DNA from: an uncultured Saprospiraceae bacterium
Lineage (GTDB): Bacteria > Bacteroidota > Bacteroidia > Chitinophagales > Saprospiraceae
Direction: 5' to 3'
Length of the DNA stretch: 64,000 nt
NCBI GenBank assembly: GCA_937950315.1
Contig: CALFDU010000021.1
Coordinates: 1 to 64,000 of the forward strand
Shown here: in pieces, positions 1 through 64,000 of the stretch
Layout of the letters: each line of letters starts with the position of its first letter
Position numbering within the stretch: position 1 is the stretch's first letter
Translations under genes and position numbers: made by a program
The notes under the pieces: model-generated
Databases searched by the model: none
Seen by the model: the letters and a program-made list of their open reading frames with translations, nothing else
What the model was told of the DNA's origin: nothing

Positions 1-1
1 T

Positions 2-328
2 GTAAAAGAAGAAGGCGCCAAAATCAGATATTCAGATACCTATAATGAGGCAGGCATCAATGTGAATTTTGTAGAACTCTTAGAAGGAAATGAAATTAAA
101 ATCCGAACCTACGAACGTGGGGTAGAGGATGAAACATATTCATGTGGCACAGGAGTAACCGCAGCATCTATTGCTTCATTCTTAGAAACAAAAAAAGTAA
201 ATCAATCTTGGTCAATCATTACATTAGGAGGAAACTTATCCGTAAGCTTTGAAGAACAGAATGAAGTTTTCGCAAAAGTAAAACTCATAGGACCCGCCAT
301 AACCACATTTGCCGGAAGGCTAGATTAA
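2..328 (+). CDS. dapF: Diaminopimelate epimerase, C-terminal part
   Basis: This is the 3' end of a gene that begins before the window; about 108 residues are visible of a family that is usually near 260. DapF interconverts LL- and meso-diaminopimelate, the last step before lysine and the peptidoglycan cross-link residue. The diagnostic block RTYERGVEDETYSCGTGVTA contains the catalytic acid/base cysteine followed by the Gly-Thr-Gly substrate loop. The reading frame is open to the window edge. It ends just before a tandem-repeat tract that separates it from a convergent TPR gene. Family assignment is secure; only the N-terminal cysteine half is out of view. Confidence 0.93.
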   Translation, partial: VKEEGAKIRYSDTYNEAGINVNFVELLEGNEIKIRTYERGVEDETYSCGTGVTAASIASFLETKKVNQSWSIITLGGNLSVSFEEQNEVFAKVKLIGPAITTFAGRLD

Positions 329-342
329 TTCATATTATAATT

Positions 343-505
343 CCACAATCCCACAATCCCACAATCCCACAATCCCACAATCCCACAATCCTAAAATCCC
401 ACAATCCTAGAATCCCAGTGCCTAAATCCTAAAAATCCCCCCAATCCAAAAAATCCTAGTTCCACAATCCTAAAATCCTTACATCCTAAAAATCCTAGTT
501 CCTGG
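343..505. repeat. 8-bp tandem repeat (unit CCCACAAT) decaying into related units
   Basis: Near-perfect 8-bp units of CCCACAAT run from 343 to 413, about nine units, with variants CCTAAAAT and CCTAGAAT. From 414 to about 505 the same theme continues as looser blocks starting with CC and ending in AAT or GTT. The tract fills the space between the convergent ends of dapF and the TPR gene. It carries no coding sequence. It is not CRISPR-like, because there are no unique spacers and the unit is only 8 bp. Confidence 0.9.
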
Positions 506-508
506 TTC

Positions 509-838
509 CTAATTATCCATTTCAATCTCCAAATTCGTCTTTGCATTGTTCAATTCAGATACAGCATGAAAATCGCCTTGCTTCTTACCAATATCAATTC
601 CCTCCCGATAAGTGTTCACAGCAAGGTGATTTTCACCAATCTTCTCATATAGTTTACCCAAATGATAGTATAATCCAATATAATCGGGCTCATTTTCATA
701 AATGTTTAAATAAAACTTGAGAGCTTTCTCTAATGTGTTTGATTTTTCATGTTCCTTTGCAATAGCAAATTTTAGAAATGAATCATCAGGGCTATCAGCC
801 AGATATTTAAGCAATTGATCTATTCGTTTGTCTGACAT
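509..838 (-). CDS. Small TPR-repeat protein
   Basis: The 109-residue product has at least two tetratricopeptide-like helical hairpins, roughly residues 17-50 and 52-85, with the typical pattern YYHLGKLYEKIGENHLAVNTY. There is no signal peptide or membrane segment, so it is probably a cytoplasmic scaffold for protein contacts. Its partner is unknown. It is transcribed away from etfB and converges on dapF across the 8-bp repeat tract. Small single-domain TPR proteins of this size are common in Bacteroidota and have no assigned function. Confidence 0.75.
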   Translation of the reverse strand: MSDKRIDQLLKYLADSPDDSFLKFAIAKEHEKSNTLEKALKFYLNIYENEPDYIGLYYHLGKLYEKIGENHLAVNTYREGIDIGKKQGDFHAVSELNNAKTNLEIEMDN

Positions 839-877
839 TTATCTTTTTTATACTCTGAGTTTAATTTTAAAATAGTC

Positions 878-885
878 TATATTTG
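878..885 (+). promoter_or_regulatory. -7 promoter element of etfB
   Basis: TATATTTG matches the Bacteroidota -7 consensus TAnnTTTG exactly and is followed by CAC, as at both tRNA genes in this window. It ends 22 bp before the etfB start codon. No strong -33 TTG was found at the expected spacing. Confidence 0.6.
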
Positions 886-907
886 CACTACTTAACTAGA
901 CAAAATT

Positions 908-1648
908 ATGAATTTATTAGTTTGTATATCGAAGACACCTGAAACTACTGCGAAGATTGCATTTACGGATGGTGATTCTAAGTTTAATGAAGAAGGTGTT
1001 CAATACATTATGAACCCTTATGATGAATGGTATGCTTTGGTGAGAGCGATCGAATTGAAGGAAAAACATGGAGGCAAAGTCATTGCCATCAATGTGGGAC
1101 CTGCTAGCAATGATATTGTAATCAGAAAAGCATTGGCAATCGGAGCAGATGAAGCTATAAGGGTAAATGGAGAAGCCGTTTCATCGATGTTTGTTGCCAA
1201 ACAAATAGCCAATTACGCAAAATCAAATGACATTGATATTGTTTTCTGTGGGAAAGAAACCATTGATTATAATGGGTCTGAGGTAGCATCTATTGTTGCT
1301 GAATTGATGGATTTACCATTTATTAGTTATGCAAGTAAAATGATGGTAGAAGGATCTACGGCGACCATTGAGAGAGATATCGAAGGAGGAGTTGAAGTGG
1401 TAAAAGTAGACAAGCCATTTGTCATATCAGCAGCAAAAGGATTGGCTGAACAAAGAATTCCTAACATGAAAGGAATTATGATGGCCAAAAGGAAGCCATT
1501 GACTGTGGTTGAACCAGAAGCAGTTGATTCAAAGTCTACTATCGGCAGTTATACAGTGCCTCAAGGAAAGCAAGAAGTCAAAATGATTGATCCAGAAAAT
1601 ATGGAAGAATTGGTGAGACTATTACATGAAGAAGCTAAAGTAATCTAA
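908..1648 (+). CDS. etfB: Electron transfer flavoprotein, beta subunit
   Basis: The 246-residue product matches the EtfB family in length and in its motifs, including the N-terminal strand LLVCISKTPETT and the block FCGKETIDYNGSEVASIVAE. With EtfA it forms the FAD/AMP-binding heterodimer that accepts electrons from acyl-CoA and related dehydrogenases and passes them to the quinone pool. The etfA start follows its stop codon after only 3 bp, so the two are one transcription unit. A TAnnTTTG element lies 22 bp upstream of the ATG. Confidence 0.95.
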   Translation: MNLLVCISKTPETTAKIAFTDGDSKFNEEGVQYIMNPYDEWYALVRAIELKEKHGGKVIAINVGPASNDIVIRKALAIGADEAIRVNGEAVSSMFVAKQIANYAKSNDIDIVFCGKETIDYNGSEVASIVAELMDLPFISYASKMMVEGSTATIERDIEGGVEVVKVDKPFVISAAKGLAEQRIPNMKGIMMAKRKPLTVVEPEAVDSKSTIGSYTVPQGKQEVKMIDPENMEELVRLLHEEAKVI

Positions 1649-1651
1649 ACT

Positions 1652-2596
1652 ATGTCAGTATTAATATTTGCGGAAGCGAAAAAAGGAGAGTATAAAAAGA
1701 ATGCCCAAGAAGCCGTTTATTACGGAGCAAAGCTGGCGTCACAAGTAGGCACTGAAGCCATCGTCTTTACAATCGGTGATGGTTCAAATGCCAATGAATT
1801 AGGAAGCTTTGGAGCTTCAAAAATCTGGTTCAACAATAACAGCGCATCGACGGATAGCCAAGTAGTCAGTGCATTGATCGCACAAGCTGCTTCAAAAGCA
1901 GAAGCGACACATGTCATCTTATCCAACACTGCTTTAGGGAAATCTATTGCGGGCAGAATTGCTGTCAAAATGGATGCCTCACTCGTGTCAGGAGCGAATG
2001 CGTTACCTGAAGGTAGTTCAGTGACGAAAGGTGTTTTCTCTGGTAAGGCAGTTGCAAAATATAATCTATCTGGAGACAAACATGTCATCAGTGTAATGGG
2101 TAATTCCTTGCAGCCTGAAGCAACTGGTGCAGCTGGAATTCCAGAAGAAATAAGCTTGGATGCGCCTGCATCTAGAGTAACTGTTGTAGAAAGTAAAACA
2201 GTCGATGGAGTAGTTCCATTGCCAGAAGCAGAGCTTGTCGTTTCTGCTGGTAGAGGAATGAAAGGACCTGAAAACTGGGGAATCATAGAGGATCTTGCAA
2301 AAGTATTAGGAGCAACTACTGCTTGCTCGAGACCGGTTGCGGATACTGGCTGGAGACCTCATCACGAACACGTAGGACAAACAGGAGTTGCCATCAGACC
2401 TAATCTATATATCGCAGCAGGTATTTCTGGTGCAATCCAACACTTGGCAGGGGTTAATAGCTCAAAAACCATTGTTGTGATCAACAAAGACCCAGAAGCA
2501 CCATTTTTTAAAGCTGCGGACTACGGAGTATTAGGAGATCTGTTTGATATTGTTCCAAAATTGACAGCGGCGCTTGAGAAATTTAAGGCTCAATAG
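1652..2596 (+). CDS. etfA: Electron transfer flavoprotein, alpha subunit
   Basis: This 314-residue protein is the FAD-carrying partner of EtfB. The C-terminal half has the conserved FAD-binding signature, including [42 protein letters not shown], and the closing block [19 protein letters not shown]. The N-terminal half is the variable Rossmann-like domain. It follows etfB directly with no room for a separate promoter. A long open frame on the opposite strand here is an artefact of codon bias. Confidence 0.95.
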
Positions 2597-2694
2597 AAAA
2601 ATTGACTCTTTACCGTCTAAACATGTTTTTATTTCATCGATAATTGGGTATTGATGAGGCATTTTTATAATATTATAGTTTAGAATAATATTTA

Positions 2695-3285
2695 ATGCGT
2701 AAGATAGAATTAGATGTAGTTGCCTTGACACATAGTGTGACATCTTCACACAATTATGCCGTCATTCTCGGAGAAGTCAATGGTGAAAGAAAGCTTCCAG
2801 TGGTTATAGGTGGATTTGAGGCGCAAGCCATTGCTGTTGCTATGGAAAAAATGATCCCAAATCGACCATTGACCCATGACCTATTTAAAAATACTTTAGA
2901 CTCCTTTGGTATCGAACTGAAGGAAGTGATTATCAATAATCTTCTTGACGGCATCTTTTATGCCCAACTGATTTGTTGGGATGGCACAAAAGAAGTAATC
3001 ATAGACAGCCGTACGTCTGATTCAATTGCAATGGCAGTGCGTTTTAACTGCCCAATCTTTACCATGGAAAGCATTATGGAGGAAGCCGGAATGCTTCTGG
3101 ATCCTGAGGAAGAGAAGAAAATATCTATTGATCGTCCTACAACCAAAAAAGTCAAAAAAGTAAAAGCTTTCTCTGATCACTCTCTTGAAGAGTTGGATGA
3201 AATGCTAAACAAAGTTTTGCAAGAGGAAGATTACGAACAAGCAGCCAAAATCAGAGACGAAATCAACAAGCGTTCAGAAAGTTAG
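2695..3285 (+). CDS. DUF151 bifunctional nuclease-family protein with UVR motif
   Basis: The 196-residue product has a DUF151/BFN domain at about residues 1-135, with the blocks LPVVIGGFEAQAIA and DSRTSDSIAMAVRFNCPIF. A C-terminal UvrB/UvrC-type helical hairpin follows at about residues 160-192 (SLEELDEMLNKVLQEEDYEQAAKIRDEI). Proteins with this two-part layout are typical of Bacteroidota. Family members have been reported to have DNase and RNase activity, but the biological role here is unknown. The gene stands alone between etfA and the convergent cytochrome c gene. Confidence 0.88.
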   Translation: MRKIELDVVALTHSVTSSHNYAVILGEVNGERKLPVVIGGFEAQAIAVAMEKMIPNRPLTHDLFKNTLDSFGIELKEVIINNLLDGIFYAQLICWDGTKEVIIDSRTSDSIAMAVRFNCPIFTMESIMEEAGMLLDPEEEKKISIDRPTTKKVKKVKAFSDHSLEELDEMLNKVLQEEDYEQAAKIRDEINKRSES

Positions 3286-3332
3286 TTAGCATCAATATCT
3301 TTCATAAGTCATACATCTTTACTTCCAAAACT

Positions 3333-3755
3333 TTATTTATTCCCGTCCGAATTACTTAACGATTCTTGCACTTCCTCAAAAGACATACCTCCTAATTTAT
3401 TGGTCCAGGCAGATAAGATGTAGTTGGTAATGTTTGAAATTTCAACAGCCGATAACTCTGGAATTCCACTCATAGGTATTGTGTATTTAATTCCATTCAC
3501 CATTAGATCACCTTCTATGCCATATCGCATGACTGAAGGCAATTGTTCTTTGTTAAGCATCAACCAATCCGAACCATTCAAAGGAGGGTAAAGCTCTGCC
3601 AGACCAGTGCCATTTTCCATGTGGCAGCCCGCACAATGAAAGTCATACAATACTTTTCCTTGTTTGAATCTACCGTCTTGGCAACTTGAGAAATGTACCC
3701 AAGCCAATAAAGTCAAAATTGCCAGTAGGCTGGTTTTAATTTTTATATTCTGCAA
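3333..3755 (-). CDS. Single-heme cytochrome c, probable lipoprotein
   Basis: The 140-residue product has a hydrophobic N-terminus ending in FSSCQD, a plausible lipobox, so it is probably anchored in the envelope on the periplasmic side. The heme-attachment motif CAGCH lies near residues 41-45, and a candidate axial methionine lies in IPMSG near residue 94. It is a class I, small electron-carrier cytochrome c. Its start overlaps the end of the SCO gene by 20 bp, and that gene in turn overlaps a Met/His-containing lipoprotein gene. This set suggests delivery of copper and electrons to a terminal oxidase or another copper enzyme. No oxidase subunit lies in the window. Confidence 0.88.
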   Translation of the reverse strand: MQNIKIKTSLLAILTLLAWVHFSSCQDGRFKQGKVLYDFHCAGCHMENGTGLAELYPPLNGSDWLMLNKEQLPSVMRYGIEGDLMVNGIKYTIPMSGIPELSAVEISNITNYILSAWTNKLGGMSFEEVQESLSNSDGNK

Positions 3756-4359
3756 TGAGTATATCTATTTCATCCATGAGATCAGTAACATCATCTGGGT
3801 CAGTGCCTTCAGCAAATGCTCTGACGTGTCCTTCTTTGTCTACCACTACGATTTTGCCCGAATGATCTAATCCACCTGGGGCTTCATCATCTTCAACTAC
3901 CGCTACAAAATACTTTAAAGCCATTTCTCTTATTTCATCTTTGTCACCATTTAAGAACATCCACTTATCGGTATTGACTTTAAGATTGCCGGCAAATTTT
4001 TTCAATACTTCTGGTGTGTCTCTTTTAGGATCAAGCGTGTGTGAAACAAGCCTAAGAATGTCATCGCTTTCATACTTTTTGTAAAGACGCAACATTTGCT
4101 TTTTGACTTTTGGGCAAATGGTAGGACATGAGGTAAAGAAAAAATCTGAGACATAAATATGATTTGCCAGGGAAGCATTGCTTACAGAAACACTGTCTTG
4201 ATTTATAAAATTAAACGCCGGGATAGTATACAAAATAGTATCTCCATTGTTATAGCTATGTTGTCCAATATATGGTAACTTATCTTGTTTGGTTTCCTCG
4301 CAAGAAATCAAAAACATACTGGACAATAGTAGAATGCTACTTATAATTGTTAACCGCAT
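3736..4359 (-). CDS. SCO1/SenC-type copper chaperone, lipoprotein
   Basis: The 207-residue product begins with a lipoprotein signal ending in FLISCEE. It carries the thioredoxin-fold SCO domain. The copper-binding CxxxC is TSCPTICP near residue 80, and the third ligand histidine is in GGLDHSGKI near residue 165. SCO proteins load or reduce the CuA site of cytochrome oxidase and some other copper enzymes. The gene is the middle member of a three-gene overlapping unit: it overlaps the lipoprotein gene upstream by 23 bp and the cytochrome c gene downstream by 20 bp, which implies translational coupling. Confidence 0.92.
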   Translation of the reverse strand: MRLTIISSILLLSSMFLISCEETKQDKLPYIGQHSYNNGDTILYTIPAFNFINQDSVSVSNASLANHIYVSDFFFTSCPTICPKVKKQMLRLYKKYESDDILRLVSHTLDPKRDTPEVLKKFAGNLKVNTDKWMFLNGDKDEIREMALKYFVAVVEDDEAPGGLDHSGKIVVVDKEGHVRAFAEGTDPDDVTDLMDEIDILIAEYKN

Positions 4360-4750
4360 CTTGTGCTTTTTTTATGATCGATTTCATGTCTTTACTTACC
4401 AAGCCCATTTTCTCTTTTTGATCCATTAAATAGTTTAATTTTTGTTCTTCTGAGCCTTCTTCAGGTACTTTGAATTGATGCATCCAATCCATCATGGAAT
4501 CATCAGCAAAATCCAACATTCTGATGTTGTCGTTGATGACTTGTTTGTCAATGTCTCCTTGAGCATTAGGCAAAGCTTTTTTTAGTTGTTTTTTTAATTG
4601 ATGAATCGTACCCATTTCAGGCATCACCTCATCATGAATAACCATTACTTCATCATATAGTTTTTGAACCTCAGGAGAATACCCACTTTTACATGACCCA
4701 AAAAGCAAAAGGCCAAACAATAAAGAAAGAATAGTAAGTTTGTTTAACAT
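4337..4750 (-). CDS. Met/His-containing lipoprotein, first gene of SCO operon
   Basis: The 137-residue product has a lipoprotein signal with lipobox LFGSC. The mature part is all-helical, with two segments where Met and His are interleaved: EVMVIHDEVMPEMGTIHQ near residues 34-51 and DDSMMDWMHQF near residues 83-93. Database relatives are often given the uninformative name viral A-type inclusion protein. I infer, without proof, that the Met/His clusters bind copper, because the gene overlaps the SCO copper chaperone gene by 23 bp. The sequence alone would also fit a structural coiled-coil lipoprotein. Confidence 0.7.
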   Translation of the reverse strand: MLNKLTILSLLFGLLLFGSCKSGYSPEVQKLYDEVMVIHDEVMPEMGTIHQLKKQLKKALPNAQGDIDKQVINDNIRMLDFADDSMMDWMHQFKVPEEGSEEQKLNYLMDQKEKMGLVSKDMKSIIKKAQDAVNNYK

Positions 4751-4842
4751 TCGATTAATTTTAAGTTTCCGAAGTTTTAATCAATAAATGTTCAACAAAG
4801 AAACAACTAGAATTGTTAGAATAAAAACTTAGTTAGTTTTAA

Positions 4843-6252
4843 ATGAAAAGAGCTGTAGTATGGTTTCGGTCTGATTTGCGACTTCACGACAATGAAGCCC
4901 TAACTCACGCTATTAATACGGCTGATGAAATCATCCCTCTGTATATTTTTGATGAAAGAGTGTTTAAGGCTAAAACATCCTTTGGATTCAATAAAACTGA
5001 AGTACATCGTAGTCAATTCATTATTGAATCGGTCACGGATTTAAGGTCATCATTACTGAAACTTGGCGCCAACTTGATTGTCCGAATTGGAAGCCCAGAA
5101 AAAATCATCCCTGAATTGTGCAGAAGCCATAAGGCCAATTGGGTGTATTGTAATCGTGAACGGACCAAAGAAGAAGTAATTGTTCAGGACGAACTTGAAG
5201 CAAACTTGTGGACTATTGGTGTTGAAATGAGGTATTGTCGAGGAAAAATGCTTTATCATACAGCAGACCTTCCTTTCCCCATTACTCAAAGCCCGGATGT
5301 ATTTACCAATTACAGAAAAGAAGTTGAAAAGTTAATTCCAATACGATTGCCATTGAATGCCCCAAAAGAGGTAACCATGGTTGAAGGGATTGAAGAAGGG
5401 GGTCTGCCTAGCGTTGAAGACTTTACTCAAGACAATAATGGAATGCAACCAGGTTTTCCTCTTAAAGGTGGTGAGACAAATGCATTGAAAGAACTTCAAT
5501 ATTACCTGCATGAAACAGGACTGGTTTCCAACTATAAAAAGACTCGAAATGAGATGTTGGGAAGGGATTATTCTTCAAAGTTCTCCGCTTATTTGGCAAC
5601 AGGTAGTTTGTCGCCTAAGTTGATTTATGCTGAGCTATTAAAGTTTGCACCAGATCTCTCTGCCAATGAAGGAGCCTATTGGCTCTATTTTGAATTGCTT
5701 TGGAGAGACTTCTTTAGGCTTGTTGGTAAAAAATATGGATCTAAAATATTCCTTCAAGGAGGGATCAACAATAAGTTACCTGATCAGCAAAGTGAGGAAA
5801 TGAGCTTGTTTAATATTTGGAAGGAAGGTAGGACAGGTTTTCCATTGGTTGATGCCAATATGAGAGAAATGAATAGGACCGGTTTTATGTCCAATCGTGG
5901 CAGACAAATCGTCGCCAGTTTCCTTATATACGAGATGAGAATGAATTGGCAACTTGGCGCTGAATACTTCGAATCTATGTTGGTGGATTATGATCCATGC
6001 AGCAATTATGGCAATTGGCAATATATTGCTGGCGTTGGCGTCGATCCGCGACAAGGAAGAAGGTTTAATCTTGTATTTCAAGCCCAAAAACATGATCCAG
6101 AAGCACAATACATTAAGCATTGGATACCAGAATTGACAGATATTCCATATTCCTTGCTGTTGGACCCTAATAAATACAGTAGTGAGCAATTTTTCGAATA
6201 CGGAATTACTTTAGGTAAAGACTATCCAACTCCTATGCTGAGCTTGGGTTAA
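4843..6252 (+). CDS. Cryptochrome DASH / photolyase-family flavoprotein
   Basis: The 469-residue product has an N-terminal photolyase antenna domain (VVWFRSDLRLHDNEAL) and a C-terminal FAD domain. The Cry-DASH subgroup is indicated by YKKTRNEMLGRDYSSKFS, ANMREMNRTGFMSNRGRQ and YDPCSNYGNWQYIAGVG. Members bind FAD and often a folate antenna, and repair cyclobutane dimers mainly in single-stranded DNA or act as light sensors. The gene diverges from the SCO lipoprotein operon, and mqnA follows 78 bp downstream. Which of repair or signalling applies here cannot be read from the sequence. Confidence 0.93.
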   Translation: MKRAVVWFRSDLRLHDNEALTHAINTADEIIPLYIFDERVFKAKTSFGFNKTEVHRSQFIIESVTDLRSSLLKLGANLIVRIGSPEKIIPELCRSHKANWVYCNRERTKEEVIVQDELEANLWTIGVEMRYCRGKMLYHTADLPFPITQSPDVFTNYRKEVEKLIPIRLPLNAPKEVTMVEGIEEGGLPSVEDFTQDNNGMQPGFPLKGGETNALKELQYYLHETGLVSNYKKTRNEMLGRDYSSKFSAYLATGSLSPKLIYAELLKFAPDLSANEGAYWLYFELLWRDFFRLVGKKYGSKIFLQGGINNKLPDQQSEEMSLFNIWKEGRTGFPLVDANMREMNRTGFMSNRGRQIVASFLIYEMRMNWQLGAEYFESMLVDYDPCSNYGNWQYIAGVGVDPRQGRRFNLVFQAQKHDPEAQYIKHWIPELTDIPYSLLLDPNKYSSEQFFEYGITLGKDYPTPMLSLG

Positions 6253-6265
6253 ATGTAAAATTGTC

Positions 6266-6295
6266 TTGGATTTGTTAGAACTATAGATAGCTTTG
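6266..6295 (+). promoter_or_regulatory. Candidate promoter of mqnA
   Basis: A TTG at 6266-6268 is spaced 19 bp from TAGCTTTG at 6288-6295, a full match to the -7 consensus TAnnTTTG. A second exact -7 match, TAACTTTG, lies at 6313-6320, only 10 bp before the ATG. Either or both could serve mqnA. Confidence 0.55.
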
Positions 6296-6330
6296 ATAAA
6301 CTTATTGATATTTAACTTTGTTTAATATTT

Positions 6331-7080
6331 ATGAAGATTAACGTGGCCATGGTGAATTATAAGAATACCAAACCATTTTTGTTTGGATTCAACCAATTTG
6401 TGGAGAATACTCCATTTAGGCTATCCCTTCTCAATCCTGCCAAATGCTCACAAGCATTTGAAAATGGGAATGCAGACATTGCCTTGGTGCCTGCTGCATT
6501 TTTGGAAGGTAGATCCGATTATAAAATTATCACTGATTATTGCATTGGTGCAAACGGGCCAGTAAATTCTGTTGCTGTTCTCAGTAATCAACCAATTGAT
6601 CAAATTGAAACTGTAATCCTAGATAACCATTCTTTGACTTCCAATAGATTGGTGAAAATACTCTTTGATCATCACTGGAAAAGAGAAGTTGATTTTGTTA
6701 AGCGTGATGTAAGTCAAGGAATTGAATTACCACCCAATCATGCAGTAGTGATGATAGGGGACAAAGTTTTTGAACAGCAAGATCATTTCCAATACAAATA
6801 TGATCTATCCGAGCAATGGAAACAAATGACAGGGATGCCTTTTGTATTTGCAGTATGGATAGCAAAGAAAGATATATCTGAAGCGCTCGTAGCCAAGCTC
6901 AACGAGTATCTTCAATATGGTGTGGATAACATCAATACCATTATAGAAAATGAATCAGATCCTATCGTTGATTTAAAAGAATATCTTACCGTAAATCTAA
7001 AGTATAAACTTAACTCTGAGTATAGATTAGGTTTAAATAACTTCCTAGAAACATATAGTATACAGGAAACTGTGCACTAA
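6331..7080 (+). CDS. mqnA: Chorismate dehydratase of the futalosine menaquinone pathway
   Basis: The 249-residue product matches MqnA: it begins with a strand and NYKNTKPFLFG, then NADIALVPAAFLEG, and GANGPVNSVAVLSN, the periplasmic-binding-protein-like fold of this enzyme. MqnA converts chorismate to 3-enolpyruvyl-benzoate, the first committed step of the alternative (futalosine) menaquinone route. The presence of this route, rather than classical men genes, favours Saprospiria- or Cytophagia-like Bacteroidota over most Flavobacteriia. The other mqn genes are not in this window. Confidence 0.87.
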   Translation: MKINVAMVNYKNTKPFLFGFNQFVENTPFRLSLLNPAKCSQAFENGNADIALVPAAFLEGRSDYKIITDYCIGANGPVNSVAVLSNQPIDQIETVILDNHSLTSNRLVKILFDHHWKREVDFVKRDVSQGIELPPNHAVVMIGDKVFEQQDHFQYKYDLSEQWKQMTGMPFVFAVWIAKKDISEALVAKLNEYLQYGVDNINTIIENESDPIVDLKEYLTVNLKYKLNSEYRLGLNNFLETYSIQETVH

Positions 7081-7142
7081 AAACTTGTTTTACTCATTTT
7101 AGCTAAATAATACTATTTTAGCAACTAGCTTAAATAACCAAA

Positions 7143-8201
7143 ATGATAAAATCACGTATTGCGGGAGTTGGACATTATGTTCCTGAAAATGTGTACACCA
7201 ATGATGATCTCGCTAAATTAATGGATACCTCCGATGAATGGATTAAAGAGAGAACAGGTATCAAAGAACGGAGGTTTGCGACCAAACACAAAGAAACAAC
7301 AACAACCCTTGGATACGAAGCATCTAAAGTAGCTTTAGAACGGGCAGGAATTACAGCCGAAGATGTTGATTTCATAATTTTTGCAACTTTAAGTCCTGAT
7401 TATTATTTTCCTGGATGTGGTGTTTTGTTACAAAGAGCTTTGGGTATTACCAAATCAGAAATTGGGGCATTGGATGTAAGAACACAATGCACTGGTTTTA
7501 TTTATGCATTGTCTGTGGCAGACCAATTTATTAAATCTGGCATGTATAAGAATATTCTGGTAGTCGGTGCTGAGATGCATTCATCTGGACTTGAATTTGC
7601 AACGAGAGGAAGAGGTGTCTCCGTAATTTTTGGAGATGGAGCAGGGGCAGTTGTATTGCAGCCAAGTGAAGGAGATAATGGAATTGAAAATTCAGAACTG
7701 CATTCTGATGGAACCAATGCTGAAGTACTGTCACTTTCTTCTCCAGGTTCACATGGTGGTTTTCATTCAGATGACAAAGATCAATTTGGGTTTCCGCCCG
7801 AAGATGAGTTGGGAGAAATATTCATCACAGATAAAATGGTAAAAGATGGACATCTTTATCCTCACATGGATGGAAAAGTCGTTTTTAAAAAGGCCGTGGT
7901 AAAGTTTCCTGAAGTCATTGTTTCTTCTTTGGCAAAGATTGGAAAGACACCAGCAGACTTAAGCTTGCTCATTCCACATCAAGCCAATTTAAGAATTAGT
8001 CAATTTGTACAAAAAATATTAAAGCTTGATGATAGTCAAGTTTTCAATAACATTCAAAAATACGGAAACACAACCGCAGCTTCTATTCCTATCGCTTTAT
8101 CAGAAGCTTGGGAGCAAGGAAAAGTGAAGCCCAATGACCTGATATGCTTAGCAGCTTTTGGTTCTGGCTTTACTTGGGGAAGTGTTGTTTTAACTTGGTA
8201 A
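7143..8201 (+). CDS. fabH: 3-oxoacyl-ACP synthase III
   Basis: The 352-residue thiolase-fold enzyme starts fatty acid synthesis by condensing acetyl-CoA (or a branched acyl-CoA) with malonyl-ACP. The catalytic triad is visible: Cys in VRTQCTGF, His in LIPHQANLRI and Asn in KYGNTTAASIP. It is longer than the roughly 320-residue E. coli type, because of an insertion around DKDQFGFPPEDELGEIF that is common in Bacteroidota KASIII-like proteins. Its stop codon overlaps the bshB1 start codon by one base (TAATG), so the two are translationally coupled. Confidence 0.92.
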   Translation: MIKSRIAGVGHYVPENVYTNDDLAKLMDTSDEWIKERTGIKERRFATKHKETTTTLGYEASKVALERAGITAEDVDFIIFATLSPDYYFPGCGVLLQRALGITKSEIGALDVRTQCTGFIYALSVADQFIKSGMYKNILVVGAEMHSSGLEFATRGRGVSVIFGDGAGAVVLQPSEGDNGIENSELHSDGTNAEVLSLSSPGSHGGFHSDDKDQFGFPPEDELGEIFITDKMVKDGHLYPHMDGKVVFKKAVVKFPEVIVSSLAKIGKTPADLSLLIPHQANLRISQFVQKILKLDDSQVFNNIQKYGNTTAASIPIALSEAWEQGKVKPNDLICLAAFGSGFTWGSVVLTW

Positions 8202-8917
8202 TGAAAGTAGATATATTAGCAATTGGAGTTCATCCTGATGATATTGAGCTTGGCTGTGGAGGTACTGTAGCCCATCATATTAAGAAAGGAAAAACAGTGG
8301 CATTGGTAGACTTGACACATGGTGAGTTAGGTACTAGAGGAAGTGGTGGCTTAAGATTGGAAGAAGCTGATAAGGCAAGAGAATATTTAGGGATAGCGCA
8401 TCGTGAAAATCTCGGGATGGCCGATGGCTTTTTTCAACACAATAAAGAGAATATTATAAAAATTGTTGAAGTTGTCAGAAAGTATAGACCCGAAATAGTA
8501 TTGGCAAATGCTGTTTCCGATCGTCATCCAGATCATGGACGAGCAGCCAAGCTAGTTTCAGATGCTTGCTTCATTGCCGGACTACAGAAAGTAAGTTCGC
8601 AGCGCGATGGAGTCGAACAAGAAAAGTGGAGACCCAAGGTGGTTTACCATTATATTCAAGACCATAATTTAACACCTGATCTTGTCGTAGATATTTCTGA
8701 TAGTATTGAAGAAAAAATGGGTTCCATCATGTGTTATGGATCTCAGTTCTATGACCCCAATTCCCAAGAACCTAAAACACCAATATCAGGTGAAGACTTT
8801 CTTGATTTTGTCAAAGCAAAAGCAGCGACTTATGGTAGGCAGATTGGAGCAAAGTATGGAGAAGGTTTTAATGTAGCAAGATATATCGGAGTCGATGATC
8901 TATTTGATTTGCTTTAA
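8201..8917 (+). CDS. bshB1: Bacillithiol biosynthesis deacetylase BshB1
   Basis: I place the start at the ATG at 8201, which overlaps the fabH stop; the open frame extends 19 codons upstream inside fabH. The 238-residue product is a LmbE/PIG-L-type zinc hydrolase with HPDDIELGCGG near the N-terminus and the second metal motif SDRHPDHGRA. BshB1 removes the acetyl group from GlcNAc-malate to give GlcN-malate, the precursor of the thiol bacillithiol. The 3' end overlaps the convergent mutS gene by 4 bp. Confidence 0.92.
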   Translation: MKVDILAIGVHPDDIELGCGGTVAHHIKKGKTVALVDLTHGELGTRGSGGLRLEEADKAREYLGIAHRENLGMADGFFQHNKENIIKIVEVVRKYRPEIVLANAVSDRHPDHGRAAKLVSDACFIAGLQKVSSQRDGVEQEKWRPKVVYHYIQDHNLTPDLVVDISDSIEEKMGSIMCYGSQFYDPNSQEPKTPISGEDFLDFVKAKAATYGRQIGAKYGEGFNVARYIGVDDLFDLL

Positions 8918-11553
8918 GATTCTTTTTTAAATATGCCTTCTAGTTCTTTTAATTTTAGCATGCATTCAATTGGAGTCATACCATTAAGGTCTATCAATTC
9001 AAATTCTTTTTTGATTTCTATCCATCGTTGATCTTCATCATTGAAGAAACTTAACTGAGTAGCAGATTCTTTCGATTTGGAATTTTTTAATGCCGAATGC
9101 ATCTCCTCTTTTTGTGAGAGGGATTTTTTTTCTAGTTCGACAAGGAGCTCTCTAGATTGTTGTAAAATGGCTTTTGGCATTCCTGCCATTTTTGCAACGT
9201 GTATACCAAAACTATGATTGCTGCCACCTTCAACCAATTTTCTTAAGAACAAAACCTTATTGTCTACTTCCTTGGTCGCAACATTGTAATTTTTAACCCT
9301 TTCGTACTGTTCTGCAAGTTCGTTCAACTCATGGTAATGCGTGGCAAACAATGTTTTTGGATTTGCTATTTTATTGTCATGTAAATAACTGGCGATCGAC
9401 CAAGCGATGGATATCCCATCATAAGTACTAGTACCTCGACCTATTTCATCCAGTAAGATCAAACTTCTTTCTGAAATGTTGTTTAGGATACTAGAAGTCT
9501 CAATCATCTCAACCATAAAAGTCGATTCGCCACTAGAGATATTATCAGAAGCCCCAACTCTTGTGAACAACTTATCGACGTAACCAATTTCAGCTTTACC
9601 AGCTGGCACAAAAGATCCCATTTGTGCCATCAGGCAGATCAACGCGGTCTGTCTAAGAATGGCTGATTTACCTGACATGTTTGGTCCAGTAATCATGATG
9701 ATTTGTGTATCCTCATTTGATAGGTATAAATCATTTGGGATATAAGGTTCACCTGCAGGCAATTCTTGCTCGATGACTGGGTGACGACCTTCTGAAATTT
9801 CGATCTTTAACCCTTTATTGACGAGTGGTCTTACGTACTTATTTTTCTTAGCCAACTGCGCAAATGATCGCAAGCAATCAACTTGTGCCACTATCTTTGC
9901 GTTTTGTAAAATAGGTTCTATAAAAGCACTGATGTTTTCGAGGAACTGGTCGTAAAACTTGGTTTCTAAAATGGAAATTTTCTCCTCGGCAGAAAGAATC
10001 TTATTTTCTAAAGTCTTAAGTTCCTCTGTAATGTATCTTTCCGAATTGGTCAAGGTCTGCTTCCTAATCCAATTTTCGGGAATAAGATCTTGCCCTTTGT
10101 ATTTGTTGGTAACCTCAAGATAATACCCAAATACATTGTTGAAGCCAATCTTTAAATTGGCGATGCCGGTTGCTTCAGCTTCCTTCGTCTGAATTTCAAC
10201 AAGCATTTGTTTCCCATTTTTAATAATGTCTCTCCATTCATCTAGTTCTTTGTCAAAGCCATCTTTGATCACTTGCCCTTTGTTGAATACGGCCGGCGGA
10301 TCATCCGTTAATGTTCCATATATTTCATCCTGCAGAGTAGGGCATAGATTGATAATGTCGCTCAAGGCTTTCATAGAAGCCTGATCACTTTTGGACATAA
10401 TCTCTTTGATCGGTTCCAAAGCGTGAAAAGACCGTTCGAGACTCTTGATTTCTTTTGGATTTATTTTTTTAGCAGCCAACCTAGAAGTGATGCGTTCTAG
10501 GTCACCGATGCTCTTTAGTTGTTCTTCTAATAATTCTTGTTCTTCAGAGTGGTTTACCAAATACTCAACATTGTCGAGTCGTGCATTGATTTTTGTTGTA
10601 TTTACCAATGGCAGTAAGACCCATTTTCTCAATAGCCTTGAACCCATAGGTGAAATACATTGATCAAGTATTTTAATCAATGAACTTCCAGTCGGATGAT
10701 TGCTTCTGACCAGTTCTAGATTCCGGATGGTAAATCGATCGAGCCACATAAATTCATCCGTCTGAATTCTGCTGATTCTTACGAGGTGATCTAGGCTTTT
10801 GTTTTCTGTTGAATTCAGATAGTGAAGGATGGCACCTGCAGCAACTTGAGCCATCTTTAATTCCTCAATGCCAAATCCTTTCAACGATGTAACTTCAAAA
10901 TGTTCAAGGAGTTTTTCTCTTGAATATTCTAGTTGATATATCCATTCTTCAAGTGGGTAACAATAATTATCATCTCCAATCAATTTTGTGATTTCCTTAT
11001 TCATCGATCTGGAGAAGATGATTTCGGATGGATTAAATGACTGAATCAATTTATTAACCAGTGAGTTACTTCCTTCAGAAACAAAAAACTCTCCGGTTGA
11101 AATATCTAAAAAAGCAATTCCATGATGATTGTCTTCTTGGTAATGAAGTGAACAAAGAAAGTTGTTCTCTTTGTGGTCCAAGATGTTGTCATGAAAGGTT
11201 ACTCCAGGTGTAACAATGTCTGTAACCCCGCGCTTTACAATTTTTTTCTCTTTGCTTGGTTTTTCTAATTGTTCGCACACCGCAACACGGAAACCAGCCT
11301 TTACGATTTTAGGCAGATATACATCTACACTGTGATAAGGAAATCCTGCCAATTCAATTTTTGAACCTCCATTGTTTCTTGCTGTTAACACAATACCTAA
11401 TATCTTAGATACAGTAATGGCATCTTCACCAAATGTTTCATAAAAATCTCCAACTCTAAATAAGAGGATAGCATCCGGGTGCTCTTGTTTGACACTCATG
11501 TATTGTTTCATGAGTGGAGTAACTTTTTTGACTGTGCTTTTGGTTTTGCTCAA
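8914..11553 (-). CDS. mutS: DNA mismatch repair protein MutS
   Basis: The 879-residue protein carries the mismatch-recognition domain with the stacking motif FRVGDFYETFGEDA near residue 35. The connector, lever and clamp domains follow, then the ABC-type ATPase. Walker A is GPNMSGKS near residue 625, the signature is STFMVEM, Walker B is LLDEIGRGTSTYDG, and FATHYHEL follows. It recognises mismatches and recruits MutL. It is the last gene of the minus-strand rarA-purK-mutS run; purK ends 33 bp upstream of it. Confidence 0.97.
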   Translation of the reverse strand: MSKTKSTVKKVTPLMKQYMSVKQEHPDAILLFRVGDFYETFGEDAITVSKILGIVLTARNNGGSKIELAGFPYHSVDVYLPKIVKAGFRVAVCEQLEKPSKEKKIVKRGVTDIVTPGVTFHDNILDHKENNFLCSLHYQEDNHHGIAFLDISTGEFFVSEGSNSLVNKLIQSFNPSEIIFSRSMNKEITKLIGDDNYCYPLEEWIYQLEYSREKLLEHFEVTSLKGFGIEELKMAQVAAGAILHYLNSTENKSLDHLVRISRIQTDEFMWLDRFTIRNLELVRSNHPTGSSLIKILDQCISPMGSRLLRKWVLLPLVNTTKINARLDNVEYLVNHSEEQELLEEQLKSIGDLERITSRLAAKKINPKEIKSLERSFHALEPIKEIMSKSDQASMKALSDIINLCPTLQDEIYGTLTDDPPAVFNKGQVIKDGFDKELDEWRDIIKNGKQMLVEIQTKEAEATGIANLKIGFNNVFGYYLEVTNKYKGQDLIPENWIRKQTLTNSERYITEELKTLENKILSAEEKISILETKFYDQFLENISAFIEPILQNAKIVAQVDCLRSFAQLAKKNKYVRPLVNKGLKIEISEGRHPVIEQELPAGEPYIPNDLYLSNEDTQIIMITGPNMSGKSAILRQTALICLMAQMGSFVPAGKAEIGYVDKLFTRVGASDNISSGESTFMVEMIETSSILNNISERSLILLDEIGRGTSTYDGISIAWSIASYLHDNKIANPKTLFATHYHELNELAEQYERVKNYNVATKEVDNKVLFLRKLVEGGSNHSFGIHVAKMAGMPKAILQQSRELLVELEKKSLSQKEEMHSALKNSKSKESATQLSFFNDEDQRWIEIKKEFELIDLNGMTPIECMLKLKELEGIFKKES

Positions 11554-11586
11554 GAGGTATTGGTTTTATCTTTTGTAGATGTTGGA

Positions 11587-12729
11587 TTAGGCTTCCAGAA
11601 TGGTTTTTATTTCTTGCATCGTTTTGCGCGCCTCTGACAAGGAAGCTGCCGTGATGTTGATATGTCCCATCTTTCTTTTGGGTTTGGAAATTTTCTTTCC
11701 ATAGATATGAACATGTACTCCAGACTTTTTGCAAATTTCTTGTAAACTAGGATAATTTGCTGGTCCAGTATAATCCTTTCTTCCTAGCAAGTTTAACATG
11801 ACTGCCGATTGAATGTATTCCGTACTTCCCAAAGACATGTTGCATATGCTGCGCAGGTGTTGTTCAAACTGAGAAGTCATGCATGCTTCCATGGTAATAT
11901 GACCACTATTATGTGTTCTTGGAGCCATTTCATTAATAATGATTTCTCCAGACTTGGTCAAGAAAAATTCAATAGCGAGAAGTCCCACTAAGTTGCATTC
12001 TTTGGCCAAGGATTTTGCAATTTGCTGGCATTGATCATCATGCTCATCTGTAATTTCCGATGGACATTGAAGATAGTCTACCAAATTTGCTTCTGGGTCA
12101 AATACCATTTCGACCGTTGGGTAAGTCTGAATATCCCCATCTTCATTTCTTGCTACGATCACTGCAAGTTCTTTGTCGATGTCTACTAGATTTTCTACAT
12201 AAGAGGGGTTGTCAAAAGCCCTATCTAGGTCTTCGTTTGTCCGTACAACCAAAACTCCTTTTCCGTCATAACCTTCTGTTCTGCTCTTCTGAACAAACGG
12301 GATGGTAATTTTATTGGTTGCTATCTGTTCAAGAAGTTCTGCCTTATTCTTCAACATGATAAAATCGCTCGTAGGCAAATTTTTATCCTTGTAAAAATTC
12401 TTCTGTGTTCCCTTGTCTTTGATCATTTCAATCAAGGCTGGATCAGGGAATACCTTTACTCCTTCCTCTTTCAATCTGGCCAATGCCTTCGTATTCACAT
12501 TCTCAATTTCAATCGTAACCAAATCCATTTGCTTGCCGAAGTTGTAAACATCTTTCTCGTTGGTAAAATCTCCTACAATTACTTGTTGAGAAACAAGCCC
12601 TGCAGGAAAATCCTTGTCCTTTTCCAAAAAGTAAGGATGAATCCCAAAGTTGGCCGAAGACAACGCAAACATTCGTCCCAATTGACCTCCTCCTAAAATG
12701 CCTATTTTTATCTGATGTAAGTCTTTCAT
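11587..12729 (-). CDS. purK: 5-(carboxyamino)imidazole ribonucleotide synthase
   Basis: The 380-residue ATP-grasp enzyme begins with the dinucleotide-like loop KIGILGGGQLGRMFALSSA. It has the ATP-grasp blocks KSRTEGYDGKGV and NEMAPRTHNSGHITMEAC. PurK carboxylates AIR with bicarbonate and ATP in purine synthesis, working with PurE, which is not in this window. The start lies 2 bp from the end of rarA, so it is co-transcribed with rarA and mutS. A 92-residue open frame overlapping its end in another frame is not a gene. Confidence 0.95.
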   Translation of the reverse strand: MKDLHQIKIGILGGGQLGRMFALSSANFGIHPYFLEKDKDFPAGLVSQQVIVGDFTNEKDVYNFGKQMDLVTIEIENVNTKALARLKEEGVKVFPDPALIEMIKDKGTQKNFYKDKNLPTSDFIMLKNKAELLEQIATNKITIPFVQKSRTEGYDGKGVLVVRTNEDLDRAFDNPSYVENLVDIDKELAVIVARNEDGDIQTYPTVEMVFDPEANLVDYLQCPSEITDEHDDQCQQIAKSLAKECNLVGLLAIEFFLTKSGEIIINEMAPRTHNSGHITMEACMTSQFEQHLRSICNMSLGSTEYIQSAVMLNLLGRKDYTGPANYPSLQEICKKSGVHVHIYGKKISKPKRKMGHINITAASLSEARKTMQEIKTILEA

Positions 12730-12731
12730 TT

Positions 12732-14030
12732 TTACTTTTTGTATTTATACCTTTTACTCCAAAATTTAACAAGACTTTCTCTGAATGTAAGTTCTGTCTT
12801 ATTATTACCCGGTTCATAAAAAACCGTACCATCGAGATACTCTGGCATATAATTCATATCCACAAAGTTGTCTTTGTGATTGTGAGCATATTGGTATTCT
12901 TTTCCATAATTCAATTCCTTCATCAACTTAGTCGGTGCATTTCTTAGTTGAAGTGGAACAGGTTCGTTTGGATTCTTTTGCACCTCTGCAAGTGCTGTGT
13001 CAATCGCCGTATATGCCGTATTGCTTTTTGGGCTGCAAGCTAAATAAATGGCAGCCTGTGACATCGGTATTCTTGCCTCAGGATATCCAATCTGATGCAC
13101 CGCTTGAAAACATTGATTGGCAAGTAGCAATGCATTTGGGTTGGCTAGACCGATATCTTCAGAGGCAGAAATGATCATTCTTCTACAGATGAAAAGTGGA
13201 TCTTCTCCAGCTGCAATCATTTTGGCCAAATAGTAAAGGGCGGCATTTGGATCACTACCTCTTATGGATTTAATAAAAGCGGATATCACATTGTAATGCT
13301 GCTCGCCGGTCTTATCATAGAGTACCATGTTCTGCTGTATGGTATCTTCTACCATGGCATTGGTGATCGTAATCTTCTTGGTTTCCAAATTTTTGTTGAC
13401 AACCAATTCAAGACAATTCAACATCTTCCTTGCATCACCATTGGAGTATTTCATGAGAGCCTCATACTCCTTCACTTTTATTTTATAACTAGCTAAATAT
13501 GCATCGTTTATAATAGCATAATCAATCAAGCTTTTTAGTTCATCAACGCCCAATTGGTGTAATACATAAACCTGCATTCTCGAGATCAAGGCAGGAATCA
13601 CCTCAAAGGATGGATTCTCTGTAGTTGCTCCAATCAAAGTCACTACGCCTTTCTCAACAGCTCCCAACAAGGCATCTTGTTGTGATTTGCTAAATCGGTG
13701 GATCTCATCAATAAAAAGGATAGGGTGCGGTGCACTAAAAAGATGTTGTTGCTCCGCTCGTTTGATAATTTCTCTTACTTCCTTTACTCCTGAATTAATC
13801 GCACTCAATGAATAGAAAGGTCTATCTAGCTCTTTTGATAGGATAAACGCCAAGGTAGTTTTGCCAACGCCAGGAGGACCCCACAATATCATAGATGGAA
13901 TCTGATTGGATTTGATGATCTTGTACAATAAGCCACTCTTGCCAATTAGATGTTCTTGGCCAAAGTACGATTCCAAAGAATCAGGTCTCATTCTCTCCGC
14001 TAAGGGGATTTTAATATCGGTACTTATCAT
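12732..14030 (-). CDS. rarA: Replication-associated recombination AAA+ ATPase RarA
   Basis: The 432-residue product has the clamp-loader-like AAA+ core with Walker A GPPGVGKTTLAF, Walker B ILFIDEIHRFSKSQQD and sensor GATTENPSFEV, then the MgsA-type C-terminal tetramerisation domain. RarA acts at stalled forks and in recombination. I chose the ATG at 14030, not the TTG four codons upstream, because an exact -7 element (TAAATTTG on the minus strand, 14040-14047) would overlap that TTG. The mRNA leader would then be only a few bases. It is the first gene of rarA-purK-mutS. Confidence 0.94.
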   Translation of the reverse strand: MISTDIKIPLAERMRPDSLESYFGQEHLIGKSGLLYKIIKSNQIPSMILWGPPGVGKTTLAFILSKELDRPFYSLSAINSGVKEVREIIKRAEQQHLFSAPHPILFIDEIHRFSKSQQDALLGAVEKGVVTLIGATTENPSFEVIPALISRMQVYVLHQLGVDELKSLIDYAIINDAYLASYKIKVKEYEALMKYSNGDARKMLNCLELVVNKNLETKKITITNAMVEDTIQQNMVLYDKTGEQHYNVISAFIKSIRGSDPNAALYYLAKMIAAGEDPLFICRRMIISASEDIGLANPNALLLANQCFQAVHQIGYPEARIPMSQAAIYLACSPKSNTAYTAIDTALAEVQKNPNEPVPLQLRNAPTKLMKELNYGKEYQYAHNHKDNFVDMNYMPEYLDGTVFYEPGNNKTELTFRESLVKFWSKRYKYKK

Positions 14031-14039
14031 TCTGTGGCT

Positions 14040-14047
14040 CAAATTTA
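14040..14047 (-). promoter_or_regulatory. -7 promoter element of rarA operon
   Basis: Read on the minus strand this is TAAATTTG, an exact TAnnTTTG match. It ends 9 bp before the ATG at 14030, implying a very short leader. It lies within the 50-bp gap to the divergent AlkD-like gene. Confidence 0.5.
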
Positions 14048-14080
14048 TTAGAAATTTACTATCAGTCTTAATTTAGCAGC

Positions 14081-14749
14081 ATGAATGATGTCTTAAAATT
14101 AATCAATGAGGAATTATTGGCCATCTCAGATCCTGAAAAGGCTGCTGGGATGAAGGCTTATATGAAGAATCATTTCGAGTTTTTAGGTGTTTCTGCCCCG
14201 GAAAGAAAGGTAGTTGTGCGTTTTGCCTGGGAAAACAACAAAGCGCTTATAAGGGAAGAATGGAGGGAGTTGGTATCAATGCTTTGGGAAACACCCAGAA
14301 GAGAGTACCAGTACGTCGCTATGGATTTAATGGCTAAAGTTAAATCGAAGCTTGTTGAAGAAGACATTGCCTTAATAGAAGGATTTGTTACCAAGAAATC
14401 TTGGTGGGACACAGTAGATTTTTTGGCAAGTCATATGGCTGGGAAATATTTTGAAAAGTACCCACAACATATCGATGAATATATAACCCAATGGAAGAAC
14501 TCCTCCGATATGTGGTTGAATAGGACAGCAATCCTTTTTCAATTGAAGTATAAAGACAAAATCAATGCAGAATTGCTTGCAGAACATATTCTACACCATC
14601 AAGAATCCAAAGAATTCTTCATCAATAAAGCTTCAGGCTGGGCTTTGCGAGAGTATTCAAAAACAAATCCTAAGTGGGTTGCTCAATTTCTTGAGGACAA
14701 TCCTCAACTTTCTAATTTGACCAAAAGAGAAGCATCCAAGTATATTTAA
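14081..14749 (+). CDS. AlkD-like DNA alkylation repair protein
   Basis: The 222-residue all-helical protein has the HEAT-like repeat pattern of the AlkC/AlkD family, with the blocks VSAPERKVVVRFAWEN and TKKSWWDTVDFLASH. The motif WWDTVD holds the conserved aromatic and acidic residues associated with base excision in AlkD enzymes. It probably removes positively charged alkylated purines. It is transcribed divergently from rarA and ends at a bidirectional terminator shared with the S46 peptidase gene. Confidence 0.87.
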   Translation: MNDVLKLINEELLAISDPEKAAGMKAYMKNHFEFLGVSAPERKVVVRFAWENNKALIREEWRELVSMLWETPRREYQYVAMDLMAKVKSKLVEEDIALIEGFVTKKSWWDTVDFLASHMAGKYFEKYPQHIDEYITQWKNSSDMWLNRTAILFQLKYKDKINAELLAEHILHHQESKEFFINKASGWALREYSKTNPKWVAQFLEDNPQLSNLTKREASKYI

Positions 14750-14760
14750 TTTTAAATAAA

Positions 14761-14790
14761 AAGCGCCTCGATTAAACAATCAAGGCGCTT
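14761..14790. terminator. Bidirectional rho-independent terminator
   Basis: A 13-bp stem with one mismatch (AAGCGCCTCGATT paired with AATCAAGGCGCTT) and a 4-base AAAC loop lies between the convergent AlkD-like and S46 peptidase genes. A-rich sequence lies on the left and T-rich sequence on the right, so it can serve both strands. Confidence 0.85.
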
Positions 14791-14813
14791 TAATATTTTC
14801 TTATTTGGTCGTG

Positions 14814-16880
14814 TTATTTACCACTCAATTCTTTGACAATTCTATCTGCCTTGTAAACATATTTTAACGCAGCGTGAATTCCTCCTGCATGAACAGAAAC
14901 AGTTCTATTTGATTCCTCATCAAATATAAAGTTACCTGGCAATGATTCAATGTTTCCATCAAAAATCAAACCTACAGCTTCTTTGTTTCTATTTATCATC
15001 GGACTTCCTGAATTACCTCCGATGATATCATTTGTGGAAACGATATTAACTGGTGACTTAAGGAGATCCATGCTTGGATTTAACCATTTTTCAGGTAGGT
15101 CCCATGGGTATTTTTCTCCATGTGAATAATGTCTGTCATACATTCCAAAGAAAGTTGTTTTGTATGGAGCAACTGTTCCATTGTATGAATAGTTTTTTAC
15201 AACACCATCTGAAATTCTCAAAGTAAACGTCGCATCCGGTGGAAGTGCATCTCCATATACATCAAAGATCTTATTTACTACTTCTTCTTCATATTTTGCT
15301 CTATCTGCAGCAGTCGATCTAAATACATCTACTGCTTTGTTGTAGCTCGGTACAAGCGCACGTGAAGCAAGTAAGATTGGGTCAGTGCTTTTGGCTATCT
15401 TTTTATTTTTCTTTAAAAGTTTACTCAGTTCGGCTTCGTCAAAAAATACAGACTTATTGCTCAGCATGTCTACGTACTTGTCACCTGACATACCACCCAT
15501 TAATTTTGATAAGATGTTATTGCCTGATGGAATGGCCGATTGTAGTTCACCAATCAACATACCTAAAAGTTTCTTTTCTCTTGGGCTATTAAGTGTTTTA
15601 GCCAATTCCATTATACCATCCTTTCTAGCATTTATATCCTCATCAGATGCGTCGCTGCTTATCAAATCTTCTAGTGCTGATAAATCATGCATAACGGTAA
15701 GGAAGTTTCCTCTCAATCCAGAAGGCCCTAAGTTGTTGATGGCCCAAGCATGTGGCTTCAATTCTGCATATGTTTTGTCTAGTTTATCCCAGGCACTCAC
15801 ATCACTCGACTTAGATTTTACCAACTTTTCCATAGCTACTTTTCTTCCATATAAATTAGGATCATTCAATCCTTTCAATATACCTGTATATGCTTTTTGT
15901 CCATTGGCCAAGTTGGTAATTGTACCAAGTAAAGCCTGTCCTTCTGCAACTTTTTCGGGATCGTCCTTGATCAGCGCATACTCCTCTCTCATCATATTGA
16001 TTCTATTTGTTAGAAAGGACAAGGTTTCGTTGTATCTATGATTTCTATCGTAGTCAAGTTGAGAAGCAGTTCTATATCTTTCTGTTCTCCCAGGGTTTCC
16101 TACAACAAATACTGGCTCCCCTTCAACTGCTCCTTTTTCGTTAAATTTTAAGAAGTTAGCCGATGTGTCCAATGGCTTACCATCATCTCCATAAGCTCTC
16201 CAAAAAGTAAAATCTAAGTTGTATCTAGGATAGGTAAAGTTGTCAGGATCTCCACCATAAAATCCTATGCTATTCTCAGGCATAACTACCAATCTAATAT
16301 CATCAAATCTTTTATAACCATAAATAGAATATTTTACTCCACTGTAAAACCCTACAACTTGAAGTCTTAGGTTTTCCCAACCTCTCATACTTTGGTATTT
16401 TGCTTCAATATCAGTCAAAGCATCTTCTTTAGATTGTCCACCATCTACCATTTTTGAAATCTCATCGGTGATGTCAACAGCTTTGATCATTTGTTCAACA
16501 TAAAGACCTTCGATTTTTCTTTCATCAGCCAAGGTGGTTGCATAGAATCCATTTTTATCAAAATTTTCTGCTCCTTGTTGTGCTTTGATTCCTTCATCTC
16601 TTGAGCAATGGTGGTTGGTCATGATCAAACCTTCAGGCGAAACAAATGATGCAGAGCACCAAGATGCAAATCTCAAAGATGATTTTCTGACATAATCAAA
16701 CCACTCATCTTCAGGAGTGAAGTCATATGCTTCTTTAAACCACTCTTTTGGTGGATTTTCAAATGTCCACATCCTTCCATAATCGAATGGACTTGGGTCT
16801 TTAACTTGACCAAAAACAATACTCGTCTGAGCAATGATGATCAAGATCACTAAATTTTTTAGTGCAAAACTGAATTTCAT
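14814..16880 (-). CDS. S46-family dipeptidyl-peptidase (DPP7/DPP11 type)
   Basis: The 688-residue exported protein has a signal peptide ending near SIVFGQ and a trypsin-like fold. The catalytic His is in ASFVSPEGLIMTNHHCSRD near residue 89, and the Ser is in GNSGSPMINRNKEAVGL near residue 625. S46 enzymes are periplasmic dipeptidyl-peptidases that release dipeptides from imported oligopeptides. There is no T9SS sorting tail, so it probably stays in the periplasm. I cannot decide between the hydrophobic (DPP7) and acidic (DPP11) specificities by eye. A 218-residue opposite-strand frame inside it is a shadow. Confidence 0.93.
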   Translation of the reverse strand: MKFSFALKNLVILIIIAQTSIVFGQVKDPSPFDYGRMWTFENPPKEWFKEAYDFTPEDEWFDYVRKSSLRFASWCSASFVSPEGLIMTNHHCSRDEGIKAQQGAENFDKNGFYATTLADERKIEGLYVEQMIKAVDITDEISKMVDGGQSKEDALTDIEAKYQSMRGWENLRLQVVGFYSGVKYSIYGYKRFDDIRLVVMPENSIGFYGGDPDNFTYPRYNLDFTFWRAYGDDGKPLDTSANFLKFNEKGAVEGEPVFVVGNPGRTERYRTASQLDYDRNHRYNETLSFLTNRINMMREEYALIKDDPEKVAEGQALLGTITNLANGQKAYTGILKGLNDPNLYGRKVAMEKLVKSKSSDVSAWDKLDKTYAELKPHAWAINNLGPSGLRGNFLTVMHDLSALEDLISSDASDEDINARKDGIMELAKTLNSPREKKLLGMLIGELQSAIPSGNNILSKLMGGMSGDKYVDMLSNKSVFFDEAELSKLLKKNKKIAKSTDPILLASRALVPSYNKAVDVFRSTAADRAKYEEEVVNKIFDVYGDALPPDATFTLRISDGVVKNYSYNGTVAPYKTTFFGMYDRHYSHGEKYPWDLPEKWLNPSMDLLKSPVNIVSTNDIIGGNSGSPMINRNKEAVGLIFDGNIESLPGNFIFDEESNRTVSVHAGGIHAALKYVYKADRIVKELSGK

Positions 16881-16912
16881 TTTAACTGATTTTTATTGGT
16901 TGAATGTAAAAT

Positions 16913-16930
16913 CTATACATTTATGTATAG
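16913..16930. promoter_or_regulatory. Perfect 18-bp palindrome upstream of S46 peptidase gene
   Basis: CTATACAT and ATGTATAG are perfect inverted halves around a TT centre. It lies 33-50 bp upstream of the S46 start codon, in the promoter region, and looks like a binding site for a dimeric regulator. The regulator is unknown. Confidence 0.5.
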
Positions 16931-17068
16931 CTAATAAGTCTTTACTGACTCTTCAATATTTTTTATGCAAGCACAATATCTCTATCTTTTTGATTTTTAT
17001 AGGTATTGTTATAAATATATCCTTTGTCGCTCAAGGCAAATGTTAATATTTTAATTTAGGAAGCCATT

Positions 17069-18937
17069 CTATTTCAACAATGCATCCATCGTTTGTGTAG
17101 AAACAGCATGATAATTGGGCCTTGCTTTTTCATAAATTTCTTTCGCAAGAGCCAAATCACCTTGTGTTTTAAGCGCTTTATAAAGTGGTGTTAAAAACTT
17201 CCTTCTCCCGACACTGACCAAAAAGCCTTCTAGTTCTTGACTTATTTCTTTGTAGTATCCATTGCCAATGGAAGTCTCAAGCCACGCAGCAATGATTTCT
17301 GAATTTCCAGATTTACTAAAACCAAATACTTGGTCAAGCTTCTGTGCTTTGTCAATGGAAAGATCTGTTGGAATGGCCCTTATGAAGTGAAGCCATTCAT
17401 GTGTGCTCCAATCTTTTGTTCCTTCCTTATTCCAATCTGAATTTCCCAAATGCTTGTTCAAGTATGATTCTACTAAATCAAATTTATTCGATACTACAGT
17501 AGGGTGGTTCTTAGGAAGGCCTGGAGAATAAATCCATGCATCAAGATCGATGTCCATCTTCTCTGGTTCGATAAGTTCTTTTTTTACATAAGAGATGAAC
17601 TCTTCCGTCGTGAGCGTTTGAAACTTATGGTCAGAGAAGTACTTCTTTAAGAACTGATCAAATTTGGCTCGACCAATCTGCTCTTCCATAGCCATCAAAA
17701 AGAGACAACCTTTTTCATAAGCGATATCAGTCATTCCATCATCTGGATCTCTGTTTTGCAAAGAAAGTTTTAAATGTGTATCAGCACTGTTTGATCCCAA
17801 GTCATTGATTTCGTTTTGCAAATCTTGAATCCCTAATTGAGTCAACATCTTAACGTACTCTTCTCCATACAAAGCTTCCATAATCCTTCTTTCAAAGTAG
17901 ACGGTAAATCCTTCATTTAACCAGAAATCATCCCATGTGGCATTGGTCACCAAGTTTCCTGACCAAGAATGTGCAAGCTCATGGGCTATCAAGGCTGTCA
18001 ATGATCTATCTCCAGCCAGAATGGTTGGCGTCGCAAAGGTCAGTCTTGGATTTTCCATTCCTCCAAAAGGGAAGCTTGCTGGAAGTACGATAACATCATA
18101 TTGTTCCCATAGATATGGACCATACAATTCTTCCGCCGCTTCTAGCATTTTTTCCATATCAGCAAATTCATAAACTGCTTTGTCAACCATACTTGGCTCT
18201 GCATAAATACCAGTCCGCTTTCCAATAGGTTTAAAAACCAAATCTCCTATAGCCAATGCAATCAAATAAGGAGGAATTGCTTGGTTCATTACAAAATGAT
18301 ATACGCCGTTTTCATTTCTTGTTTGTGGGTTTTCAGCCGACATCACTGCCATCAAATCTTTAGGTACCTCTATTGTAGCATCATAAGTTACTCGGATACC
18401 AGGACTATCTTGACATGGAATCCAAGTCCTCGTTAAAATCGCTTGGCCTTGAGTGAATAGAAATGGTTTCTTTTTATCTGTCGTTTGGATTGGCTCCAAC
18501 CAATCTACTGCCGAAGCTCCATCTGTGGTTGAATATTCAATGGTTACCAGTTTGGTATCTTTGTCAATGGGAACTGACAAAGAATTTCCTATGTGACTTT
18601 CTTCAGTTCCTATGCTGTGTTTTACTTCCTTTTCCGTAGACCCATTAGAAATTTTTACTGCTTGTATATTTAGGTTTTTGATGTCAAAAATAATGTGATC
18701 AGCACCTTGATTTTTTATTGTGTGTGTAACACTTCCGCTTAATTTTTTAGTGTCAAAATTTGCCTTGAGCATCAATGATAAATGTTTCGAAACGGCTTCT
18801 TCAGGTTTTGAAAAACTATGGTGATCAATCCCATGATGTTTGTGATCATGTGTATGCATGGATTTTGCTTTTGGTTTTTCTTGATTGCAAGAAAATAGAA
18901 TGAAACAAGAGAGGATTAATGAAATTATTTTACCCAT
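17069..18937 (-). CDS. M1-family aminopeptidase lipoprotein (LTA4-hydrolase-like)
   Basis: The 622-residue product begins with a lipoprotein signal (ILFSCNQE) followed at once by a His-rich stretch, MHTHDHKHHGIDHH. The M1 core shows the substrate loop GGMENPRLTF near residue 295, the zinc motif HELAHSW near residue 320 and the third ligand glutamate in WLNEGFTVYFERR. The C-terminal helical domain resembles leukotriene A4 hydrolase. It should trim N-terminal residues from peptides at the envelope, complementing the neighbouring S46 dipeptidyl-peptidase. The His-rich leader may bind zinc; this is inference. Confidence 0.93.
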   Translation of the reverse strand: MGKIISLILSCFILFSCNQEKPKAKSMHTHDHKHHGIDHHSFSKPEEAVSKHLSLMLKANFDTKKLSGSVTHTIKNQGADHIIFDIKNLNIQAVKISNGSTEKEVKHSIGTEESHIGNSLSVPIDKDTKLVTIEYSTTDGASAVDWLEPIQTTDKKKPFLFTQGQAILTRTWIPCQDSPGIRVTYDATIEVPKDLMAVMSAENPQTRNENGVYHFVMNQAIPPYLIALAIGDLVFKPIGKRTGIYAEPSMVDKAVYEFADMEKMLEAAEELYGPYLWEQYDVIVLPASFPFGGMENPRLTFATPTILAGDRSLTALIAHELAHSWSGNLVTNATWDDFWLNEGFTVYFERRIMEALYGEEYVKMLTQLGIQDLQNEINDLGSNSADTHLKLSLQNRDPDDGMTDIAYEKGCLFLMAMEEQIGRAKFDQFLKKYFSDHKFQTLTTEEFISYVKKELIEPEKMDIDLDAWIYSPGLPKNHPTVVSNKFDLVESYLNKHLGNSDWNKEGTKDWSTHEWLHFIRAIPTDLSIDKAQKLDQVFGFSKSGNSEIIAAWLETSIGNGYYKEISQELEGFLVSVGRRKFLTPLYKALKTQGDLALAKEIYEKARPNYHAVSTQTMDALLK

Positions 18938-18988
18938 CGGCGTGTGAATTAAGTGTTGGATTTTAAGTGCATTTAAATGTAGTCGATT

Positions 18989-20008
18989 CTATGACGAAAG
19001 TTCTTTGAGTATATTTTTGGTTTGCTTCATCATCTGCTCGTCAATGTTTAGATGTGTAACCAATCGCACTTTCTGAGGCCCAAAAGCCGATGCAATAATG
19101 CCCTTGCTTTCGAGTTTTTTAACGAATTCAGCAGCGGTTATATTTTCATTCAAATTGAAAATTACAATATTGGTCATAACTGGTAAAACACTTTCTACAT
19201 AACTACAACTCTCTAATATCTTTCCCAATTCTTTTGCCCGATCGTTGTCTATTTTTAAACGATCTACTTGATGATCTAAGGCATAATTACAAGCCGCAGC
19301 CAGAAATCCAGCTTGACGCATTCCTCCACCCATTGCTTTTCTGAATTTTCTAGCCCTAGCTATAAAGTCTTTCTTGCCAAGTAACAGAGAGCCTACCGGT
19401 GCACCCAACCCTTTAGACATACAAATAGATATGCTGTCAAATAGTTGTCCGATCTCATGTGTGCTTTCTTCTGTCTCTACCAGAACATTGAAAAGTCGTG
19501 CTCCATCTAAGTGCAATCTTAGATTTAAATCTGTACAAGCATCACGGATAGGAACTATTTCTTCTTTGGTATAATAGGTCCCTCCGCCAGTATTGCAAGA
19601 GTTTTCTATCACTACCAATTTAGAATTGGCAAGCCAGTCATAATTGGGATTCACCGATGCACGCACTTGGTCTGCAGTTATCTTACCATATTTTCCTTCA
19701 ATGAGTTTGATTGCTATGCCGGAGTTATAGGCATAACCGCCGTTTTCGTATTTGTACACATGCGATAATTTGTCGCATATAAGCTCATCCATTGGATTAG
19801 TATGCGTTTTTATAGCGATCTGATTGGTCATTGTTCCTGAAGGGCAGAATAGTGCGTCCTCCATCCCAAACATATCGGCTACACGGCTTTGAAGCTCATT
19901 AACGCTGGGGTCTTGCTTGAATACATCGTCACCAACTTTTGCGTCCATCATGGCTTTTAACATGCCATCGGTGGGTGTAGTAACGGTGTCACTTATTAAA
20001 TTGATCAA
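18989..20008 (-). CDS. ltaE: Low-specificity threonine aldolase
   Basis: The 339-residue fold-type I PLP enzyme cleaves threonine or allo-threonine to glycine and acetaldehyde. Key blocks are ISDTVTTPTDGMLKAMMDAKVGDDV at the start (a family hallmark), HLDGARLFN, and the PLP lysine in ICMSKGLGAPVGS near residue 200. A minus-strand -7 element (TATATTTG) lies at 20052-20059. It is divergent from a Nudix-type regulator whose own promoter overlaps this element, so the regulator may control it; that is inference. Confidence 0.93.
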   Translation of the reverse strand: MINLISDTVTTPTDGMLKAMMDAKVGDDVFKQDPSVNELQSRVADMFGMEDALFCPSGTMTNQIAIKTHTNPMDELICDKLSHVYKYENGGYAYNSGIAIKLIEGKYGKITADQVRASVNPNYDWLANSKLVVIENSCNTGGGTYYTKEEIVPIRDACTDLNLRLHLDGARLFNVLVETEESTHEIGQLFDSISICMSKGLGAPVGSLLLGKKDFIARARKFRKAMGGGMRQAGFLAAACNYALDHQVDRLKIDNDRAKELGKILESCSYVESVLPVMTNIVIFNLNENITAAEFVKKLESKGIIASAFGPQKVRLVTHLNIDEQMMKQTKNILKELSS

Positions 20009-20041
20009 TTATATGTGGATTGTGAAAAAAAATTAATTTCT

Positions 20042-20059
20042 TACATTTACCCAAATATA
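20042..20059. promoter_or_regulatory. Overlapping divergent promoters between ltaE and regulator gene
   Basis: The minus strand has TATATTTG at 20052-20059, an exact -7 match for ltaE. The plus strand has TACATTTA at 20042-20049, a one-base variant for the regulator. The two elements are separated by only 2 bp, so the two genes probably compete for polymerase. Confidence 0.5.
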
Positions 20060-20067
20060 AAGATTGA

Positions 20068-20757
20068 ATGTCAAATTCACAGGAATATTTTAAGTCTGCT
20101 GTATCAGTCGATAACGTCATTTTTGGCTTTGACGACTCAGATCTGAAGGTACTTTTGATCAAAAGGGGAGAAGAACCGTTTTTTGGCGAATGGGCACTGC
20201 CTGGAGATCTTGTTTATCCAAATGAGGACATAAATACAGCTGCAAATAGAATACTGTTTGACCTTACTGGGCTTAATAATGTCTATTTAGAACAAGTAAT
20301 GACATTCGGAGAAGTGGATCGTCACCCCAAAGGACGCGTTATAACCATCAGCTATTTCTCTTTGATAAACATCAATAAAGTTAGTCCAAAAGCTTCTTCA
20401 TTTGCCAATGAAATCAGTTGGAAAAATGTACGTGACATAGAATATTTGGCATTTGATCATTTCAAGATTATGACCAATTGTCTAAAAAGACTTCAGACCA
20501 ACCTAAAGTTGAAACCAATTGGATTTGAGTTGCTTCCAGAAAACTTTACACTGACTGAATTACAGCAACTTTACGAAAGTGTACTAGGAAAAGAATTGGA
20601 TAAGAGAAACTTCAGAAAGAAGATCAATAAAATGAAAATCATCAAAGATCTTAATATGTATCAGACTGGCGTTGCTCATCGTCCCGCTAGATTGTATTCC
20701 TTTGACAAAGAATCCTATCAACAGGCTCTCGAAGATGGCATTACTTTCGAGATTTAA
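20068..20757 (+). CDS. NrtR-like transcriptional regulator with degenerate Nudix domain
   Basis: The 229-residue protein has an N-terminal Nudix fold (residues about 10-140) and a C-terminal winged-helix domain (about 150-225). The Nudix box lacks the REUXEE catalytic signature: the equivalent stretch reads NRILFDLTGL. It should therefore bind, not hydrolyse, a nucleotide or sugar ligand. NrtR-family regulators control NAD metabolism or, in Bacteroidota, sugar use. The ligand here is unknown. The nearest target candidate is the divergent ltaE. Confidence 0.85.
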   Translation: MSNSQEYFKSAVSVDNVIFGFDDSDLKVLLIKRGEEPFFGEWALPGDLVYPNEDINTAANRILFDLTGLNNVYLEQVMTFGEVDRHPKGRVITISYFSLININKVSPKASSFANEISWKNVRDIEYLAFDHFKIMTNCLKRLQTNLKLKPIGFELLPENFTLTELQQLYESVLGKELDKRNFRKKINKMKIIKDLNMYQTGVAHRPARLYSFDKESYQQALEDGITFEI

Positions 20758-20776
20758 TTGCAATCGGATTAAAGGT

Positions 20777-21856
20777 TTATTCTGATTGATTTACAAAAAC
20801 TTTGTTGATGCTTATGCCAACAGTTTTTGCTCTAAAGTAAGATTCTGACATCATTAAATATCCTTTGTAATCACTGATCTCACCCCATGAATTTTTGATA
20901 ATGTAATAATTTGCTCCATTCTCATCCTTGGCAGTCCCAACCAAATGCATTAAATGATCATCTGTAGTTACATATGATTCAAATGCCTGCTGTCTATCTT
21001 TTTGGGTTACAATTTTTTCTTTGCACGGTTTGTCAAAACATGATTCTTTAAATTCAACAGGATTGATGGCCAATCCTCTTTTTGCAGAAAACCCCTTTTC
21101 ACTTACATCTCCATCCCATATAACAGAATGGCCTTTTTCAATTGCCATATCAACCATTGCCTGAAGTCTATCGATATCAACATTGAGATAGGATCCATTT
21201 GAATAATTGTCAGGAATTTCTAAAATGAAACTTTCGTCAAATGGGTGATGCGTGAAACTTGTAACATGGGTATAAGCCTCAAGCTCCAAACCCAAATAGT
21301 TAGTATAAGATTCTGCATTAAAATTTTTCTCATCAAGAGAAAATGAATCTTCATAATCATTCATGTGTTCATCCAAAATACCATTGAAATCATCCTGCCA
21401 ATTTGTAGGAATATCTCTAGCATCTATAATTGAATCTAAATAAGTTTTTAGCTCATCAAACAATAATTCGTGGTTGTGTTTTTTGGCCAATTTACCGGAG
21501 TAAGCACTTTCAGGAACCAGACCATTTCTTATTCCTGCATTGAGCATATCATGAGCAAGACTGCCTTCAGAAAAGTTTGCATTGCCTTGACGCAGAATAT
21601 AGTTTCTTGCTTTATCTAAATATACGTCTCTTACAATATACATCTCTGACAAATCAATAGCTTGACCTTTTGTTCTGAGTACTTCAGATTCTAAAAATGA
21701 AATAGAAGCAAACGACCAGCATGTGCCAGTTTTATCTTGACTTTTGACTTCCGTATTGTCAACTTGCTGGATTATTTCAAAATCATATTGAGCTTTAGCA
21801 ACATGATGAAATGCTAGAATCATAGATACAATCAATAGTGATTTCAATATTTCCAT
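20777..21856 (-). CDS. Secreted papain-like (C1, bleomycin hydrolase type) cysteine peptidase
   Basis: I start at the ATG at 21856, giving a clean signal peptide (MEILKSLLIVSMILAFHHVAKAQ). The upstream in-frame codons back to 21919 look like non-coding leader. The 359-residue protein has catalytic Cys in KTGTCWSFASISF, His in DDHLMHLVGTA and Asn in YYIIKNSWGE. The large insertion between Cys and His resembles aminopeptidase C/bleomycin hydrolase. With the nearby S46 and M1 enzymes it adds to peptide breakdown in the envelope or outside. Confidence 0.9.
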   Translation of the reverse strand: MEILKSLLIVSMILAFHHVAKAQYDFEIIQQVDNTEVKSQDKTGTCWSFASISFLESEVLRTKGQAIDLSEMYIVRDVYLDKARNYILRQGNANFSEGSLAHDMLNAGIRNGLVPESAYSGKLAKKHNHELLFDELKTYLDSIIDARDIPTNWQDDFNGILDEHMNDYEDSFSLDEKNFNAESYTNYLGLELEAYTHVTSFTHHPFDESFILEIPDNYSNGSYLNVDIDRLQAMVDMAIEKGHSVIWDGDVSEKGFSAKRGLAINPVEFKESCFDKPCKEKIVTQKDRQQAFESYVTTDDHLMHLVGTAKDENGANYYIIKNSWGEISDYKGYLMMSESYFRAKTVGISINKVFVNQSE

Positions 21857-21983
21857 TTTAATACATCTTAAATTAATGCCACCAGATCTTAAGGGACGTA
21901 ACGAAAATAGAGATTTCATGATTTATATGCTTATTTTATTGCAATTAAATTAATACTTGTCACATTGTTGGGTTCATTTAATT

Positions 21984-21991
21984 TATCTTTG
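21984..21991 (+). promoter_or_regulatory. -7 promoter element of lepA
   Basis: TATCTTTG is an exact TAnnTTTG match, with a TTG at 21965-21967, 16 bp upstream. It ends 7 bp before the lepA ATG, so the transcript would be leaderless or nearly so. Confidence 0.6.
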
Positions 21992-21998
21992 TGATCCT

Positions 21999-23792
21999 AT
22001 GGAATTAATCAGAAATTTTTGCGTTATCGCTCATATTGATCATGGTAAGTCAACCTTATCAGATCGTCTTCTTGAAGAAACAAAGACCATATCCGAAAGA
22101 GAGATGAAAGATCAGGCTTTGGATGATATGGATATTGAGAGAGAAAGAGGGATTACAATCAAGAGTCATGCTATACAGATGTACTATTCCCATGCAGATG
22201 GTAACAAGTATACGCTTAACTTAATAGACACTCCTGGTCACGTCGATTTTTCTTACGAAGTATCGAGATCAATCGCGGCATGCGAAGGAGCTTTATTATT
22301 GGTTGATGCAAGTCAAGGCATCCAAGCGCAGACAATTTCAAATCTTTATTTGGCACTTGAACACGATCTAGAAATCATACCTATTCTTAATAAGGTAGAT
22401 ATGGAGAGTGCAATGATAGAAGAAGTGTCTGATCAGATTATTGATTTGATTGGTTGTGATGTAAGTGAGATTATCCATGCTTCTGGTAAAACGGGAATCG
22501 GTATTACTGATATTTTGGATGGGATTGTAGCCAGAGTGCCTGCTCCCAAAGGAGATGTAAATGCTCCTCTTCAAGCTTTGATTTTTGATTCAGTTTTTAA
22601 TCAATTTAGAGGTGTTGTAGCCTACTTCAGAATCTTGAACGGAACCATGAAAAAAGGTGAAGAAGTGAAGTTTGTCAATACCGATAAAAACTACGCAGCT
22701 GATGAGATTGGAATATTGCAAATTGGGCAAGTTCCTAAGAAAAAATTAGCTGCAGGAAACGTAGGGTATATCATTACTGGAATTAAAGAAAGTAGTGAAA
22801 TAAAAGTAGGAGATACCATTACCTCTCAAGAGAATCCTTGTGAATCTGCTATTGATGGATTTGAGCATGTCAAGCCAATGGTTTTTGCTGGTCTTTACCC
22901 GATTGAAAATGAAGATTTTGAAGACCTGCGTGATAGCATGGAAAAACTACAATTGAATGATGCATCTTTGGTTTTTGAACCAGAATCGTCTATTGCCTTG
23001 GGGTTTGGATTTAGATGTGGGTTTTTAGGTATGTTACACCTAGAAATCATTCAAGAAAGACTGTCTAGAGAGTTTGATCAAGAGGTGATAACCACTATTC
23101 CTAACGTATCTTATTATGCCTATACTAAGAAGGGGGAAAAGCTGTTAATCAATACACCCAATGACCTTCCCGATCCTACGATATTGGACAAAGTTGAAGA
23201 GCCGTATATCAAGGCACAAATCATTACAAAGCCTGAGTTTATTGGTACTATCATGAAACTTTGCATGGACAAAAGAGGAATCATGACCAAGCAAACGTAT
23301 TTGACAGAGACGAGGGTAGAGATGACCTTTGAGATGCCTTTGGCAGAGATCGTTTTTGATTTTTATGATAGACTTAAGTCCGTAACAAAAGGATACGCTT
23401 CTTTTGATTACGCGATGATTGAATTCAGAGCATCTGATCTTGTTAAATTGGATATCAGATTGAATAGTGAACCGGTCGATGCATTGTCCTCATTGGTTCA
23501 TAGAGAAAAAGCTGCTTCCTTCGGTAGAAGGATTTGTAAAAAGCTTAGAGAATTATTGCCTCGCCAACAATTTATGATTGCCATACAAGCATCAATCGGA
23601 GCAAAAATAATTGCGAGAGAAACCATTTCAGCTTTGAGAAAAGACGTTACTGCCAAGTGTTATGGTGGTGATATTACAAGAAAAAGAAAGCTTCTTGAAA
23701 AGCAGAAAAAAGGGAAGAAAAAGATGAGACAAATTGGAACGGTTCAAGTACCCCAAAAAACATTCTTGGAAGTACTTAAAATTACTGAATAA
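21999..23792 (+). CDS. lepA: Elongation factor 4 (LepA)
   Basis: I place the start at the ATG at 21999 ([20 protein letters not shown]), matching the family N-terminus. The 14 extra upstream codons overlap the promoter. The 597-residue translational GTPase has the P-loop AHIDHGKS, switch region [23 protein letters not shown] and NKVD. The EF4-specific C-terminal domain ends in [21 protein letters not shown]. It back-translocates or remodels stalled ribosomes. It stands alone, flanked by the papain-like peptidase and a DUF1573 gene. Confidence 0.96.
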
Positions 23793-23800
23793 CGCTTATG

Positions 23801-24217
23801 TTAGTCTTGTAATAAAATGAAGCTGTAGTCCAAAATGAACCAGATTGGATCACCAGTTTCCTTGTCAATATTTTCAAGGTAAACATCAATATCTACCGTT
23901 TCCGATTCTTCTTTTTCAGTACTGTCAAAAACCACTTTTAAAACACCAGTTTCTCCAGGAGCTATTGGCTTTCTTGGATATCTAATCGTTGTACATTCGC
24001 AAGATGAAACTAAACTTATTTTGATGTCTTCATTTCCAGTATTCTCGAAGGCGTATTCCATTTCTCGTGTATCACCTCGTTTGACTTCTCCTAAGCTGAT
24101 GTGTTTTTTATCAAAGCTCATCAAGGGCTTTTTTTCGCTCGTAGGCAAATGTTGTTGCGCTGTGATCGAAGTAGAAAATACAAATGCTAAAACTAAAGTT
24201 GTAAAAAATACCTTCAT
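23801..24217 (-). CDS. DUF1573 secreted protein
   Basis: I start at the ATG at 24217, which gives a signal peptide ending in SITAQQ; nine upstream in-frame codons are not needed. The 138-residue product has the DUF1573 immunoglobulin-like domain with the hallmark SSCECTTIRYPRKPIAPGETG. The family is abundant in Bacteroidota envelopes and its role is not known. Its 3' end is 8 bp from the lepA stop codon, tail to tail. Confidence 0.87.
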   Translation of the reverse strand: MKVFFTTLVLAFVFSTSITAQQHLPTSEKKPLMSFDKKHISLGEVKRGDTREMEYAFENTGNEDIKISLVSSCECTTIRYPRKPIAPGETGVLKVVFDSTEKEESETVDIDVYLENIDKETGDPIWFILDYSFILLQD

Positions 24218-24283
24218 GATGTTATTGTGTACTGCAAATATCAACGATTTATGCAGATGAAATTATTAAAGAGACGTTAAATA

Positions 24284-24985
24284 TTATTGATTTTGTTCGA
24301 TTAATCTGTCGACCAATTGAGGCACGCCAATAGTTGCAGGTTCTTTGATTACTTCTAGTCTATCTGATAGAGCATGTAGTTCGTGATTTAAAGCTGGTTT
24401 GGGATCAATGTAGTATACCTGTGCACTATTAGGAAGGTAAGATACCAACGCTGCTGCTGGATATACCTGCATTGAAGTACCAATAACAAGGCATATAGAA
24501 CAGTTTAACAACTCATTGATGGCTGCACTCAACATAGGAACTTGCTCTCCAAACCAAACAATATGTGGCCTTAATTGATGACCATCATCACAGTAATCCC
24601 CCAACATTAGGTCTTTTTCCCACTGATATACCAAATGATGAGAAACGGTGCTGCGAACTTTATTGAGTTCGCCGTGTAGATGAATGACATTTGTACTGCC
24701 TGCCCTTTCATGAAGATTATCTACATTTTGAGTGATTACAACCGTTTTGAATTGATTTTCTAGTCTAACAAGGTCAATATGCCCTTTATTTGGTTTAACA
24801 GTTTGCAATTGGGCTCTTCTTTGATTGTAAAAATCTAAAACAAGCTCTTTGTTTTGTTGCCAACCTTGCGGTGAAGCAACCTCCATAACATCATGCCCTT
24901 CCCACAAACCATCCGCATCTCTAAATGTCTTTATTCCGCTTTCTGCACTGATGCCAGCACCGGTTAAAATACAAATTTTCTTCAT
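24284..24985 (-). CDS. cobB: Sirtuin-type NAD-dependent deacylase lacking the zinc cysteines
   Basis: The 233-residue Sir2 protein has the NAD-binding motifs GAGISAESGIKTFRDADGLW and TQNVDNLHERAG and the catalytic histidine in HLHGEL. The Tyr and Arg of the SIRT5-type acyl pocket appear as FYNQRR near residue 81, suggesting removal of succinyl or malonyl groups. The usual four zinc cysteines are missing: the segment after HLHGEL has only one Cys (DYCDDGHQLRPHIVWFGE). The core is otherwise intact, so the enzyme is probably active without zinc. Confidence 0.9.
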   Translation of the reverse strand: MKKICILTGAGISAESGIKTFRDADGLWEGHDVMEVASPQGWQQNKELVLDFYNQRRAQLQTVKPNKGHIDLVRLENQFKTVVITQNVDNLHERAGSTNVIHLHGELNKVRSTVSHHLVYQWEKDLMLGDYCDDGHQLRPHIVWFGEQVPMLSAAINELLNCSICLVIGTSMQVYPAAALVSYLPNSAQVYYIDPKPALNHELHALSDRLEVIKEPATIGVPQLVDRLIEQNQ

Positions 24986-25039
24986 AAGTTAAGATTGTGA
25001 CAGTTTGATGATTCGACTTTAAAATTAGAGGAAAACCCT

Positions 25040-25047
25040 TATATTTG
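25040..25047 (+). promoter_or_regulatory. Possible distal promoter element upstream of PorP/SprF gene
   Basis: TATATTTG at 25040-25047 is an exact -7 match but lies 188 bp before the PorP/SprF start. A closer one-base variant, TACCTTTA, lies at 25129-25136. The 250-bp gap from 24986 to 25235 is otherwise very AT-rich, with nothing else recognisable. Confidence 0.3.
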
Positions 25048-25235
25048 GGATCATCTATTCTATTTAACTTCACAAAGTGTTTATATGTTACTTAATTTTT
25101 TAAAGATTAAGTATTAGCACAGTTTTTGTACCTTTAATTTATATAAACCGTTGAAAATCAGTAAGTTCTGATAGTCAACCAATTATATATTATTACTAGT
25201 ATTAATATAATAATTAATTAACCTAACCTGAGTAT

Positions 25236-26255
25236 ATGTCATACAAAAAGATATTAGTCTTTTGTATTGCTTTTACCACATTTATGAGTGTTGGAAAAGC
25301 GCAAGACTTGCATTATTCACAGTTTTATAATGCACCACTGGTCGTAAATCCCGCCTTGACAGGTATTTTTAAAGGGGATAAGAGGGTTTCTGTTTCATTG
25401 AGAGACCAATGGAGGTCTGTACCAGTGCCATGGTTTACCTTTACATTAGGATATGATCAAAAAGTTTACTTAGACAAAAGAGATGATTTGTTTCTTGGTC
25501 TTGGTGGGTTTTTTAATTACGACCAGCAAGGAGATTCAAAATTGAACTTAGGAAGTATCAATTTGAGTGGATCAATTACCAAGATAATTACTCCCAAACA
25601 CCTTATCACTGGAGGCCTTACGCTAGGATATTCCAACAAAGGATTCAATCCAGATGCATTGGTTTGGGATTCTCAATTCCAAAACGGGGTGTTTAACATT
25701 CAGAATGCGACAGGCGAACCTACTGATATTGGAAGATTGGGATACATTGAAACTGCACTAGGTTTTAATTATAGATACCAGAAATCATCTAGAACCAAAA
25801 TGGATATAGGTGTAGGTGCATGGCACTTAACAACACCCGCCGATGAATTTTACGGTAGAGGAAATGCTCAAGAGCTACCAATTAGACTTTCGGTTTACGG
25901 AATTGGATCTGCCAAACTTACAGATGATTTAGATATTGAATTGGATCTGATGGTTCAAGATCAAGGAACATACACAGAAATAATATTTGGCACTTACCTT
26001 GATATCTACTTAGACAAGGATAGAGGCCAGGAAAAGAACTTACATATTGGAGCAGGCTGGAGAACTTCAAGAGCTTTGTATCCAAAGATTGCACTTGAAT
26101 GGCAAAAGCGATATTTCGTTGCTGTAAGCTATGATATAGATTTTTCAGAATTTAATCAACATACAAATTTAAGAGGTGGACCTGAAATTCATTTCAATTA
26201 CTTAATCACAGATGTTAAGCCGTTGAAACCATTGAAAGTTTGCCCTATTTATTAA
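25236..26255 (+). CDS. PorP/SprF-family T9SS outer-membrane protein
   Basis: The 339-residue product has a signal peptide and a beta-barrel pattern. It has the PorP/SprF N-terminal block QDLHYSQFYNAPLVVNPALTG and ends with a terminal aromatic strand region. PorP/SprF proteins cooperate with type IX secretion and are typically paired with a specific large surface protein that has a type B sorting domain, as here. It is followed after 20 bp by an OmpA-family gene and then by the adhesin, so the three form one unit. Confidence 0.92.
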   Translation: MSYKKILVFCIAFTTFMSVGKAQDLHYSQFYNAPLVVNPALTGIFKGDKRVSVSLRDQWRSVPVPWFTFTLGYDQKVYLDKRDDLFLGLGGFFNYDQQGDSKLNLGSINLSGSITKIITPKHLITGGLTLGYSNKGFNPDALVWDSQFQNGVFNIQNATGEPTDIGRLGYIETALGFNYRYQKSSRTKMDIGVGAWHLTTPADEFYGRGNAQELPIRLSVYGIGSAKLTDDLDIELDLMVQDQGTYTEIIFGTYLDIYLDKDRGQEKNLHIGAGWRTSRALYPKIALEWQKRYFVAVSYDIDFSEFNQHTNLRGGPEIHFNYLITDVKPLKPLKVCPIY

Positions 26256-26275
26256 GTTATCTTGATGTCCCAACC

Positions 26276-28681
26276 ATGAACTTGAGAATTTTAAATACAT
26301 TATTGTTGCTTTTGGGTGTCTGCGTAAGCCTTACAGGCCAGACCAAGAAAGCATTTCTGGAAGCAGCAGAAATTGCTATTTCTGATAAAGACTTCCATAC
26401 TGCTACGCAGTATTTCAAAGAAGCACTGGAGTTTGATACTACAGATGTTTATACGTTGAACAAATCTGCGGATGCTGCAAGACAATTCAATGCCTATACA
26501 TATGCTGCCACCAACTATGAAAAAGTGTTAGAGTTAGATGCGATTGGTGAGTATCCTATGTCTTCATTTTACCTTGCTGAAATGTATCAAAAATTGGGAC
26601 GATACGATGATGCCATTATGCAGTACGAACTTTATCTATCTGAAAATAACGGGGATGATGAATATTATACACTAAAATCTGGAAAAGAAATTGAAGCTTG
26701 TAAGTGGGCGCTAGAAGAAAAAGATAATGATCTAGATTACATAAAAGTAACAAACGCAGGTGGAGAGATAAATACTGAGTATTCTGAATTCGGTGCACAA
26801 AAAGTAGATGAAAATCTATATTATTCTTCTCTTAGATTTGAGAATCAAAATGAAGACGACACTTCAAACAAAAGAATAAGTAAACTATTAAAGTCAGAAA
26901 CTGACGGCATTAACGGAATTCTAGAAGGCGACATAAATAATACCTCTCAGCTGGTTGCGCATACCGCAATCAATATGAATCGCACAAGAATTTACTACAC
27001 GGTTTGTGACTATGTAAATTCATATGATATTCGATGTGATCTTTATTATAGATCAATCGATGATGATGGTAATTTTGGATCTGCACAAAGACTTCCTGCT
27101 CCAATTAACGCTGACGGAGCTACCAATACACAACCACATGTAGCCTATGATAAGAATGCAGGTAGAGAAGTTTTGTTCTTTGTTTCAGATAGAGAAACTG
27201 GTAAAGGAAAACTTGATATCTGGTATTCAGTGATTGAATCTGATACCGACTTTTCTGACCCTAGAAATTTAACTGAAGTAAATACAGCTGAAGATGAAAT
27301 TTCTCCTTTTTACCACTCTGATAGTAATTCACTTTATTTCAGTTCAAACGGAAGATTAGGTTTTGGCGGATATGATGTTTTTAGAACCGATTATAGTCAA
27401 GACTCTGAGGAGTTTGTGAACATAACCAACATGGGCTCGCCGGTAAATACAAGCTATCATGATCTTTATTATTCTTTAAACCCAGAAGGAGATGAAGGAT
27501 ATATGTCGTCAAACAGAGTTGGTTCTCAATACTTGGAGGATCAAGTGGAAGCTTGTTGCTACGATATTTATAAAGTTGATATTGAAGAATTTGATGTTAT
27601 TTTCAATGCATTAACATTCAATAAAACAACAGGTGATTCCTTGATATTGACAACAGTAAGAGTAATTGATGCAGCAACAAATGAAGAAGTTGAAAGAATT
27701 ACCAATCCTGATGATAATGACCACATATTTACCTTGCCTTCTGGAAGAGATTATATAGTGATTGCAGAAAGACAAGGGTTCAGTTCTGATACAGTATCAT
27801 TGACAACCAAGAATGTAAGAAGAGATGAAGAGATCATCAAGAAGTTATATTTAGAACAAGAAATTACAATTCTTGAAGTTTATACTTTCGACAAATTAGA
27901 TAAATCAGATTTGACAGGTGTAACCATTATTCTTGAAAACTTAGATGATCCATCAAAGAATGACGTGATCAGGTTTAATGAACTTACTAACGACTTCAAC
28001 TTTGAGTTAGATCCATGCACCAAGTATAGAATCACCGCCTTCAAAGATGGTTTTGAGTCTCAAACATTTGAAGTTGATACATGTGATCCTGAAAACCAAG
28101 GAACAATCAGAAGAGATTTATTCATGGGTAAACCAGATTTAAATATCTACTTGCCTGTGACACTTTATTTTGATAATGACTATCCAGATCCGAGGTCTAG
28201 AAATATGTATACGATCAGTAATTATTCTGAAACATATTTCCCTTACTATGCCAAGAAAGAGGAGTTTAAAACGAAAGGAGGATCTGAAGAGCTTGAACTA
28301 TTTTTTGAGAATAGGGTGAAGGGAGAATATGACAAGATGCAGCTGTTTTTGGATAAGTTGTACGAGAGACTAAGAAATGGGGAGGCATTTGAAGTAGCTA
28401 TTAAAGGTTACGCAAGTCCAAAGTCTACCAATAAATACAACTTGGCTCTGGGTCAACGAAGAGTATATAGTTTACTGAACGAAATGAGAGATTTTGCCAA
28501 TGGTGCATTTGATCAATATCTCAATAATGGCTCATTAGTACTTACTGATGTTTCATATGGAGAGGAACTTGCACCAAAAGGTATAAGCGATAGTAATTCC
28601 AATACAAAGAAATCCATCTATAGTGTTGAAGCTTCTCAGGAGCGTCGTGCACAAATAGTAAGTGTTAGGAAATTAAATTAA
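26276..28681 (+). CDS. OmpA-family protein with TPR and PD40 regions
   Basis: I start at the ATG at 26276, which gives a signal peptide ending in SLTGQ; the twelve upstream codons are not needed. The 801-residue product has TPR-like helices at about residues 20-130, a WD40-like PD40 propeller (VSDRETGKGKLDIWYSV, YFSSNGRLGFGGYDVFRTD), carboxypeptidase-regulatory-like segments, and a C-terminal OmpA domain near residues 690-790 (IKGYASPKSTNKYNLALGQRR). The OmpA domain should bind peptidoglycan. The layout matches PorE-like proteins that link the T9SS to the cell wall. Confidence 0.9.
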   Translation: MNLRILNTLLLLLGVCVSLTGQTKKAFLEAAEIAISDKDFHTATQYFKEALEFDTTDVYTLNKSADAARQFNAYTYAATNYEKVLELDAIGEYPMSSFYLAEMYQKLGRYDDAIMQYELYLSENNGDDEYYTLKSGKEIEACKWALEEKDNDLDYIKVTNAGGEINTEYSEFGAQKVDENLYYSSLRFENQNEDDTSNKRISKLLKSETDGINGILEGDINNTSQLVAHTAINMNRTRIYYTVCDYVNSYDIRCDLYYRSIDDDGNFGSAQRLPAPINADGATNTQPHVAYDKNAGREVLFFVSDRETGKGKLDIWYSVIESDTDFSDPRNLTEVNTAEDEISPFYHSDSNSLYFSSNGRLGFGGYDVFRTDYSQDSEEFVNITNMGSPVNTSYHDLYYSLNPEGDEGYMSSNRVGSQYLEDQVEACCYDIYKVDIEEFDVIFNALTFNKTTGDSLILTTVRVIDAATNEEVERITNPDDNDHIFTLPSGRDYIVIAERQGFSSDTVSLTTKNVRRDEEIIKKLYLEQEITILEVYTFDKLDKSDLTGVTIILENLDDPSKNDVIRFNELTNDFNFELDPCTKYRITAFKDGFESQTFEVDTCDPENQGTIRRDLFMGKPDLNIYLPVTLYFDNDYPDPRSRNMYTISNYSETYFPYYAKKEEFKTKGGSEELELFFENRVKGEYDKMQLFLDKLYERLRNGEAFEVAIKGYASPKSTNKYNLALGQRRVYSLLNEMRDFANGAFDQYLNNGSLVLTDVSYGEELAPKGISDSNSNTKKSIYSVEASQERRAQIVSVRKLN

Positions 28682-28700
28682 AAGAATTAAGCATTTTAAT

Positions 28701-31700
28701 ATGACGCCTAAGGCTCTAAAAAATCTGTTGTTATCATTGACTGTTGTCTGCTTTGGATTCAATCTAACTGCACAGTGTGATAGCGAAAATGTAAATTCAC
28801 AATTACTTATCAGTTTTGATAATTGTGTTTCCAATACAACGAATGGAACCAACGAGGACTATTCTGAATTTACTGCTACAACTCAAAATGGAGGTGTATG
28901 TAATAATCTTTCACTCGCTGGTGGATTCCTTTATAGGAACAATCCAACTGTGAATACCCATTCTTGTACTCCTGGTATCAATGATACTCCAGGAATGTGT
29001 ATTGGGTATGATACAAGTTGTGATTACACACCAGGCGCAGACGAAGCGGTTAGATTTGATGTTGTTGTTCAACCAGCAAATGGTTCGACAACACTTTCAT
29101 CTCTTTCATTTTATGAATTATCTCCTCAAGCATTCCAGTTTTTAGGTGGTAATAATGGATTGAACAATAGACCTCTCTTCTATGCTGTAAGGGTCTTGGT
29201 TGGTGGTCAGGAAGTATTCCATGAATTTGATATTCCTACAACGGAAGAATGGAGTTTAGAAAATTTTGATTTTTCTAGCAATCCAGCTTTTACTGTTTCA
29301 AGTCAAACGACTTTCAATTTTGAATTGACTGCCTATTGTGCAGATTATGTTGGAGGAGCAGTTTCAATTTGGGATTTGGATGAGCTAGCTGTAAATACAA
29401 CATGTTCTTCTTCTACCATAGATCTAAATGCAGACATTGACATAGCAGGTGGTCAGACTAATACATCATGTAATGGAACAACATTTAATTTTGTAACTGG
29501 AGCAAATCCAGCAGGTGCTGTTTGCACATGGTATTTCGATTGGCCAAGCACAGATCCTTCAACGGTTGTTGTGGGAACTAATCCAATCTATACATTCCCA
29601 GTAGAAGGAATTTATACGGTCAGAAAAGAAGTAAGTTTTGGAGATTGTTTCGAAGCTTCTGAATTAACGGTTTCGGCCTTCAATAATGGAGTAGTAGGAA
29701 ACGGAATTAATGGAACAACCGATGGTTTTGATGTGGATGTTACTGGTTGTAGCGGTTCAACCGTTAATTTAAACTTGGTCAGTACCGCAGTTGATTTGAA
29801 TGCAGGATTTGATGTAAATAGTTGGAATTGGACAATTACTATAAATGGTGTCGCTCAAGCAGCTACAGGACCTACAGTAGCATTGACTCTGAATAATACA
29901 GACAATGTTTCAGTTTCACTTTTAGCTTCTAGTACATCTGGATGTCAGAATACTTTTACTGAAAACTTTAATGTAAGTGACTTATTCCCGACGAGTTCAT
30001 TTGTTGCAACAATCCTAGAATGTACGGCAAATGGATTTTTGCTTTCAATCGCTGATAACACCAACCTAACCGGTTTTACCTTGGACAGTTATTCATGGGA
30101 ATTGATAGTTGACGGGCAAGCAGTAAATCCAGGAAACGTTCCTAGTTTTACGATAGAAACTATGAGTGAAATAGTTTCAATATCACATGGTGTAAACTTT
30201 ACAAATGGTTGTACTGCCAATTCAATAAGTCAGAGTTTAAATGTTCAAGACTTGGTGCCAACTTTTACCATTTCTATTGTAGATGATGGTATGGGAGGAG
30301 GACCTGACGATTGTGGAGAACAAATAATTGAAGTAAACGCAACAGGAGGTTCTATCAATGGAAATATTACATCTGTTGATTGGGTAGTTACTGTAGGAGG
30401 TCAAACTTTTAACTTTACAGGAAATCCAATTGACTTGCAAGGAATCATCACAGAAGCTGCAGTGGTTACTGCAACTATAAATTATGATAATGGATGTAGC
30501 TTCACCGCTTCACAATCATTTATTCCAGATAATTTCACAGGTGGTGGAGGAAATCTTGATGTAACATTCAATGGCAATCCAGTGATCGATTGTGAAAACG
30601 ATGTAACACCGGTTCTATTGAATCCAAATCCAAATTATACATATACATGGAGTCCTACTACAGGATTGACCTTTACTGATATGGTCAATTTTTCTGACCC
30701 AGTAGTCTCAGTAACAGAAACAACTGTGTACAATGTAACCGTGACTGATGGAGCATGTGTATTGAACACATCTATTACAGTTATACCAGAATCAGAGGCA
30801 GCACCAGTCATTGGTGTGGATGGCGATGGTCAAAATGGTAATGAGTTTTGTTCAGGAGTGGTTTCAGTATTTATTGTTGACCCAATACCAGGTGTTCAAT
30901 ACGAATGGGCATGTGGTTCTGACTTTACGACCATCGTAGGAACAGGAACAACATTGGTATACGATGCTGGCCCGTTCACAACAAAAGAAATGTGTGCAAG
31001 AATCGCAGGAGCAAATGCTGCTTGTGATATTTTTGCCTGTGCGACTGTTATCAACAACAGTGATATACTGCAACCAGAATTTAATGGGAATCCGATAATT
31101 GATTGTAACGGTGATGTTACACCAGTATTGCTAAATGGTAATCCTAATTTTAACTATCAGTGGGATCCAACCACTGGGTTGACGTTTACTGATATGGTGA
31201 ACTTTTCAGATCCAACTGTATCTGTTACTGAAGTAACTACATACAGTGTTACTGTTACGGATGGTGATTGTTCTTTTGAAGATATGGTTATTGTAATTCC
31301 AGAAGATTTAGCCATTCCTGAATTAGATCTACTTGGTTTAGGAGTAAATGAGGATATATTTTGTAATGGACTTATAGAAATAGACATTATAAATCCTATT
31401 CCTGGAGTTGAATATGAATGGACTTGTGGTACTGATGTTATTGGTACAGGAACAAGCTTATCCTATGATGCAGGAGTGTTTGGAGAAAAAGAGATTTGTG
31501 CCCAAATAGCAACAACTGCTGATTGTGATATTTCATCTTGCGTTACGGTGTTTGATGGTCAACCTGATCTTACTTACGAGAATCCAATCACAATGTGTCC
31601 AGGAGATACTATCCAATATGAAATCATTAATAACACAAACGATGATATTGTAATCGTTTTTGAAGACGATGAACATATTGTTGAATTTGATGAAAATGGA

Positions 31701-33077
31701 CTTCCAGTAATTGGAGTTGGTGAAAATGAAGATGAATTTGGTATTCCATTTACAGTTACCAATGAGTTCTGCACTTTGGTTGATACATTGATAGTATTAC
31801 CAGGAATGAATGAAGACTTGAGCTTTACATGGGAACTTGAAGAATGTGGAGGCTTTACACTTTGCTTTGAAGCAGGAAATATTGATCCAGACAATGGAGT
31901 TCCGTTCTGGGATTTCGGAGATGAATCAACAGATGCTGATACTTCTAATGTGTTTAGTCCATGTTATACATATCCTGACCTTGGATTCTATGATGTTACT
32001 CTGATGGATTTTTCAGATTTATGTCCGGGCATTGAAGTTACGATGGAGGTAGAGGTTTCTGCTGAACCTACAGTAACAATAGAATCAGATACAATTAACT
32101 TTGAAGAAAATCCAGTGATTGTAACAGCAACAACTTCAGAAGATCCTGAAGACATTGTTTGGTGTGATATGAATGGAGATTCAATTGGTTCTGGACCAAT
32201 GATCACTTATACAGCTGATTCTTTGGATTTCTTAAGTGCGAAAATCATGGACCAGTTTGGATGTTCAGATACAGCAACGGTTGTGTTAATCATGGGAGGA
32301 CCATTCACTGATATAGAAGGAATAGTGGGGCCTGAGACTGCTGTCTGTGCCAATGATACATTCCAATTAGATTTAATTGTAGAAAACCCAGGAGACTATA
32401 CATATAGTTGGGGACCTTCTGAATGTGTTGTAAGTGGCGGAGAAACTCCATCAGTACTTGCAACGATTCAAGAAGCGGATAAAGAATTTGAGGTAGTTGT
32501 AACACATATTGCTTCTATGACAGATTCTATTTACACATTTGGCGTTACAGTAAGTAATGTGGATGTAGTTCTAGAATGTGATTTCGAAGATGGCATCATT
32601 AACTGGGGTAGTGAAGGAACAATCTCGGTTACGAGTCCAGAAGGAACATATGTATGGAGTAATGGTGAAACTGGTTCAAGTATAACAGTGAGTCCAACTG
32701 AAGATACAGAGTATTCAGTGACTGTAACAGATGAAAATGGCTGTACTGGAGTAGCCTCTAAGATGGTAACAGTAAATCCTGTAAACTGCTCAGAAGAGGG
32801 TGTGTTTATCCCTAATGCATTTTCACCTAATGGAGATGGAGCAAATGATCTCTTTAGATTAAGAAGTGATGATTGGGTTGAATCTATAGAGGTATTTATC
32901 GTTTACAATAGATGGGGCGAAGAAATATACAATGCAAATGGTGATGTAGATGGAGCATGGGACGGAACCTTCGATGGTGAAGCTTTGGCACCAGATGCTT
33001 TTGCTTATTGTATTAGAGGAGTATGTATTGATGGTCAAGAATTTTCAAGAGTTGGAAACGTGACCCTAGTCAAATAA
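28701..33077 (+). CDS. Giant PKD/Ig-repeat adhesin with T9SS type B sorting domain
   Basis: The 1458-residue exported protein has a signal peptide ending in LTAQC, many Ig/PKD-like repeats (for example TPCYTYPDLGFYDVTL-type strands around residue 1085), and a C-terminal gliding-motility-associated sorting domain. That domain includes VFIPNAFSPNGDGANDLFRL, YNRWGEEIYN and WDGTFDGEALAPDAF. This marks it as T9SS type B cargo. A 171-residue tandem duplication lies at about residues 623-965. Its partner genes PorP/SprF and OmpA lie immediately upstream. It probably forms a surface filament or adhesin; the ligand is unknown. Confidence 0.92.
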   Translation: MTPKALKNLLLSLTVVCFGFNLTAQCDSENVNSQLLISFDNCVSNTTNGTNEDYSEFTATTQNGGVCNNLSLAGGFLYRNNPTVNTHSCTPGINDTPGMCIGYDTSCDYTPGADEAVRFDVVVQPANGSTTLSSLSFYELSPQAFQFLGGNNGLNNRPLFYAVRVLVGGQEVFHEFDIPTTEEWSLENFDFSSNPAFTVSSQTTFNFELTAYCADYVGGAVSIWDLDELAVNTTCSSSTIDLNADIDIAGGQTNTSCNGTTFNFVTGANPAGAVCTWYFDWPSTDPSTVVVGTNPIYTFPVEGIYTVRKEVSFGDCFEASELTVSAFNNGVVGNGINGTTDGFDVDVTGCSGSTVNLNLVSTAVDLNAGFDVNSWNWTITINGVAQAATGPTVALTLNNTDNVSVSLLASSTSGCQNTFTENFNVSDLFPTSSFVATILECTANGFLLSIADNTNLTGFTLDSYSWELIVDGQAVNPGNVPSFTIETMSEIVSISHGVNFTNGCTANSISQSLNVQDLVPTFTISIVDDGMGGGPDDCGEQIIEVNATGGSINGNITSVDWVVTVGGQTFNFTGNPIDLQGIITEAAVVTATINYDNGCSFTASQSFIPDNFTGGGGNLDVTFNGNPVIDCENDVTPVLLNPNPNYTYTWSPTTGLTFTDMVNFSDPVVSVTETTVYNVTVTDGACVLNTSITVIPESEAAPVIGVDGDGQNGNEFCSGVVSVFIVDPIPGVQYEWACGSDFTTIVGTGTTLVYDAGPFTTKEMCARIAGANAACDIFACATVINNSDILQPEFNGNPIIDCNGDVTPVLLNGNPNFNYQWDPTTGLTFTDMVNFSDPTVSVTEVTTYSVTVTDGDCSFEDMVIVIPEDLAIPELDLLGLGVNEDIFCNGLIEIDIINPIPGVEYEWTCGTDVIGTGTSLSYDAGVFGEKEICAQIATTADCDISSCVTVFDGQPDLTYENPITMCPGDTIQYEIINNTNDDIVIVFEDDEHIVEFDENGLPVIGVGENEDEFGIPFTVTNEFCTLVDTLIVLPGMNEDLSFTWELEECGGFTLCFEAGNIDPDNGVPFWDFGDESTDADTSNVFSPCYTYPDLGFYDVTLMDFSDLCPGIEVTMEVEVSAEPTVTIESDTINFEENPVIVTATTSEDPEDIVWCDMNGDSIGSGPMITYTADSLDFLSAKIMDQFGCSDTATVVLIMGGPFTDIEGIVGPETAVCANDTFQLDLIVENPGDYTYSWGPSECVVSGGETPSVLATIQEADKEFEVVVTHIASMTDSIYTFGVTVSNVDVVLECDFEDGIINWGSEGTISVTSPEGTYVWSNGETGSSITVSPTEDTEYSVTVTDENGCTGVASKMVTVNPVNCSEEGVFIPNAFSPNGDGANDLFRLRSDDWVESIEVFIVYNRWGEEIYNANGDVDGAWDGTFDGEALAPDAFAYCIRGVCIDGQEFSRVGNVTLVK
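30567..31560 (+). repeat. Tandem duplication inside the giant adhesin gene
   Basis: Two copies offset by 513 bp (171 codons) start at 30567 and 31080. Both begin FNGNP(V/I)IDC, share GLTFTDMVNFSDP and NPIPGV or DPIPGV, and keep matching DNA in many places. This points to recent in-frame duplication of a two-domain unit. Confidence 0.85.
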
Positions 33078-33100
33078 TACAAGATAATTCAAACATAAAA

Positions 33101-33129
33101 AAAGCCTTACTGCAAAACAGTAAGGCTTT
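33101..33129. terminator. Rho-independent terminator after giant adhesin
   Basis: The arms AAGCCTTACTG and CAGTAAGGCTT form a perfect stem with loop CAAAA. Runs of A before and T after allow it to serve both the adhesin gene and the convergent yajC. Confidence 0.9.
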
Positions 33130-33136
33130 TTTTGTG

Positions 33137-33451
33137 CTAGGCTTCTGACTTTTTCTTCTTGTATTGTTCAGTCATATCCATCGATACGGAATGTGGAACG
33201 ATTGAAATAAAAGTTTTTTGGTCTAGTTGTAAACTGATCGAACTAGGATCTATCTTGTTTACTTTGCCAATTATTCCACTTGAAGTAACAACTTCATCAC
33301 CTTTCTTTAAGTCAGTAACAAACTGATCTTGCAATTTTTGCCTTTTGGCTTGAGGTCTGATGAAAAAGAAAAACACCACTGAAAGCATTGCTGCTATAAA
33401 GAAAAAATTTCCAAATACCGGATCCATTTGTAGATATATTAGATTGATCAT
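33137..33451 (-). CDS. yajC: Preprotein translocase accessory subunit YajC
   Basis: The 104-residue protein has one N-terminal membrane helix (NFFFIAAMLSVVFFFFIRPQ) followed by the cytoplasmic domain with QAKRQKLQDQFVTDLKKGDEVVTSSGIIGKV, the family hallmark. YajC associates with SecDF in protein export. The start could instead be the internal Met at 33427 (MDPVFGNFF), which resembles other YajC N-termini; I keep the longer one because no signal decides it. Confidence 0.92.
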   Translation of the reverse strand: MINLIYLQMDPVFGNFFFIAAMLSVVFFFFIRPQAKRQKLQDQFVTDLKKGDEVVTSSGIIGKVNKIDPSSISLQLDQKTFISIVPHSVSMDMTEQYKKKKSEA

Positions 33452-33508
33452 TTAAACGATTAACGGTGTAAATATAACAAAGAACTTAAAAGCTCTTCAT
33501 TAGTTATG

Positions 33509-33516
33509 TATGTTTG
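33509..33516 (+). promoter_or_regulatory. -7 promoter element of aroK
   Basis: TATGTTTG is an exact TAnnTTTG match ending 12 bp before the aroK ATG. No clear -33 TTG was seen. Confidence 0.5.
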
Positions 33517-33528
33517 TAGGGCATTACT

Positions 33529-34077
33529 ATGAATTCAATCAATAAGATATACATAACAGGTTACATGGGCTCAGGTAAGAGCTATTTGGCGCATTATTTG
33601 GGTAAGGTGATTGATTTTGCTGTGGTTGAATTGGACAACCGCATAGAGAAGAATATGGGCTGCTCAATTGATGAGATTTTTAAGATTCATGGTGAAGAGT
33701 ATTTTAGAAATCTAGAATATCTCGAAATTCAAAAAATCATTAATTCAGAAGAGAAGCAGATTGTTTCTTTGGGTGGGGGGACCTATTGTCAGGAAAAGCC
33801 ACATAATTTGATAAACGAAAATGAAGATTCATTTTCCGTATATCTAAAATATGAGCCATTGTTTCTAAGAGATAGGCTGGAAAATGAAAAACAACATCGT
33901 CCCATCATCAGTTCAAAACAGAACCTTTTGGAGTTTATTGAACAACATTTAGATACTAGAAAGCATTTTTATAATCAGGCTGAGCTTATCATTTCAGATG
34001 AAACAGACGTTGAAAAAATGGTCAATCAAGTAATTTCTTATAAGGCTTATTTGGATCAAAAATTATCTACGATTTGA
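33529..34077 (+). CDS. aroK: Shikimate kinase
   Basis: The 182-residue P-loop kinase phosphorylates shikimate in chorismate synthesis. Walker A is GYMGSGKSYLAHYLG (the usual Thr is Ser). The shikimate-binding Asp is in VELDNRIEKN, and the Walker B-like LGGGTYCQ loop is present. The Arg in the lid (RDRLENEKQHRPII) is conserved. Its end overlaps the convergent subtilase gene by 22 bp. Confidence 0.92.
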   Translation: MNSINKIYITGYMGSGKSYLAHYLGKVIDFAVVELDNRIEKNMGCSIDEIFKIHGEEYFRNLEYLEIQKIINSEEKQIVSLGGGTYCQEKPHNLINENEDSFSVYLKYEPLFLRDRLENEKQHRPIISSKQNLLEFIEQHLDTRKHFYNQAELIISDETDVEKMVNQVISYKAYLDQKLSTI

Positions 34078-35525
34078 TCTGGAAGCATGATCGGAGTTTT
34101 GTCATTTGAGGCAGAAACTGATCCACTTGTGATTTTCTCATAAGCTTCTTCTGTTGTCATTTTTGGAAAATATGATTTTAATAATCCAACCATCCCAGCT
34201 ACAAAAGGAGTAGCCATGGATGTTCCGTTGAATTGTTTGTATTGATCGTTAGGGAAGGTTGATAAGATATCCACACCAGGAGCAGCGATACCCATGTCTA
34301 AATCTTCTACCGTATTAGAAAAGGATGCTAATTTCATGTTACGATCTATGGCAGCAACTGAAATAACCCCTTTGGTGTTTGCTGGAGAATAATTCTTAGC
34401 ATTTCTAGATGAATTGCCGGCAGCTACAATCACTATTGAGCCTTTTTTATTGGCGTATTTCACTGCCGCACGATAAGCACGTTCTTTTTTCTCGGATGTT
34501 GCGCCTCCTAAAGAAAGCGAAATGACATCGGCTTTTAAGTCTGCAGCTTTTAAAATACCATCAATGATGGTTTCTTGAGTACCAAATCCATATTTATTAA
34601 GCACCTGGATACTCATAACCTTGATTTTAGCATTTGACGGAAGTATTGAAGCCACACCTTTATTATTATTACTTACTGCAGCTGCTATACCAGCACAATG
34701 TGTTCCGTGACCTTTTACATCTGTGTCGCTCTTCTTATTGCCACTTGAAACGTAAGCAGAAGCCAAGTCTTCATGCTTGCTATCAATGCCTGTATCGAGA
34801 ATAGCTATTACCACATCGTGTTGCTTGGCATTCTTGCTTTTCAATTTTTCATGCATGTTTGACAAGTTGAATGATTTTATATGCCACTGTTGAGAGACAT
34901 AAGGATCATTAAATTCATTTGGGCTGTTGGTCTCAGAAATTTTGGTTTCAATTAATTCAGGTACATCAACTCTTTGATTTTCTTCTACCCATTCAACCCC
35001 TTTGTTCGAACTAAGCTTTTTGACAAACTTGTATGGGTCAATGTTTTCTTTTAAATCAATCAAATAATATTCTTCCAGGTCTGTGTCATCTAAATCTTTC
35101 GGATGAAATGCCATTTCATGCTGGACTATGTATTCGCTATAGGCTTTGAGTATTTTTAGAGCCTTTTTTGAGTCTGTAAATTTCAACAGAATTTCAGGAT
35201 GATCTTCAATTCCAGTCTTTTGAGAGTTAGAAACTTTCTGATTGGGGTGCATGAATAGAAATATTGAGCACAAGGGAAATATCAATAGCACCGCCCACTT
35301 TAAATGTTTAAATAACTGAAAAATGAAAAGTAAGCCAGAAAGAAGGATGAAATCGATGGAAAGATGCTTTATCCCTTCAGCATATGAAGCGGAATCCTCA
35401 AGTCCAAGCCAAAGAGAGCCGACGAGACTAAAAATAGCAGGTAATACGGCTATTTTCCATTGGGGTTTGATATACCAAATGCCAAAAAAAATAAAGCTGA
35501 GGCAAAGAAGAAACAAATGGTCCAT
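34056..35525 (-). CDS. Subtilisin-family (S8) peptidase with N-terminal membrane domain
   Basis: The 489-residue product starts with about 110 residues containing four hydrophobic helices (residues about 3-18, 25-43, 54-72 and 75-92) instead of a signal peptide. An S8 peptidase domain follows, with catalytic Asp in AILDTGIDSKHEDL, His in GHGTHCAGIAA, oxyanion Asn in VAAGNSSRN and Ser in NGTSMATPFVAGM. A region resembling an I9-type propeptide lies between, near residues 110-190. Membrane-tethered subtilases with this layout are less common than secreted ones. The substrate is unknown. There is no T9SS tail. Confidence 0.88.
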   Translation of the reverse strand: MDHLFLLCLSFIFFGIWYIKPQWKIAVLPAIFSLVGSLWLGLEDSASYAEGIKHLSIDFILLSGLLFIFQLFKHLKWAVLLIFPLCSIFLFMHPNQKVSNSQKTGIEDHPEILLKFTDSKKALKILKAYSEYIVQHEMAFHPKDLDDTDLEEYYLIDLKENIDPYKFVKKLSSNKGVEWVEENQRVDVPELIETKISETNSPNEFNDPYVSQQWHIKSFNLSNMHEKLKSKNAKQHDVVIAILDTGIDSKHEDLASAYVSSGNKKSDTDVKGHGTHCAGIAAAVSNNNKGVASILPSNAKIKVMSIQVLNKYGFGTQETIIDGILKAADLKADVISLSLGGATSEKKERAYRAAVKYANKKGSIVIVAAGNSSRNAKNYSPANTKGVISVAAIDRNMKLASFSNTVEDLDMGIAAPGVDILSTFPNDQYKQFNGTSMATPFVAGMVGLLKSYFPKMTTEEAYEKITSGSVSASNDKTPIMLPDQIVDNF

Positions 35526-35635
35526 AATGTTTGTCTATTTGTATGTGTAACATTAAAATAGGGGTTTTTAGTTCATTCTCTAGATTTACTTGCATTAAAG
35601 AAAATTATTATATTTTTACAGCTTAATTTAACGAA

Positions 35636-36568
35636 ATGATACATAATTGTGTGATAGTTGGTTCAGGACCAGCAGGATATACAGCAGCAATATATGCTGC
35701 GAGAGCGAATATGGCACCAGTGCTATATACCGGCCATGAACCAGGTGGTCAATTAATGATAACAACGGATGTTGAGAACTTTCCAGGTTATCCAGATGGG
35801 ATAATGGGACCAGAAATGATGGCTGATCTGCGTAAGCAAGCTGAAAGGTTTGATACCAAGATTGTAAGTGACATGATCACCAAAGTAGACTTTTCTGGTC
35901 CAGTGCATAAACTTTGGTCTGAATCAGGTGAGGAAATCCATGCTCATTCAGTAATCATATCTACTGGGGCAAGTGCTAAATGGTTGGGACTTGAGTCTGA
36001 GCAAAAGTTTATGAATATCGGAGTGAGCGCATGTGCCGTTTGTGATGGATTCTTTTTTAGAGGTATGGAAGTAGCTGTAGTGGGCGGAGGAGACTCTGCT
36101 GCAGAAGAAGCTAGCTACCTGTCCAAACTGTGTCCAAAGGTTCACTTGCTTGTAAGAAGAGATGAATTAAGAGCTTCTAAAATCATGCAAGAAAGAGTAA
36201 TCAAGGCGGAGAATATTGAAATTCACTGGAATACTTCGACGCAAGAAATTTTTGGAACAGATGAAGGTGTTGAAGGAGTGAGAGTAATCAACAATATTAC
36301 CAAGGAGACATCTGAGATTCCTGTAAAAGGATTTTTTGTTGCTATTGGTCACACACCTAATACGAAGATTTTTGATGATTGGTTGGATCAAGATGATACT
36401 GGATATTTAAAAGTAACACCAGGATCTACTTTAACGAATCGAGAAGGTGTGTTTGCATCTGGAGATGCTCAAGATAGAATTTATAGACAAGCAATTACTG
36501 CTGCCGGTACAGGTTGTATGGCAGCTTTGGATGCGGAAAGGTATTTAACTGAAAAAGGAATTATTTAA
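35636..36568 (+). CDS. trxB: Thioredoxin reductase
   Basis: The 310-residue flavoprotein has the FAD-binding GSGPAGYTAAIYAARA at the N-terminus, the redox-active CAVC in SACAVCDGFFF near residue 132, the NADPH-binding GGGDSAAEEA and the closing FAD motif FASGDAQDRIYRQAITAAGTG. It reduces thioredoxin with NADPH. It precedes fba by 9 bp, suggesting co-transcription. Confidence 0.96.
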   Translation: MIHNCVIVGSGPAGYTAAIYAARANMAPVLYTGHEPGGQLMITTDVENFPGYPDGIMGPEMMADLRKQAERFDTKIVSDMITKVDFSGPVHKLWSESGEEIHAHSVIISTGASAKWLGLESEQKFMNIGVSACAVCDGFFFRGMEVAVVGGGDSAAEEASYLSKLCPKVHLLVRRDELRASKIMQERVIKAENIEIHWNTSTQEIFGTDEGVEGVRVINNITKETSEIPVKGFFVAIGHTPNTKIFDDWLDQDDTGYLKVTPGSTLTNREGVFASGDAQDRIYRQAITAAGTGCMAALDAERYLTEKGII

Positions 36569-36577
36569 AATAAAATT

Positions 36578-37648
36578 ATGTCTTCAAAATTTAGACCTGG
36601 CGTATTGCATGGTCAAGAGGTAACGGATCTTCTGAATTATGCCAACGAAAAGAACTTTGCTATACCAGCTGTAAATGTCGTTGGTTCTAACACAGTGAAT
36701 GCTGCATTAGAATGCGCAAAAGAAGCCAATTCACCAATTATTATACAATTCTCAAATGGAGGAAGTACTTTCATGGCTGGGAAAAGCTTAAGCAATGAAG
36801 ACCAAAAAGCCGCTATTATTGGTGGTATTTCAGGAGCATTGCACGTACATAATGTCGCTGAACATTATGGTGTTCCCGTTCTATTGCACACTGATCATTG
36901 CGCAAAGAAATTATTGCCTTGGATTGATGGCTTGATGGATGCAAGTAAGAAGCACCATCAACAACATGGCAAACCATTGTACAGCTCTCATATGTTGGAT
37001 TTATCAGAAGAGCCAATCGAAGAGAATATAGAGATCTGTGAAAGATATCTAAAAGACATGGCTGAGCTAGGAATAACTTTGGAAATTGAATTAGGAATAA
37101 CGGGTGGTGAAGAAGATGGTGTTGATAATACCGATATTGACAACGCCAAATTATATACACAACCAGAAGAGGTCTCATATGCGTATGAAAAGTTGAGTAA
37201 GATTTCTGATAAATTCACAGTAGCTGCTGCTTTTGGTAATGTACATGGTGTATATAAACCAGGGAATGTAGAATTGATGCCAATTATCTTGAAGAATTCT
37301 CAAGATTATGTGGCAAAGAAGTTTAATCTTGATTCTAACAATCCTATCAATTTTGTTTTTCACGGAGGATCTGGTTCTTCAAGAGAGGAAATCCGTGAAG
37401 CGATAGAGTACGGTGCAGTTAAAATGAATATCGATACGGACCTTCAGTGGGCATTCTGGACAGGGGTAAGAGATTACTATGTGCCCAAAACAGCCTATAT
37501 GCAAACTCAAATTGGTAACCCTGATGGAGATGATGTTCCTAATAAGAAAAATTACGATCCGAGAAAATGGTTAAGAGAAGGGGAGAAGTCGTTTGTAAAA
37601 AGGCTCATGCGGGCTTATGAAGATTTAAACTGTTTGAATACGTTATAA
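36578..37648 (+). CDS. fba: Class II fructose-bisphosphate aldolase
   Basis: The 356-residue zinc aldolase has metal-binding HTDHCAKKLLPW near residue 105, LEIELGITGGEEDGVDNT, FGNVHGVY and the phosphate-binding loop FHGGSGSSREEI near residue 262. The product belongs to the E. coli-type class IIA by length and motifs. It serves glycolysis and gluconeogenesis. The pairing with trxB is conserved enough to read as an operon here, and a strong terminator follows. Confidence 0.95.
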   Translation: MSSKFRPGVLHGQEVTDLLNYANEKNFAIPAVNVVGSNTVNAALECAKEANSPIIIQFSNGGSTFMAGKSLSNEDQKAAIIGGISGALHVHNVAEHYGVPVLLHTDHCAKKLLPWIDGLMDASKKHHQQHGKPLYSSHMLDLSEEPIEENIEICERYLKDMAELGITLEIELGITGGEEDGVDNTDIDNAKLYTQPEEVSYAYEKLSKISDKFTVAAAFGNVHGVYKPGNVELMPIILKNSQDYVAKKFNLDSNNPINFVFHGGSGSSREEIREAIEYGAVKMNIDTDLQWAFWTGVRDYYVPKTAYMQTQIGNPDGDDVPNKKNYDPRKWLREGEKSFVKRLMRAYEDLNCLNTL

Positions 37649-37657
37649 AATAAAGAA

Positions 37658-37682
37658 AAGCCACAAAGAGATTTGTGGCTTT
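37658..37682 (+). terminator. Rho-independent terminator after trxB-fba
   Basis: AAGCCACAAA and TTTGTGGCTT form a perfect 10-bp stem with a short loop, followed by a T run. It separates fba from chrA. Confidence 0.9.
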
Positions 37683-37700
37683 TTTTGTAATTGATTTTGA

Positions 37701-38810
37701 ATGCTTTTTGATTTATTTAAATATTTTTTCAAGCTGGGATTTATCGCTTTTGGAGGGCCTGCAGCCCATGTTGCGATCATGGAAGATGATCTGGTGCAAA
37801 AAAAGAAGTGGCTTACCAGTCAAGAATTTCTGGATTATTTAGGCGCTACAAATTTAATTCCCGGTCCTAATTCCACAGAGATGACCATGCATGTTGGTTA
37901 CCATAGGGGAGGTGTAGCAGGAGTTTTTGTTGCAGGTCTATCTTTTATTATTCCAGCAGTTATACTTACCGTTTTGGTTGCAGTGCTATTTGAAAAATAT
38001 GGAGACATTGATTGGGTTGTACCAATCGTGAATGGAATCAAAGCTGCTGTTATCTCATTTATTTTTGCTGCAATATTTAAGCTGGGGAAGAAAGCAATTA
38101 AAGATACTTTTTTGCTAATAATAGGATTGGTTGCTCTGGTTCTTTGTGTTTTGGGCATCAATGAAATATTTGTGATTCTGGGAGCTGGTTTTGTTACGAT
38201 GTTAATCAGAACGCAACTCATGAATAAGTATGCCAATAGCATGTTTATTTTGCCTTTGTATGGATTGATGGAAGTTGGTTTTAGTAATGGCAAACTGTTT
38301 TTAATATTTTTAAAAATCGGTGCTGTATTGTTTGGAAGTGGATATGTGTTGTTTGCTTATTTAGACGGTGAGCTTATTGCAAATTTGGGGTGGTTGACCC
38401 ATCCGGATTTGGTTGAAGCGATTGCCGTAGGGCAGATTACGCCTGGTCCTGTACTCTCGACAGCTAGTTTTATTGGATATAAATTGGGCGGTTATGGAGG
38501 CGCTGTACTAGCAACTTTAGGAATCTTTTTGCCTTCATTTATTTATGTGATCATATTGCAAAATCTTCTCGACAAGATGAAGAAGTCAATATATTTGCAA
38601 ACATTCCTAACTGGTGTTAATGTTGCGGCGGTTGCAGCAATGGCAGCAGTAAGTTTGGAAATGACACGGGCCATTGTGATTGATTGGAAGACAGGACTGA
38701 TATGTGCACTGAGCTTCTTTGTTTATTTTTACTGGAAAGGGATCAATGCTTTATGGATCATATTGGGAGGAGCTGTGGCAGCCTTTGCCTTGACCTTTGT
38801 CAACCTATAA
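37701..38810 (+). CDS. chrA: Chromate transporter-family membrane protein
   Basis: The 369-residue protein is the full-length two-domain CHR type. Each half has the family hallmark: FGGPAAHVAIMEDDLV with NLIPGPNSTEMTMHVGY in the first half, and FGSGYVLFAYLDGELI with GQITPGPVLSTASFIGY in the second. About ten hydrophobic helices are visible. Family members export chromate, perhaps also related anions, but the native substrate in this organism is unknown. The 3' end overlaps convergent dnaG by 11 bp. Confidence 0.9.
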   Translation: MLFDLFKYFFKLGFIAFGGPAAHVAIMEDDLVQKKKWLTSQEFLDYLGATNLIPGPNSTEMTMHVGYHRGGVAGVFVAGLSFIIPAVILTVLVAVLFEKYGDIDWVVPIVNGIKAAVISFIFAAIFKLGKKAIKDTFLLIIGLVALVLCVLGINEIFVILGAGFVTMLIRTQLMNKYANSMFILPLYGLMEVGFSNGKLFLIFLKIGAVLFGSGYVLFAYLDGELIANLGWLTHPDLVEAIAVGQITPGPVLSTASFIGYKLGGYGGAVLATLGIFLPSFIYVIILQNLLDKMKKSIYLQTFLTGVNVAAVAAMAAVSLEMTRAIVIDWKTGLICALSFFVYFYWKGINALWIILGGAVAAFALTFVNL

Positions 38811-40890
38811 CGATTCCTCTATGTTCAGCTAGTTTTATTTTCTCAGCTTGTAATTGCTTATATGCGATGAGTAGTTGGTTTATTTTTTCTTGATCATCTA
38901 CCTCAAGCGCTTCTTGGATTTTCTTTTCTAAGGTTTCTAGAATTCTTTTTGCCTTTCTGTATTTGAATCGAGCAATGGCTTGGAATGCATCATCAATATA
39001 ATTTTTGTCCGGACTTGGCTGGTTTACAAGATGAACTCCTTTGTCATCCCATGCTGCATAAGTGTGTGGAGTAGATATCAGATCAATGGCTATTTTTTGA
39101 ATTTCCGGATTGCTATGGTTGGTGAAATGATCTGAAGAAATTGATTCCCCTTTTTCTTGCCTTTCTGTGGCTTCTATGATAATGTCTTTGTAGATTTTGT
39201 TATCAAAATATTCTATAACATCTACTATGCTGCTGTATATGTATTCTACAACAGTCATATTTCCTTCAGGATCTTTGATGATGTCATCCCCGTTTGTAAT
39301 GATGATTCTTGCGAGATCTCTTTCTTGATAGATATCGCTACTTTCAAAAGTTCGTTGTTGTTTTTTAGGTCTGTCCTTTAGTTCTTTCTTTTCGTAGTAA
39401 TTGTTTTCTTCCTGTTGTTCGTAATCAACATATTCTTCCGGCCAAGGTGTATCTATAGGATTGCCTAAAGGATCTCCCTGGTCGATGATATGATCTGAGG
39501 TTGGACGGGCACCATCTTGTCTTGGGCTAGATTGAAAACCACTATCAGAATCTCTTTGACTTTGACGTTCATCAAATCTCTTCTTTCGATTGATGGCATC
39601 TCTAATGATCTTATTGATTTCCTTATTTAAAATGTCCTCATGTGTACCTAGTAACCTACTTGCTTGCTGGATGTAGGTTGATCTCTTGATTCTATCTCTA
39701 ATCTTTGCGATTGATTCAATGATCTCCCTTATTAAGGCAGACTTCTTGATTGGATCATCTTTGGCTTCTTCAAGGTAGAGATCTAACTTGAAGAGAATAA
39801 AGTCTTTAGAGTTTTCAGCAATGTATTCATTGAATTTTTCAAAGCCTACTCGTTTTACGAAAGAGTCAGGATCTTCTTTTTCAGGAAGTAGAGCAATTTT
39901 AGCGTTTAGATCTTCTTCTAGGGCGATATCCATTCCTCTCATGGCTGCTTTGATTCCTGCAGAATCACCATCGTAGAGTATCGTTAGGTTGGGAGAGAAT
40001 CTTTTGATTAACCTTAATTGTTCTGAAGTCAAAGCTGTACCTGAACTAGCGACCACATTTTCTATTCCATTTTGATGTAGACTGATAACATCTGTGTATC
40101 CTTCAACCAGAATACAATTTTGCTCTTTACGAATTGCATTCTTTGCTTGGAACATCCCATACAATGTTTTTCTTTTGTTGTAAAGAGATGATTCTGGCGA
40201 GTTGAGATACTTAGGTGCTTTCTTATTTGTTTCTAGAATACGTCCTGCAAAGGCAATGGGTTTTCCTGTTAAGTTGTGAATGGTAAACATGACACGACCA
40301 TTAAAAAAATCGTTTCCTTTTGCTGTGACAAGACCTAGTTCTCTTAGGAACTCTGATTTGTATTGCTTAGATTCAGCTTCTTTTAAAAAGCTCTTGCGAT
40401 CTTTGGGAGCATATCCTAATCCAAATTTCTTGATCGTTGCCTCCCGATAACCCCGTTCTCTGAAGTAAGAAAGGCCAATACTTTTCCCTTCTTGTTCTTC
40501 TGTAAGCTGTTTGGAAAAGTATTCTTCGGCAAATTGATTGACAATCGTGAGACTATCTCTGTGTTTCTTTTCTTCTTCGTAATTTTCATTGTCGCCTTCT
40601 GTCTCTTCAAGTTGTATGTTGAATTTCTTGGCTAAATATCTTACCGATTCAACAAAGGTCATCTTTTCCAGTTCCATAAGGAATTGGATAGAGTTGCCTC
40701 CTTTGCTACAACCAAAACACTTGTAGATGCCTTTGGCAGGCGATACCATAAATGATGGCGTCTTTTCATCGTGAAATGGACAAAGACCCTTTCTGTTTGA
40801 ACCCGAACGTTTCAGGTTTACAAACTCGCCAACGACTTCCTCGATGTGTGCATTGGCCAATACATCTTGTATGGATTTTTGAGATATCAC
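38800..40890 (-). CDS. dnaG: DNA primase
   Basis: The 696-residue protein has the N-terminal zinc ribbon (CPFHDEKTPSF and KCFGCSKGG, residues about 37-65), the RNA polymerase core domain, and a TOPRIM fold with VEGYTDVISLHQNG near residue 264 and DGDSAGIKAAMRG. The C-terminal part has a long polar insert (about residues 430-520) before the helicase-interacting region. It makes RNA primers for replication. It overlaps the end of chrA by 11 bp. Confidence 0.95.
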   Translation of the reverse strand: MISQKSIQDVLANAHIEEVVGEFVNLKRSGSNRKGLCPFHDEKTPSFMVSPAKGIYKCFGCSKGGNSIQFLMELEKMTFVESVRYLAKKFNIQLEETEGDNENYEEEKKHRDSLTIVNQFAEEYFSKQLTEEQEGKSIGLSYFRERGYREATIKKFGLGYAPKDRKSFLKEAESKQYKSEFLRELGLVTAKGNDFFNGRVMFTIHNLTGKPIAFAGRILETNKKAPKYLNSPESSLYNKRKTLYGMFQAKNAIRKEQNCILVEGYTDVISLHQNGIENVVASSGTALTSEQLRLIKRFSPNLTILYDGDSAGIKAAMRGMDIALEEDLNAKIALLPEKEDPDSFVKRVGFEKFNEYIAENSKDFILFKLDLYLEEAKDDPIKKSALIREIIESIAKIRDRIKRSTYIQQASRLLGTHEDILNKEINKIIRDAINRKKRFDERQSQRDSDSGFQSSPRQDGARPTSDHIIDQGDPLGNPIDTPWPEEYVDYEQQEENNYYEKKELKDRPKKQQRTFESSDIYQERDLARIIITNGDDIIKDPEGNMTVVEYIYSSIVDVIEYFDNKIYKDIIIEATERQEKGESISSDHFTNHSNPEIQKIAIDLISTPHTYAAWDDKGVHLVNQPSPDKNYIDDAFQAIARFKYRKAKRILETLEKKIQEALEVDDQEKINQLLIAYKQLQAEKIKLAEHRGIVIG

Positions 40891-40963
40891 AGCCTAAAAA
40901 TAAAGAAAAGAATGGGGTGGTATTCGTTTAATTTTCACTTTCACATAAAAGTTTTCAACAAAA

Positions 40964-40990
40964 AAGGCCAGCTCAATGAGAACTGACCTT
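40964..40990 (-). terminator. Terminator after SprB-repeat gene
   Basis: Read on the minus strand, AAGGTCAGTTC and GAGCTGGCCTT pair over 11 bp including G-U pairs, with a 5-base loop and a following T run. It ends the transcript of the 1240-residue surface protein. Confidence 0.8.
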
Positions 40991-41004
40991 TAATATTGAT
41001 TTAT

Positions 41005-44000
41005 TTATTGTTTTATGATTCGTTTAAATGCATTTTCCTCGTTTTCTTGTAGTTCGATGAGGTATATGCCTGGATCCAGAAATTCTAAATTGATTGCATT
41101 GTCTGGTTGTTCTTGGCTTATTACCAATTTGCCTTGAGCATTAAAAACATTTATCTGATCTAAAGATCTAGGTGAATCAATAAAGATATCTTTTGTGAAA
41201 GGGTTAGGGTATACTCCAACCTGCTGTAAATAACTTTCTTTGATTGAAGTCTCAAAAGAAATGGTGTATGCTTGACTGATAAAAATACATCCATTCCCAT
41301 CTACTACCGTTAAGGTGTAAATTCCTTCTGGAAGATTGCTGACTGCAGCTTCTGTGGAAATGACATTGCCTATATCATCTACCCACGAATAAGTGTAAGG
41401 AATAATACCTCCTTCGATTGTTATGTCAAGTGCACCATCTGCTGCTCCTTCCTGCGATAATGGAAAAACAATCTCGTTGCTAACAAAAATTTCTTCAGGC
41501 TCTATGAGAACAATAGAGTCAGTAATCATACAGCCGCTTTGTTCATCAACAACCGTAAAAAAGTAGGTACCTCCATCAAGATTTTCAAACAATCCATTTT
41601 CATAAATGATGGTAGAAGGGTTCTCCGGGTTTACTTCATAAAAACCATCATTAGATCCGAAGCAACTTGGATCTGTTGTTTCAATGGTGTAATTGATTTC
41701 TGTTTCAACTGTAATTGTCACCGTACATGAAGAGGTATTTCCGAATGCATCTTCTGCGATATAGGTAATTTCGTTTATCCCAAGTTCCAAAGCTTGTTGT
41801 CCGTCGATTGTTATAGTAGGTGTACCGCAATTATCAGTGACTATTGGAGTAGGAATCACAAATGAGTTACAATCATTGATAGTCATATCATCCAAGCAGA
41901 AAATGCTAGGAGCTATTGTATCTGAAAGTGTAAGTACAAAACTACCTGTGGTACTATTTCCAATTTCATCAGAGACATTGACGATTATGGTTGATTCTGT
42001 TTCTCCCAAATTGCAATCTGGAAATGGTGTAAGGAATTCAAATGTAACTTTTCCCCCACAGTTGTCAACAGAGCCATTATCATAGACAAATGGTTCAATC
42101 GCTCCAGTAGCTCCTATATTTGCCGTTGCATCAACAATATTTACTGTTGGAGGAATTATGTCAATATAATTAATTGGTACAATCTCAGTTATGCTGCAAC
42201 CTTCCGCATCTATATATGATACAGGGAAGTCTCCGTTGTAGAAATTTTGCGGTGTGAAAACTTCAGTGTAGGGAGGTGTCCCGCCTGTAACGGTTGCATT
42301 GAATATTGGTTCATCTCCAGAGCATTCTGGTTGTATAAGGTCAAAAGAAACAGATAGATCATCGCAATCTACTGAATCGTCCATAATATTGAATGATACA
42401 TCAATACTGCAATTATTAGAATCAGTAACAGTGTTTGTATAAATTCCAGGTAATATACCAGTCAACAATTGATCTGGATTGAAAGTCATCCCATTGATAG
42501 AATATGGTGCAACACCTCCAGTCATGGCGATGATTACAGAACCATCCGCATTGTTTGGACCTGATGCATTGTTTGTTGTAGCAGTAGCTTCTAGTTGCGT
42601 AGGATTGGCCGTCACAAATTCAACTGAACTAATGCAGCCATTGGCATCAGTAACATCGTAGAGGTAGGTGCCGGCTGATAGCAGGGTAGGCATACCTACT
42701 ACAGGAACTCCCATCGAAGTTATTGTGTATGGCGATGTTCCGCCTGTTGCGGTAACAGTTAATGAATTAATCACGTCTCCAAAACATAATATATCATTAC
42801 TTGGAGTAACTGCTAATGCCAGAACTTGAGGTTCTGAGATAACAAATGATTCAATAAACTCACACAAATCAATATCTGTAATTGTTACACTGTAGGTTCC
42901 GGCTACAAGGTTGGATATTGAAGTAGTAGTCTCGCCATTGCTCCAAAGAATGGATTCATAATCATTTGGATCATTGAAGATTAATTCAATAGACCCATTG
43001 TTGTCTCCATTGCAAAGTATTGAGGATGTATTAGAGGTAAACTCAAGGTTGTCACTTTGATCTATTGTGTAACTTGCAGATAAAATGCAATTATTTTCAT
43101 CAAACACATCAACCGAATACGTTCCTGCTGTAAGATCTGTTATCAAATTTCCAGTTACTCCATTACTCCATTCTGCAGTTAGATTCCCAGTTCCTCCAGT
43201 TGTCGTAATTTGAATAGATCCAAGTTCATCACATAATGCATCTGTAATCACAACGTCAGTTATCTCAATGGCTGAAGGTTCTGATATTGAAATAATTTCT
43301 TCATATAGACAGAAGAAATTATCTTCAATGGTTACTGAATAATCTCCTGGAGATAGGTCAAAGATGCTAGTTCCAGTTTCTCCAGTACTCCAAGTTATTG
43401 AACTGTAATCTGAATCCGAATCAAATTCTAATTCAATGGACCCATTATCAAATCCGTTACACTCAATGTCAGATAATAGAACAACATAATTTAAATCAGT
43501 GGGGCCATCTACGAAGAATTCTTGTTCAAATGCACACATATTTTCATCTAAGATGAAAGCAGAATAAACTCCAGCTTGTAGATTTGAAATCGTTGTACCG
43601 GAATCTCCATTGTCCCAATCAACAAATAAATTTCCTGTTCCACCTTCTAGTGAAATGCTGATGCTTCCAAGGTCAATACAGGTTGCATCAACCACATTTG
43701 ATGAAGTAAGAATAATTGGATCAGGTTGACCAATTTCAAAGTCAAAAGCAGCATCACAACCATTATCATCAGTAATTGTCAATAGATATGTTCCAGAATT
43801 CAAGTTAAAAATATCACTGGTTTCAGCCCCATTGCTCCATTCGTAGTCAAAGTCTCCAGTCCCGCCAGTCGCTGTTGTAAAAATCATTCCATCATCAAAA
43901 CCAAAGCAGCTTGCATCTATCTCTTCAAAATCAATCGTGATTGGGTCTGGTTCAAAAATCGTTACATCTGTGCTTATGGTGGCTCCACTGTCATCAGTTA

Positions 44001-44727
44001 CAATAAGCGTGTTCAATCCTTCTCCTAAGGAGAGAGCTGGGTTTGTATCTTCTCCATTTGACCAATCGTATTCATAAGGAGGAACTCCACCTGTTACTTC
44101 TACTAAAGCTGAACCGTCGTTGGCACCAAAACAGCTGATATCCTGTACTTCTAATACTTCTAATTCAAGATTGGCGATAGGAGCATCTATAAATCCAGAA
44201 ACGTTGGTTAGTTTCATTCTATCACCACTATTGTTACCATTACCATTTGCAAGGATTGTGCTCGCATAAAACGTAATTTCTTCCATATCAGGACCTGCAG
44301 GTGAGGTCCATTCAACATCCCAAGTTACCGTAGAGTTGCCACCAAAATTGAGCGATGGACTGTGCTCAAAATAAGTACGTCCACCGGAAGGGGTAATCGT
44401 AGAACTTGAACCAGCGTTTGATAAGGTACCGACGTCATCGTCTGAACCATCAAGAACAACCATCTGGAAGCCTGCACGGGTTGGAGTACCACTTGTGAAT
44501 TCAGAGGTAACAGTAATGGTATAGGTTGTATTGGGGTCAATAGAGCTAGGAACTCCAGAAATGTCTATTAAGCCATCGATGCTGCTACTCGGATTTCCGT
44601 GGCAGTCTGTACAGAATGTGTCACCAGGGGCTCCCGTTCTTCCATTAGGTGGATTTGATGAGATTGCCAAGCCAAATAGAAGGACTGCAATAATTAAAGC
44701 AGAATACTTTGTTTTCTTGTTGTACAT
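41005..44727 (-). CDS. SprB-repeat surface protein with CxxCH motif and T9SS type A sorting domain
   Basis: The 1240-residue exported protein starts with a signal peptide and a domain containing a c-type heme motif, CTDCHG, near residue 38. A Reeler-like 'choice-of-anchor' beta domain follows to about residue 180. About eleven SprB-type repeats come next (pattern CFGANDG ... WSNG ... AGTYSVTITD), interrupted by two HYR-like domains near residues 855-1010. The C-terminus is a T9SS type A tail (VGVYPNPFTKDIFIDSP ... GIYLIELQ). SprB repeats occur in gliding adhesins. A heme on such a protein is unusual to see but recurs in this class of N-terminal domain. There is no PorP/SprF partner next to it. 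Confidence 0.88.
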   Translation of the reverse strand: MYNKKTKYSALIIAVLLFGLAISSNPPNGRTGAPGDTFCTDCHGNPSSSIDGLIDISGVPSSIDPNTTYTITVTSEFTSGTPTRAGFQMVVLDGSDDDVGTLSNAGSSSTITPSGGRTYFEHSPSLNFGGNSTVTWDVEWTSPAGPDMEEITFYASTILANGNGNNSGDRMKLTNVSGFIDAPIANLELEVLEVQDISCFGANDGSALVEVTGGVPPYEYDWSNGEDTNPALSLGEGLNTLIVTDDSGATISTDVTIFEPDPITIDFEEIDASCFGFDDGMIFTTATGGTGDFDYEWSNGAETSDIFNLNSGTYLLTITDDNGCDAAFDFEIGQPDPIILTSSNVVDATCIDLGSISISLEGGTGNLFVDWDNGDSGTTISNLQAGVYSAFILDENMCAFEQEFFVDGPTDLNYVVLLSDIECNGFDNGSIELEFDSDSDYSSITWSTGETGTSIFDLSPGDYSVTIEDNFFCLYEEIISISEPSAIEITDVVITDALCDELGSIQITTTGGTGNLTAEWSNGVTGNLITDLTAGTYSVDVFDENNCILSASYTIDQSDNLEFTSNTSSILCNGDNNGSIELIFNDPNDYESILWSNGETTTSISNLVAGTYSVTITDIDLCEFIESFVISEPQVLALAVTPSNDILCFGDVINSLTVTATGGTSPYTITSMGVPVVGMPTLLSAGTYLYDVTDANGCISSVEFVTANPTQLEATATTNNASGPNNADGSVIIAMTGGVAPYSINGMTFNPDQLLTGILPGIYTNTVTDSNNCSIDVSFNIMDDSVDCDDLSVSFDLIQPECSGDEPIFNATVTGGTPPYTEVFTPQNFYNGDFPVSYIDAEGCSITEIVPINYIDIIPPTVNIVDATANIGATGAIEPFVYDNGSVDNCGGKVTFEFLTPFPDCNLGETESTIIVNVSDEIGNSTTGSFVLTLSDTIAPSIFCLDDMTINDCNSFVIPTPIVTDNCGTPTITIDGQQALELGINEITYIAEDAFGNTSSCTVTITVETEINYTIETTDPSCFGSNDGFYEVNPENPSTIIYENGLFENLDGGTYFFTVVDEQSGCMITDSIVLIEPEEIFVSNEIVFPLSQEGAADGALDITIEGGIIPYTYSWVDDIGNVISTEAAVSNLPEGIYTLTVVDGNGCIFISQAYTISFETSIKESYLQQVGVYPNPFTKDIFIDSPRSLDQINVFNAQGKLVISQEQPDNAINLEFLDPGIYLIELQENEENAFKRIIKQ

Positions 44728-44730
44728 ATT

Positions 44731-44775
44731 ACGTGTGTTTGCTTCTTAGATCTTCTAAAATTAAGACACACACGT
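44731..44775. promoter_or_regulatory. Inverted repeat in the leader region of the SprB-repeat gene
   Basis: ACGTGTGT at 44731-44738 and ACACACGT at 44768-44775 are perfect inverted arms, extendable by 2-3 bp with one mismatch. Between them is a smaller dyad, TTAGA and TCTAA around TCT, at 44747-44759. It could be a protein-binding site or a leader hairpin. It begins 4 bp from the start codon of the SprB-repeat gene. Confidence 0.45.
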
Positions 44776-44805
44776 GATTTAACGTAATAAAAAAGGGCTT
44801 TATAT

Positions 44806-45759
44806 CTACTTAAATAATGAGTCAATAAAGGCTTGCTTGTTGAAAACTTGAAGGTGATCGATGCCTTCACCTACTCCAATATATTTAATAGGGATTTTAA
44901 ATAGGTCTGAGATGCCCAGAACTACACCACCTTTCGCTGATCCATCTAGTTTGGTCAGAGCAATAGAACTTACATCTGTTGCCTTTGTAAAGTGTGTGGC
45001 TTGTTCAATTGCATTTTGCCCTGTTGTCGCATCTAGGACTAGCATAACTTCATGAGGAGCTCCTTGCATTTTCTTATTGATAGAGCCTTTTATTTTTGTA
45101 AGTTCTTCCATGAGATGAATCTTGGTATGTAGACGACCAGCAGTATCAATAATTACCACATCATAATTGCTATTTATTGCTTCTTGGGTTGCTTCATAGG
45201 CAACAGCTGCTGGATCAGCATGCATTCCTTTGTCAAAGAATCCGCATTCATTTCTTTCTGCCCATATTTTTAGCTGATCTACTGCGGCAGCTCTAAATGT
45301 ATCTGCCGCACCCAATAGTACTCTCTTTCCTCTTTGTTTGTACTGATTGGCAAGTTTTCCGATGGTGGTTGTTTTCCCGACACCATTTACCCCTACAACA
45401 AGAAGGACAAAAGGTTTTTTACTTTCGTCAAATACAAAATCTTCAATATCTTCTGTATTATTTTCTGATAACAGATTGACAATCTCTTCCTTCAACATGG
45501 TGTTGAGTTGATCGGTATTGATGTACTTGTCTTTGGCTACTCTTGCTTCGAGTCTATCGATGATTTTGATGGTTGTATCCAGTCCTACATCTGCAGATAT
45601 AAGAATCTGTTCGAGTTCATCTAAAAAACTTACATCAACGGAAGTTTTACCGGCAACTGCTTTTGCCAGTTTACCGAAGATGTTGGATTTTGTTTTTTCT
45701 AAACCTTTATCGAGGTCTTTTTCTTTGTCTTTGGAGAAAAATTTATCGAAGAATCCCAT
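44806..45759 (-). CDS. ftsY: Signal recognition particle receptor FtsY
   Basis: The 317-residue SRP GTPase has an acidic/basic N-terminal stretch and the helical N domain. The G domain has GVNGVGKTTTIGKLA near residue 120, DTFRAAAVDQL, DTAGRLH and TKLDGSAKGG. It docks ribosome-SRP complexes at the membrane. It lies downstream of the rpmB-rpmG-DUF4295 genes but is separated from them by a terminator, so part of its expression may be by read-through. Confidence 0.96.
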   Translation of the reverse strand: MGFFDKFFSKDKEKDLDKGLEKTKSNIFGKLAKAVAGKTSVDVSFLDELEQILISADVGLDTTIKIIDRLEARVAKDKYINTDQLNTMLKEEIVNLLSENNTEDIEDFVFDESKKPFVLLVVGVNGVGKTTTIGKLANQYKQRGKRVLLGAADTFRAAAVDQLKIWAERNECGFFDKGMHADPAAVAYEATQEAINSNYDVVIIDTAGRLHTKIHLMEELTKIKGSINKKMQGAPHEVMLVLDATTGQNAIEQATHFTKATDVSSIALTKLDGSAKGGVVLGISDLFKIPIKYIGVGEGIDHLQVFNKQAFIDSLFK

Positions 45760-45789
45760 TATTTATCTTGCTTGGTATATGAATAAAAA

Positions 45790-45814
45790 AGGCTTTCTTA
45801 AAGTAAGAAAGCCT
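45790..45814 (-). terminator. Terminator after rpmB-rpmG-DUF4295
   Basis: The arms AGGCTTTCTTA and TAAGAAAGCCT form a perfect 11-bp stem with a 3-base loop. On the minus strand the stem is followed by TTTTTTATT. It separates the ribosomal protein genes from ftsY. Confidence 0.88.
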
Positions 45815-45837
45815 GTTACATTTTATAGATATATTGA

Positions 45838-46014
45838 CTACTTGGAGTCAGCCATATATTCTTTTACTTTGTCTTTATGAATCATCACTTCTTTATAAGT
45901 GTATTTTCCAGTTTCTGGATTTTTTACACTTTTAATGATTTTAACGTAATCTCTACCTGATCCTGCGTTGGCAGCTCTTTGTCCAACTCTGGAGTTTTTC
46001 GATACTTTAGCCAT
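45838..46014 (-). CDS. DUF4295 small basic protein
   Basis: This short gene encodes 58 residues, beginning MAKVSKNSRVGQRAANAGSG and ending KVKEYMADSK. The product is basic and matches the DUF4295 family, which in Bacteroidota is regularly found right after L33. Its 3-bp spacing from rpmG and its composition suggest a ribosome-associated protein. That role is inference; the coding call is well supported by the start codon, the conserved sequence and the location. Confidence 0.85.
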   Translation of the reverse strand: MAKVSKNSRVGQRAANAGSGRDYVKIIKSVKNPETGKYTYKEVMIHKDKVKEYMADSK

Positions 46015-46016
46015 GT

Positions 46017-46205
46017 TTATTTAATTTCTTTGTGAACAGTATGTTTACGTAGAACAGGATTGTATTTTTTCATCTCCATTCTATCTGGTGTATTCTTTCT
46101 ATTTTTCTGTGTAACATATCTAGATGTTCCTGGCATACCTGAAGCTTTGTGTTCAGTGCACTCAAGAATGATTTGATTTCTGTTACCTTTTGATTTTTTA
46201 GCCAT
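46017..46205 (-). CDS. rpmG: 50S ribosomal protein L33
   Basis: The 62-residue basic protein begins [20 protein letters not shown] and contains [21 protein letters not shown], the L33 core. It has only one cysteine, so it is the zinc-independent (C-minus) form. It lies 21 bp after rpmB and 2 bp before the DUF4295 gene, in one transcription unit. Confidence 0.95.
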
Positions 46206-46226
46206 TACTATTGAACTTAACTAAGA

Positions 46227-46475
46227 TTATAATTTGATACCAGTATCGATACCTTTCTTTTCACATTTTTGCAAGTAAGCATAAAGCCCCAACTTATTGA
46301 TATTTCTTAATGCTGCTGAAGAAACCTTCAACGTAACCCATTCGTCTTTCTCCTGAATGTAAAACCTTTTTTTGTGAAGATTCGGTAAAAATCTACGCTT
46401 GGTCTTTCTATTCGAGTGAGAAACATTGTTTCCTGAAATAGGTCTTTTTCCTGTTAATTGACAAACTCTGCTCAT
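46227..46475 (-). CDS. rpmB: 50S ribosomal protein L28
   Basis: The 82-residue basic protein begins MSRVCQLTGKRPISGNNVSHS and includes KRRFLPNLHKKRFY, the L28 signature. A single cysteine means it is the zinc-free type. Its start codon is only 17 bp downstream of the mature 3' end of tRNA-Arg on the same strand, so the two are likely made on one transcript and tRNA processing would create the mRNA 5' end. Confidence 0.95.
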   Translation of the reverse strand: MSRVCQLTGKRPISGNNVSHSNRKTKRRFLPNLHKKRFYIQEKDEWVTLKVSSAALRNINKLGLYAYLQKCEKKGIDTGIKL

Positions 46476-46492
46476 TGTATCTTTATTTTAAG

Positions 46493-46566
46493 TGACTCCG
46501 GAAGGATTCGAACCCTCAACCTCCTGATCCGTAGTCAGGTATTCTATCCAGTTGAACTACGGAGCC
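46493..46566 (-). tRNA. tRNA-Arg (anticodon ACG)
   Basis: The minus strand folds as a complete cloverleaf. The acceptor arms GGCTCCG and CGGAGTC pair with one G-U, the anticodon stem is CCTGA/TCAGG around loop CTACGGA (anticodon ACG), and the T arm contains GGTTCGAATCC. The discriminator is A and CCA is not encoded. The ACG anticodon is expected to be deaminated to ICG. Confidence 0.95.
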
Positions 46567-46627
46567 TTACATATTAAACTTCATTAGGATATAAGGTCGA
46601 TTCTTCTATAAATCTAGAATCAGTGTG

Positions 46628-46635
46628 CAAAGATA
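46628..46635 (-). promoter_or_regulatory. -7 promoter element of tRNA-Arg/rpmB unit
   Basis: The minus strand reads TATCTTTG followed by CAC, an exact TAnnTTTG match about 60 bp upstream of the tRNA 5' end. It is the only such element upstream of the tRNA and the ribosomal protein genes, supporting a shared transcript. Confidence 0.55.
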
Positions 46636-46807
46636 TGATTATTATGCTTTTTATGAAAGAAAAGATCAAAGATTTCAGCTATTTAAACAATCTTTCCTTT
46701 CTCTATTCCTCAAATTGCTTCTAATTTGTATCAATAACATGCAAATCCATGGTATTTTAGCACTTTAATTGACTTTTTATTAACACGGCCACCAATTCTG
46801 ATTGGCT

Positions 46808-46815
46808 AACTTTGA
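46808..46815 (+). promoter_or_regulatory. -7 promoter element of TonB-receptor-like gene
   Basis: TAACTTTG is an exact TAnnTTTG match ending 14 bp before the ATG at 46830. The rest of the 46567-46829 gap shows only the tRNA promoter on the other strand. Confidence 0.55.
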
Positions 46816-46829
46816 TGAAAATCAATTGA

Positions 46830-49652
46830 ATGAATAAGATTGTATTAATCCTCCTTCTCTCTTTGTTTAGTTTTACGATCTTTTCCCAATCAAACATAAC
46901 TATTAAGGGTTCAGTTTCTGATACTCTTGGTAACCCACTTATCCAAGCTACTGTTCTATTACTGGAAAGACAAGACTCAACAATGGTTGACTATACTAGA
47001 TGTGAGATGGATGGCAGTTTTAAATTTAAAGATGTCAGCAAAGGTGATTATGTAGTGAAATCGACCTATGTGGGTTTTCTTCCACTTATGATTGGAGCCA
47101 ATACCATGTCTGGCGAGGATTTGGACTTAGGTCAAATCAAAATGACTGAGTTGGCCGAAGAATTGATGACTGTAGTTATCAAAGCCGCAAAGGCCCCTAT
47201 TGTAATGAGGGGAGATACCATTGAATATGATGCATCAACTTTCAAAGTCCCGGAAGGATCTACGGTCGAAGATTTACTCCGTCGATTGCCTGGGATTGAA
47301 ATAGAACAAGATGGATCCATATCCGCAGATGGAAAAGATGTTAATAAAGTAACCGTTGATGGTAAATCATTTTTTGGTTCTGATCCCAAAGCTGCTACCA
47401 AAAATTTGCCTGCGGAAGGAATATCAAAGGTTCAAGTTTTCGATACAGAAACATCTGAAGAAGAAGTTACAGGAATTAAATCTGCGGATTCTGACAAAAC
47501 AATGAACCTTGAATTGAAGGAAGAATTTAAAAAAGGTGGATTTGGTAAAGTCATTGCCGCTGCTGGAACACAAAATCGAACAGCCTTAAATGGACCCCGA
47601 GCAGAGTTAAAGGGAAACTTTAATAAGTTTAATGATAAGATACAATTTAGTATAGTCGGGGTAGGAAATAATACCGGACGTAATGGATTGTCATGGGATG
47701 ATTATCGTGATTTTATGGGGTCTCAAGCTTTTAATTTTGGCGATGATCTAGAATTTGGTTTTGGTGGAGGAGGACGTGGTTACTTCACTTTTGGTGGGGG
47801 AGATAGCGGAATTGAATCTAGTATACAATCATTGTTTTTTAATGGTGGAAACTCAGGCGGAATTCCCTTAAACTATAATGCAGGAGCTAGCTTTAACTAT
47901 GAGCATAAAAAAACAAAGTTTAGTTCTGTATATTACTATAACCAGCAAGGACTTGTCAAAGAAACCCAAATGGATCAATCTAGGTTCTATGATGATTTTA
48001 CCTCTGTAGAACAAGGACTTGAAACCAATGACTCAAATTTTCAAGGTCATAGGATGGAGTTATCATTTGAGCAAGAGATTGATACTTTACATTCCTTTAA
48101 AGTTACTGCCAATGGCGCATTTATTGACCAGACTGTAGGACAAGTAGAATCTGCCAATTTGTTTAGAAATAATGTTCTTAATAGCCAATCTTCTTTCGAT
48201 AATCAGTCAGACAAAGAAGGTTATCTAGGTAATGCAACTTTTCTTTTTAGAAAAAAGTTTAAGAAGAAAGGAAGAAGAGCTGGAATTAATTTCTCGTATT
48301 TAAAATCCGAGTTAGATACTGACGAAAACCAAGTATCGGATAGCTATTTTGTAGCAAACGATAGTACTGCAATTTTTAACTATTTGAATGAAGACATGGC
48401 TACCAAGGATTTGTTTAAGGCCAATGCAGTGTATGTAGAACCACTTGGTAAAAAATTCTTTTGGCAGAGTTTCTATAATTATAGTAACAGGCAGGAAACT
48501 GGTGATCGAATTGTCCTTGAGTCAGAAGAATTAGATGGTTTCCTTTCTCGAAATTTTAACAATACAATTTTATTAAATAGAGTAGGTTCATCTTTGAGAT
48601 ACTCTCACGATGGTTATAACTTGACGGCTGGTTTGGCTCACCAAAATTATGACTTGCAAGGGGATTTTGTGTCAGAAAACGCGTTACTTAAAGGTGTTGT
48701 GGACAAGCAGTTCGACAATTGGTTGCCATATTTCAATGTTGATATTTCCCCGCAAAGGAATACTTATTTGTCAGCAGGATATACAAGACAAGCTGTAGAA
48801 CCAAATATTGCTGATTTACAGCCGATTGTTGATACGAGGAATCCATTTTATATACGAGAAGGCAATTTAAATTTGACACCTGAGCTTTCAAATATATATT
48901 CTATAAGCGGTAATCATAATTGGCCTTTAGAAGCAATCAGAGTTTCTTTGAACTTGAGTTATTCAGAATATGATTCGCAATTTTCTACAGAAGAAACTGT
49001 CGATGAAAATTTGGTTACATTTCTAAGACCAATAAATGTTGAAGGGGGAGAAGAAAGAAGTGTTTGGAGTAGTTTTAGTTTTCCTATTATTAAGAACAAA
49101 CTTACTGTGAGAACAAATTTTAGTTACGACTTAGGTAAAAGACCATCTCTTGTTAATAAAGTAGAAAATATTACAACTCGTCAAACTTATAATCCTTCGA
49201 TAAGGGTAAGCTATACGCCGAGTACAGAGTTCTCAATAAACGGAAGTGCAAGATTGCGGATTACAGATACAGAATATGATATTAATGTATCTCAAAATCA
49301 AAGAATTATCAATAACAACTATTCTTTGACCATGAACTCCAAACTATTCGCTAAGATATATAGCAATGCTTCCTTTAGTTATAATGTGAATGTCAATGAA
49401 CGTTTTAATTTTGAAGAAAATGTGCCTTTATTAAATGCATCATTGTACAGGCATTTTCTCCCTGATAATAAATTAGAAGTAAGAGTCTCGGTGTATGATT
49501 TGTTAGGTCGTAGCCAAAATATTTCTCAAAGCACTTTTGGTAACTCAGTATTTTTTTCCACCTCTGATGTGATCGGACGATATTTTATGCTGTCATTGAG
49601 TTATAATATTCGAGGGATGAAGGGTGGAATTGAAAAAAGTAGATGGTGGTAA
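46830..49652 (+). CDS. TonB-receptor-like outer membrane beta-barrel protein
   Basis: The 940-residue protein has a signal peptide ending in FSQS and a carboxypeptidase-regulatory-like beta domain (residues about 22-100). A plug-like region follows, with DTIEYDASTFKVPEGSTVEDLLRRLPG and DGKSFFGSDP, and then a long beta-barrel of the OMP_b-brl type. A Gly-rich loop (FGGGGRGYFTFGGGDSG) sits near residue 315. It is followed after 11 bp by a GLPGLI-family gene, a pairing seen often in Bacteroidota. The transported substrate is not known; energy dependence on TonB is inferred from the plug. Confidence 0.88.
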   Translation: MNKIVLILLLSLFSFTIFSQSNITIKGSVSDTLGNPLIQATVLLLERQDSTMVDYTRCEMDGSFKFKDVSKGDYVVKSTYVGFLPLMIGANTMSGEDLDLGQIKMTELAEELMTVVIKAAKAPIVMRGDTIEYDASTFKVPEGSTVEDLLRRLPGIEIEQDGSISADGKDVNKVTVDGKSFFGSDPKAATKNLPAEGISKVQVFDTETSEEEVTGIKSADSDKTMNLELKEEFKKGGFGKVIAAAGTQNRTALNGPRAELKGNFNKFNDKIQFSIVGVGNNTGRNGLSWDDYRDFMGSQAFNFGDDLEFGFGGGGRGYFTFGGGDSGIESSIQSLFFNGGNSGGIPLNYNAGASFNYEHKKTKFSSVYYYNQQGLVKETQMDQSRFYDDFTSVEQGLETNDSNFQGHRMELSFEQEIDTLHSFKVTANGAFIDQTVGQVESANLFRNNVLNSQSSFDNQSDKEGYLGNATFLFRKKFKKKGRRAGINFSYLKSELDTDENQVSDSYFVANDSTAIFNYLNEDMATKDLFKANAVYVEPLGKKFFWQSFYNYSNRQETGDRIVLESEELDGFLSRNFNNTILLNRVGSSLRYSHDGYNLTAGLAHQNYDLQGDFVSENALLKGVVDKQFDNWLPYFNVDISPQRNTYLSAGYTRQAVEPNIADLQPIVDTRNPFYIREGNLNLTPELSNIYSISGNHNWPLEAIRVSLNLSYSEYDSQFSTEETVDENLVTFLRPINVEGGEERSVWSSFSFPIIKNKLTVRTNFSYDLGKRPSLVNKVENITTRQTYNPSIRVSYTPSTEFSINGSARLRITDTEYDINVSQNQRIINNNYSLTMNSKLFAKIYSNASFSYNVNVNERFNFEENVPLLNASLYRHFLPDNKLEVRVSVYDLLGRSQNISQSTFGNSVFFSTSDVIGRYFMLSLSYNIRGMKGGIEKSRWW

Positions 49653-49663
49653 AATTTTGTAAA

Positions 49664-50407
49664 ATGAAAAAATTTCTAGTAGCAATAATATTTTTAAGTA
49701 TCAGCCTATCAACATTTGCGCAAAGCTTAAATGGTGTAATCGTATACAATCGAAAGGTCAATTACGTGTCGATTATGACTAGGCTTCCGTTTTTGACTTC
49801 GGAAGAAATAGATCGAGTCAAACTCACCTGGGGTAATAATTCTGATAATAAGGGAACTAATTATGTTTATTTTTTTAATGAAGCACAATCTCTTTATACG
49901 CAGAGTGAAGAAGAAAATGAAGGAGGCTATTCCTGGTCTGAAGAAAAGTATGTTTTGCAAAGAGATCATAAAAAGAAGACAGTTAATGACTGGAGGGAGG
50001 TCTTGGGTAAACGTTATTTGGTTGAAGATGATTTGCCTAAGTATAAATGGAAAATATTGAATGAGATTAAGGAGATTGAGGGTTATCTCTGTATGAAAGC
50101 TGAAACCTATGATCCTGTAAAAGATCAAACCATTCATGCTTGGTTTTCAGATGGAATTATATTTTCTGGCGGACCTGAAGGTTTTGCTGGGTTGCCAGGG
50201 ATGATTTTAGAACTAAACATCAATGATGGAGACGTGGTTGTTACCGCAACCGATATAAAATTGACGCCTGATAAAGTTGACATTCCTTTACCTAAAAAGA
50301 TGAAAGGAAAGTCAATAGATATTCAGGGATTTGATAGTATCATAAGTATGTTTATTGCTGAATCGATAGCTGCCGAACGAAACCCTTACTGGAGAATTAG
50401 ATATTAA
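49664..50407 (+). CDS. GLPGLI-family secreted protein
   Basis: I start at the ATG at 49664, which gives the signal peptide MKKFLVAIIFLSISLSTFAQS; seven upstream in-frame codons overlap the end of the barrel gene. The 247-residue protein contains the family motif as FAGLPGMILELN near residue 180. The family name comes from this block. Members sit beside TonB-receptor-like barrels and their function is unknown. The neighbour relation here suggests they work together in uptake or sensing of one compound. Confidence 0.88.
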   Translation: MKKFLVAIIFLSISLSTFAQSLNGVIVYNRKVNYVSIMTRLPFLTSEEIDRVKLTWGNNSDNKGTNYVYFFNEAQSLYTQSEEENEGGYSWSEEKYVLQRDHKKKTVNDWREVLGKRYLVEDDLPKYKWKILNEIKEIEGYLCMKAETYDPVKDQTIHAWFSDGIIFSGGPEGFAGLPGMILELNINDGDVVVTATDIKLTPDKVDIPLPKKMKGKSIDIQGFDSIISMFIAESIAAERNPYWRIRY

Positions 50408-50444
50408 ATATGGAATTAAGAATGGTTTTCAATACCTTAAGGGA

Positions 50445-51422
50445 ATGAAAAATCGTAGAGCTTTTATAAAAACTGCAAGCATTTTTGGTATTGCAATGCC
50501 CTTGGCCTCATGTCACTCAAATTCAAATACCAACAATCAAAAATCGCAGGAAGGTGTTAAGCCAATTATTATATCTACTTGGGAACATGGTTTGGATGCA
50601 AATAAAGTAGGATTCGAAATTTTGAAAAATGGCGGTTCGGCAATCGACGCTGTTGAGAAAGGAGTTGTAGTTGTAGAAAACGATCCCACCAATCAGACTG
50701 TAGGAATTGGCGGATTTCCTGATAGAGATGGTAATGTAACGCTGGATGCATGCATTATGAAAGGTGACGGAGGTTGCGGTTCTGTGGCATTTCTACAAGA
50801 AATAAAAAATCCAATTTCAGTAGCCAGAAAAGTCATGGAAGAAACTCCACATATTATGCTGGTTGGATCTGGAGCAAAGAAATTTGCTTTAGAGCAAGGA
50901 TTCAAAACAGAAAATTTATTGACAGAGCAGACCAAGAAAGACTATCTAGAATGGTTAGAAACGGAGAACTACAGTCCTGAGATTAATATTGAAAATCATG
51001 ATACAATTAGCACATTGGCGCTTGACGCAAATGGTAAAATTGCAGGTGCGTGTACAACAAGTGGAGCAGCTTGGAAAATGCATGGAAGAGTAGGAGATAG
51101 TCCATTGATAGGAGCAGGTTTATTTGTAGATGAAGAAGCTGGAGCTGCAGCTGCTACAGGACTAGGCGAGGCGGTAATCCGGACTGCGGGAAGTGCTATG
51201 GTTGTTGAGGCAATGAGAAATGGGTTAAGTCCTTATGATGCATGTAAAGAAGTGGTAGATAGAATTAGAAAAAAACATGCAACGTTGAAAGATTTGCAAG
51301 TTGGATTTGTTGCATTAGATATGAAAGGGAATTATGGCGCATACAGTATCCATCCTGGTTTTAATTACGCAATTGGAACTATCAATGGTCATACTCTTTT
51401 TGATGCCAAATCAATGTTCTAA
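50445..51422 (+). CDS. Asparaginase-like Ntn hydrolase (N4-(beta-GlcNAc)-L-asparaginase type)
   Basis: The 325-residue product has a twin-arginine-like signal (NRRAFIKTASIFGIAMPLASC) ending in a possible lipobox. The precursor should self-cleave before the catalytic Thr in NHDTISTLALD near residue 185, giving alpha and beta chains. GSAIDAVEKGVVVVENDP and GDSPLIGAGLFVDEEAGAAAATGLGE are family blocks. Relatives split the sugar-asparagine link of N-glycans or cleave isoaspartyl bonds; which one applies is not certain. It lies 37 bp after the GLPGLI gene and may be in its operon. Confidence 0.87.
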   Translation: MKNRRAFIKTASIFGIAMPLASCHSNSNTNNQKSQEGVKPIIISTWEHGLDANKVGFEILKNGGSAIDAVEKGVVVVENDPTNQTVGIGGFPDRDGNVTLDACIMKGDGGCGSVAFLQEIKNPISVARKVMEETPHIMLVGSGAKKFALEQGFKTENLLTEQTKKDYLEWLETENYSPEINIENHDTISTLALDANGKIAGACTTSGAAWKMHGRVGDSPLIGAGLFVDEEAGAAAATGLGEAVIRTAGSAMVVEAMRNGLSPYDACKEVVDRIRKKHATLKDLQVGFVALDMKGNYGAYSIHPGFNYAIGTINGHTLFDAKSMF

Positions 51423-51429
51423 AAAGAAT

Positions 51430-51461
51430 AAAAGAGAGACAACTTTCGTCGACTCTCTTTT
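51430..51461. terminator. Probable terminator after asparaginase-like gene
   Basis: AAAAGAGAG and CTCTCTTTT form a 9-bp stem around a 14-base loop, 8 bp after the stop codon. The long loop and AT-rich stem make it weaker than the others in the window. Confidence 0.5.
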
Positions 51462-51510
51462 AAAGGGGTTGGAATTGATCTTCTATAATGGAAGTGGAAC
51501 TTGTTCTTTA

Positions 51511-51876
51511 CTAGTTTACAGTTAAATTCATAAATTGTGGGGTGTCCACTCCTTCGAGAATAAAGCCAACTTTGTAGTCTCCTTTTTCAAATTGAGATAA
51601 ACCAAGACTTACTTCGTCAGATCCAATTGGTACCATCATTTCGAGCTCTCCGTCGTTTTTATAAATTTGTACCATTGTTACTGGATTTTCGAGAATGAAA
51701 TCCATCATTTTATTGGCAGTATTATATGAAGAGAATAAAATATAATTTCTTTCTGAGTCGACTTCTATAGTAGCTTCTACATCTGCATGCTTGAATAGTT
51801 CGGTAGGACCGCTTGTCGCAAATATGCTTGAAGAAATTCCGAATAATGTAATTAAAACAAATACTATATTTTTCAT
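51511..51876 (-). CDS. Small secreted protein, unknown function
   Basis: The 121-residue product has a clear signal peptide (MKNIVFVLITLFGISSSIFA) and a mature part of about 100 residues with alternating beta strands (VTMVQIYKNDGELEMMVPIG, GDYKVGFILEG). The strand order resembles the small beta-sandwich of T9SS sorting tails but lacks the PNP start motif. I do not recognise the family. It is convergent with the asparaginase-like gene. Confidence 0.65.
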   Translation of the reverse strand: MKNIVFVLITLFGISSSIFATSGPTELFKHADVEATIEVDSERNYILFSSYNTANKMMDFILENPVTMVQIYKNDGELEMMVPIGSDEVSLGLSQFEKGDYKVGFILEGVDTPQFMNLTVN

Positions 51877-52213
51877 GTGTTTGATTATTAAGTCTTTTGT
51901 TAGGTATGCTATAAAGACATATTGGGAGTATGTGTACCCTGATTGACCATAGTTACATCAGGTATACAAAATGATTACAACAGCACTACGGATTGAATTT
52001 TTCCTTCGATTTATGATAATCAGTTGACATATTCTGTAAGAGAATGTATTACTTACCTCGGCGCATGTGATTGTTGTAGATTTCCCTTAGGATAGATGGT
52101 TTCTGTATTCCTTGTTTGTAAGAAGCCCTTTAAAATCAATGAGTTATATATATAGATATCTAAACTTTGGTTACCTTCGTTGCACAAATAATAGATTCAT
52201 TACAAAAAAGAAT
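51877..52213. other. 337-bp intergenic region with inverted repeats
   Basis: No gene is seen between the small secreted protein and the DEAD-box helicase. The region has an imperfect dyad: CCTGAT at 51938-51943 facing ATCAGG at 51957-51962, with partly matching TGTGTAC and GTATACA flanks. A smaller dyad, GTAAG at 52036-52040 and CTTAC at 52052-52056, also lies here. The helicase promoter may be near TACCTTCG at about 52172, a variant -7 element. Confidence 0.4.
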
Positions 52214-53563
52214 ATGACCTTTAAGGAGTTAGGATTGAATGAGAAGTTGCTGGAAGGCCTATCATATATGGGTTTTGAAGAAGCTACTCCGATTCAGGAG
52301 CAAGCTATTCCCAAAATCATCGAGGGCAAAGACTTGTTGGCGTGTGCACAAACTGGGACAGGAAAAACGGCCGCATTTATTTTGCCAGTATTAAATCAAT
52401 TGACTGGGAAAAGTGGAGATAAAATTAAAGCGTTGGTTGTGTGTCCTACAAGAGAGTTGGCGCTTCAAATTGAGAGACAAATTCAAGCATTTTCCTACTT
52501 TGTTGATCTTGCTTCCATCGCTGTTTATGGAGGTGGAGATGGTCATGATTTTGAAACACAAAAAAGGGCACTTTCAAAGGGAACAGAAATTATCGTAGCA
52601 ACTCCTGGTAAATTGATATCACACCTAAATATGGGTTATGTTGATTTTTCGGAATTAGAATACTTTATTCTTGATGAAGCAGATAGAATGTTAGACATGG
52701 GATTCTATGATGATATTCAACAAATTGCAAGTCATGTAAAAAATAAGAAGCAAACATTACTTTTCAGCGCAACGATGCCACCTAAAATTAGAAAGCTTTC
52801 TGAAAGTATTTTGATCGATCCGGATTCTATAAGTATTGCAATATCTAAGCCGGCAAAAGGAGTCTTGCAAGCAGCTTATTTAACGTATGACAGGCAAAAA
52901 GCTCCTTTGATCAGAGGCTTGATTGCTGAAAAACCAGCCTATGAAAGTATCATCATTTTCACTTCTACCAAGAAGAAAGTAGGAGAGATAGTAAGGGCAT
53001 TACAAGGAAATGGATACAAAGTACAGGCTGTTTCTTCTGACCTCGTACAAAAAGATAGAGAAGATGCACTTAAAAGATTCCGATCAAAGGAAACGCGTGT
53101 CATTGTGGCAACCGATGTATTGAGTCGAGGTATCGATATCAAAGGCATTAACTTGGTTATTAATTATGATGTTCCTGGTGATGCTGAAGATTATATTCAT
53201 AGAATCGGCCGTACAGCAAGAGCAGATAGCACTGGTGTTGCTTTGACTCTTGTTAATGAAGAAGATATGTACAAGTTTCACCGAATCGAACAATTGATTG
53301 AGTCGGAAGTAAACAAAGCTCCTTTGCCACCAAAGTTGGGAGAAGGACCAAAGTGGGATCCTAAACCATCATATGGCGGTGGCGGAAGAGGAAGAGGTAA
53401 AGGTGGTGGTAGAGGCAACAACAGAGGAAGGAGTTCGTCTAATAAAGGAAAATCTCGTTCTGGAGGAAGCCGAGGGAAAGGCGGAAGTAGTAGAGGTGGT
53501 AGAAACTCAACTAACAAATCTAAAGGAGGACCTTCAAACAACTCAGGTCGCAACAAACGCTAA
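52214..53563 (+). CDS. DEAD-box RNA helicase with Gly/Arg-rich tail
   Basis: I start at the ATG at 52214 (MTFKELGLNEKLLEGLSYMGF), which gives the usual Q-motif position; the 34 upstream codons are not helicase-like. The 449-residue protein has the motifs ACAQTGTGKTAAF, PTRELALQ, DEADRMLD, SATMP and HRIGRTAR. The last 70 residues are a low-complexity tail rich in Gly, Arg, Lys and Ser (RGRGKGGGRGNNRGR), which probably binds RNA. The class matches RhlE-type helicases that act in ribosome assembly or RNA decay, especially in the cold. Confidence 0.93.
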   Translation: MTFKELGLNEKLLEGLSYMGFEEATPIQEQAIPKIIEGKDLLACAQTGTGKTAAFILPVLNQLTGKSGDKIKALVVCPTRELALQIERQIQAFSYFVDLASIAVYGGGDGHDFETQKRALSKGTEIIVATPGKLISHLNMGYVDFSELEYFILDEADRMLDMGFYDDIQQIASHVKNKKQTLLFSATMPPKIRKLSESILIDPDSISIAISKPAKGVLQAAYLTYDRQKAPLIRGLIAEKPAYESIIIFTSTKKKVGEIVRALQGNGYKVQAVSSDLVQKDREDALKRFRSKETRVIVATDVLSRGIDIKGINLVINYDVPGDAEDYIHRIGRTARADSTGVALTLVNEEDMYKFHRIEQLIESEVNKAPLPPKLGEGPKWDPKPSYGGGGRGRGKGGGRGNNRGRSSSNKGKSRSGGSRGKGGSSRGGRNSTNKSKGGPSNNSGRNKR

Positions 53564-53593
53564 AATACAATACAGTAATTTTAATTTTCGTAG

Positions 53594-54064
53594 ATGGCTA
53601 AGTATCGCTTATTGACAAACCAAGAGTTGGTTGAGATGAAAACAGAATTTATCAACTATCTCGTAGTTAATGGGATAGCCGCTGATGACTGGAAAAAGAT
53701 GTTGGCCAATGAACCTGACAAGGCCAAAGAAATTGTAGATCTTTTTAGTGATGTTGTTTTTGAAAAGATTTTAAGGAAAGTGAACTTTGTACTGCGTCAA
53801 GGGAAAAAGGAAATTGTCGCTTTCCATTGTATGGAGAAAACAATTGAAATGTGCGGACTGGTGGCAGGTCCGGATATTAAAGTGGATTTTACAGATAATG
53901 AAACCATTGCAAAATTAATTGCCAATCCGATCAAAGGATTAGAAACAGTTCATGGTGAAAAAGAATATTCAAAGGTTCGCGAACTTGAAATATTCGAATT
54001 GACTCAACAGGGAGGAATGATTTCAGATGGCAACGTCTTCAATGCCTTGAAATCAATTCTTTGA
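53594..54064 (+). CDS. DUF6495-like conserved protein
   Basis: The 156-residue cytoplasmic protein begins MAKYRLLTNQELVEMKTEFINYLVVNGI. It resembles a Bacteroidota family I recall as DUF6495; the family name is from memory. It has no known motif, signal peptide or membrane helix. The N-terminal half is helical and the second half has beta strands around FVLRQGKKEIVAFHCMEK. It follows the helicase after 30 bp, possibly on the same transcript. It overlaps the convergent TonB receptor gene by 12 bp. Confidence 0.68.
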   Translation: MAKYRLLTNQELVEMKTEFINYLVVNGIAADDWKKMLANEPDKAKEIVDLFSDVVFEKILRKVNFVLRQGKKEIVAFHCMEKTIEMCGLVAGPDIKVDFTDNETIAKLIANPIKGLETVHGEKEYSKVRELEIFELTQQGGMISDGNVFNALKSIL

Positions 54065-56128
54065 TTTGTATTCAAACTTATAACGCACACTTATAAAATA
54101 ACTTCTGCCTCTTCCCACCAATTGATTGTTGATATTTGTGTCTAGAGCATGATTGGCACCGGGGTCAATTTGATTAATATCTGCATACACCACATTCATA
54201 ATATTTCGGACTCCAACATTCAGGTTTATTCTATCATTAAACAAACTTGAAAAGAATGTGACATCAATAAATTGATAACCTTGGGTAATGTTTTGTTTCA
54301 ATTCATCATTTTCAATGAAATATCGAGGAACATCTCCTAGGAGCCTGTGAGTGAATACACCACCAAAATTCATGTTCTTTGGTTCGAATCGAAAGTTAAG
54401 TGTATTATCAATTACTTGATTGAAACTAGGAGATTCTCGTATTTCTGAAATATTATTATACCAATAACTTAATCCAAAGTTGTTGGATAATGAAAATGCT
54501 TTGTACTGAAGATTTACATCTGTTGAAATTCCATGTACAGAGAAATTGTTTAGGTTCAAATATTGAAATTTGAGTTGTTCAAATTCACCTAAAATGATCT
54601 TGTTAGTAATGTTTGTTTTGTAAGCTTTTACAACTCCTGAAAAATTTATTTTTTCAAAGGTAGGTTCATAAGATATACTAAGATTAAAGTCATTGGTCAA
54701 CTCTGGAAGCAATTCCTGATTTCCAATAACAAAGTGATTGACATCAATAAAATTGATATACAATTCCTTTAAGCTTGGACTTCTAAAACCTCTAGAGTAT
54801 CCTCCTCGTAGTCTCCAATCGTCACTTATTTTATGTTGTACTTGGATAGAAGGAGAAAATTGTGAGCCATAAATGCTATGTCGCGTGATTCTTGTTCCTG
54901 CTGAAGCTGTGGTGTTTTTTAGACTATATTTAGCATCTAGAAATATGCCATACTCTAGGCTTTTGACCTTACTCGAGTCTTGTTGACTTAGATCAATAAC
55001 TCTATCTCCAGATACATGCTCCTGATTTATTTGAATTCCGGCTAAAAGACTTAAGTTATTAATTGGACTAAATGATGCACTGGCTTTACCAAAGTATGCT
55101 CGGAATAAGGATTCGTCAAAATTTGTGAAGTCACCATTGAATTCATTGGTTTCAAATTCAAATCGCTCCTGTTGAAGAGTTCGTTGAAAATTATTAACTG
55201 CAATGGTTGTATTAAGACTTACATTGTTTAGAGCTCCTTCGTACACTAGACTATAATCACTTCTGTTGGTGTGATAAAATTCATCAAATGAATAAGGACG
55301 GAAAGTAGGACGTCTTAATTCTCCAAAACTTGATACTTCTTCATCCATGAAAGAATATTTGAAACTTATAGAGTTTATGTCGTCAATAAAATATCGAGTG
55401 TGCGCGAATGCATTTATTCGTTCTTTCGGATTCCATGGATAAACCTTTCTTCTGATGTTAGATTCTTCATTGATAGCCACCGTTTCATAGATTCTCAATG
55501 AATCAGTTTCAAAAGGATTATCTAGCAAGTAACTACCTCCAAAATTGAACATGAAATCATTAATTTTTACTCCGGTATTGATCGAATAATTCTGAACAGT
55601 AGGTTGTTCGAAAACAGAATTGATATCAATAGTTAGAGGACTCAATTGAGATTTCTTACTTATTAAATTGATAACACCACCAGCAGCATTGTTTCCATAA
55701 ATGATGGATTGAGGGCCTTCAATTATTTCTATTTGCTCAATATTAATCATTGATATTTGAGAAAGATCCAATGCACCGTCTTGTCTTCCAATAACCGGGA
55801 CACCATCGATAAGTATTGCAATGTTATCAGATCCGATTCCTCTCATTTTTGCAGAAGTTCCAAGGATAGGGTCGTAGTTGATTCTTATGCTTGAAAGTTG
55901 GGTAAGTACCTGATCTAATTGGGTGAATCCTTTTCTCTCTATTTCTTCTTTCTTTATAACCTTAACTAAATGTACTGAGTTCTTTACTTCTGTCAGATTG
56001 TGTTGAGAAGTAATAACAACATCTTCAATATTGATACTATAAGCGAAAGTGTCAATCTCTGATTGTTGTGCACCCAACTTAATAACTGTAATTAGAATGC
56101 TAATGAATATTATATATATCTGCTTCAC
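54053..56128 (-). CDS. TonB-dependent receptor, probable heme or iron uptake
   Basis: The 691-residue receptor has a signal peptide, a plug with NIAILIDGVPVIGRQDGALDLSQI and EIIEGPQSIIYGNNAAGGVINLISKK, and a 22-strand-type barrel ending in RSYFISVRYKF. The barrel motif GFRSPSLKELY, followed by NQELLPELTNDF, matches the heme/colicin receptor group (HmuR- and BtuB-like). Its start overlaps the AraC regulator gene by 4 bp, and a HmuY-like gene lies on the other side. Heme as substrate is therefore the best guess, though vitamin B12 or a siderophore cannot be ruled out. Confidence 0.88.
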   Translation of the reverse strand: MKQIYIIFISILITVIKLGAQQSEIDTFAYSINIEDVVITSQHNLTEVKNSVHLVKVIKKEEIERKGFTQLDQVLTQLSSIRINYDPILGTSAKMRGIGSDNIAILIDGVPVIGRQDGALDLSQISMINIEQIEIIEGPQSIIYGNNAAGGVINLISKKSQLSPLTIDINSVFEQPTVQNYSINTGVKINDFMFNFGGSYLLDNPFETDSLRIYETVAINEESNIRRKVYPWNPKERINAFAHTRYFIDDINSISFKYSFMDEEVSSFGELRRPTFRPYSFDEFYHTNRSDYSLVYEGALNNVSLNTTIAVNNFQRTLQQERFEFETNEFNGDFTNFDESLFRAYFGKASASFSPINNLSLLAGIQINQEHVSGDRVIDLSQQDSSKVKSLEYGIFLDAKYSLKNTTASAGTRITRHSIYGSQFSPSIQVQHKISDDWRLRGGYSRGFRSPSLKELYINFIDVNHFVIGNQELLPELTNDFNLSISYEPTFEKINFSGVVKAYKTNITNKIILGEFEQLKFQYLNLNNFSVHGISTDVNLQYKAFSLSNNFGLSYWYNNISEIRESPSFNQVIDNTLNFRFEPKNMNFGGVFTHRLLGDVPRYFIENDELKQNITQGYQFIDVTFFSSLFNDRINLNVGVRNIMNVVYADINQIDPGANHALDTNINNQLVGRGRSYFISVRYKFEYKSKN

Positions 56129-57003
56129 TTTGTTTGAATATATTTCTTTGGTGTAATGTCAAATTTGGATTTAAAGGCACTGATGAAATGACTTGGGTTG
56201 TTGTAGCCTAGTTCATAAGCAACCTCTTTAATTTTAAAGTTTCCTGTGTCAAGCATCGCTTTTCCATGATTCATTTTGTGATCCAATAGATACTGAAACA
56301 AAGTTGATCCATAAAGACTTTTAAATCCTTCTTTTAATCTGTGTTCGTTAAGTCCTACTTCAGTGGCCAATGCTGAAGTAATTGGAGGTTCTTTCATGCG
56401 GGCAATTAATATGTCCTTCGCCTTTTTTATTTTCTTGACGCTATCTTCATCTTGTAAATATGGACAAGATGTATTTTCTTCTTTTGCTTGCCTAGAAAAG
56501 TAAATACTTAGAATTTCAAGAGATTTGGCATATCTGAAAATGTCTCCTGTTTTTCCGGTGTCATTTATTTCTAAAATTTGTTTCAATACCAAATTTAGAT
56601 TAGTACTAATATGGTCTTTTTTATAAATCTTTTGATTTACATTTTCACTATTTAAAAATTCTAGCTCATTGCTGCTGTCTAAAAATAGCTGATGTATTTT
56701 TTCTAGCGAACAGAATAAGAAAATGAGTTGTGTGTCTTCTTCAGTTGTAATGGTAGGCTTTAGTATTTCAGTCGGATTATAGAAAAAGCAATTGTTGCCC
56801 GCGGACAAAGGCATGTTGTAAGAACCTCCATAAAAAGCAAAATTCATTGCTCCTTTTACGCAGAAAAAGTATTGAACTACTTTTTCATCAACCTCAATGT
56901 CCAATAGGTTTTTCGACTTTTCATCATATTGAATAAGAACCAAACCATCCCTAAGTAAGTGTTCTCTCCATTTGCTTTTATCGTTATTTTTACAAACTAT
57001 CAA
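56125..57003 (-). CDS. AraC-family transcriptional regulator of the uptake locus
   Basis: The 292-residue protein has an N-terminal cupin-like sensing region and a C-terminal AraC double helix-turn-helix (residues about 195-290), with GLNEHRLKEGFKSLYGSTLFQYL and IKEVAYELGYNNPSHFISAFKSKFDITPKKY. The helix-turn-helix most resembles the PchR group, which senses iron-siderophore or heme. The stop codon overlaps the TonB receptor start by 4 bp. It is likely to activate the receptor and the divergent HmuY-like gene from dyads at 57095-57162. Confidence 0.88.
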   Translation of the reverse strand: MIVCKNNDKSKWREHLLRDGLVLIQYDEKSKNLLDIEVDEKVVQYFFCVKGAMNFAFYGGSYNMPLSAGNNCFFYNPTEILKPTITTEEDTQLIFLFCSLEKIHQLFLDSSNELEFLNSENVNQKIYKKDHISTNLNLVLKQILEINDTGKTGDIFRYAKSLEILSIYFSRQAKEENTSCPYLQDEDSVKKIKKAKDILIARMKEPPITSALATEVGLNEHRLKEGFKSLYGSTLFQYLLDHKMNHGKAMLDTGNFKIKEVAYELGYNNPSHFISAFKSKFDITPKKYIQTK

Positions 57004-57044
57004 AAGAATATAGATTTTGGCTATTTAGATTAAAATGATAAAAG

Positions 57045-57052
57045 TAAAGGTA
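57045..57052 (-). promoter_or_regulatory. Candidate -7 element of AraC regulator operon
   Basis: The minus strand reads TACCTTTA, one base from the TAnnTTTG consensus, about 42 bp upstream of the regulator start codon. Confidence 0.35.
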
Positions 57053-57094
57053 AAACATATGATTTTATGTTGTTTATGCTGATGAAAGTAATTT

Positions 57095-57117
57095 TTATTT
57101 AGAATAAGTCTAAATAA
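57095..57117. promoter_or_regulatory. Perfect 9-bp dyad, probable operator of the heme locus
   Basis: TTATTTAGA (57095-57103) and TCTAAATAA (57109-57117) are exact inverted copies around a 5-base spacer. The site lies mid-way between the divergent regulator and HmuY-like genes. Its form suits a dimeric metal- or iron-responsive repressor, perhaps of Fur or DtxR type; this is inference. Confidence 0.7.
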
Positions 57118-57127
57118 TGTAATTTTC

Positions 57128-57162
57128 AAATACCGTTATTCATTTCTTGTTTAGCGGTATTT
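57128..57162. promoter_or_regulatory. Second perfect dyad between regulator and HmuY-like gene
   Basis: AAATACCG (57128-57135) and CGGTATTT (57155-57162) are exact inverted copies 19 bp apart, ending 18 bp upstream of the -7 element of the HmuY-like gene. This spacing and position fit an AraC-type activator, and no -33 TTG is present at the normal distance. Confidence 0.6.
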
Positions 57163-57180
57163 TTATGAAGAAAGGTATAA

Positions 57181-57188
57181 TACATTTG
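57181..57188 (+). promoter_or_regulatory. -7 promoter element of HmuY-like gene
   Basis: TACATTTG is an exact TAnnTTTG match. Because it overlaps the GTG at 57188, that codon cannot be the start, which supports the ATG at 57212. Confidence 0.6.
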
Positions 57189-57211
57189 TGACAAGAAATA
57201 AAAACACAATT

Positions 57212-58474
57212 ATGAGATTATTGATAATCACCTTTTTTGCATTAATTACAATAAGTACTGTAAGCGCTCAAGAAATTGATCAGATTTCTGTTGGAGCTGG
57301 CTACGGTTTACAGACATTTTATGATGTCGACTCAGGAGAGAAGACAGTTATAGATGGAGATCAATGGGATATCGCTTTTACGGTATTTGGATTTCAAGAT
57401 GCTGGTATATTTATAAATGAGTCTGCATCTTTAATGGGGGAAGAAATAGAATTGTATGACCTTGGCGCTGGAAATTTTTCTACTGCTGTGACAGAAGCTG
57501 ATTTGACAAATAGAATTTATAATAATGATAAGTCTTGGCAAAGTGGTGCCTTTAATGAAGGTAGAGACCCTGCTGACTTTTCAGATTTTGGATGGGGATT
57601 TTATAATCCTGCAACCATGTCAGTGACAGGCGTTAAGATGTTTGCTTTGAAATTAAGAAATGGAAAGATGATCAAGCTTCAGATAGAAGCAATAAATCTA
57701 ACTGAGTATACATTCAAATATGCTGATTTGGATGGATCTAACCAAAAAAGTGTTTCCTTTGATAAATCTGGATATTCGGGAAAACACTTGGCTTACTATT
57801 CTTTTGATTCAGAGGAAATGTTGGATTTAGAGCCAGATGGATGGGACCTTACCTATACAAGATATTCTACATACCTTGAAGCAGGTCCGGATGAAATCAT
57901 AAATTATATTGTTACGGGAATTCTTACTGCTGATGGCGTGCAAGTAGCGCAGGCTGATGGGATTGATCCTGTAAGTGTATCTGAATCAGATTACACATCT
58001 GATTATAGTTCTTCAACCGATGTTATTGGGTTTGACTGGAAGGACATTGATATTGCAACCCTACAATGGTCTTTAGTTTTAGATAGAGTATATTTTATAA
58101 AGACCGATGAAAATAAAACTTATAAGTTGCATTTTATTGACTTCGAAGGATCATCAACAGGTATAACTACATTTGAAAAATCTGAGGTGATGACTACATC
58201 AACTTATGATGTTTTCGAGTCAAATACCACTATCGGCAATGCATATCCTAATCCAACTCATGGAACTTTCTCTTTTGATTATGAGACAGAAAAGGCAGGT
58301 AAAATAGTGGTAAGTATCTATCAATTAGACGGAAAGAAATTGTATTCTCAAGTGATGGATACGCATGTTGGTCGGAATGTTATTAGCATCGATGATTTTA
58401 CTGTTGGCGGAAACTATTTTTTAGTTCTTGATAATGGAGAACGAGTATATAGTCAGCAATTGATCATCAAGTAA
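57212..58474 (+). CDS. Double HmuY-like heme-binding protein with T9SS type A sorting tail
   Basis: I start at the ATG at 57212, which gives a signal peptide (MRLLIITFFALITISTVSAQ); the GTG eight codons upstream lies inside the promoter. The 420-residue protein has two HmuY-like domains. The first (about 24-185) has DQWDIAFTVFGF and VKMFALKLRNGKMIKLQI. The second (about 190-335) has LAYYSFDSEE, DGWDLTYTRYSTYL and DRVYFIKTDENKTYKLHFIDF. A T9SS type A tail follows from about residue 343 (AYPNPTHGTFSF ... SQQLIIK). HmuY proteins bind heme and pass it to a TonB receptor. Known HmuY is a lipoprotein; this one is predicted to be T9SS cargo. Confidence 0.85.
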   Translation: MRLLIITFFALITISTVSAQEIDQISVGAGYGLQTFYDVDSGEKTVIDGDQWDIAFTVFGFQDAGIFINESASLMGEEIELYDLGAGNFSTAVTEADLTNRIYNNDKSWQSGAFNEGRDPADFSDFGWGFYNPATMSVTGVKMFALKLRNGKMIKLQIEAINLTEYTFKYADLDGSNQKSVSFDKSGYSGKHLAYYSFDSEEMLDLEPDGWDLTYTRYSTYLEAGPDEIINYIVTGILTADGVQVAQADGIDPVSVSESDYTSDYSSSTDVIGFDWKDIDIATLQWSLVLDRVYFIKTDENKTYKLHFIDFEGSSTGITTFEKSEVMTTSTYDVFESNTTIGNAYPNPTHGTFSFDYETEKAGKIVVSIYQLDGKKLYSQVMDTHVGRNVISIDDFTVGGNYFLVLDNGERVYSQQLIIK

Positions 58475-59035
58475 TTACAATAAATCAATCATAGTATCAA
58501 AATCATGATTGAAACTAATACCATCATTCGTTTGCGCTGTGAAGTTGATAGTAAGTGGACCATCAGTTACTGACATACTTTCTACAAGAGAAGTAGGGAA
58601 GCCTACCGATACTTCACAGAACGTACGCGTTGAACAAGTGTTTGTTATTTCAATAGATGAAAACTGATTGAAGTCGCGCAAATTCGTTCCTGCGTTGAAA
58701 GTATTGGCGCCTATTGTAACATCTTTGCTGAAACTAATACCCAAGGTAGATTCATCTAGAGAATTCAATACACTACTGAAGCAATCTTGACCATAAACTT
58801 CTCCTATAGGATTGAAATCTGTATAAACTAAATCTGTATCTGGGAAATAGTTAAGAATAAATCCTGTTCTTATGACTTCATTATTCACAGCCTCTGGATT
58901 AACATCGTAATCAAGGAGAATAACTGTATTGATCATCCCATTTAATGCTGAATCTGATTCGCCGCAACAGCTTGAAATGATGACAGCTGATAGATAGGCT
59001 AGGAATAGAATAGAAAGTTTAGATGCAATCTTCAT
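58475..59035 (-). CDS. Lipoprotein of unknown function
   Basis: The 186-residue product has a lipoprotein signal ending in VIISSCCGESD, with two adjacent cysteines at the lipobox. The mature part is beta-rich with four further cysteines that could form disulfides. I do not recognise a family. Its stop codon abuts that of the HmuY-like gene, tail to tail, with no gap. A minus-strand -7 element (TACTTTTG) lies 10 bp upstream of its start. Confidence 0.65.
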   Translation of the reverse strand: MKIASKLSILFLAYLSAVIISSCCGESDSALNGMINTVILLDYDVNPEAVNNEVIRTGFILNYFPDTDLVYTDFNPIGEVYGQDCFSSVLNSLDESTLGISFSKDVTIGANTFNAGTNLRDFNQFSSIEITNTCSTRTFCEVSVGFPTSLVESMSVTDGPLTINFTAQTNDGISFNHDFDTMIDLL

Positions 59036-59044
59036 TTTTTATTG

Positions 59045-59052
59045 CAAAAGTA
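59045..59052 (-). promoter_or_regulatory. -7 promoter element of lipoprotein gene
   Basis: The minus strand reads TACTTTTG, an exact TAnnTTTG match, 9 bp before the ATG at 59035. Confidence 0.5.
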
Positions 59053-59113
59053 TAATATTCTATAGGTTATATCCATTATCATAAGGATTAAACCATAATT
59101 TCAGCAATAGATA

Positions 59114-59743
59114 TTAGATAAGTGGGCTAGGATCTGGGCAATTATTACGAAAAAAATCAATTTTTAATGCTGATGATACTCCAGGGTAATCTCCAGCATA
59201 ATCTCCTAGATTGTTAATCAATTGCAGATGAAGATGAGGAGGCCAACCACCATTTTCAGCATGTCCTCCAATTTTGCAGAATGAATCTCCTTTTGCAATT
59301 TTCATATTTGATTTGAGCATGCTACAATGCCAGGAGCTTAAGTGACCATAAAGGCTATAAAATTTTTGATTGCCAACCTTGTGTTTTAGTATAACGGTAT
59401 GGCCGTAGTCTAAGGATGCTTCATTGTACTGAATGGAATGAACAACACCTTCTAGTGGAGCATACACCATTGTGTTTTCTTGCGCCCACAAATCTATTCC
59501 TAAATGAATATCTCTCCTAGTTGCACCTTTCCCAAACAATTCTTCATTTGAATAAAAGAAACGTTTTTCTAAATATCCACCATAGTGAATTATCGTAGGG
59601 TCAGTTGTTGGCAGTTCTTCAAGATATTGATACCAGTTCTCCGAATTGCTTTTTCCCAAATCTCCATTTATACTTAAATCTAATTTTTTATAAACGAAGT
59701 CACCATTTCCTAACACAGGGAAACACCATTCTTTTTTGATCAT
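59114..59743 (-). CDS. M23-type metallopeptidase domain protein without signal peptide
   Basis: The 209-residue protein is mostly one M23 (LytM) domain. Zinc ligands are His and Asp in RRDIHLGIDLWAQ, and the HxH motif is in PPHLHLQLIN; the typical YSLYGHLSSW is present. No signal peptide or membrane helix precedes the domain (it begins MIKKEWCFPVLGNGDF), which is unusual for a wall-cutting enzyme. Cytoplasmic M23 domains occur fused to aminotransferase and kinase domains in some bacteria, and this could be a stand-alone relative. The substrate is unknown. Confidence 0.82.
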   Translation of the reverse strand: MIKKEWCFPVLGNGDFVYKKLDLSINGDLGKSNSENWYQYLEELPTTDPTIIHYGGYLEKRFFYSNEELFGKGATRRDIHLGIDLWAQENTMVYAPLEGVVHSIQYNEASLDYGHTVILKHKVGNQKFYSLYGHLSSWHCSMLKSNMKIAKGDSFCKIGGHAENGGWPPHLHLQLINNLGDYAGDYPGVSSALKIDFFRNNCPDPSPLI

Positions 59744-59833
59744 AACTTTAAACTGAAAATAAGGTTCGTTAATTTTATCTTGTGTGGTAAGTTATGAAAT
59801 TTACCGATTCCACATTTAAAATTTTAAGCAAAG

Positions 59834-60373
59834 GTGTCTTCTATAATTGAAACAAAACGACTCCAACTGAGACCGATAACATTGGAAGATACAATTCTGC
59901 TTTTTGAAATACGATCTGATAAAGTGGTGATGCGATATGTAGAACGACCATTAATGAATAAAATGTCAGAGGCAAAATCGCTTTGTGCAAATATTTTAGA
60001 TTTATGCGGACAAAATATTGCTTGGTTTTGGGTACTCGAACTCAAGTCTACAAAACAAGCAATAGGCACTATTACGCTTTGGAATTACGAAACTAAATTT
60101 AAAACGGCTGAAATTGGATTCATGATGAAGCAAAACTTTCAAGGATTGGGTCTTATGAAAGAAGCAGCATCCCATGTATGTCAATTTGCTTTTGATATTT
60201 TGAATCTAAATATGATCGAAGCATATACCCGACCAGAAAATCTAGCTTCATGTTCGGTTTTAAGATCTTTAGGATTCGGTAAATTCAAACAGTTAAATAA
60301 TAATGTAATCTTTAATAATCGAACTTGGGATACGATAATCTTCCATTTGCATAGAAATCAACTTAAAAAGTAA
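59834..60373 (+). CDS. GNAT-family N-acetyltransferase (RimJ/RimL type)
   Basis: The 179-residue product is a GNAT enzyme that acetylates an amine with acetyl-CoA. It has TKRLQLRPITLEDTILLFEIRSD, typical of the RimJ/RimL and ribosomal-protein acetyltransferase group, the CoA-binding loop as NFQGLGLMKEAA, and ENLASCSVLRSLGF. The start is a GTG at 59834; there is no ATG in the first 30 codons. The substrate cannot be told from the sequence. Confidence 0.85.
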   Translation: MSSIIETKRLQLRPITLEDTILLFEIRSDKVVMRYVERPLMNKMSEAKSLCANILDLCGQNIAWFWVLELKSTKQAIGTITLWNYETKFKTAEIGFMMKQNFQGLGLMKEAASHVCQFAFDILNLNMIEAYTRPENLASCSVLRSLGFGKFKQLNNNVIFNNRTWDTIIFHLHRNQLKK

Positions 60374-60415
60374 GAAGTCAATAGATAATCGATATATAAT
60401 GTCTAAGTCATTTAT

Positions 60416-60423
60416 TATATTTG
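60416..60423 (+). promoter_or_regulatory. -7 promoter element of ASPIC/UnbV gene
   Basis: TATATTTG is an exact TAnnTTTG match, 31 bp upstream of the ATG at 60455. Confidence 0.5.
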
Positions 60424-60454
60424 ATTAAACCCTGTCATGTAATATTCAACTAAA

Positions 60455-62161
60455 ATGAGAACCAATCTTATCATCTTCTACCTTATTTTGTTATCCACTT
60501 TCCTTTTTGGGCAGGATTTTACTCGACAAGATGGAAATTTTAGCATAGTTAATTCGTTTGGAGGTGGGACTCCATTTGGCGGTGGTACAGTGAGCTTTGC
60601 TGATTTTAATGAAGATGGCTTAGATGATTTGACCTTTGGCACTAGAACTGGATTGCCAATACATTTTTATGAGAACACTGGTGATGGATTTGAATTGGTT
60701 GATCCACCTTTTGTAGATAACTTTTCAGATCACAGACAAATTTTATGGATCGACTATGATGATGATGGCGATCGAGATATTTTTGTAGCTGCGCTGGATG
60801 GACCCAATAAGCTTTATGAAAATGATGGCAGTATGTCATTTACAGATGTTTCTATTTTGAGAGGATTGTCTACACAAAATGTTTTGACGGAAGGGGGAAA
60901 CTTTGGAGATTTAAACAAAGATGGATTCCTTGATTTGTATATAACCAATTATGATGATGATGGAATCACATTGAATGGTCATGAAAATGAAATGTACAGA
61001 TGGAACCCGCAATCAGCTTCCTATGAAGATGTCACACTTTCATCTTCAACTGGTAATGGTGTAAGAACTAGTTTCTGTACTGCTTTTTTTGACTTCGATA
61101 TGGACAATGATTTGGATATGTATGTCATTAATGATTTTCATGCATTTGAAAATTCATTGTATATGAATATTGGTAATTTTCAATTCATTGATGTTTCTGT
61201 TCCTTCCATGTCTAATATCGCTATTGAATCCATGAATGCCGGAATCTCTGATTACGATAATGATGGAGATTTTGATATTTATATTACCAATGTTGAAGAT
61301 GCAGCCTTGTTGAGAAACAATGGTGACAATACCTTTACAGATGTAGCAGCACCTGCAGGAGTCTTAGCTCATGAGTGGTCTTGGACGGGTAATTTTTTCG
61401 ATTTTGATAATGATAGAGATGATGATCTTTATGTTTTGTCTCAAGTAAGTACTGAGCCTAATTATTTTTACGTAAATGTTAATGGAATATTTTCCGAGCC
61501 ATTGGCCAACAATGGTGGAATCACTGGTCAGGATAATCTTGAAGCGATTGCCAATGCTATAGGAGATGTAAACAATGACGGTAAATTGGATATTGCTATC
61601 TGCTCAAGAAATGATAATAATTACAGACTTTATGTAAATAATGAATTATCGGAAAACAACTTCATAAAGCTAAACCTAAAAGGTACTAGTTCTAATAATG
61701 CAGCGTATGGGGCATTGGTTGAATGTTGGATTAATGGCGCAAAAACCATCCAGCACAAACACTCTGCAGTATCATTTCACTGTCAGAACTCTGATTACTT
61801 ACACTTTGGTATAGAGCAAGCGACCTCTGTTGATTCGTTGGTTATAAAATGGCCTTTTGCCAATAATGTAGATGTGGTTTATTCCGCAGACATATTGGTG
61901 AATGGGATGAATGAAATCACAGAAGGTTCAGGCTTAACAAATTCATATTCACTCGAGATCTGCAAGCATACACACAATCTTGTGATCGATCCTATTCCTA
62001 GCCAGAATTATGGAGCTGTTTTGGATCTAATGGGAAACACGACAATATTAAGTGGCCATGACGTGTTGTTTCAGTCAGAAACATCAATCACATTAGATGC
62101 AGGATTTGAAGTAAAACTAGGTGCTGAGTTGTTAGCAGAAATAGAAGTTTGTGGAAATTAA
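60455..62161 (+). CDS. Secreted VCBS/FG-GAP-repeat protein with ASPIC/UnbV domain (CRTAC1-like)
   Basis: The 568-residue protein has a signal peptide ending in LFGQ and a beta-propeller of about six FG-GAP/VCBS repeats. Each repeat carries a calcium-type Asp loop (DYDDDGDRD, DLNKDGFLD, DFDMDNDLD, DYDNDGDFD, DFDNDRDDD, DVNNDGKLD). An ASPIC/UnbV domain follows at about residues 400-490. The C-terminus (about 510-568) resembles the '3-coathanger stack' module (ILSGHDVLFQSETSITLDAGFEVKLGA), found in secreted Bacteroidota proteins. It probably acts outside the cell in calcium-dependent adhesion; the ligand is unknown. Confidence 0.88.
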   Translation: MRTNLIIFYLILLSTFLFGQDFTRQDGNFSIVNSFGGGTPFGGGTVSFADFNEDGLDDLTFGTRTGLPIHFYENTGDGFELVDPPFVDNFSDHRQILWIDYDDDGDRDIFVAALDGPNKLYENDGSMSFTDVSILRGLSTQNVLTEGGNFGDLNKDGFLDLYITNYDDDGITLNGHENEMYRWNPQSASYEDVTLSSSTGNGVRTSFCTAFFDFDMDNDLDMYVINDFHAFENSLYMNIGNFQFIDVSVPSMSNIAIESMNAGISDYDNDGDFDIYITNVEDAALLRNNGDNTFTDVAAPAGVLAHEWSWTGNFFDFDNDRDDDLYVLSQVSTEPNYFYVNVNGIFSEPLANNGGITGQDNLEAIANAIGDVNNDGKLDIAICSRNDNNYRLYVNNELSENNFIKLNLKGTSSNNAAYGALVECWINGAKTIQHKHSAVSFHCQNSDYLHFGIEQATSVDSLVIKWPFANNVDVVYSADILVNGMNEITEGSGLTNSYSLEICKHTHNLVIDPIPSQNYGAVLDLMGNTTILSGHDVLFQSETSITLDAGFEVKLGAELLAEIEVCGN

Positions 62162-62649
62162 TTGAAGTTTACTTCCTGTGCGGCAGATTCATGCAATTCT
62201 AAAAAATCAACGATTGGACTTAAGTAGCTGCTATCAATTGTAAGATTGTAACTATTTCTAATGAAGATTTGTCGATCAATGATGTCTCCACAATACAGCT
62301 CCAATTCATTTTGTGCCAATATCTGATACTTATTTACCCAATGGTTTTTTTGCAATGTTTTAAATTCCTTCACAGCTTTTTTACATTCACCTAAGTACCG
62401 ATATAAAAGAAGATAATTCTTGAAAAAGTATCTGATCTTTTGAAACTTGATCAGAACCGGATAATGTTTTCTAAGAATAGTAGGTGAAATATCATGAAGT
62501 CCTATTTCTTTTTCCAATTCTGCATTTTCCAAATACCAAAGGATGATTCTTGATGGAGATAAACCATCTGAACTCTTGTTCTGAATTTCCATCAAAGCAT
62601 CTCTGGACCTGATGGAAAGGATATCTAATTTTGCAGGAATGAAGATCAT
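62158..62649 (-). CDS. Conserved-looking cytoplasmic protein, unknown function
   Basis: The 163-residue product is not recognised. It lacks a signal peptide, is helix-rich, and has a basic-aromatic core (KFQKIRYFFKNYLLLYRYLGE). Its 3' end overlaps the ASPIC/UnbV gene by 4 bp. The -7 element TATTTTTG on the minus strand ends 4 bp before the ATG, so its mRNA should be leaderless, and a perfect dyad covers both. These control signals support its being a real gene. Confidence 0.65.
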   Translation of the reverse strand: MIFIPAKLDILSIRSRDALMEIQNKSSDGLSPSRIILWYLENAELEKEIGLHDISPTILRKHYPVLIKFQKIRYFFKNYLLLYRYLGECKKAVKEFKTLQKNHWVNKYQILAQNELELYCGDIIDRQIFIRNSYNLTIDSSYLSPIVDFLELHESAAQEVNFN

Positions 62650-62670
62650 ATTACAAAAATATGTAATATG
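62647..62670. promoter_or_regulatory. Perfect dyad over promoter and start codon of unknown gene
   Basis: CATATTAC (62647-62654) and GTAATATG (62663-62670) are exact inverted copies around 8 bases. The dyad covers the start codon and the -7 element (62654-62661), an ideal place for a repressor to block transcription. Confidence 0.55.
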
Positions 62671-62857
62671 AATGGAATAATAGAATATTGTGCTTTATTT
62701 ATTCATTTTGTCCAATATAATAAGCCGATTAAATACTTGAATAACTTAGAATGCATCAGTTGTTCATTATCGTTTCAATCTGATTTCAGTTTTTTTTTCG
62801 CTTGCGCAAATGTCTAAGGATGAGTGGTTTTAATCGTGAATAGAGAGCAAAAAAAAA

Positions 62858-62878
62858 GAAGGTCAAAATGACCTCCTT
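62858..62878 (-). terminator. Terminator after tRNA-Lys
   Basis: On the minus strand AAGGAGGTCA and TGACCTTC pair around a short T loop, followed by a run of T. It lies 4 bp beyond the 3' end of tRNA-Lys. The 62671-62857 stretch shows nothing else. Confidence 0.8.
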
Positions 62879-62881
62879 TTG

Positions 62882-62954
62882 TGATCGGTCTGGGGCTCGA
62901 ACCCAGGACCCACGCCTTAAAAGGGCGTTGCTCTACCAACTGAGCTAACCGATC
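62882..62954 (-). tRNA. tRNA-Lys (anticodon TTT)
   Basis: The minus strand folds as a full cloverleaf. Acceptor arms GATCGGT and ACCGATC pair perfectly. The D arm includes TAGCTCAGTTGGTAGAGC, the anticodon stem ACGCC/GGCGT encloses loop CTTTTAA (anticodon TTT), and the T arm contains GGTTCGAGCCC. The discriminator is A and CCA is not encoded. Confidence 0.96.
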
Positions 62955-62971
62955 GACCTTTAATCGAAGTG

Positions 62972-62979
62972 CAAAGATA
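62972..62979 (-). promoter_or_regulatory. -7 promoter element of tRNA-Lys
   Basis: The minus strand reads TATCTTTG followed by CAC, the same extended form as at tRNA-Arg, about 17 bp before the tRNA 5' end. Confidence 0.6.
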
Positions 62980-63003
62980 GTTGCATTTTTAAATAAATAT
63001 AAT

Positions 63004-63023
63004 TTTCAATAAGGAAATTGAAA
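63004..63023 (-). terminator. Weak hairpin after rnz
   Basis: TTTCAAT and ATTGAAA are exact inverted 7-bp arms around 6 bases, 20 bp beyond the rnz stop codon and followed on the minus strand by an AT-rich tail. It is AT-rich, so it may be only a weak terminator. Confidence 0.4.
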
Positions 63024-63042
63024 TGATTTTTAATCTATTGAA

Positions 63043-63987
63043 TTATGAGCTTGAAGGGACTTTAATTTTTGGGAAATCGAGCATAAAACCATCGTAACCC
63101 TTCAACACATTTGTAAAGACAGAAGAGGCTTCTTCAACAAGAGAGTCTACTTTTCTATATCTACTTGAATAGTGTCCAATAATAAGATTTTGCACATTGG
63201 CTTTCAATGCAATTTGCCCTGCCTCCAAAGCTGTTGAATGCATTCTTTCCTTAGCGAGATGAGAAAGTTCGTGTAAGTAGGTTGTTTCGTGATACAGATA
63301 TTGAGATTCAGAAATATACTTGCATATATCTTCATCGTAAACAGTGTCACTGCAATAACTATAAGATCTTGGTAGAGAAGGATTTATACAGCTATCTTGC
63401 CATTTAATGATTTCTTTATTGTTTCTTATTACATCAATTCCTTGTTTGATCTTTTTGATTTCAGGAATACTTAATTGAAACTTTTCAATCGCTTCTTTTT
63501 TAATGTTTAATTGATGAGCCTTTTCCTGAAATCGATAGCCGTACGTGGGAATTCTATGTTTTAATGGGAAGGCAGAAACCTCAAAATCATCATTGGTGAA
63601 AACAACTTCTGTTTGGTTAGAATGATCCAACTCAATAAACGATAAAGGATAATTTATTCTGGAATAGGTATGAGCTATAATATCATCAACGAAAGCCTTA
63701 ATTCCTTTTGGACCTATAACTGTCAAAGCTTTTGAACGGTTTGCATTGCTAAAGGATGTAAGTAATCCTGGCAGTCCAAAGCAATGGTCTCCATGTAAAT
63801 GGCTGATGCATATGGTGTTAATCTTATTTGCCTTGAGCTTGTATTCGGAGATTCTTATCTGACATGCCTCTCCGCAATCAATTAAGAAAGCAGCATTATC
63901 ATACATCAAGTATTGACATGAAGTTATTCTTCCATATCCTGGTCCAGCAGCGTTGGCACCTAATATGGTCAAATGGAATTTTTTCAT
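63043..63987 (-). CDS. rnz: Ribonuclease Z
   Basis: The 314-residue metallo-beta-lactamase-fold enzyme has the zinc motif SHLHGDHCFGLPGLL near residue 62, a second-site region with RSYSYCSDTVYDE, and the closing histidine in LIIGHYSSRY. It trims the 3' ends of tRNA precursors, needed here because the two tRNA genes do not encode CCA. On the minus strand an upstream frame (ending Glu-Glu-stop) appears to overlap its start codon as ATGA, so another gene probably precedes it beyond the window. Confidence 0.94.
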   Translation of the reverse strand: MKKFHLTILGANAAGPGYGRITSCQYLMYDNAAFLIDCGEACQIRISEYKLKANKINTICISHLHGDHCFGLPGLLTSFSNANRSKALTVIGPKGIKAFVDDIIAHTYSRINYPLSFIELDHSNQTEVVFTNDDFEVSAFPLKHRIPTYGYRFQEKAHQLNIKKEAIEKFQLSIPEIKKIKQGIDVIRNNKEIIKWQDSCINPSLPRSYSYCSDTVYDEDICKYISESQYLYHETTYLHELSHLAKERMHSTALEAGQIALKANVQNLIIGHYSSRYRKVDSLVEEASSVFTNVLKGYDGFMLDFPKIKVPSSS

Positions 63988-64000
63988 TCCTCTTCACCAT

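Follow-up and report, generated by a model that had tools for sequence, protein, structure and literature searches.

Classical HmuY proteins are lipoproteins that have been studied in human-associated anaerobes. In P. gingivalis, HmuY and HmuR (hmuYRSTUV) are iron-responsive (PMC10434189), and HmuR is a TonB-dependent heme receptor with a His and an NPDL motif (PMC3832793). HmuY-family proteins of the Bf-2 type, which are devoid of the His/Met ligands, bind heme and protoporphyrin (PMC12106395). F. psychrophilum HfpY binds heme at a 1:1 ratio and HfpR confers heme use (PMC9331221). F. columnare HmuY (C6N29_01035) is reported to be T9SS-secreted, and deleting it did not impair growth in the iron-limited conditions tried (PMC9618737). 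Our literature search found no work joining Saprospiraceae with heme and hemophores.

We analyzed a 64,000-nucleotide stretch of DNA from an uncultured Saprospiraceae bacterium (hereafter, the window), which carries a compact divergent locus with the following features.

54053-56128, minus strand: TonB-dependent outer-membrane receptor, heme-receptor type (691 a.a., GTG start)
54701-54787, minus strand: receptor loop FRSPSLKELYINFIDVNHFVIGNQELLPE with His465 (codon 54734-54736), a FRAP-His-NPxL type signature
56125-57003, minus strand: AraC-type transcription regulator (292 a.a., TTG start)
57097-57115, no strand assigned: predicted Fur box ATTTAGAATAAGTCTAAAT, within the palindrome 57095-57117 in the shared divergent promoter
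57181-57188, plus strand: TACATTTG, putative Bacteroidota -7-type promoter element (TAnnTTTG) before hmuY, a consensus match from a pattern scan
57212-58474, plus strand: tandem-HmuY protein with a T9SS type A sorting tail, predicted to be secreted and hemophore-like (420 a.a., ATG start)
57212-57268, plus strand: predicted signal peptide region (MRLLIITFFALITISTVSA, then Q), from the hydrophobic N-terminus in the sequence and helix 2-19 of the model
57269-57739, plus strand: HmuY-like domain 1, residues 20-176 (profile match to domain 2, E 2.1e-9)
57740-58201, plus strand: HmuY-like domain 2, residues 177-330 (best Pfam HmuY stretch, 192-321)
58244-58471, plus strand: T9SS type A C-terminal sorting domain, residues 345-420 (TIGR04183, 8.1e-10)

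The ORF calls placed the three genes where the preliminary description had them, including the 4-bp overlap between the receptor and regulator genes (56125-56128). The arrangement recurs in the relatives: the divergent order of the AraC and HmuY-T9SS genes is kept in all six other named loci of this type, the adjoining AraC-type regulator is conserved within the genus, and the receptor gene is part of the arrangement in 5/6 other named genus loci. One genus member (L065) departs from this pattern: its receptor gene does not adjoin the AraC gene, and the Fur box is missing.

The protein encoded at 57212-58474 had been described as carrying two HmuY-like domains and a T9SS tail, and profile searches bore this out above the curated cut-offs. 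Pfam HmuY (PF14064) matched at 38.4 bits (cut-off 27; 1.7e-9), with two matching stretches at a relaxed threshold, and the two repeats aligned with each other; in one homologue (L039), domain 1 is the best Pfam HmuY stretch. The TIGR04183 tail scored 38.5 bits (cut-off 23), and Por_Secre_tail (Pfam) was also above its cut-off. Among 73 homologues, PF14064 was matched by 67 and TIGR04183 was found in 69, and a profile built from the family retrieved HmuY 3h8t (E 1.5e-7). T9SS type A tails commonly lead to cell-surface fixing, and the genome encodes SprA/Sov of the T9SS translocon (TIGR04189, 491.6 bits, in a contig fragment).

The AlphaFold2 model of the 420-a.a. protein (pLDDT 93) also agreed with the HmuY assignment; the two repeats are predicted to exchange strands. 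The best eight PDB matches of the full model were all HmuY-family proteins (Z 11.1-13.9), with PinO (13.9), heme-bound HmuY (3h8t; 13.2) and Bvu (13.2) ahead of all others. Domain 2 folded by itself likewise had HmuY-family proteins as its best eight matches (Z 7.0-8.5; next, 3.3), and the tail resembled the T9SS tails of mirolase and NucA (Z 9.6-9.8). The best Foldseek matches of the full model were viral envelope proteins, with a TM of about 0.15 and an rmsd near 29 Å; since re-alignment ranked only HmuY proteins, followed by T9SS tails, on top, we regarded them as beta-sandwich noise. Across the 73 homologues, we found no His or Met conserved where a heme-iron ligand could plausibly sit; alignment column 136 is H in 30 homologues and M in six, and the window's protein has M there.

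The receptor contains Plug (4.3e-22) and barrel (4.5e-23) domains in Pfam. Its best NCBIfam models were BtuB, hemin/hemoglobin and CirA-type, with the BtuB-like model leading by a small margin and all of them far under their curated cut-offs. The heme-receptor model TIGR01785 gave 104.9 bits, below its cut-off of 316.9, and because the other receptor models fail too, the protein was not filed as a named receptor. At the level of a sequence signature, His465 lies between FRAP- and NPxL-type boxes (FRSP...H465...GNQEL) and is invariant in 64/64 hmuY-linked receptors, and a regex screen for the FRSP...H...GNxxL loop found none in the genome's other 21 barrel receptors. The regulator matched HTH_18 (3.5e-18) and HTH_AraC (1.2e-12); in Pfam and NCBIfam these generic AraC DNA-binding domains were its only matches, leaving the N-terminal domain unassigned, and the earlier label "PchR-like" is not supported.

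The predicted Fur box lies about 95 bp from the araC and hmuY start codons alike, and is of the Bacteroidota type, with perfect arms; it shares 17/19 bases with a Riemerella Fur box that was tested by gel shift (PMC5609570). In a genome scan, 57097-57115 was the only copy of the arms with no mismatch; a one-mismatch site at C120 (L199), with no evident iron gene, was taken as chance. The motif occurs in 31/81 homologous promoters, against 0.8 expected, and precedes 19 of the 21 hmuTUV/hemS-type operons, none of which has an adjoining AraC gene. In the window's genome, which has Fur-family genes, feoAB and a DUF4856 (imelysin-type) operon are preceded by it as well. A sigma-70 promoter scan gave numbers at the chance level. 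The position of the box in the shared promoter supports the earlier proposal that the unit is jointly regulated.

In 21 of the 80 named related loci, the gene for the HmuY/T9SS protein comes first in an operon that continues with hmuT/hmuU/hmuV and/or hemS, and a Pfam check of one such locus returned HemS (1.3e-77) and FecCD (3.3e-92), plus Peripla_BP_2 and ABC. Genomes were scanned with a subset of closer homologues, as the whole-family alignment (A1) was too diverse. All seven HemS-bearing genomes among 61 relatives carry the HmuY/T9SS protein (27/61 overall; P 0.002), and in five of the seven the gene is within about 10 kb of hemS. Most loci outside the genus also pair the protein with a TonB receptor, and the tandem T9SS-tailed form is spread across environmental Saprospiraceae, other Chitinophagales, Bacteroidales and others. 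Cultured relatives that carry the locus are Saprospira grandis, Lewinella cohaerens and Neolewinella. In the window's genome itself, we found neither HemS, which is absent from all six genus genomes, nor a true FecCD permease, a CobN-type HmuS or any other known heme inner-membrane importer searched for. Its single FecCD match was considered as a heme permease and rejected, as it is by sequence an ABC-3-type metal permease; this protein has a C-terminal MntR-like part, and its gene lies beside a Fur-family gene.

We consider it likely that the locus is a Fur-controlled heme-scavenging unit, and the substrate originally suggested, heme, gained support from the heme operons of the relatives, the presence of the protein in all seven HemS-bearing genomes and the invariant receptor His; the related HfpY and HfpR (PMC9331221) also speak for such a unit. 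Under iron scarcity, Fur would vacate the one operator that lies between the two transcripts, allowing expression in both directions. The tandem-HmuY protein would be exported, with its signal peptide taking it over the inner membrane and the T9SS over the outer one, and be released or fixed at the surface, where it could bind external heme (or protoporphyrin) and pass the heme to the TonB receptor for import. The AraC-type regulator probably adds substrate- or status-dependent activation. Against this reading stand the lack of a conserved heme-iron ligand, a genome in which HemS, a true FecCD permease and a CobN-type HmuS were searched for without success and which so offers no explanation of the inner-membrane step, the absence of HemS throughout the genus, the normal growth of the F. 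columnare hmuY deletion in the conditions tried (PMC9618737), and the deviating L065 locus.

Other explanations of the locus were weighed against this one. Type A tails often fix their cargo at the cell surface, and the window's genome is without HemS and the known heme importers searched, both of which would suit a surface heme store, a sensor ligand or a heme-detoxifying coat that makes no delivery to this receptor. Such a role, with which the lack of a growth effect upon the loss of F. columnare HmuY in the conditions tried also agrees (PMC9618737), appears most improbable, given the low-iron type operator and the TonB receptor paired with the protein in 5/6 genus loci and most other loci. 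The divergent palindrome, the sole exact copy in the genome and located between araC and hmuY, could instead be read as a local AraC operator, so that the locus answers to substrate rather than to iron; we regard this as very unlikely, since the same motif precedes 19/21 hmuTUV/hemS-type operons lacking an adjoining AraC gene, as well as feoAB and the DUF4856 operon, and matches the gel-shift-tested Riemerella Fur box (PMC5609570).

The HmuY protein might bind another tetrapyrrole or iron compound (free protoporphyrin, a cobalamin-like corrinoid or a ferric siderophore) that the receptor imports, in keeping with the non-conserved heme-iron ligand in the 73 homologues, the binding of both heme and protoporphyrin by Bf-2-type HmuY proteins without His/Met (PMC12106395), the small lead of the BtuB-like receptor model, and a genome in which heme-degrading HemS or CobN was not found. 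The linkage of close homologues to hemS, a heme-specific gene, together with the Fur-type operator and the FRAP-His-NPxL type receptor loop, argues against such a ligand and makes it unlikely. Within the preferred heme-scavenging reading, a more specific version is tentative: a T9SS-exported tandem hemophore whose two HmuY repeats interlock, bind heme or porphyrin although no His/Met axial ligand is conserved, and feed the receptor, in a genus without HemS and the known inner-membrane importers searched. If true, this would imply a new route for using captured heme, for example, periplasmic iron stripping followed by FeoAB entry. More broadly, the spread of the tandem T9SS HmuY suggests that scavenging heme with a secreted protein is common among free-living bacteria. 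T9SS and lipoprotein forms around one receptor provide ready pairs for asking what secretion adds over a lipoprotein at the surface.

Compared with P. gingivalis HmuY, the protein has the same fold (Z 13.2 to 3h8t). The P. gingivalis protein is a single-domain lipoprotein without a T9SS tail, in which two His residues hold the heme iron, whereas the window encodes two domains and a T9SS tail in an AraC-divergent layout. Porphyromonas-type hmuS/hmuTUV genes are not found downstream at the window's locus, and the CobN-like HmuS of the P. gingivalis operon contrasts with a genome devoid of CobN. Like the iron-scarcity-controlled HfpY/HfpR of F. psychrophilum, the locus joins an HmuY-family protein to a TonB receptor, but hfpR-1813-hfpY is an operon on one strand, and the available part of the source describes neither an AraC partner nor a T9SS tail (PMC9331221). 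The homologous Saprospiraceae operons resemble HemRSTUV/HmuRSTUV/PhuSTUV in having HemS and a FecCD-type ABC importer; the window's genome, unlike these systems, is without HemS/FecCD, and a T9SS hemophore-like protein is added. F. columnare HmuY (C6N29_01035) combines Pfam HmuY and a TIGR04183 tail in a single protein, as here, and since it is reported as T9SS-secreted, the HmuY-T9SS join is not new; no AraC-divergent unit is described in the available portion of the source (PMC9618737). The proposed joining of T9SS export to TonB-dependent import is supported in its domains, tail, receptor and joint regulation, but not as a novelty of the HmuY/T9SS join itself. The individual parts all belong to known types, and the tandem, secreted, divergent version seems to be undescribed; what seems new is the tandem T9SS form linked to hemS/hmuTUV, together with the AraC-divergent layout.

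The ORF check bore out the three genes of the preliminary description at their original coordinates, including the 4 bp by which the AraC-type gene (56125-57003) overlaps the TonB receptor gene (54053-56128).

54053-56128, minus strand: TonB receptor gene (ORF check)
56125-57003, minus strand: AraC-type gene (ORF check)
57095-57117: 23 bp palindrome containing ATTTAGAATAAGTCTAAAT, predicted Fur box region
57181-57188: TACATTTG element, fitting the Bacteroidota -7 promoter
57212-58474, plus strand, divergent to the receptor and AraC-type genes: hmuY-T9SS gene, 420 aa product (ORF check)

In the hmuY-T9SS product, a signal peptide precedes two HmuY-like domains, and the C-terminus is a T9SS type A tail. 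Its proposed HmuY identity and sorting tail were both confirmed above the curated Pfam cut-offs (HmuY, 38.4 bits; Por_Secre_tail, 30.6 bits), and TIGR04183 (NCBIfam) gave 38.5 bits. The claim of two HmuY domains also held, since the profiles of the body halves matched each other over 118 columns (E 2.1e-9), and the tandem is therefore real. In the AlphaFold2 model (73 homologues, pLDDT 93), the first eight entries of the PDB re-alignment were all HmuY-family, scoring from 13.9 down to 11.1 (PinO, 13.9; HmuY-heme complex, 13.2; Bvu, 13.2; BF2707, 13.1), followed by matches of the C-terminus to the T9SS tails of mirolase and NucA. Domain 2 folded alone retrieved the same eight entries (Z 7.0-8.5; all else at or below 3.3). 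Because the HmuY match of the full model spans 19-327 with a higher Z, and strand 179-184 is lost from the lone domain 2, the models suggest strand exchange between the two repeats.

Convergent with hmuY-T9SS lies a small lipoprotein gene (58475-59035, minus strand, 186 aa, no Pfam match), which is kept beside it in two loci of the same genus (L062, L063) with a common terminal MIDLL motif. Elsewhere in the window, 46830-51422 (plus strand) encodes an OMP_b-brl_3 receptor-like protein, a GLPGLI/PNGase_F-II_N-like protein and then an ORF (50445-51422) that looks glycosylasparaginase-like by eye, possibly a glycopeptide-use cluster, and 60455-62161 (plus strand) encodes an FG-GAP/ASPIC-UnbV repeat protein whose N-terminus resembles a signal peptide.

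Matches at E <= 0.001 occurred in 54 of 61 nearby genomes, many of them to the T9SS tail alone, and strong matches to the HmuY body in 27; across the phylum, 49 of 392 genomes had matches. The scan of named genomes yielded 80 loci, mainly from Saprospiraceae, with others from other Chitinophagales, Bacteroidales, Cryomorphaceae and a Kapabacterium. Gene order fell into four types; nine loci, some at contig ends, fitted none.

Gene-order types of the hmuY-T9SS loci, with promoters carrying the Fur-box motif
Type A, 21 loci (Lewinella, Neolewinella, Phaeodactylibacter and others): hmuY-T9SS, then hmuT/hmuU/hmuV and/or hemS, receptor last in most; motif 19/21
Type B, 25 loci: hmuY-T9SS, then receptor; motif 3/25
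Type C, 17 loci: hmuY-T9SS, receptor, second HmuY lacking the T9SS tail and often carrying a lipobox (L130, L132 and L135 begin with a lipoprotein copy instead); motif 2/17
Type D, the window's type, 6 further loci: receptor-AraC divergent from hmuY-T9SS, receptor in 5/6; motif 6/7

Outside Saprospiraceae, type C receptors (L121-L141) often lie between a T9SS form and a lipoprotein-like HmuY form. In the 5' part of L065, from a genus member, the AraC-type gene and hmuY-T9SS are still divergent, there is no Fur box, and the receptor lies away from AraC.

The reference for the palindrome is the Riemerella anatipestifer Fur box, ATTTAGAATTATTCTAAAT, which has gel-shift support, the hmuR promoter included (PMC5609570). 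In the 4.3 Mb genome, the box arms occur without mismatch only at 57095-57117 and with one mismatch at three sites, a genome-wide count that is not significant by itself, since a control pattern was similarly frequent. One of these sites directly precedes feoAB (C80:25921, L198) and another a DUF4856 gene with an imelysin-like lipoprotein gene after it (C69:15461, L197); both operons are probably members of the Fur regulon. With up to two mismatches, the motif occurred in 31 of 81 hmuY-T9SS promoters, as compared with 0.8 in shuffles. The local AraC regulator does not explain the box, because the box-bearing type A loci have no adjoining AraC gene.

Pfam identified HemS, FecCD, Peripla_BP_2 and ABC proteins in a type A locus. 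All 7 of the 61 relatives with HemS also encode a tandem HmuY protein (hypergeometric P 0.002, a guide only, as relatives are non-independent), and in five the two share a contig and lie no more than about 10 kb apart; outside the order, in L173, L187 and L193, HemS or HmuT adjoins related genes. A small DUF6686 protein (PF20391) is encoded directly before the receptor gene in many such heme operons (L072, L075, L077, L080, L095, L103, L108) and is possibly an uncharacterised heme-utilisation part.

In the receptor, loop residue His465 is invariant within FRSPSLKELYINFIDVNHFVIGNQELLPE in 64 receptors linked to hmuY-type genes. A His with FRAP and NPNL motifs in an extracellular loop is a published mark of heme receptors (PMC3832793), and BfpR of F. 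psychrophilum has the same signature (PMC9331221). The FRSP-His-GNxxL loop was absent from the genome's 21 other barrel receptors in a pattern screen, whose outcome depends on the pattern chosen. The 54053-56128 receptor did not reach the cut-offs of curated NCBIfam heme-receptor models and is thus placed under no named equivalog.

The proposed mechanism has two weak points, the heme-iron ligand and the inner-membrane step. No conserved ligand was found among HmuY-T9SS homologues; conservation falls on Trp, Tyr, Lys and Arg (W52, W128, Y131, K155, R217, Y218, Y232, W276, K277). Heme is still compatible with this, because HmuY Bf-2, which like HusA binds heme and protoporphyrin, has no His/Met at its ligand positions (PMC12106395). 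HemS, CobN and a true FecCD permease were not found in the window's genome (95.65% complete), nor HemS in its genus relatives; ferrochelatase and feoAB are present.

Our literature search found no publication on the Saprospiraceae form, and no description of a tandem T9SS form with hemS/hmuTUV or of the AraC-divergent layout. A T9SS-secreted HmuY is already known from F. columnare (PMC9618737), and F. psychrophilum has a heme-binding HmuY relative with its own receptor (PMC9331221). In P. endodontalis, the hmu operon encodes a separate protein with a T9SS tail (PMC11208336).

Follow-up and report, generated by a model that had tools for sequence, protein, structure and literature searches.

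A tandem HmuY-domain protein with a predicted type IX secretion tail in an uncultured Saprospiraceae bacterium: architecture, relatives and possible role in heme capture

Genes and signals at the locus

The window, that is the whole stretch of DNA analysed, comprises 64,000 nt of contig CALFDU010000021.1 from an uncultured Saprospiraceae bacterium and contains a gene for a protein with two HmuY-type domains (D1 and D2) followed by a C-terminal sorting domain of the type IX secretion system (T9SS), with a regulator, a receptor and a putative lipoprotein encoded nearby (Table 1).

Table 1. Position, strand and basis of the features described at the double-HmuY locus
Feature	Position	Strand	Basis and remarks
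TonB-dependent receptor	54053..56128	-	Pfam, NCBIfam; beyond the AraC gene from the double-HmuY gene
Receptor His465 codon, FRSP...NH..GN..L loop	54734-54736	-	Receptor alignment
AraC-family regulator	56125..57003	-	Overlaps receptor start; divergent from double-HmuY gene
Fur-box-like palindrome ATTTAGA-ATAAG-TCTAAAT, ATTTAGAATAAGTCTAAAT	57097..57115	.	Divergent promoter; predicted
Presumed -7 promoter element, TAnnTTTG-type, TACATTTG	57181..57188	+	Read from sequence
Double-HmuY, T9SS-tailed protein gene	57212..58474	+	420 aa; ATG at 57212; ORF list, Pfam, NCBIfam
Predicted N-terminal signal peptide, residues 1-20 (...VSAQ)	57212..57271	+	From sequence; putative cleavage site
HmuY domain 1 (D1), about residues 21-177	57272..57742	+	Pfam, profile alignment, model
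Met136 codon, putative HmuY-family second heme-ligand position (Trp128+8, as Bvu Met172)	57617..57619	+	Alignment
HmuY domain 2 (D2), about residues 178-326	57743..58189	+	Pfam, profile; without His/Met at the ligand position
T9SS type A C-terminal sorting domain, residues 345-420	58244..58471	+	Pfam, NCBIfam
Putative lipoprotein, 186 aa	58475..59035	-	Convergent neighbour; membership in the system uncertain

The protein scores 38.4 bits with the Pfam family HmuY (PF14064; cut-off 27), the match falling into two stretches of which the best covers residues 192-321, and all four motifs quoted in the original prediction, including the pair WDIAFT and WDLTYTRY, are present in the ORF. The T9SS type A tail proposed at the same time is recognised by both Por_Secre_tail (30.6 bits, cut-off 27, residues 345-419) and TIGR04183, the sorting domain of type A cargo (38.5 bits, cut-off 23). 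The genome itself encodes T9SS machinery, SprA being found with 491.6 bits against 200 as a fragment match (model positions 6-512), and from these features secretion by the T9SS with cleavage of the tail is predicted. The last residue of the predicted signal peptide, Gln20, is kept in 58/62 aligned tailed relatives, and inspection of the N-terminus revealed no lipobox Cys, so that the lipid anchor typical of HmuY is absent. No other HmuY match was found in the 4.3 Mb draft genome (95.65% completeness), and the closest named relatives found, Saprospiraceae metagenome bins, are at most 36% identical. These sequence features place the protein in the HmuY family, as a double-domain, T9SS-exported variant that appears to have a single ligand position.

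Only the AraC gene separates the double-HmuY gene from the TonB-dependent receptor, and such a receptor is present at all 40 HmuY loci examined. The solved structures closest to the receptor of the window are those of the colicin I and enterobactin receptors, which does not settle its substrate. No ORF of CobN size and no hmuTUV-like gene was recognised between positions 52000 and 64000 among the ORFs of 80 aa or more, seven of which were scanned with Pfam. The putative lipoprotein had no Pfam match; it adjoins the double-HmuY gene in two congeners (55 and 63% identical) and, beyond its own genome, was found in these two and weakly in one other, and for this reason it was rejected as a general partner. 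The RNA scan of positions 50000-64000 returned one tRNA gene (Rfam RF00005, 62882-62954, minus strand) and no riboswitch or other RNA. Further downstream, at 60455-62161 on the plus strand, lies a gene for an FG-GAP/ASPIC-UnbV repeat protein with a long C-terminal extension past the UnbV domain.

The divergent promoter between the AraC and double-HmuY genes carries a palindrome whose two 7-base half-sites are identical to those of the Fur box ATTTAGAATTATTCTAAAT, predicted from promoters of Riemerella anatipestifer, in which gel shifts with Fur were obtained on several promoters including that of hmuR (PMC5609570); the abstract of that paper gives an E. coli-type consensus instead of ATTTAGAATTATTCTAAAT. 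Control of the gene by Fur is probable on this basis, and two Fur-family genes are present in the genome. Searched exactly, TTTAGAN5TCTAAA occurs once in the genome, at this very site, and the reversed control pattern twice; with up to two mismatches the pattern has 58 sites and its reversed form 71, that is, no genome-wide excess. In a set of 61 tailed genes from which the window gene was left out, a palindrome with up to two mismatches lies upstream of 26, compared with 12/345 control ORFs, a background that may be overstated because these ORFs share loci and perhaps promoters with the tailed genes, and with 3/305 shuffled sequences; upstream of the other 35/61 it is absent at this threshold. 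The pattern TAnnTTTG, which we take to be the consensus of the -7 promoter element, is found upstream in all six intergenic stretches compared (window and five congeners).

Two HmuY domains and their predicted fold

With a reference profile built solely from 40 single-domain HmuY domains, hhalign gave a probability of 98.1 for D1 and likewise 98.1 for D2, and of 96.5 for D1 against D2. Because each half aligns alone to the single-domain profile, a chance resemblance of motifs does not explain the second copy, and the tandem arrangement originally predicted is upheld. The same profile, used in hmmsearch, detected D1 and D2 separately in many relatives, and on these profile comparisons both halves can be regarded as HmuY domains; in a six-frame search of the genome the D2 stretch alone reached 24.1 bits, below the Pfam cut-off. 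Searches of the PDB with phmmer found no HmuY chain, either with the full single protein or with D2 alone as query. The sole search type to reach HmuY there was a profile of 33 relatives (Pfam HmuY in 31/33, tail in 23/33), which matched P. gingivalis HmuY 3h8t at 7.4e-11 in two pieces, both of them on D2 and leaving out much of the middle of HmuY, where the ligand region lies.

A full-length AlphaFold2 model was obtained from 7 sequences, with a mean pLDDT of 73.4 and a pTM of 0.66. In structural alignment with VIA its top 7 rows all belong to the HmuY family (Z 13.5-10.9; next row 8.6), with 133-161 aligned residues at 2.9-4.7 A. Within this model the pLDDT of D1 is mostly 76-93, with lower values of 59 and 68 for two blocks of ten residues; when D1 is modelled alone the quality is poor (pLDDT 61.6), and HmuY-family chains again fill the first 7 of 300 VIA rows, at weak Z values of 4.7-5.8. 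The expectation that a predicted structure would resemble HmuY is therefore borne out by the best matches of the full model, the match of D1 alone being weak. Foldseek gave no match at E 0.001 or better for the D1-alone model and none at E <1 to HmuY. For the full model, one HmuY chain appeared among the 50 rows listed, at rank 49; the list was headed by viral envelope proteins, at a TM-score of about 0.15 and an rmsd above 25 A, which were read as chance beta-sheet matches and discarded.

The models also raise a somewhat doubtful alternative for the architecture, in which the repeats would be interleaved and each HmuY fold would draw on both domains: one would combine the N-terminal half of D1 with the C-terminal half of D2, the other the second half of D1 with the first half of D2, in a composite unit. 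It would account for the fact that all 7 HmuY chains span from residues 13-18 to 328-330 of the full model with just 133-161 aligned residues, and for the N-terminal half of D1 being modelled confidently solely in the full-length protein (pLDDT 76-87, versus <50 alone). Against it, the models derive from 6-7 sequences only, contacts within and between repeats are often confused in repeat proteins, and the ranges consist of first and last residues without coordinates. Interleaving concerns the architecture alone and is compatible with a role of the protein as a hemophore.

Duplication, relatives and receptor types

A tree built from 146 HmuY domains places D1 and D2 in clades of their own, with moderate supports (0.72 and 0.71; 0.98 for the two together), and the tailed domains cluster with a support of 0.87 within D1 and 0.45 within D2. 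Since the D1 and D2 clades each hold both tailed and untailed proteins, the duplication predates the split between the two forms, in agreement with the earlier view that it is not recent. An independent second duplication gave rise to 8 double-HmuY proteins of one distant family (f37; loci L091, L097, L103, L104, L110, L111, L115 and L118), which are nested among the single-domain HmuY with a support of 0.86.

Double-HmuY proteins are common. Full-length tailed relatives occur in 17/39 other related genomes (18 including one weaker match), and a profile of the untailed double form finds matches in 21/40 related genomes, the organism's own included, and in 123/296 genomes of the class, most of which have two; a PF14064 match of any kind is present in 59/198 genomes of a phylum sample. 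It follows that HmuY cannot be described as a single-domain protein only, as had been stated originally, nor as lipid-anchored only, a T9SS-secreted HmuY of F. columnare (C6N29_01035) being already in print (PMC9618737). In the related set, all 7 matching genomes outside the family of the window carry both forms, and inside this family 11 others have the tailed form only and 2 the untailed form only.

The tailed double HmuY, the receptor and the untailed double HmuY stand together at 33 of 40 loci, a proportion biased by the choice of most regions for having both forms listed close together and for which the genome-level counts (40 related, 198 phylum, 296 class) are a less biased guide. Of the remaining seven loci, 5 are without the tailed form, L171 lies at a contig end and L163, assigned to the tailed set by its length without a tail match, is unclear. 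The cluster of tailed double HmuY, TonB receptor and lipid-anchored double HmuY recurs across the class at loci L132 to L162, L169 and L170. The untailed proteins have an N-terminal Cys in 60/60 aligned sequences, as in lipoproteins; they also have a Met (40/60, reference position 89) and a His (31/60, position 225) of their own. In the draft genome of the window this anchored partner was not found, the tailed form being the only one.

A His in this kind of receptor loop is generally taken as a mark of heme receptors. The receptors of the window's type share the pattern FRxPxLKEL...F.D.NH.I.GN..L..E, with the loop His in 19/19 aligned sequences, whereas in the f37 type and in receptors adjacent to single-domain HmuY the sequence is FKAPxFRQLYLxFTNxxxGYSVFG or a near variant, without that His; in these alignments, hemophore and receptor subtypes go together.

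Heme ligands and possible function

In Bvu of Bacteroides vulgatus the iron is bound by Met145 and Met172 (PMC8911585; PMC11967795), and the histidines of HmuY are described as poorly conserved in its homologs, in which other residues may serve (PMC8911585). With the chain index of Bvu and HmuY matched to the numbering of these papers, Met172 falls eight residues after a Trp (Trp+8), the sole Met pair at the required spacing in the aligned stretch shown, and in D1 of the window protein the same position is Met136. In 62 tailed double-HmuY proteins this column has His in 42, Met in 5 and another residue or a gap in 15, and it is the only column rich in His/Met besides the start Met; the five Met belong to the window and four congeners, the fifth congener having Asn. 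The column emerged once single-domain HmuY proteins were aligned, and with the 62 tailed proteins, no His/Met column having been kept over 33 relatives before the alignment of canonical HmuY. In single-domain HmuY the matching column has His in 24/40 and Met in 2/40. His166 of P. gingivalis HmuY was considered as the equivalent of position 136 and rejected, as it lies at Trp+5 and not, like position 136 and Bvu Met172, at Trp+8.

The corresponding position of D2 has no His/Met in any of 28 tailed proteins, only 4/28 have one anywhere from W+5 to W+12, and no His/Met column of D2 reaches 30 percent in the 62 proteins; the two His of this domain, His192 and His307, are not conserved. In untailed double HmuY, Trp+8 has His/Met in 0/13 of D1 and 0/23 of D2. 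Because the Trp+8 counts differ, D1 of the tailed proteins seems to retain one ligand position that D2 has lost. A candidate His or Met ligand, originally to be sought in each domain, was thus found as Met136 in D1 and not in D2, and a candidate first axial ligand was found in neither. One such residue may be enough, to judge from the hemophore RhuH, in which a single His suffices as ligand (PMC11967795).

These results lead us to favour, with some but by no means full confidence, an iron-regulated hemophore exported via the T9SS as the best explanation, the sequence basis of which is the set of two HmuY-type domains, T9SS tail, adjacent receptor and palindrome, together with the conservation of this set. 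Under iron starvation Fur would release the divergent promoter, and the double-HmuY protein would cross the outer membrane by the T9SS, to be anchored at or released from the surface. In D1, Met136, which is His in most relatives, would then serve as axial ligand for one captured heme, and D2, its ligand lost, would be a structural or docking module. The receptor encoded next door would receive the heme and import it, powered by TonB; in the many relatives that encode a lipid-anchored double HmuY beside the receptor, this protein would probably be a second surface partner or a lid. Several observations argue against a hemophore: a first axial ligand was not found in D1 and 15/62 tailed relatives have neither His nor Met at position 136, the nearest solved receptors are not heme receptors, 35/61 tailed genes have no palindrome and the genome no excess of it at two mismatches, the D1-alone model is poor with a weak HmuY match, and deletion of hmuY in F. 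columnare left growth and virulence unaffected in the tests described (PMC9618737).

Whether one or two hemes are bound had been left between two options, namely two binding domains or one capture and one docking site. Both halves are complete HmuY domains by profile, as two hemes per protein would require, but the lack of any His/Met at Trp+8 of D2, their scarcity from W+5 to W+12 and the absence of a conserved column in this domain make that option improbable. Since D1 alone retains the second-ligand position, the likelier arrangement would be a single heme per protein and a docking or structural role for D2, and of the two options the second is preferred. Binding of an iron siderophore or other iron chelate by protein and receptor, instead of heme, is unlikely, if less so than two hemes. 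AraC regulators next to TonB receptors are typical of siderophore systems, and the regulator of this locus, the Cir/FepA-like receptor and the incomplete ligand pair would all suit this reading; it is countered, though by no single decisive point, by the binding of heme by the characterised HmuY proteins (PMC8911585; PMC9331221), by the column of His or Met where HmuY has its ligand and by the His in the receptor loop. Least probable is that the HmuY fold has no ligand here and serves a surface adhesin or a structural protein: 15/62 relatives do lack the ligand residue and many T9SS cargoes are adhesins, but the TonB receptor is a constant partner and the promoters have Fur-box-like sites.

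The favoured hemophore can be placed beside several described systems. With HmuY/HmuR of P. gingivalis and its family (Tfo, PinA, PinO, Bvu, BfrA, BfrB; PF14064) it shares the HmuY domain and fold matches, an adjacent TonB-dependent receptor, a Fur-type site and the ligand position of Bvu; it differs in having two domains instead of one, a T9SS tail and no lipid anchor, one ligand position, in D1 only, instead of the two axial His/Met of HmuY, Tfo and Bvu, and, compared with the classical hmuYRSTUV operon, no recognised hmuSTUV genes at the locus. The HmuY of F. columnare likewise combines an HmuY domain with Por_Secre_tail and is extracellular and T9SS-secreted, its domain number not being stated in the accessible text (PMC9618737); the tail alone is consequently not new. 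HfpY/HfpR of F. psychrophilum are, like the genes of the window, an HmuY-like protein and a TonB receptor without hmuSTUV; HfpY binds heme and is upregulated in low iron, but its identity to HmuY is described as low, and the available text mentions neither a double domain nor a T9SS tail (PMC9331221). RhuH of Riemerella anatipestifer is a Flavobacteriales hemophore with, similarly, a single His ligand by mutagenesis, but its structure is distinct from HmuY according to its authors and it is secreted in outer membrane vesicles (PMC11967795). The f37 lipoproteins have two HmuY domains per chain and an adjacent TonB receptor as well; unlike the window protein, they derive from a separate, later duplication and have a lipobox, no T9SS tail and another receptor type. 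In the open-licence literature of PubMed Central, no paper was found that describes the double-HmuY pair, which may be in print elsewhere.

A broader reading, which we put forward only tentatively, is that a two-tier branch of the Hmu system is widespread in the class Bacteroidia, in which the tailed double HmuY, its only heme site lying in D1, would capture heme off the membrane, the anchored double HmuY beside the receptor would act as lid or relay and the receptor subtype would have co-evolved; the repeats may interleave into one composite fold, and the lineage of the window would have lost the anchored partner, acquired the divergently encoded AraC regulator and replaced His by Met as the ligand.

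Double HmuY is a widespread yet little-described branch of a known heme-iron system, and the hemophores studied in Bacteroidota are for the most part single-domain lipoproteins from host-associated species. If the reading given here is true, much of the class relies on a HmuY that is double-domain, T9SS-exported and paired with an anchored one. Why HmuY doubled, and how heme passes from the mobile to the anchored hemophore and on to the receptor, would then become a testable question, and position 136 would offer a clean comparison of His and Met as ligands together with a question of iron regulation.
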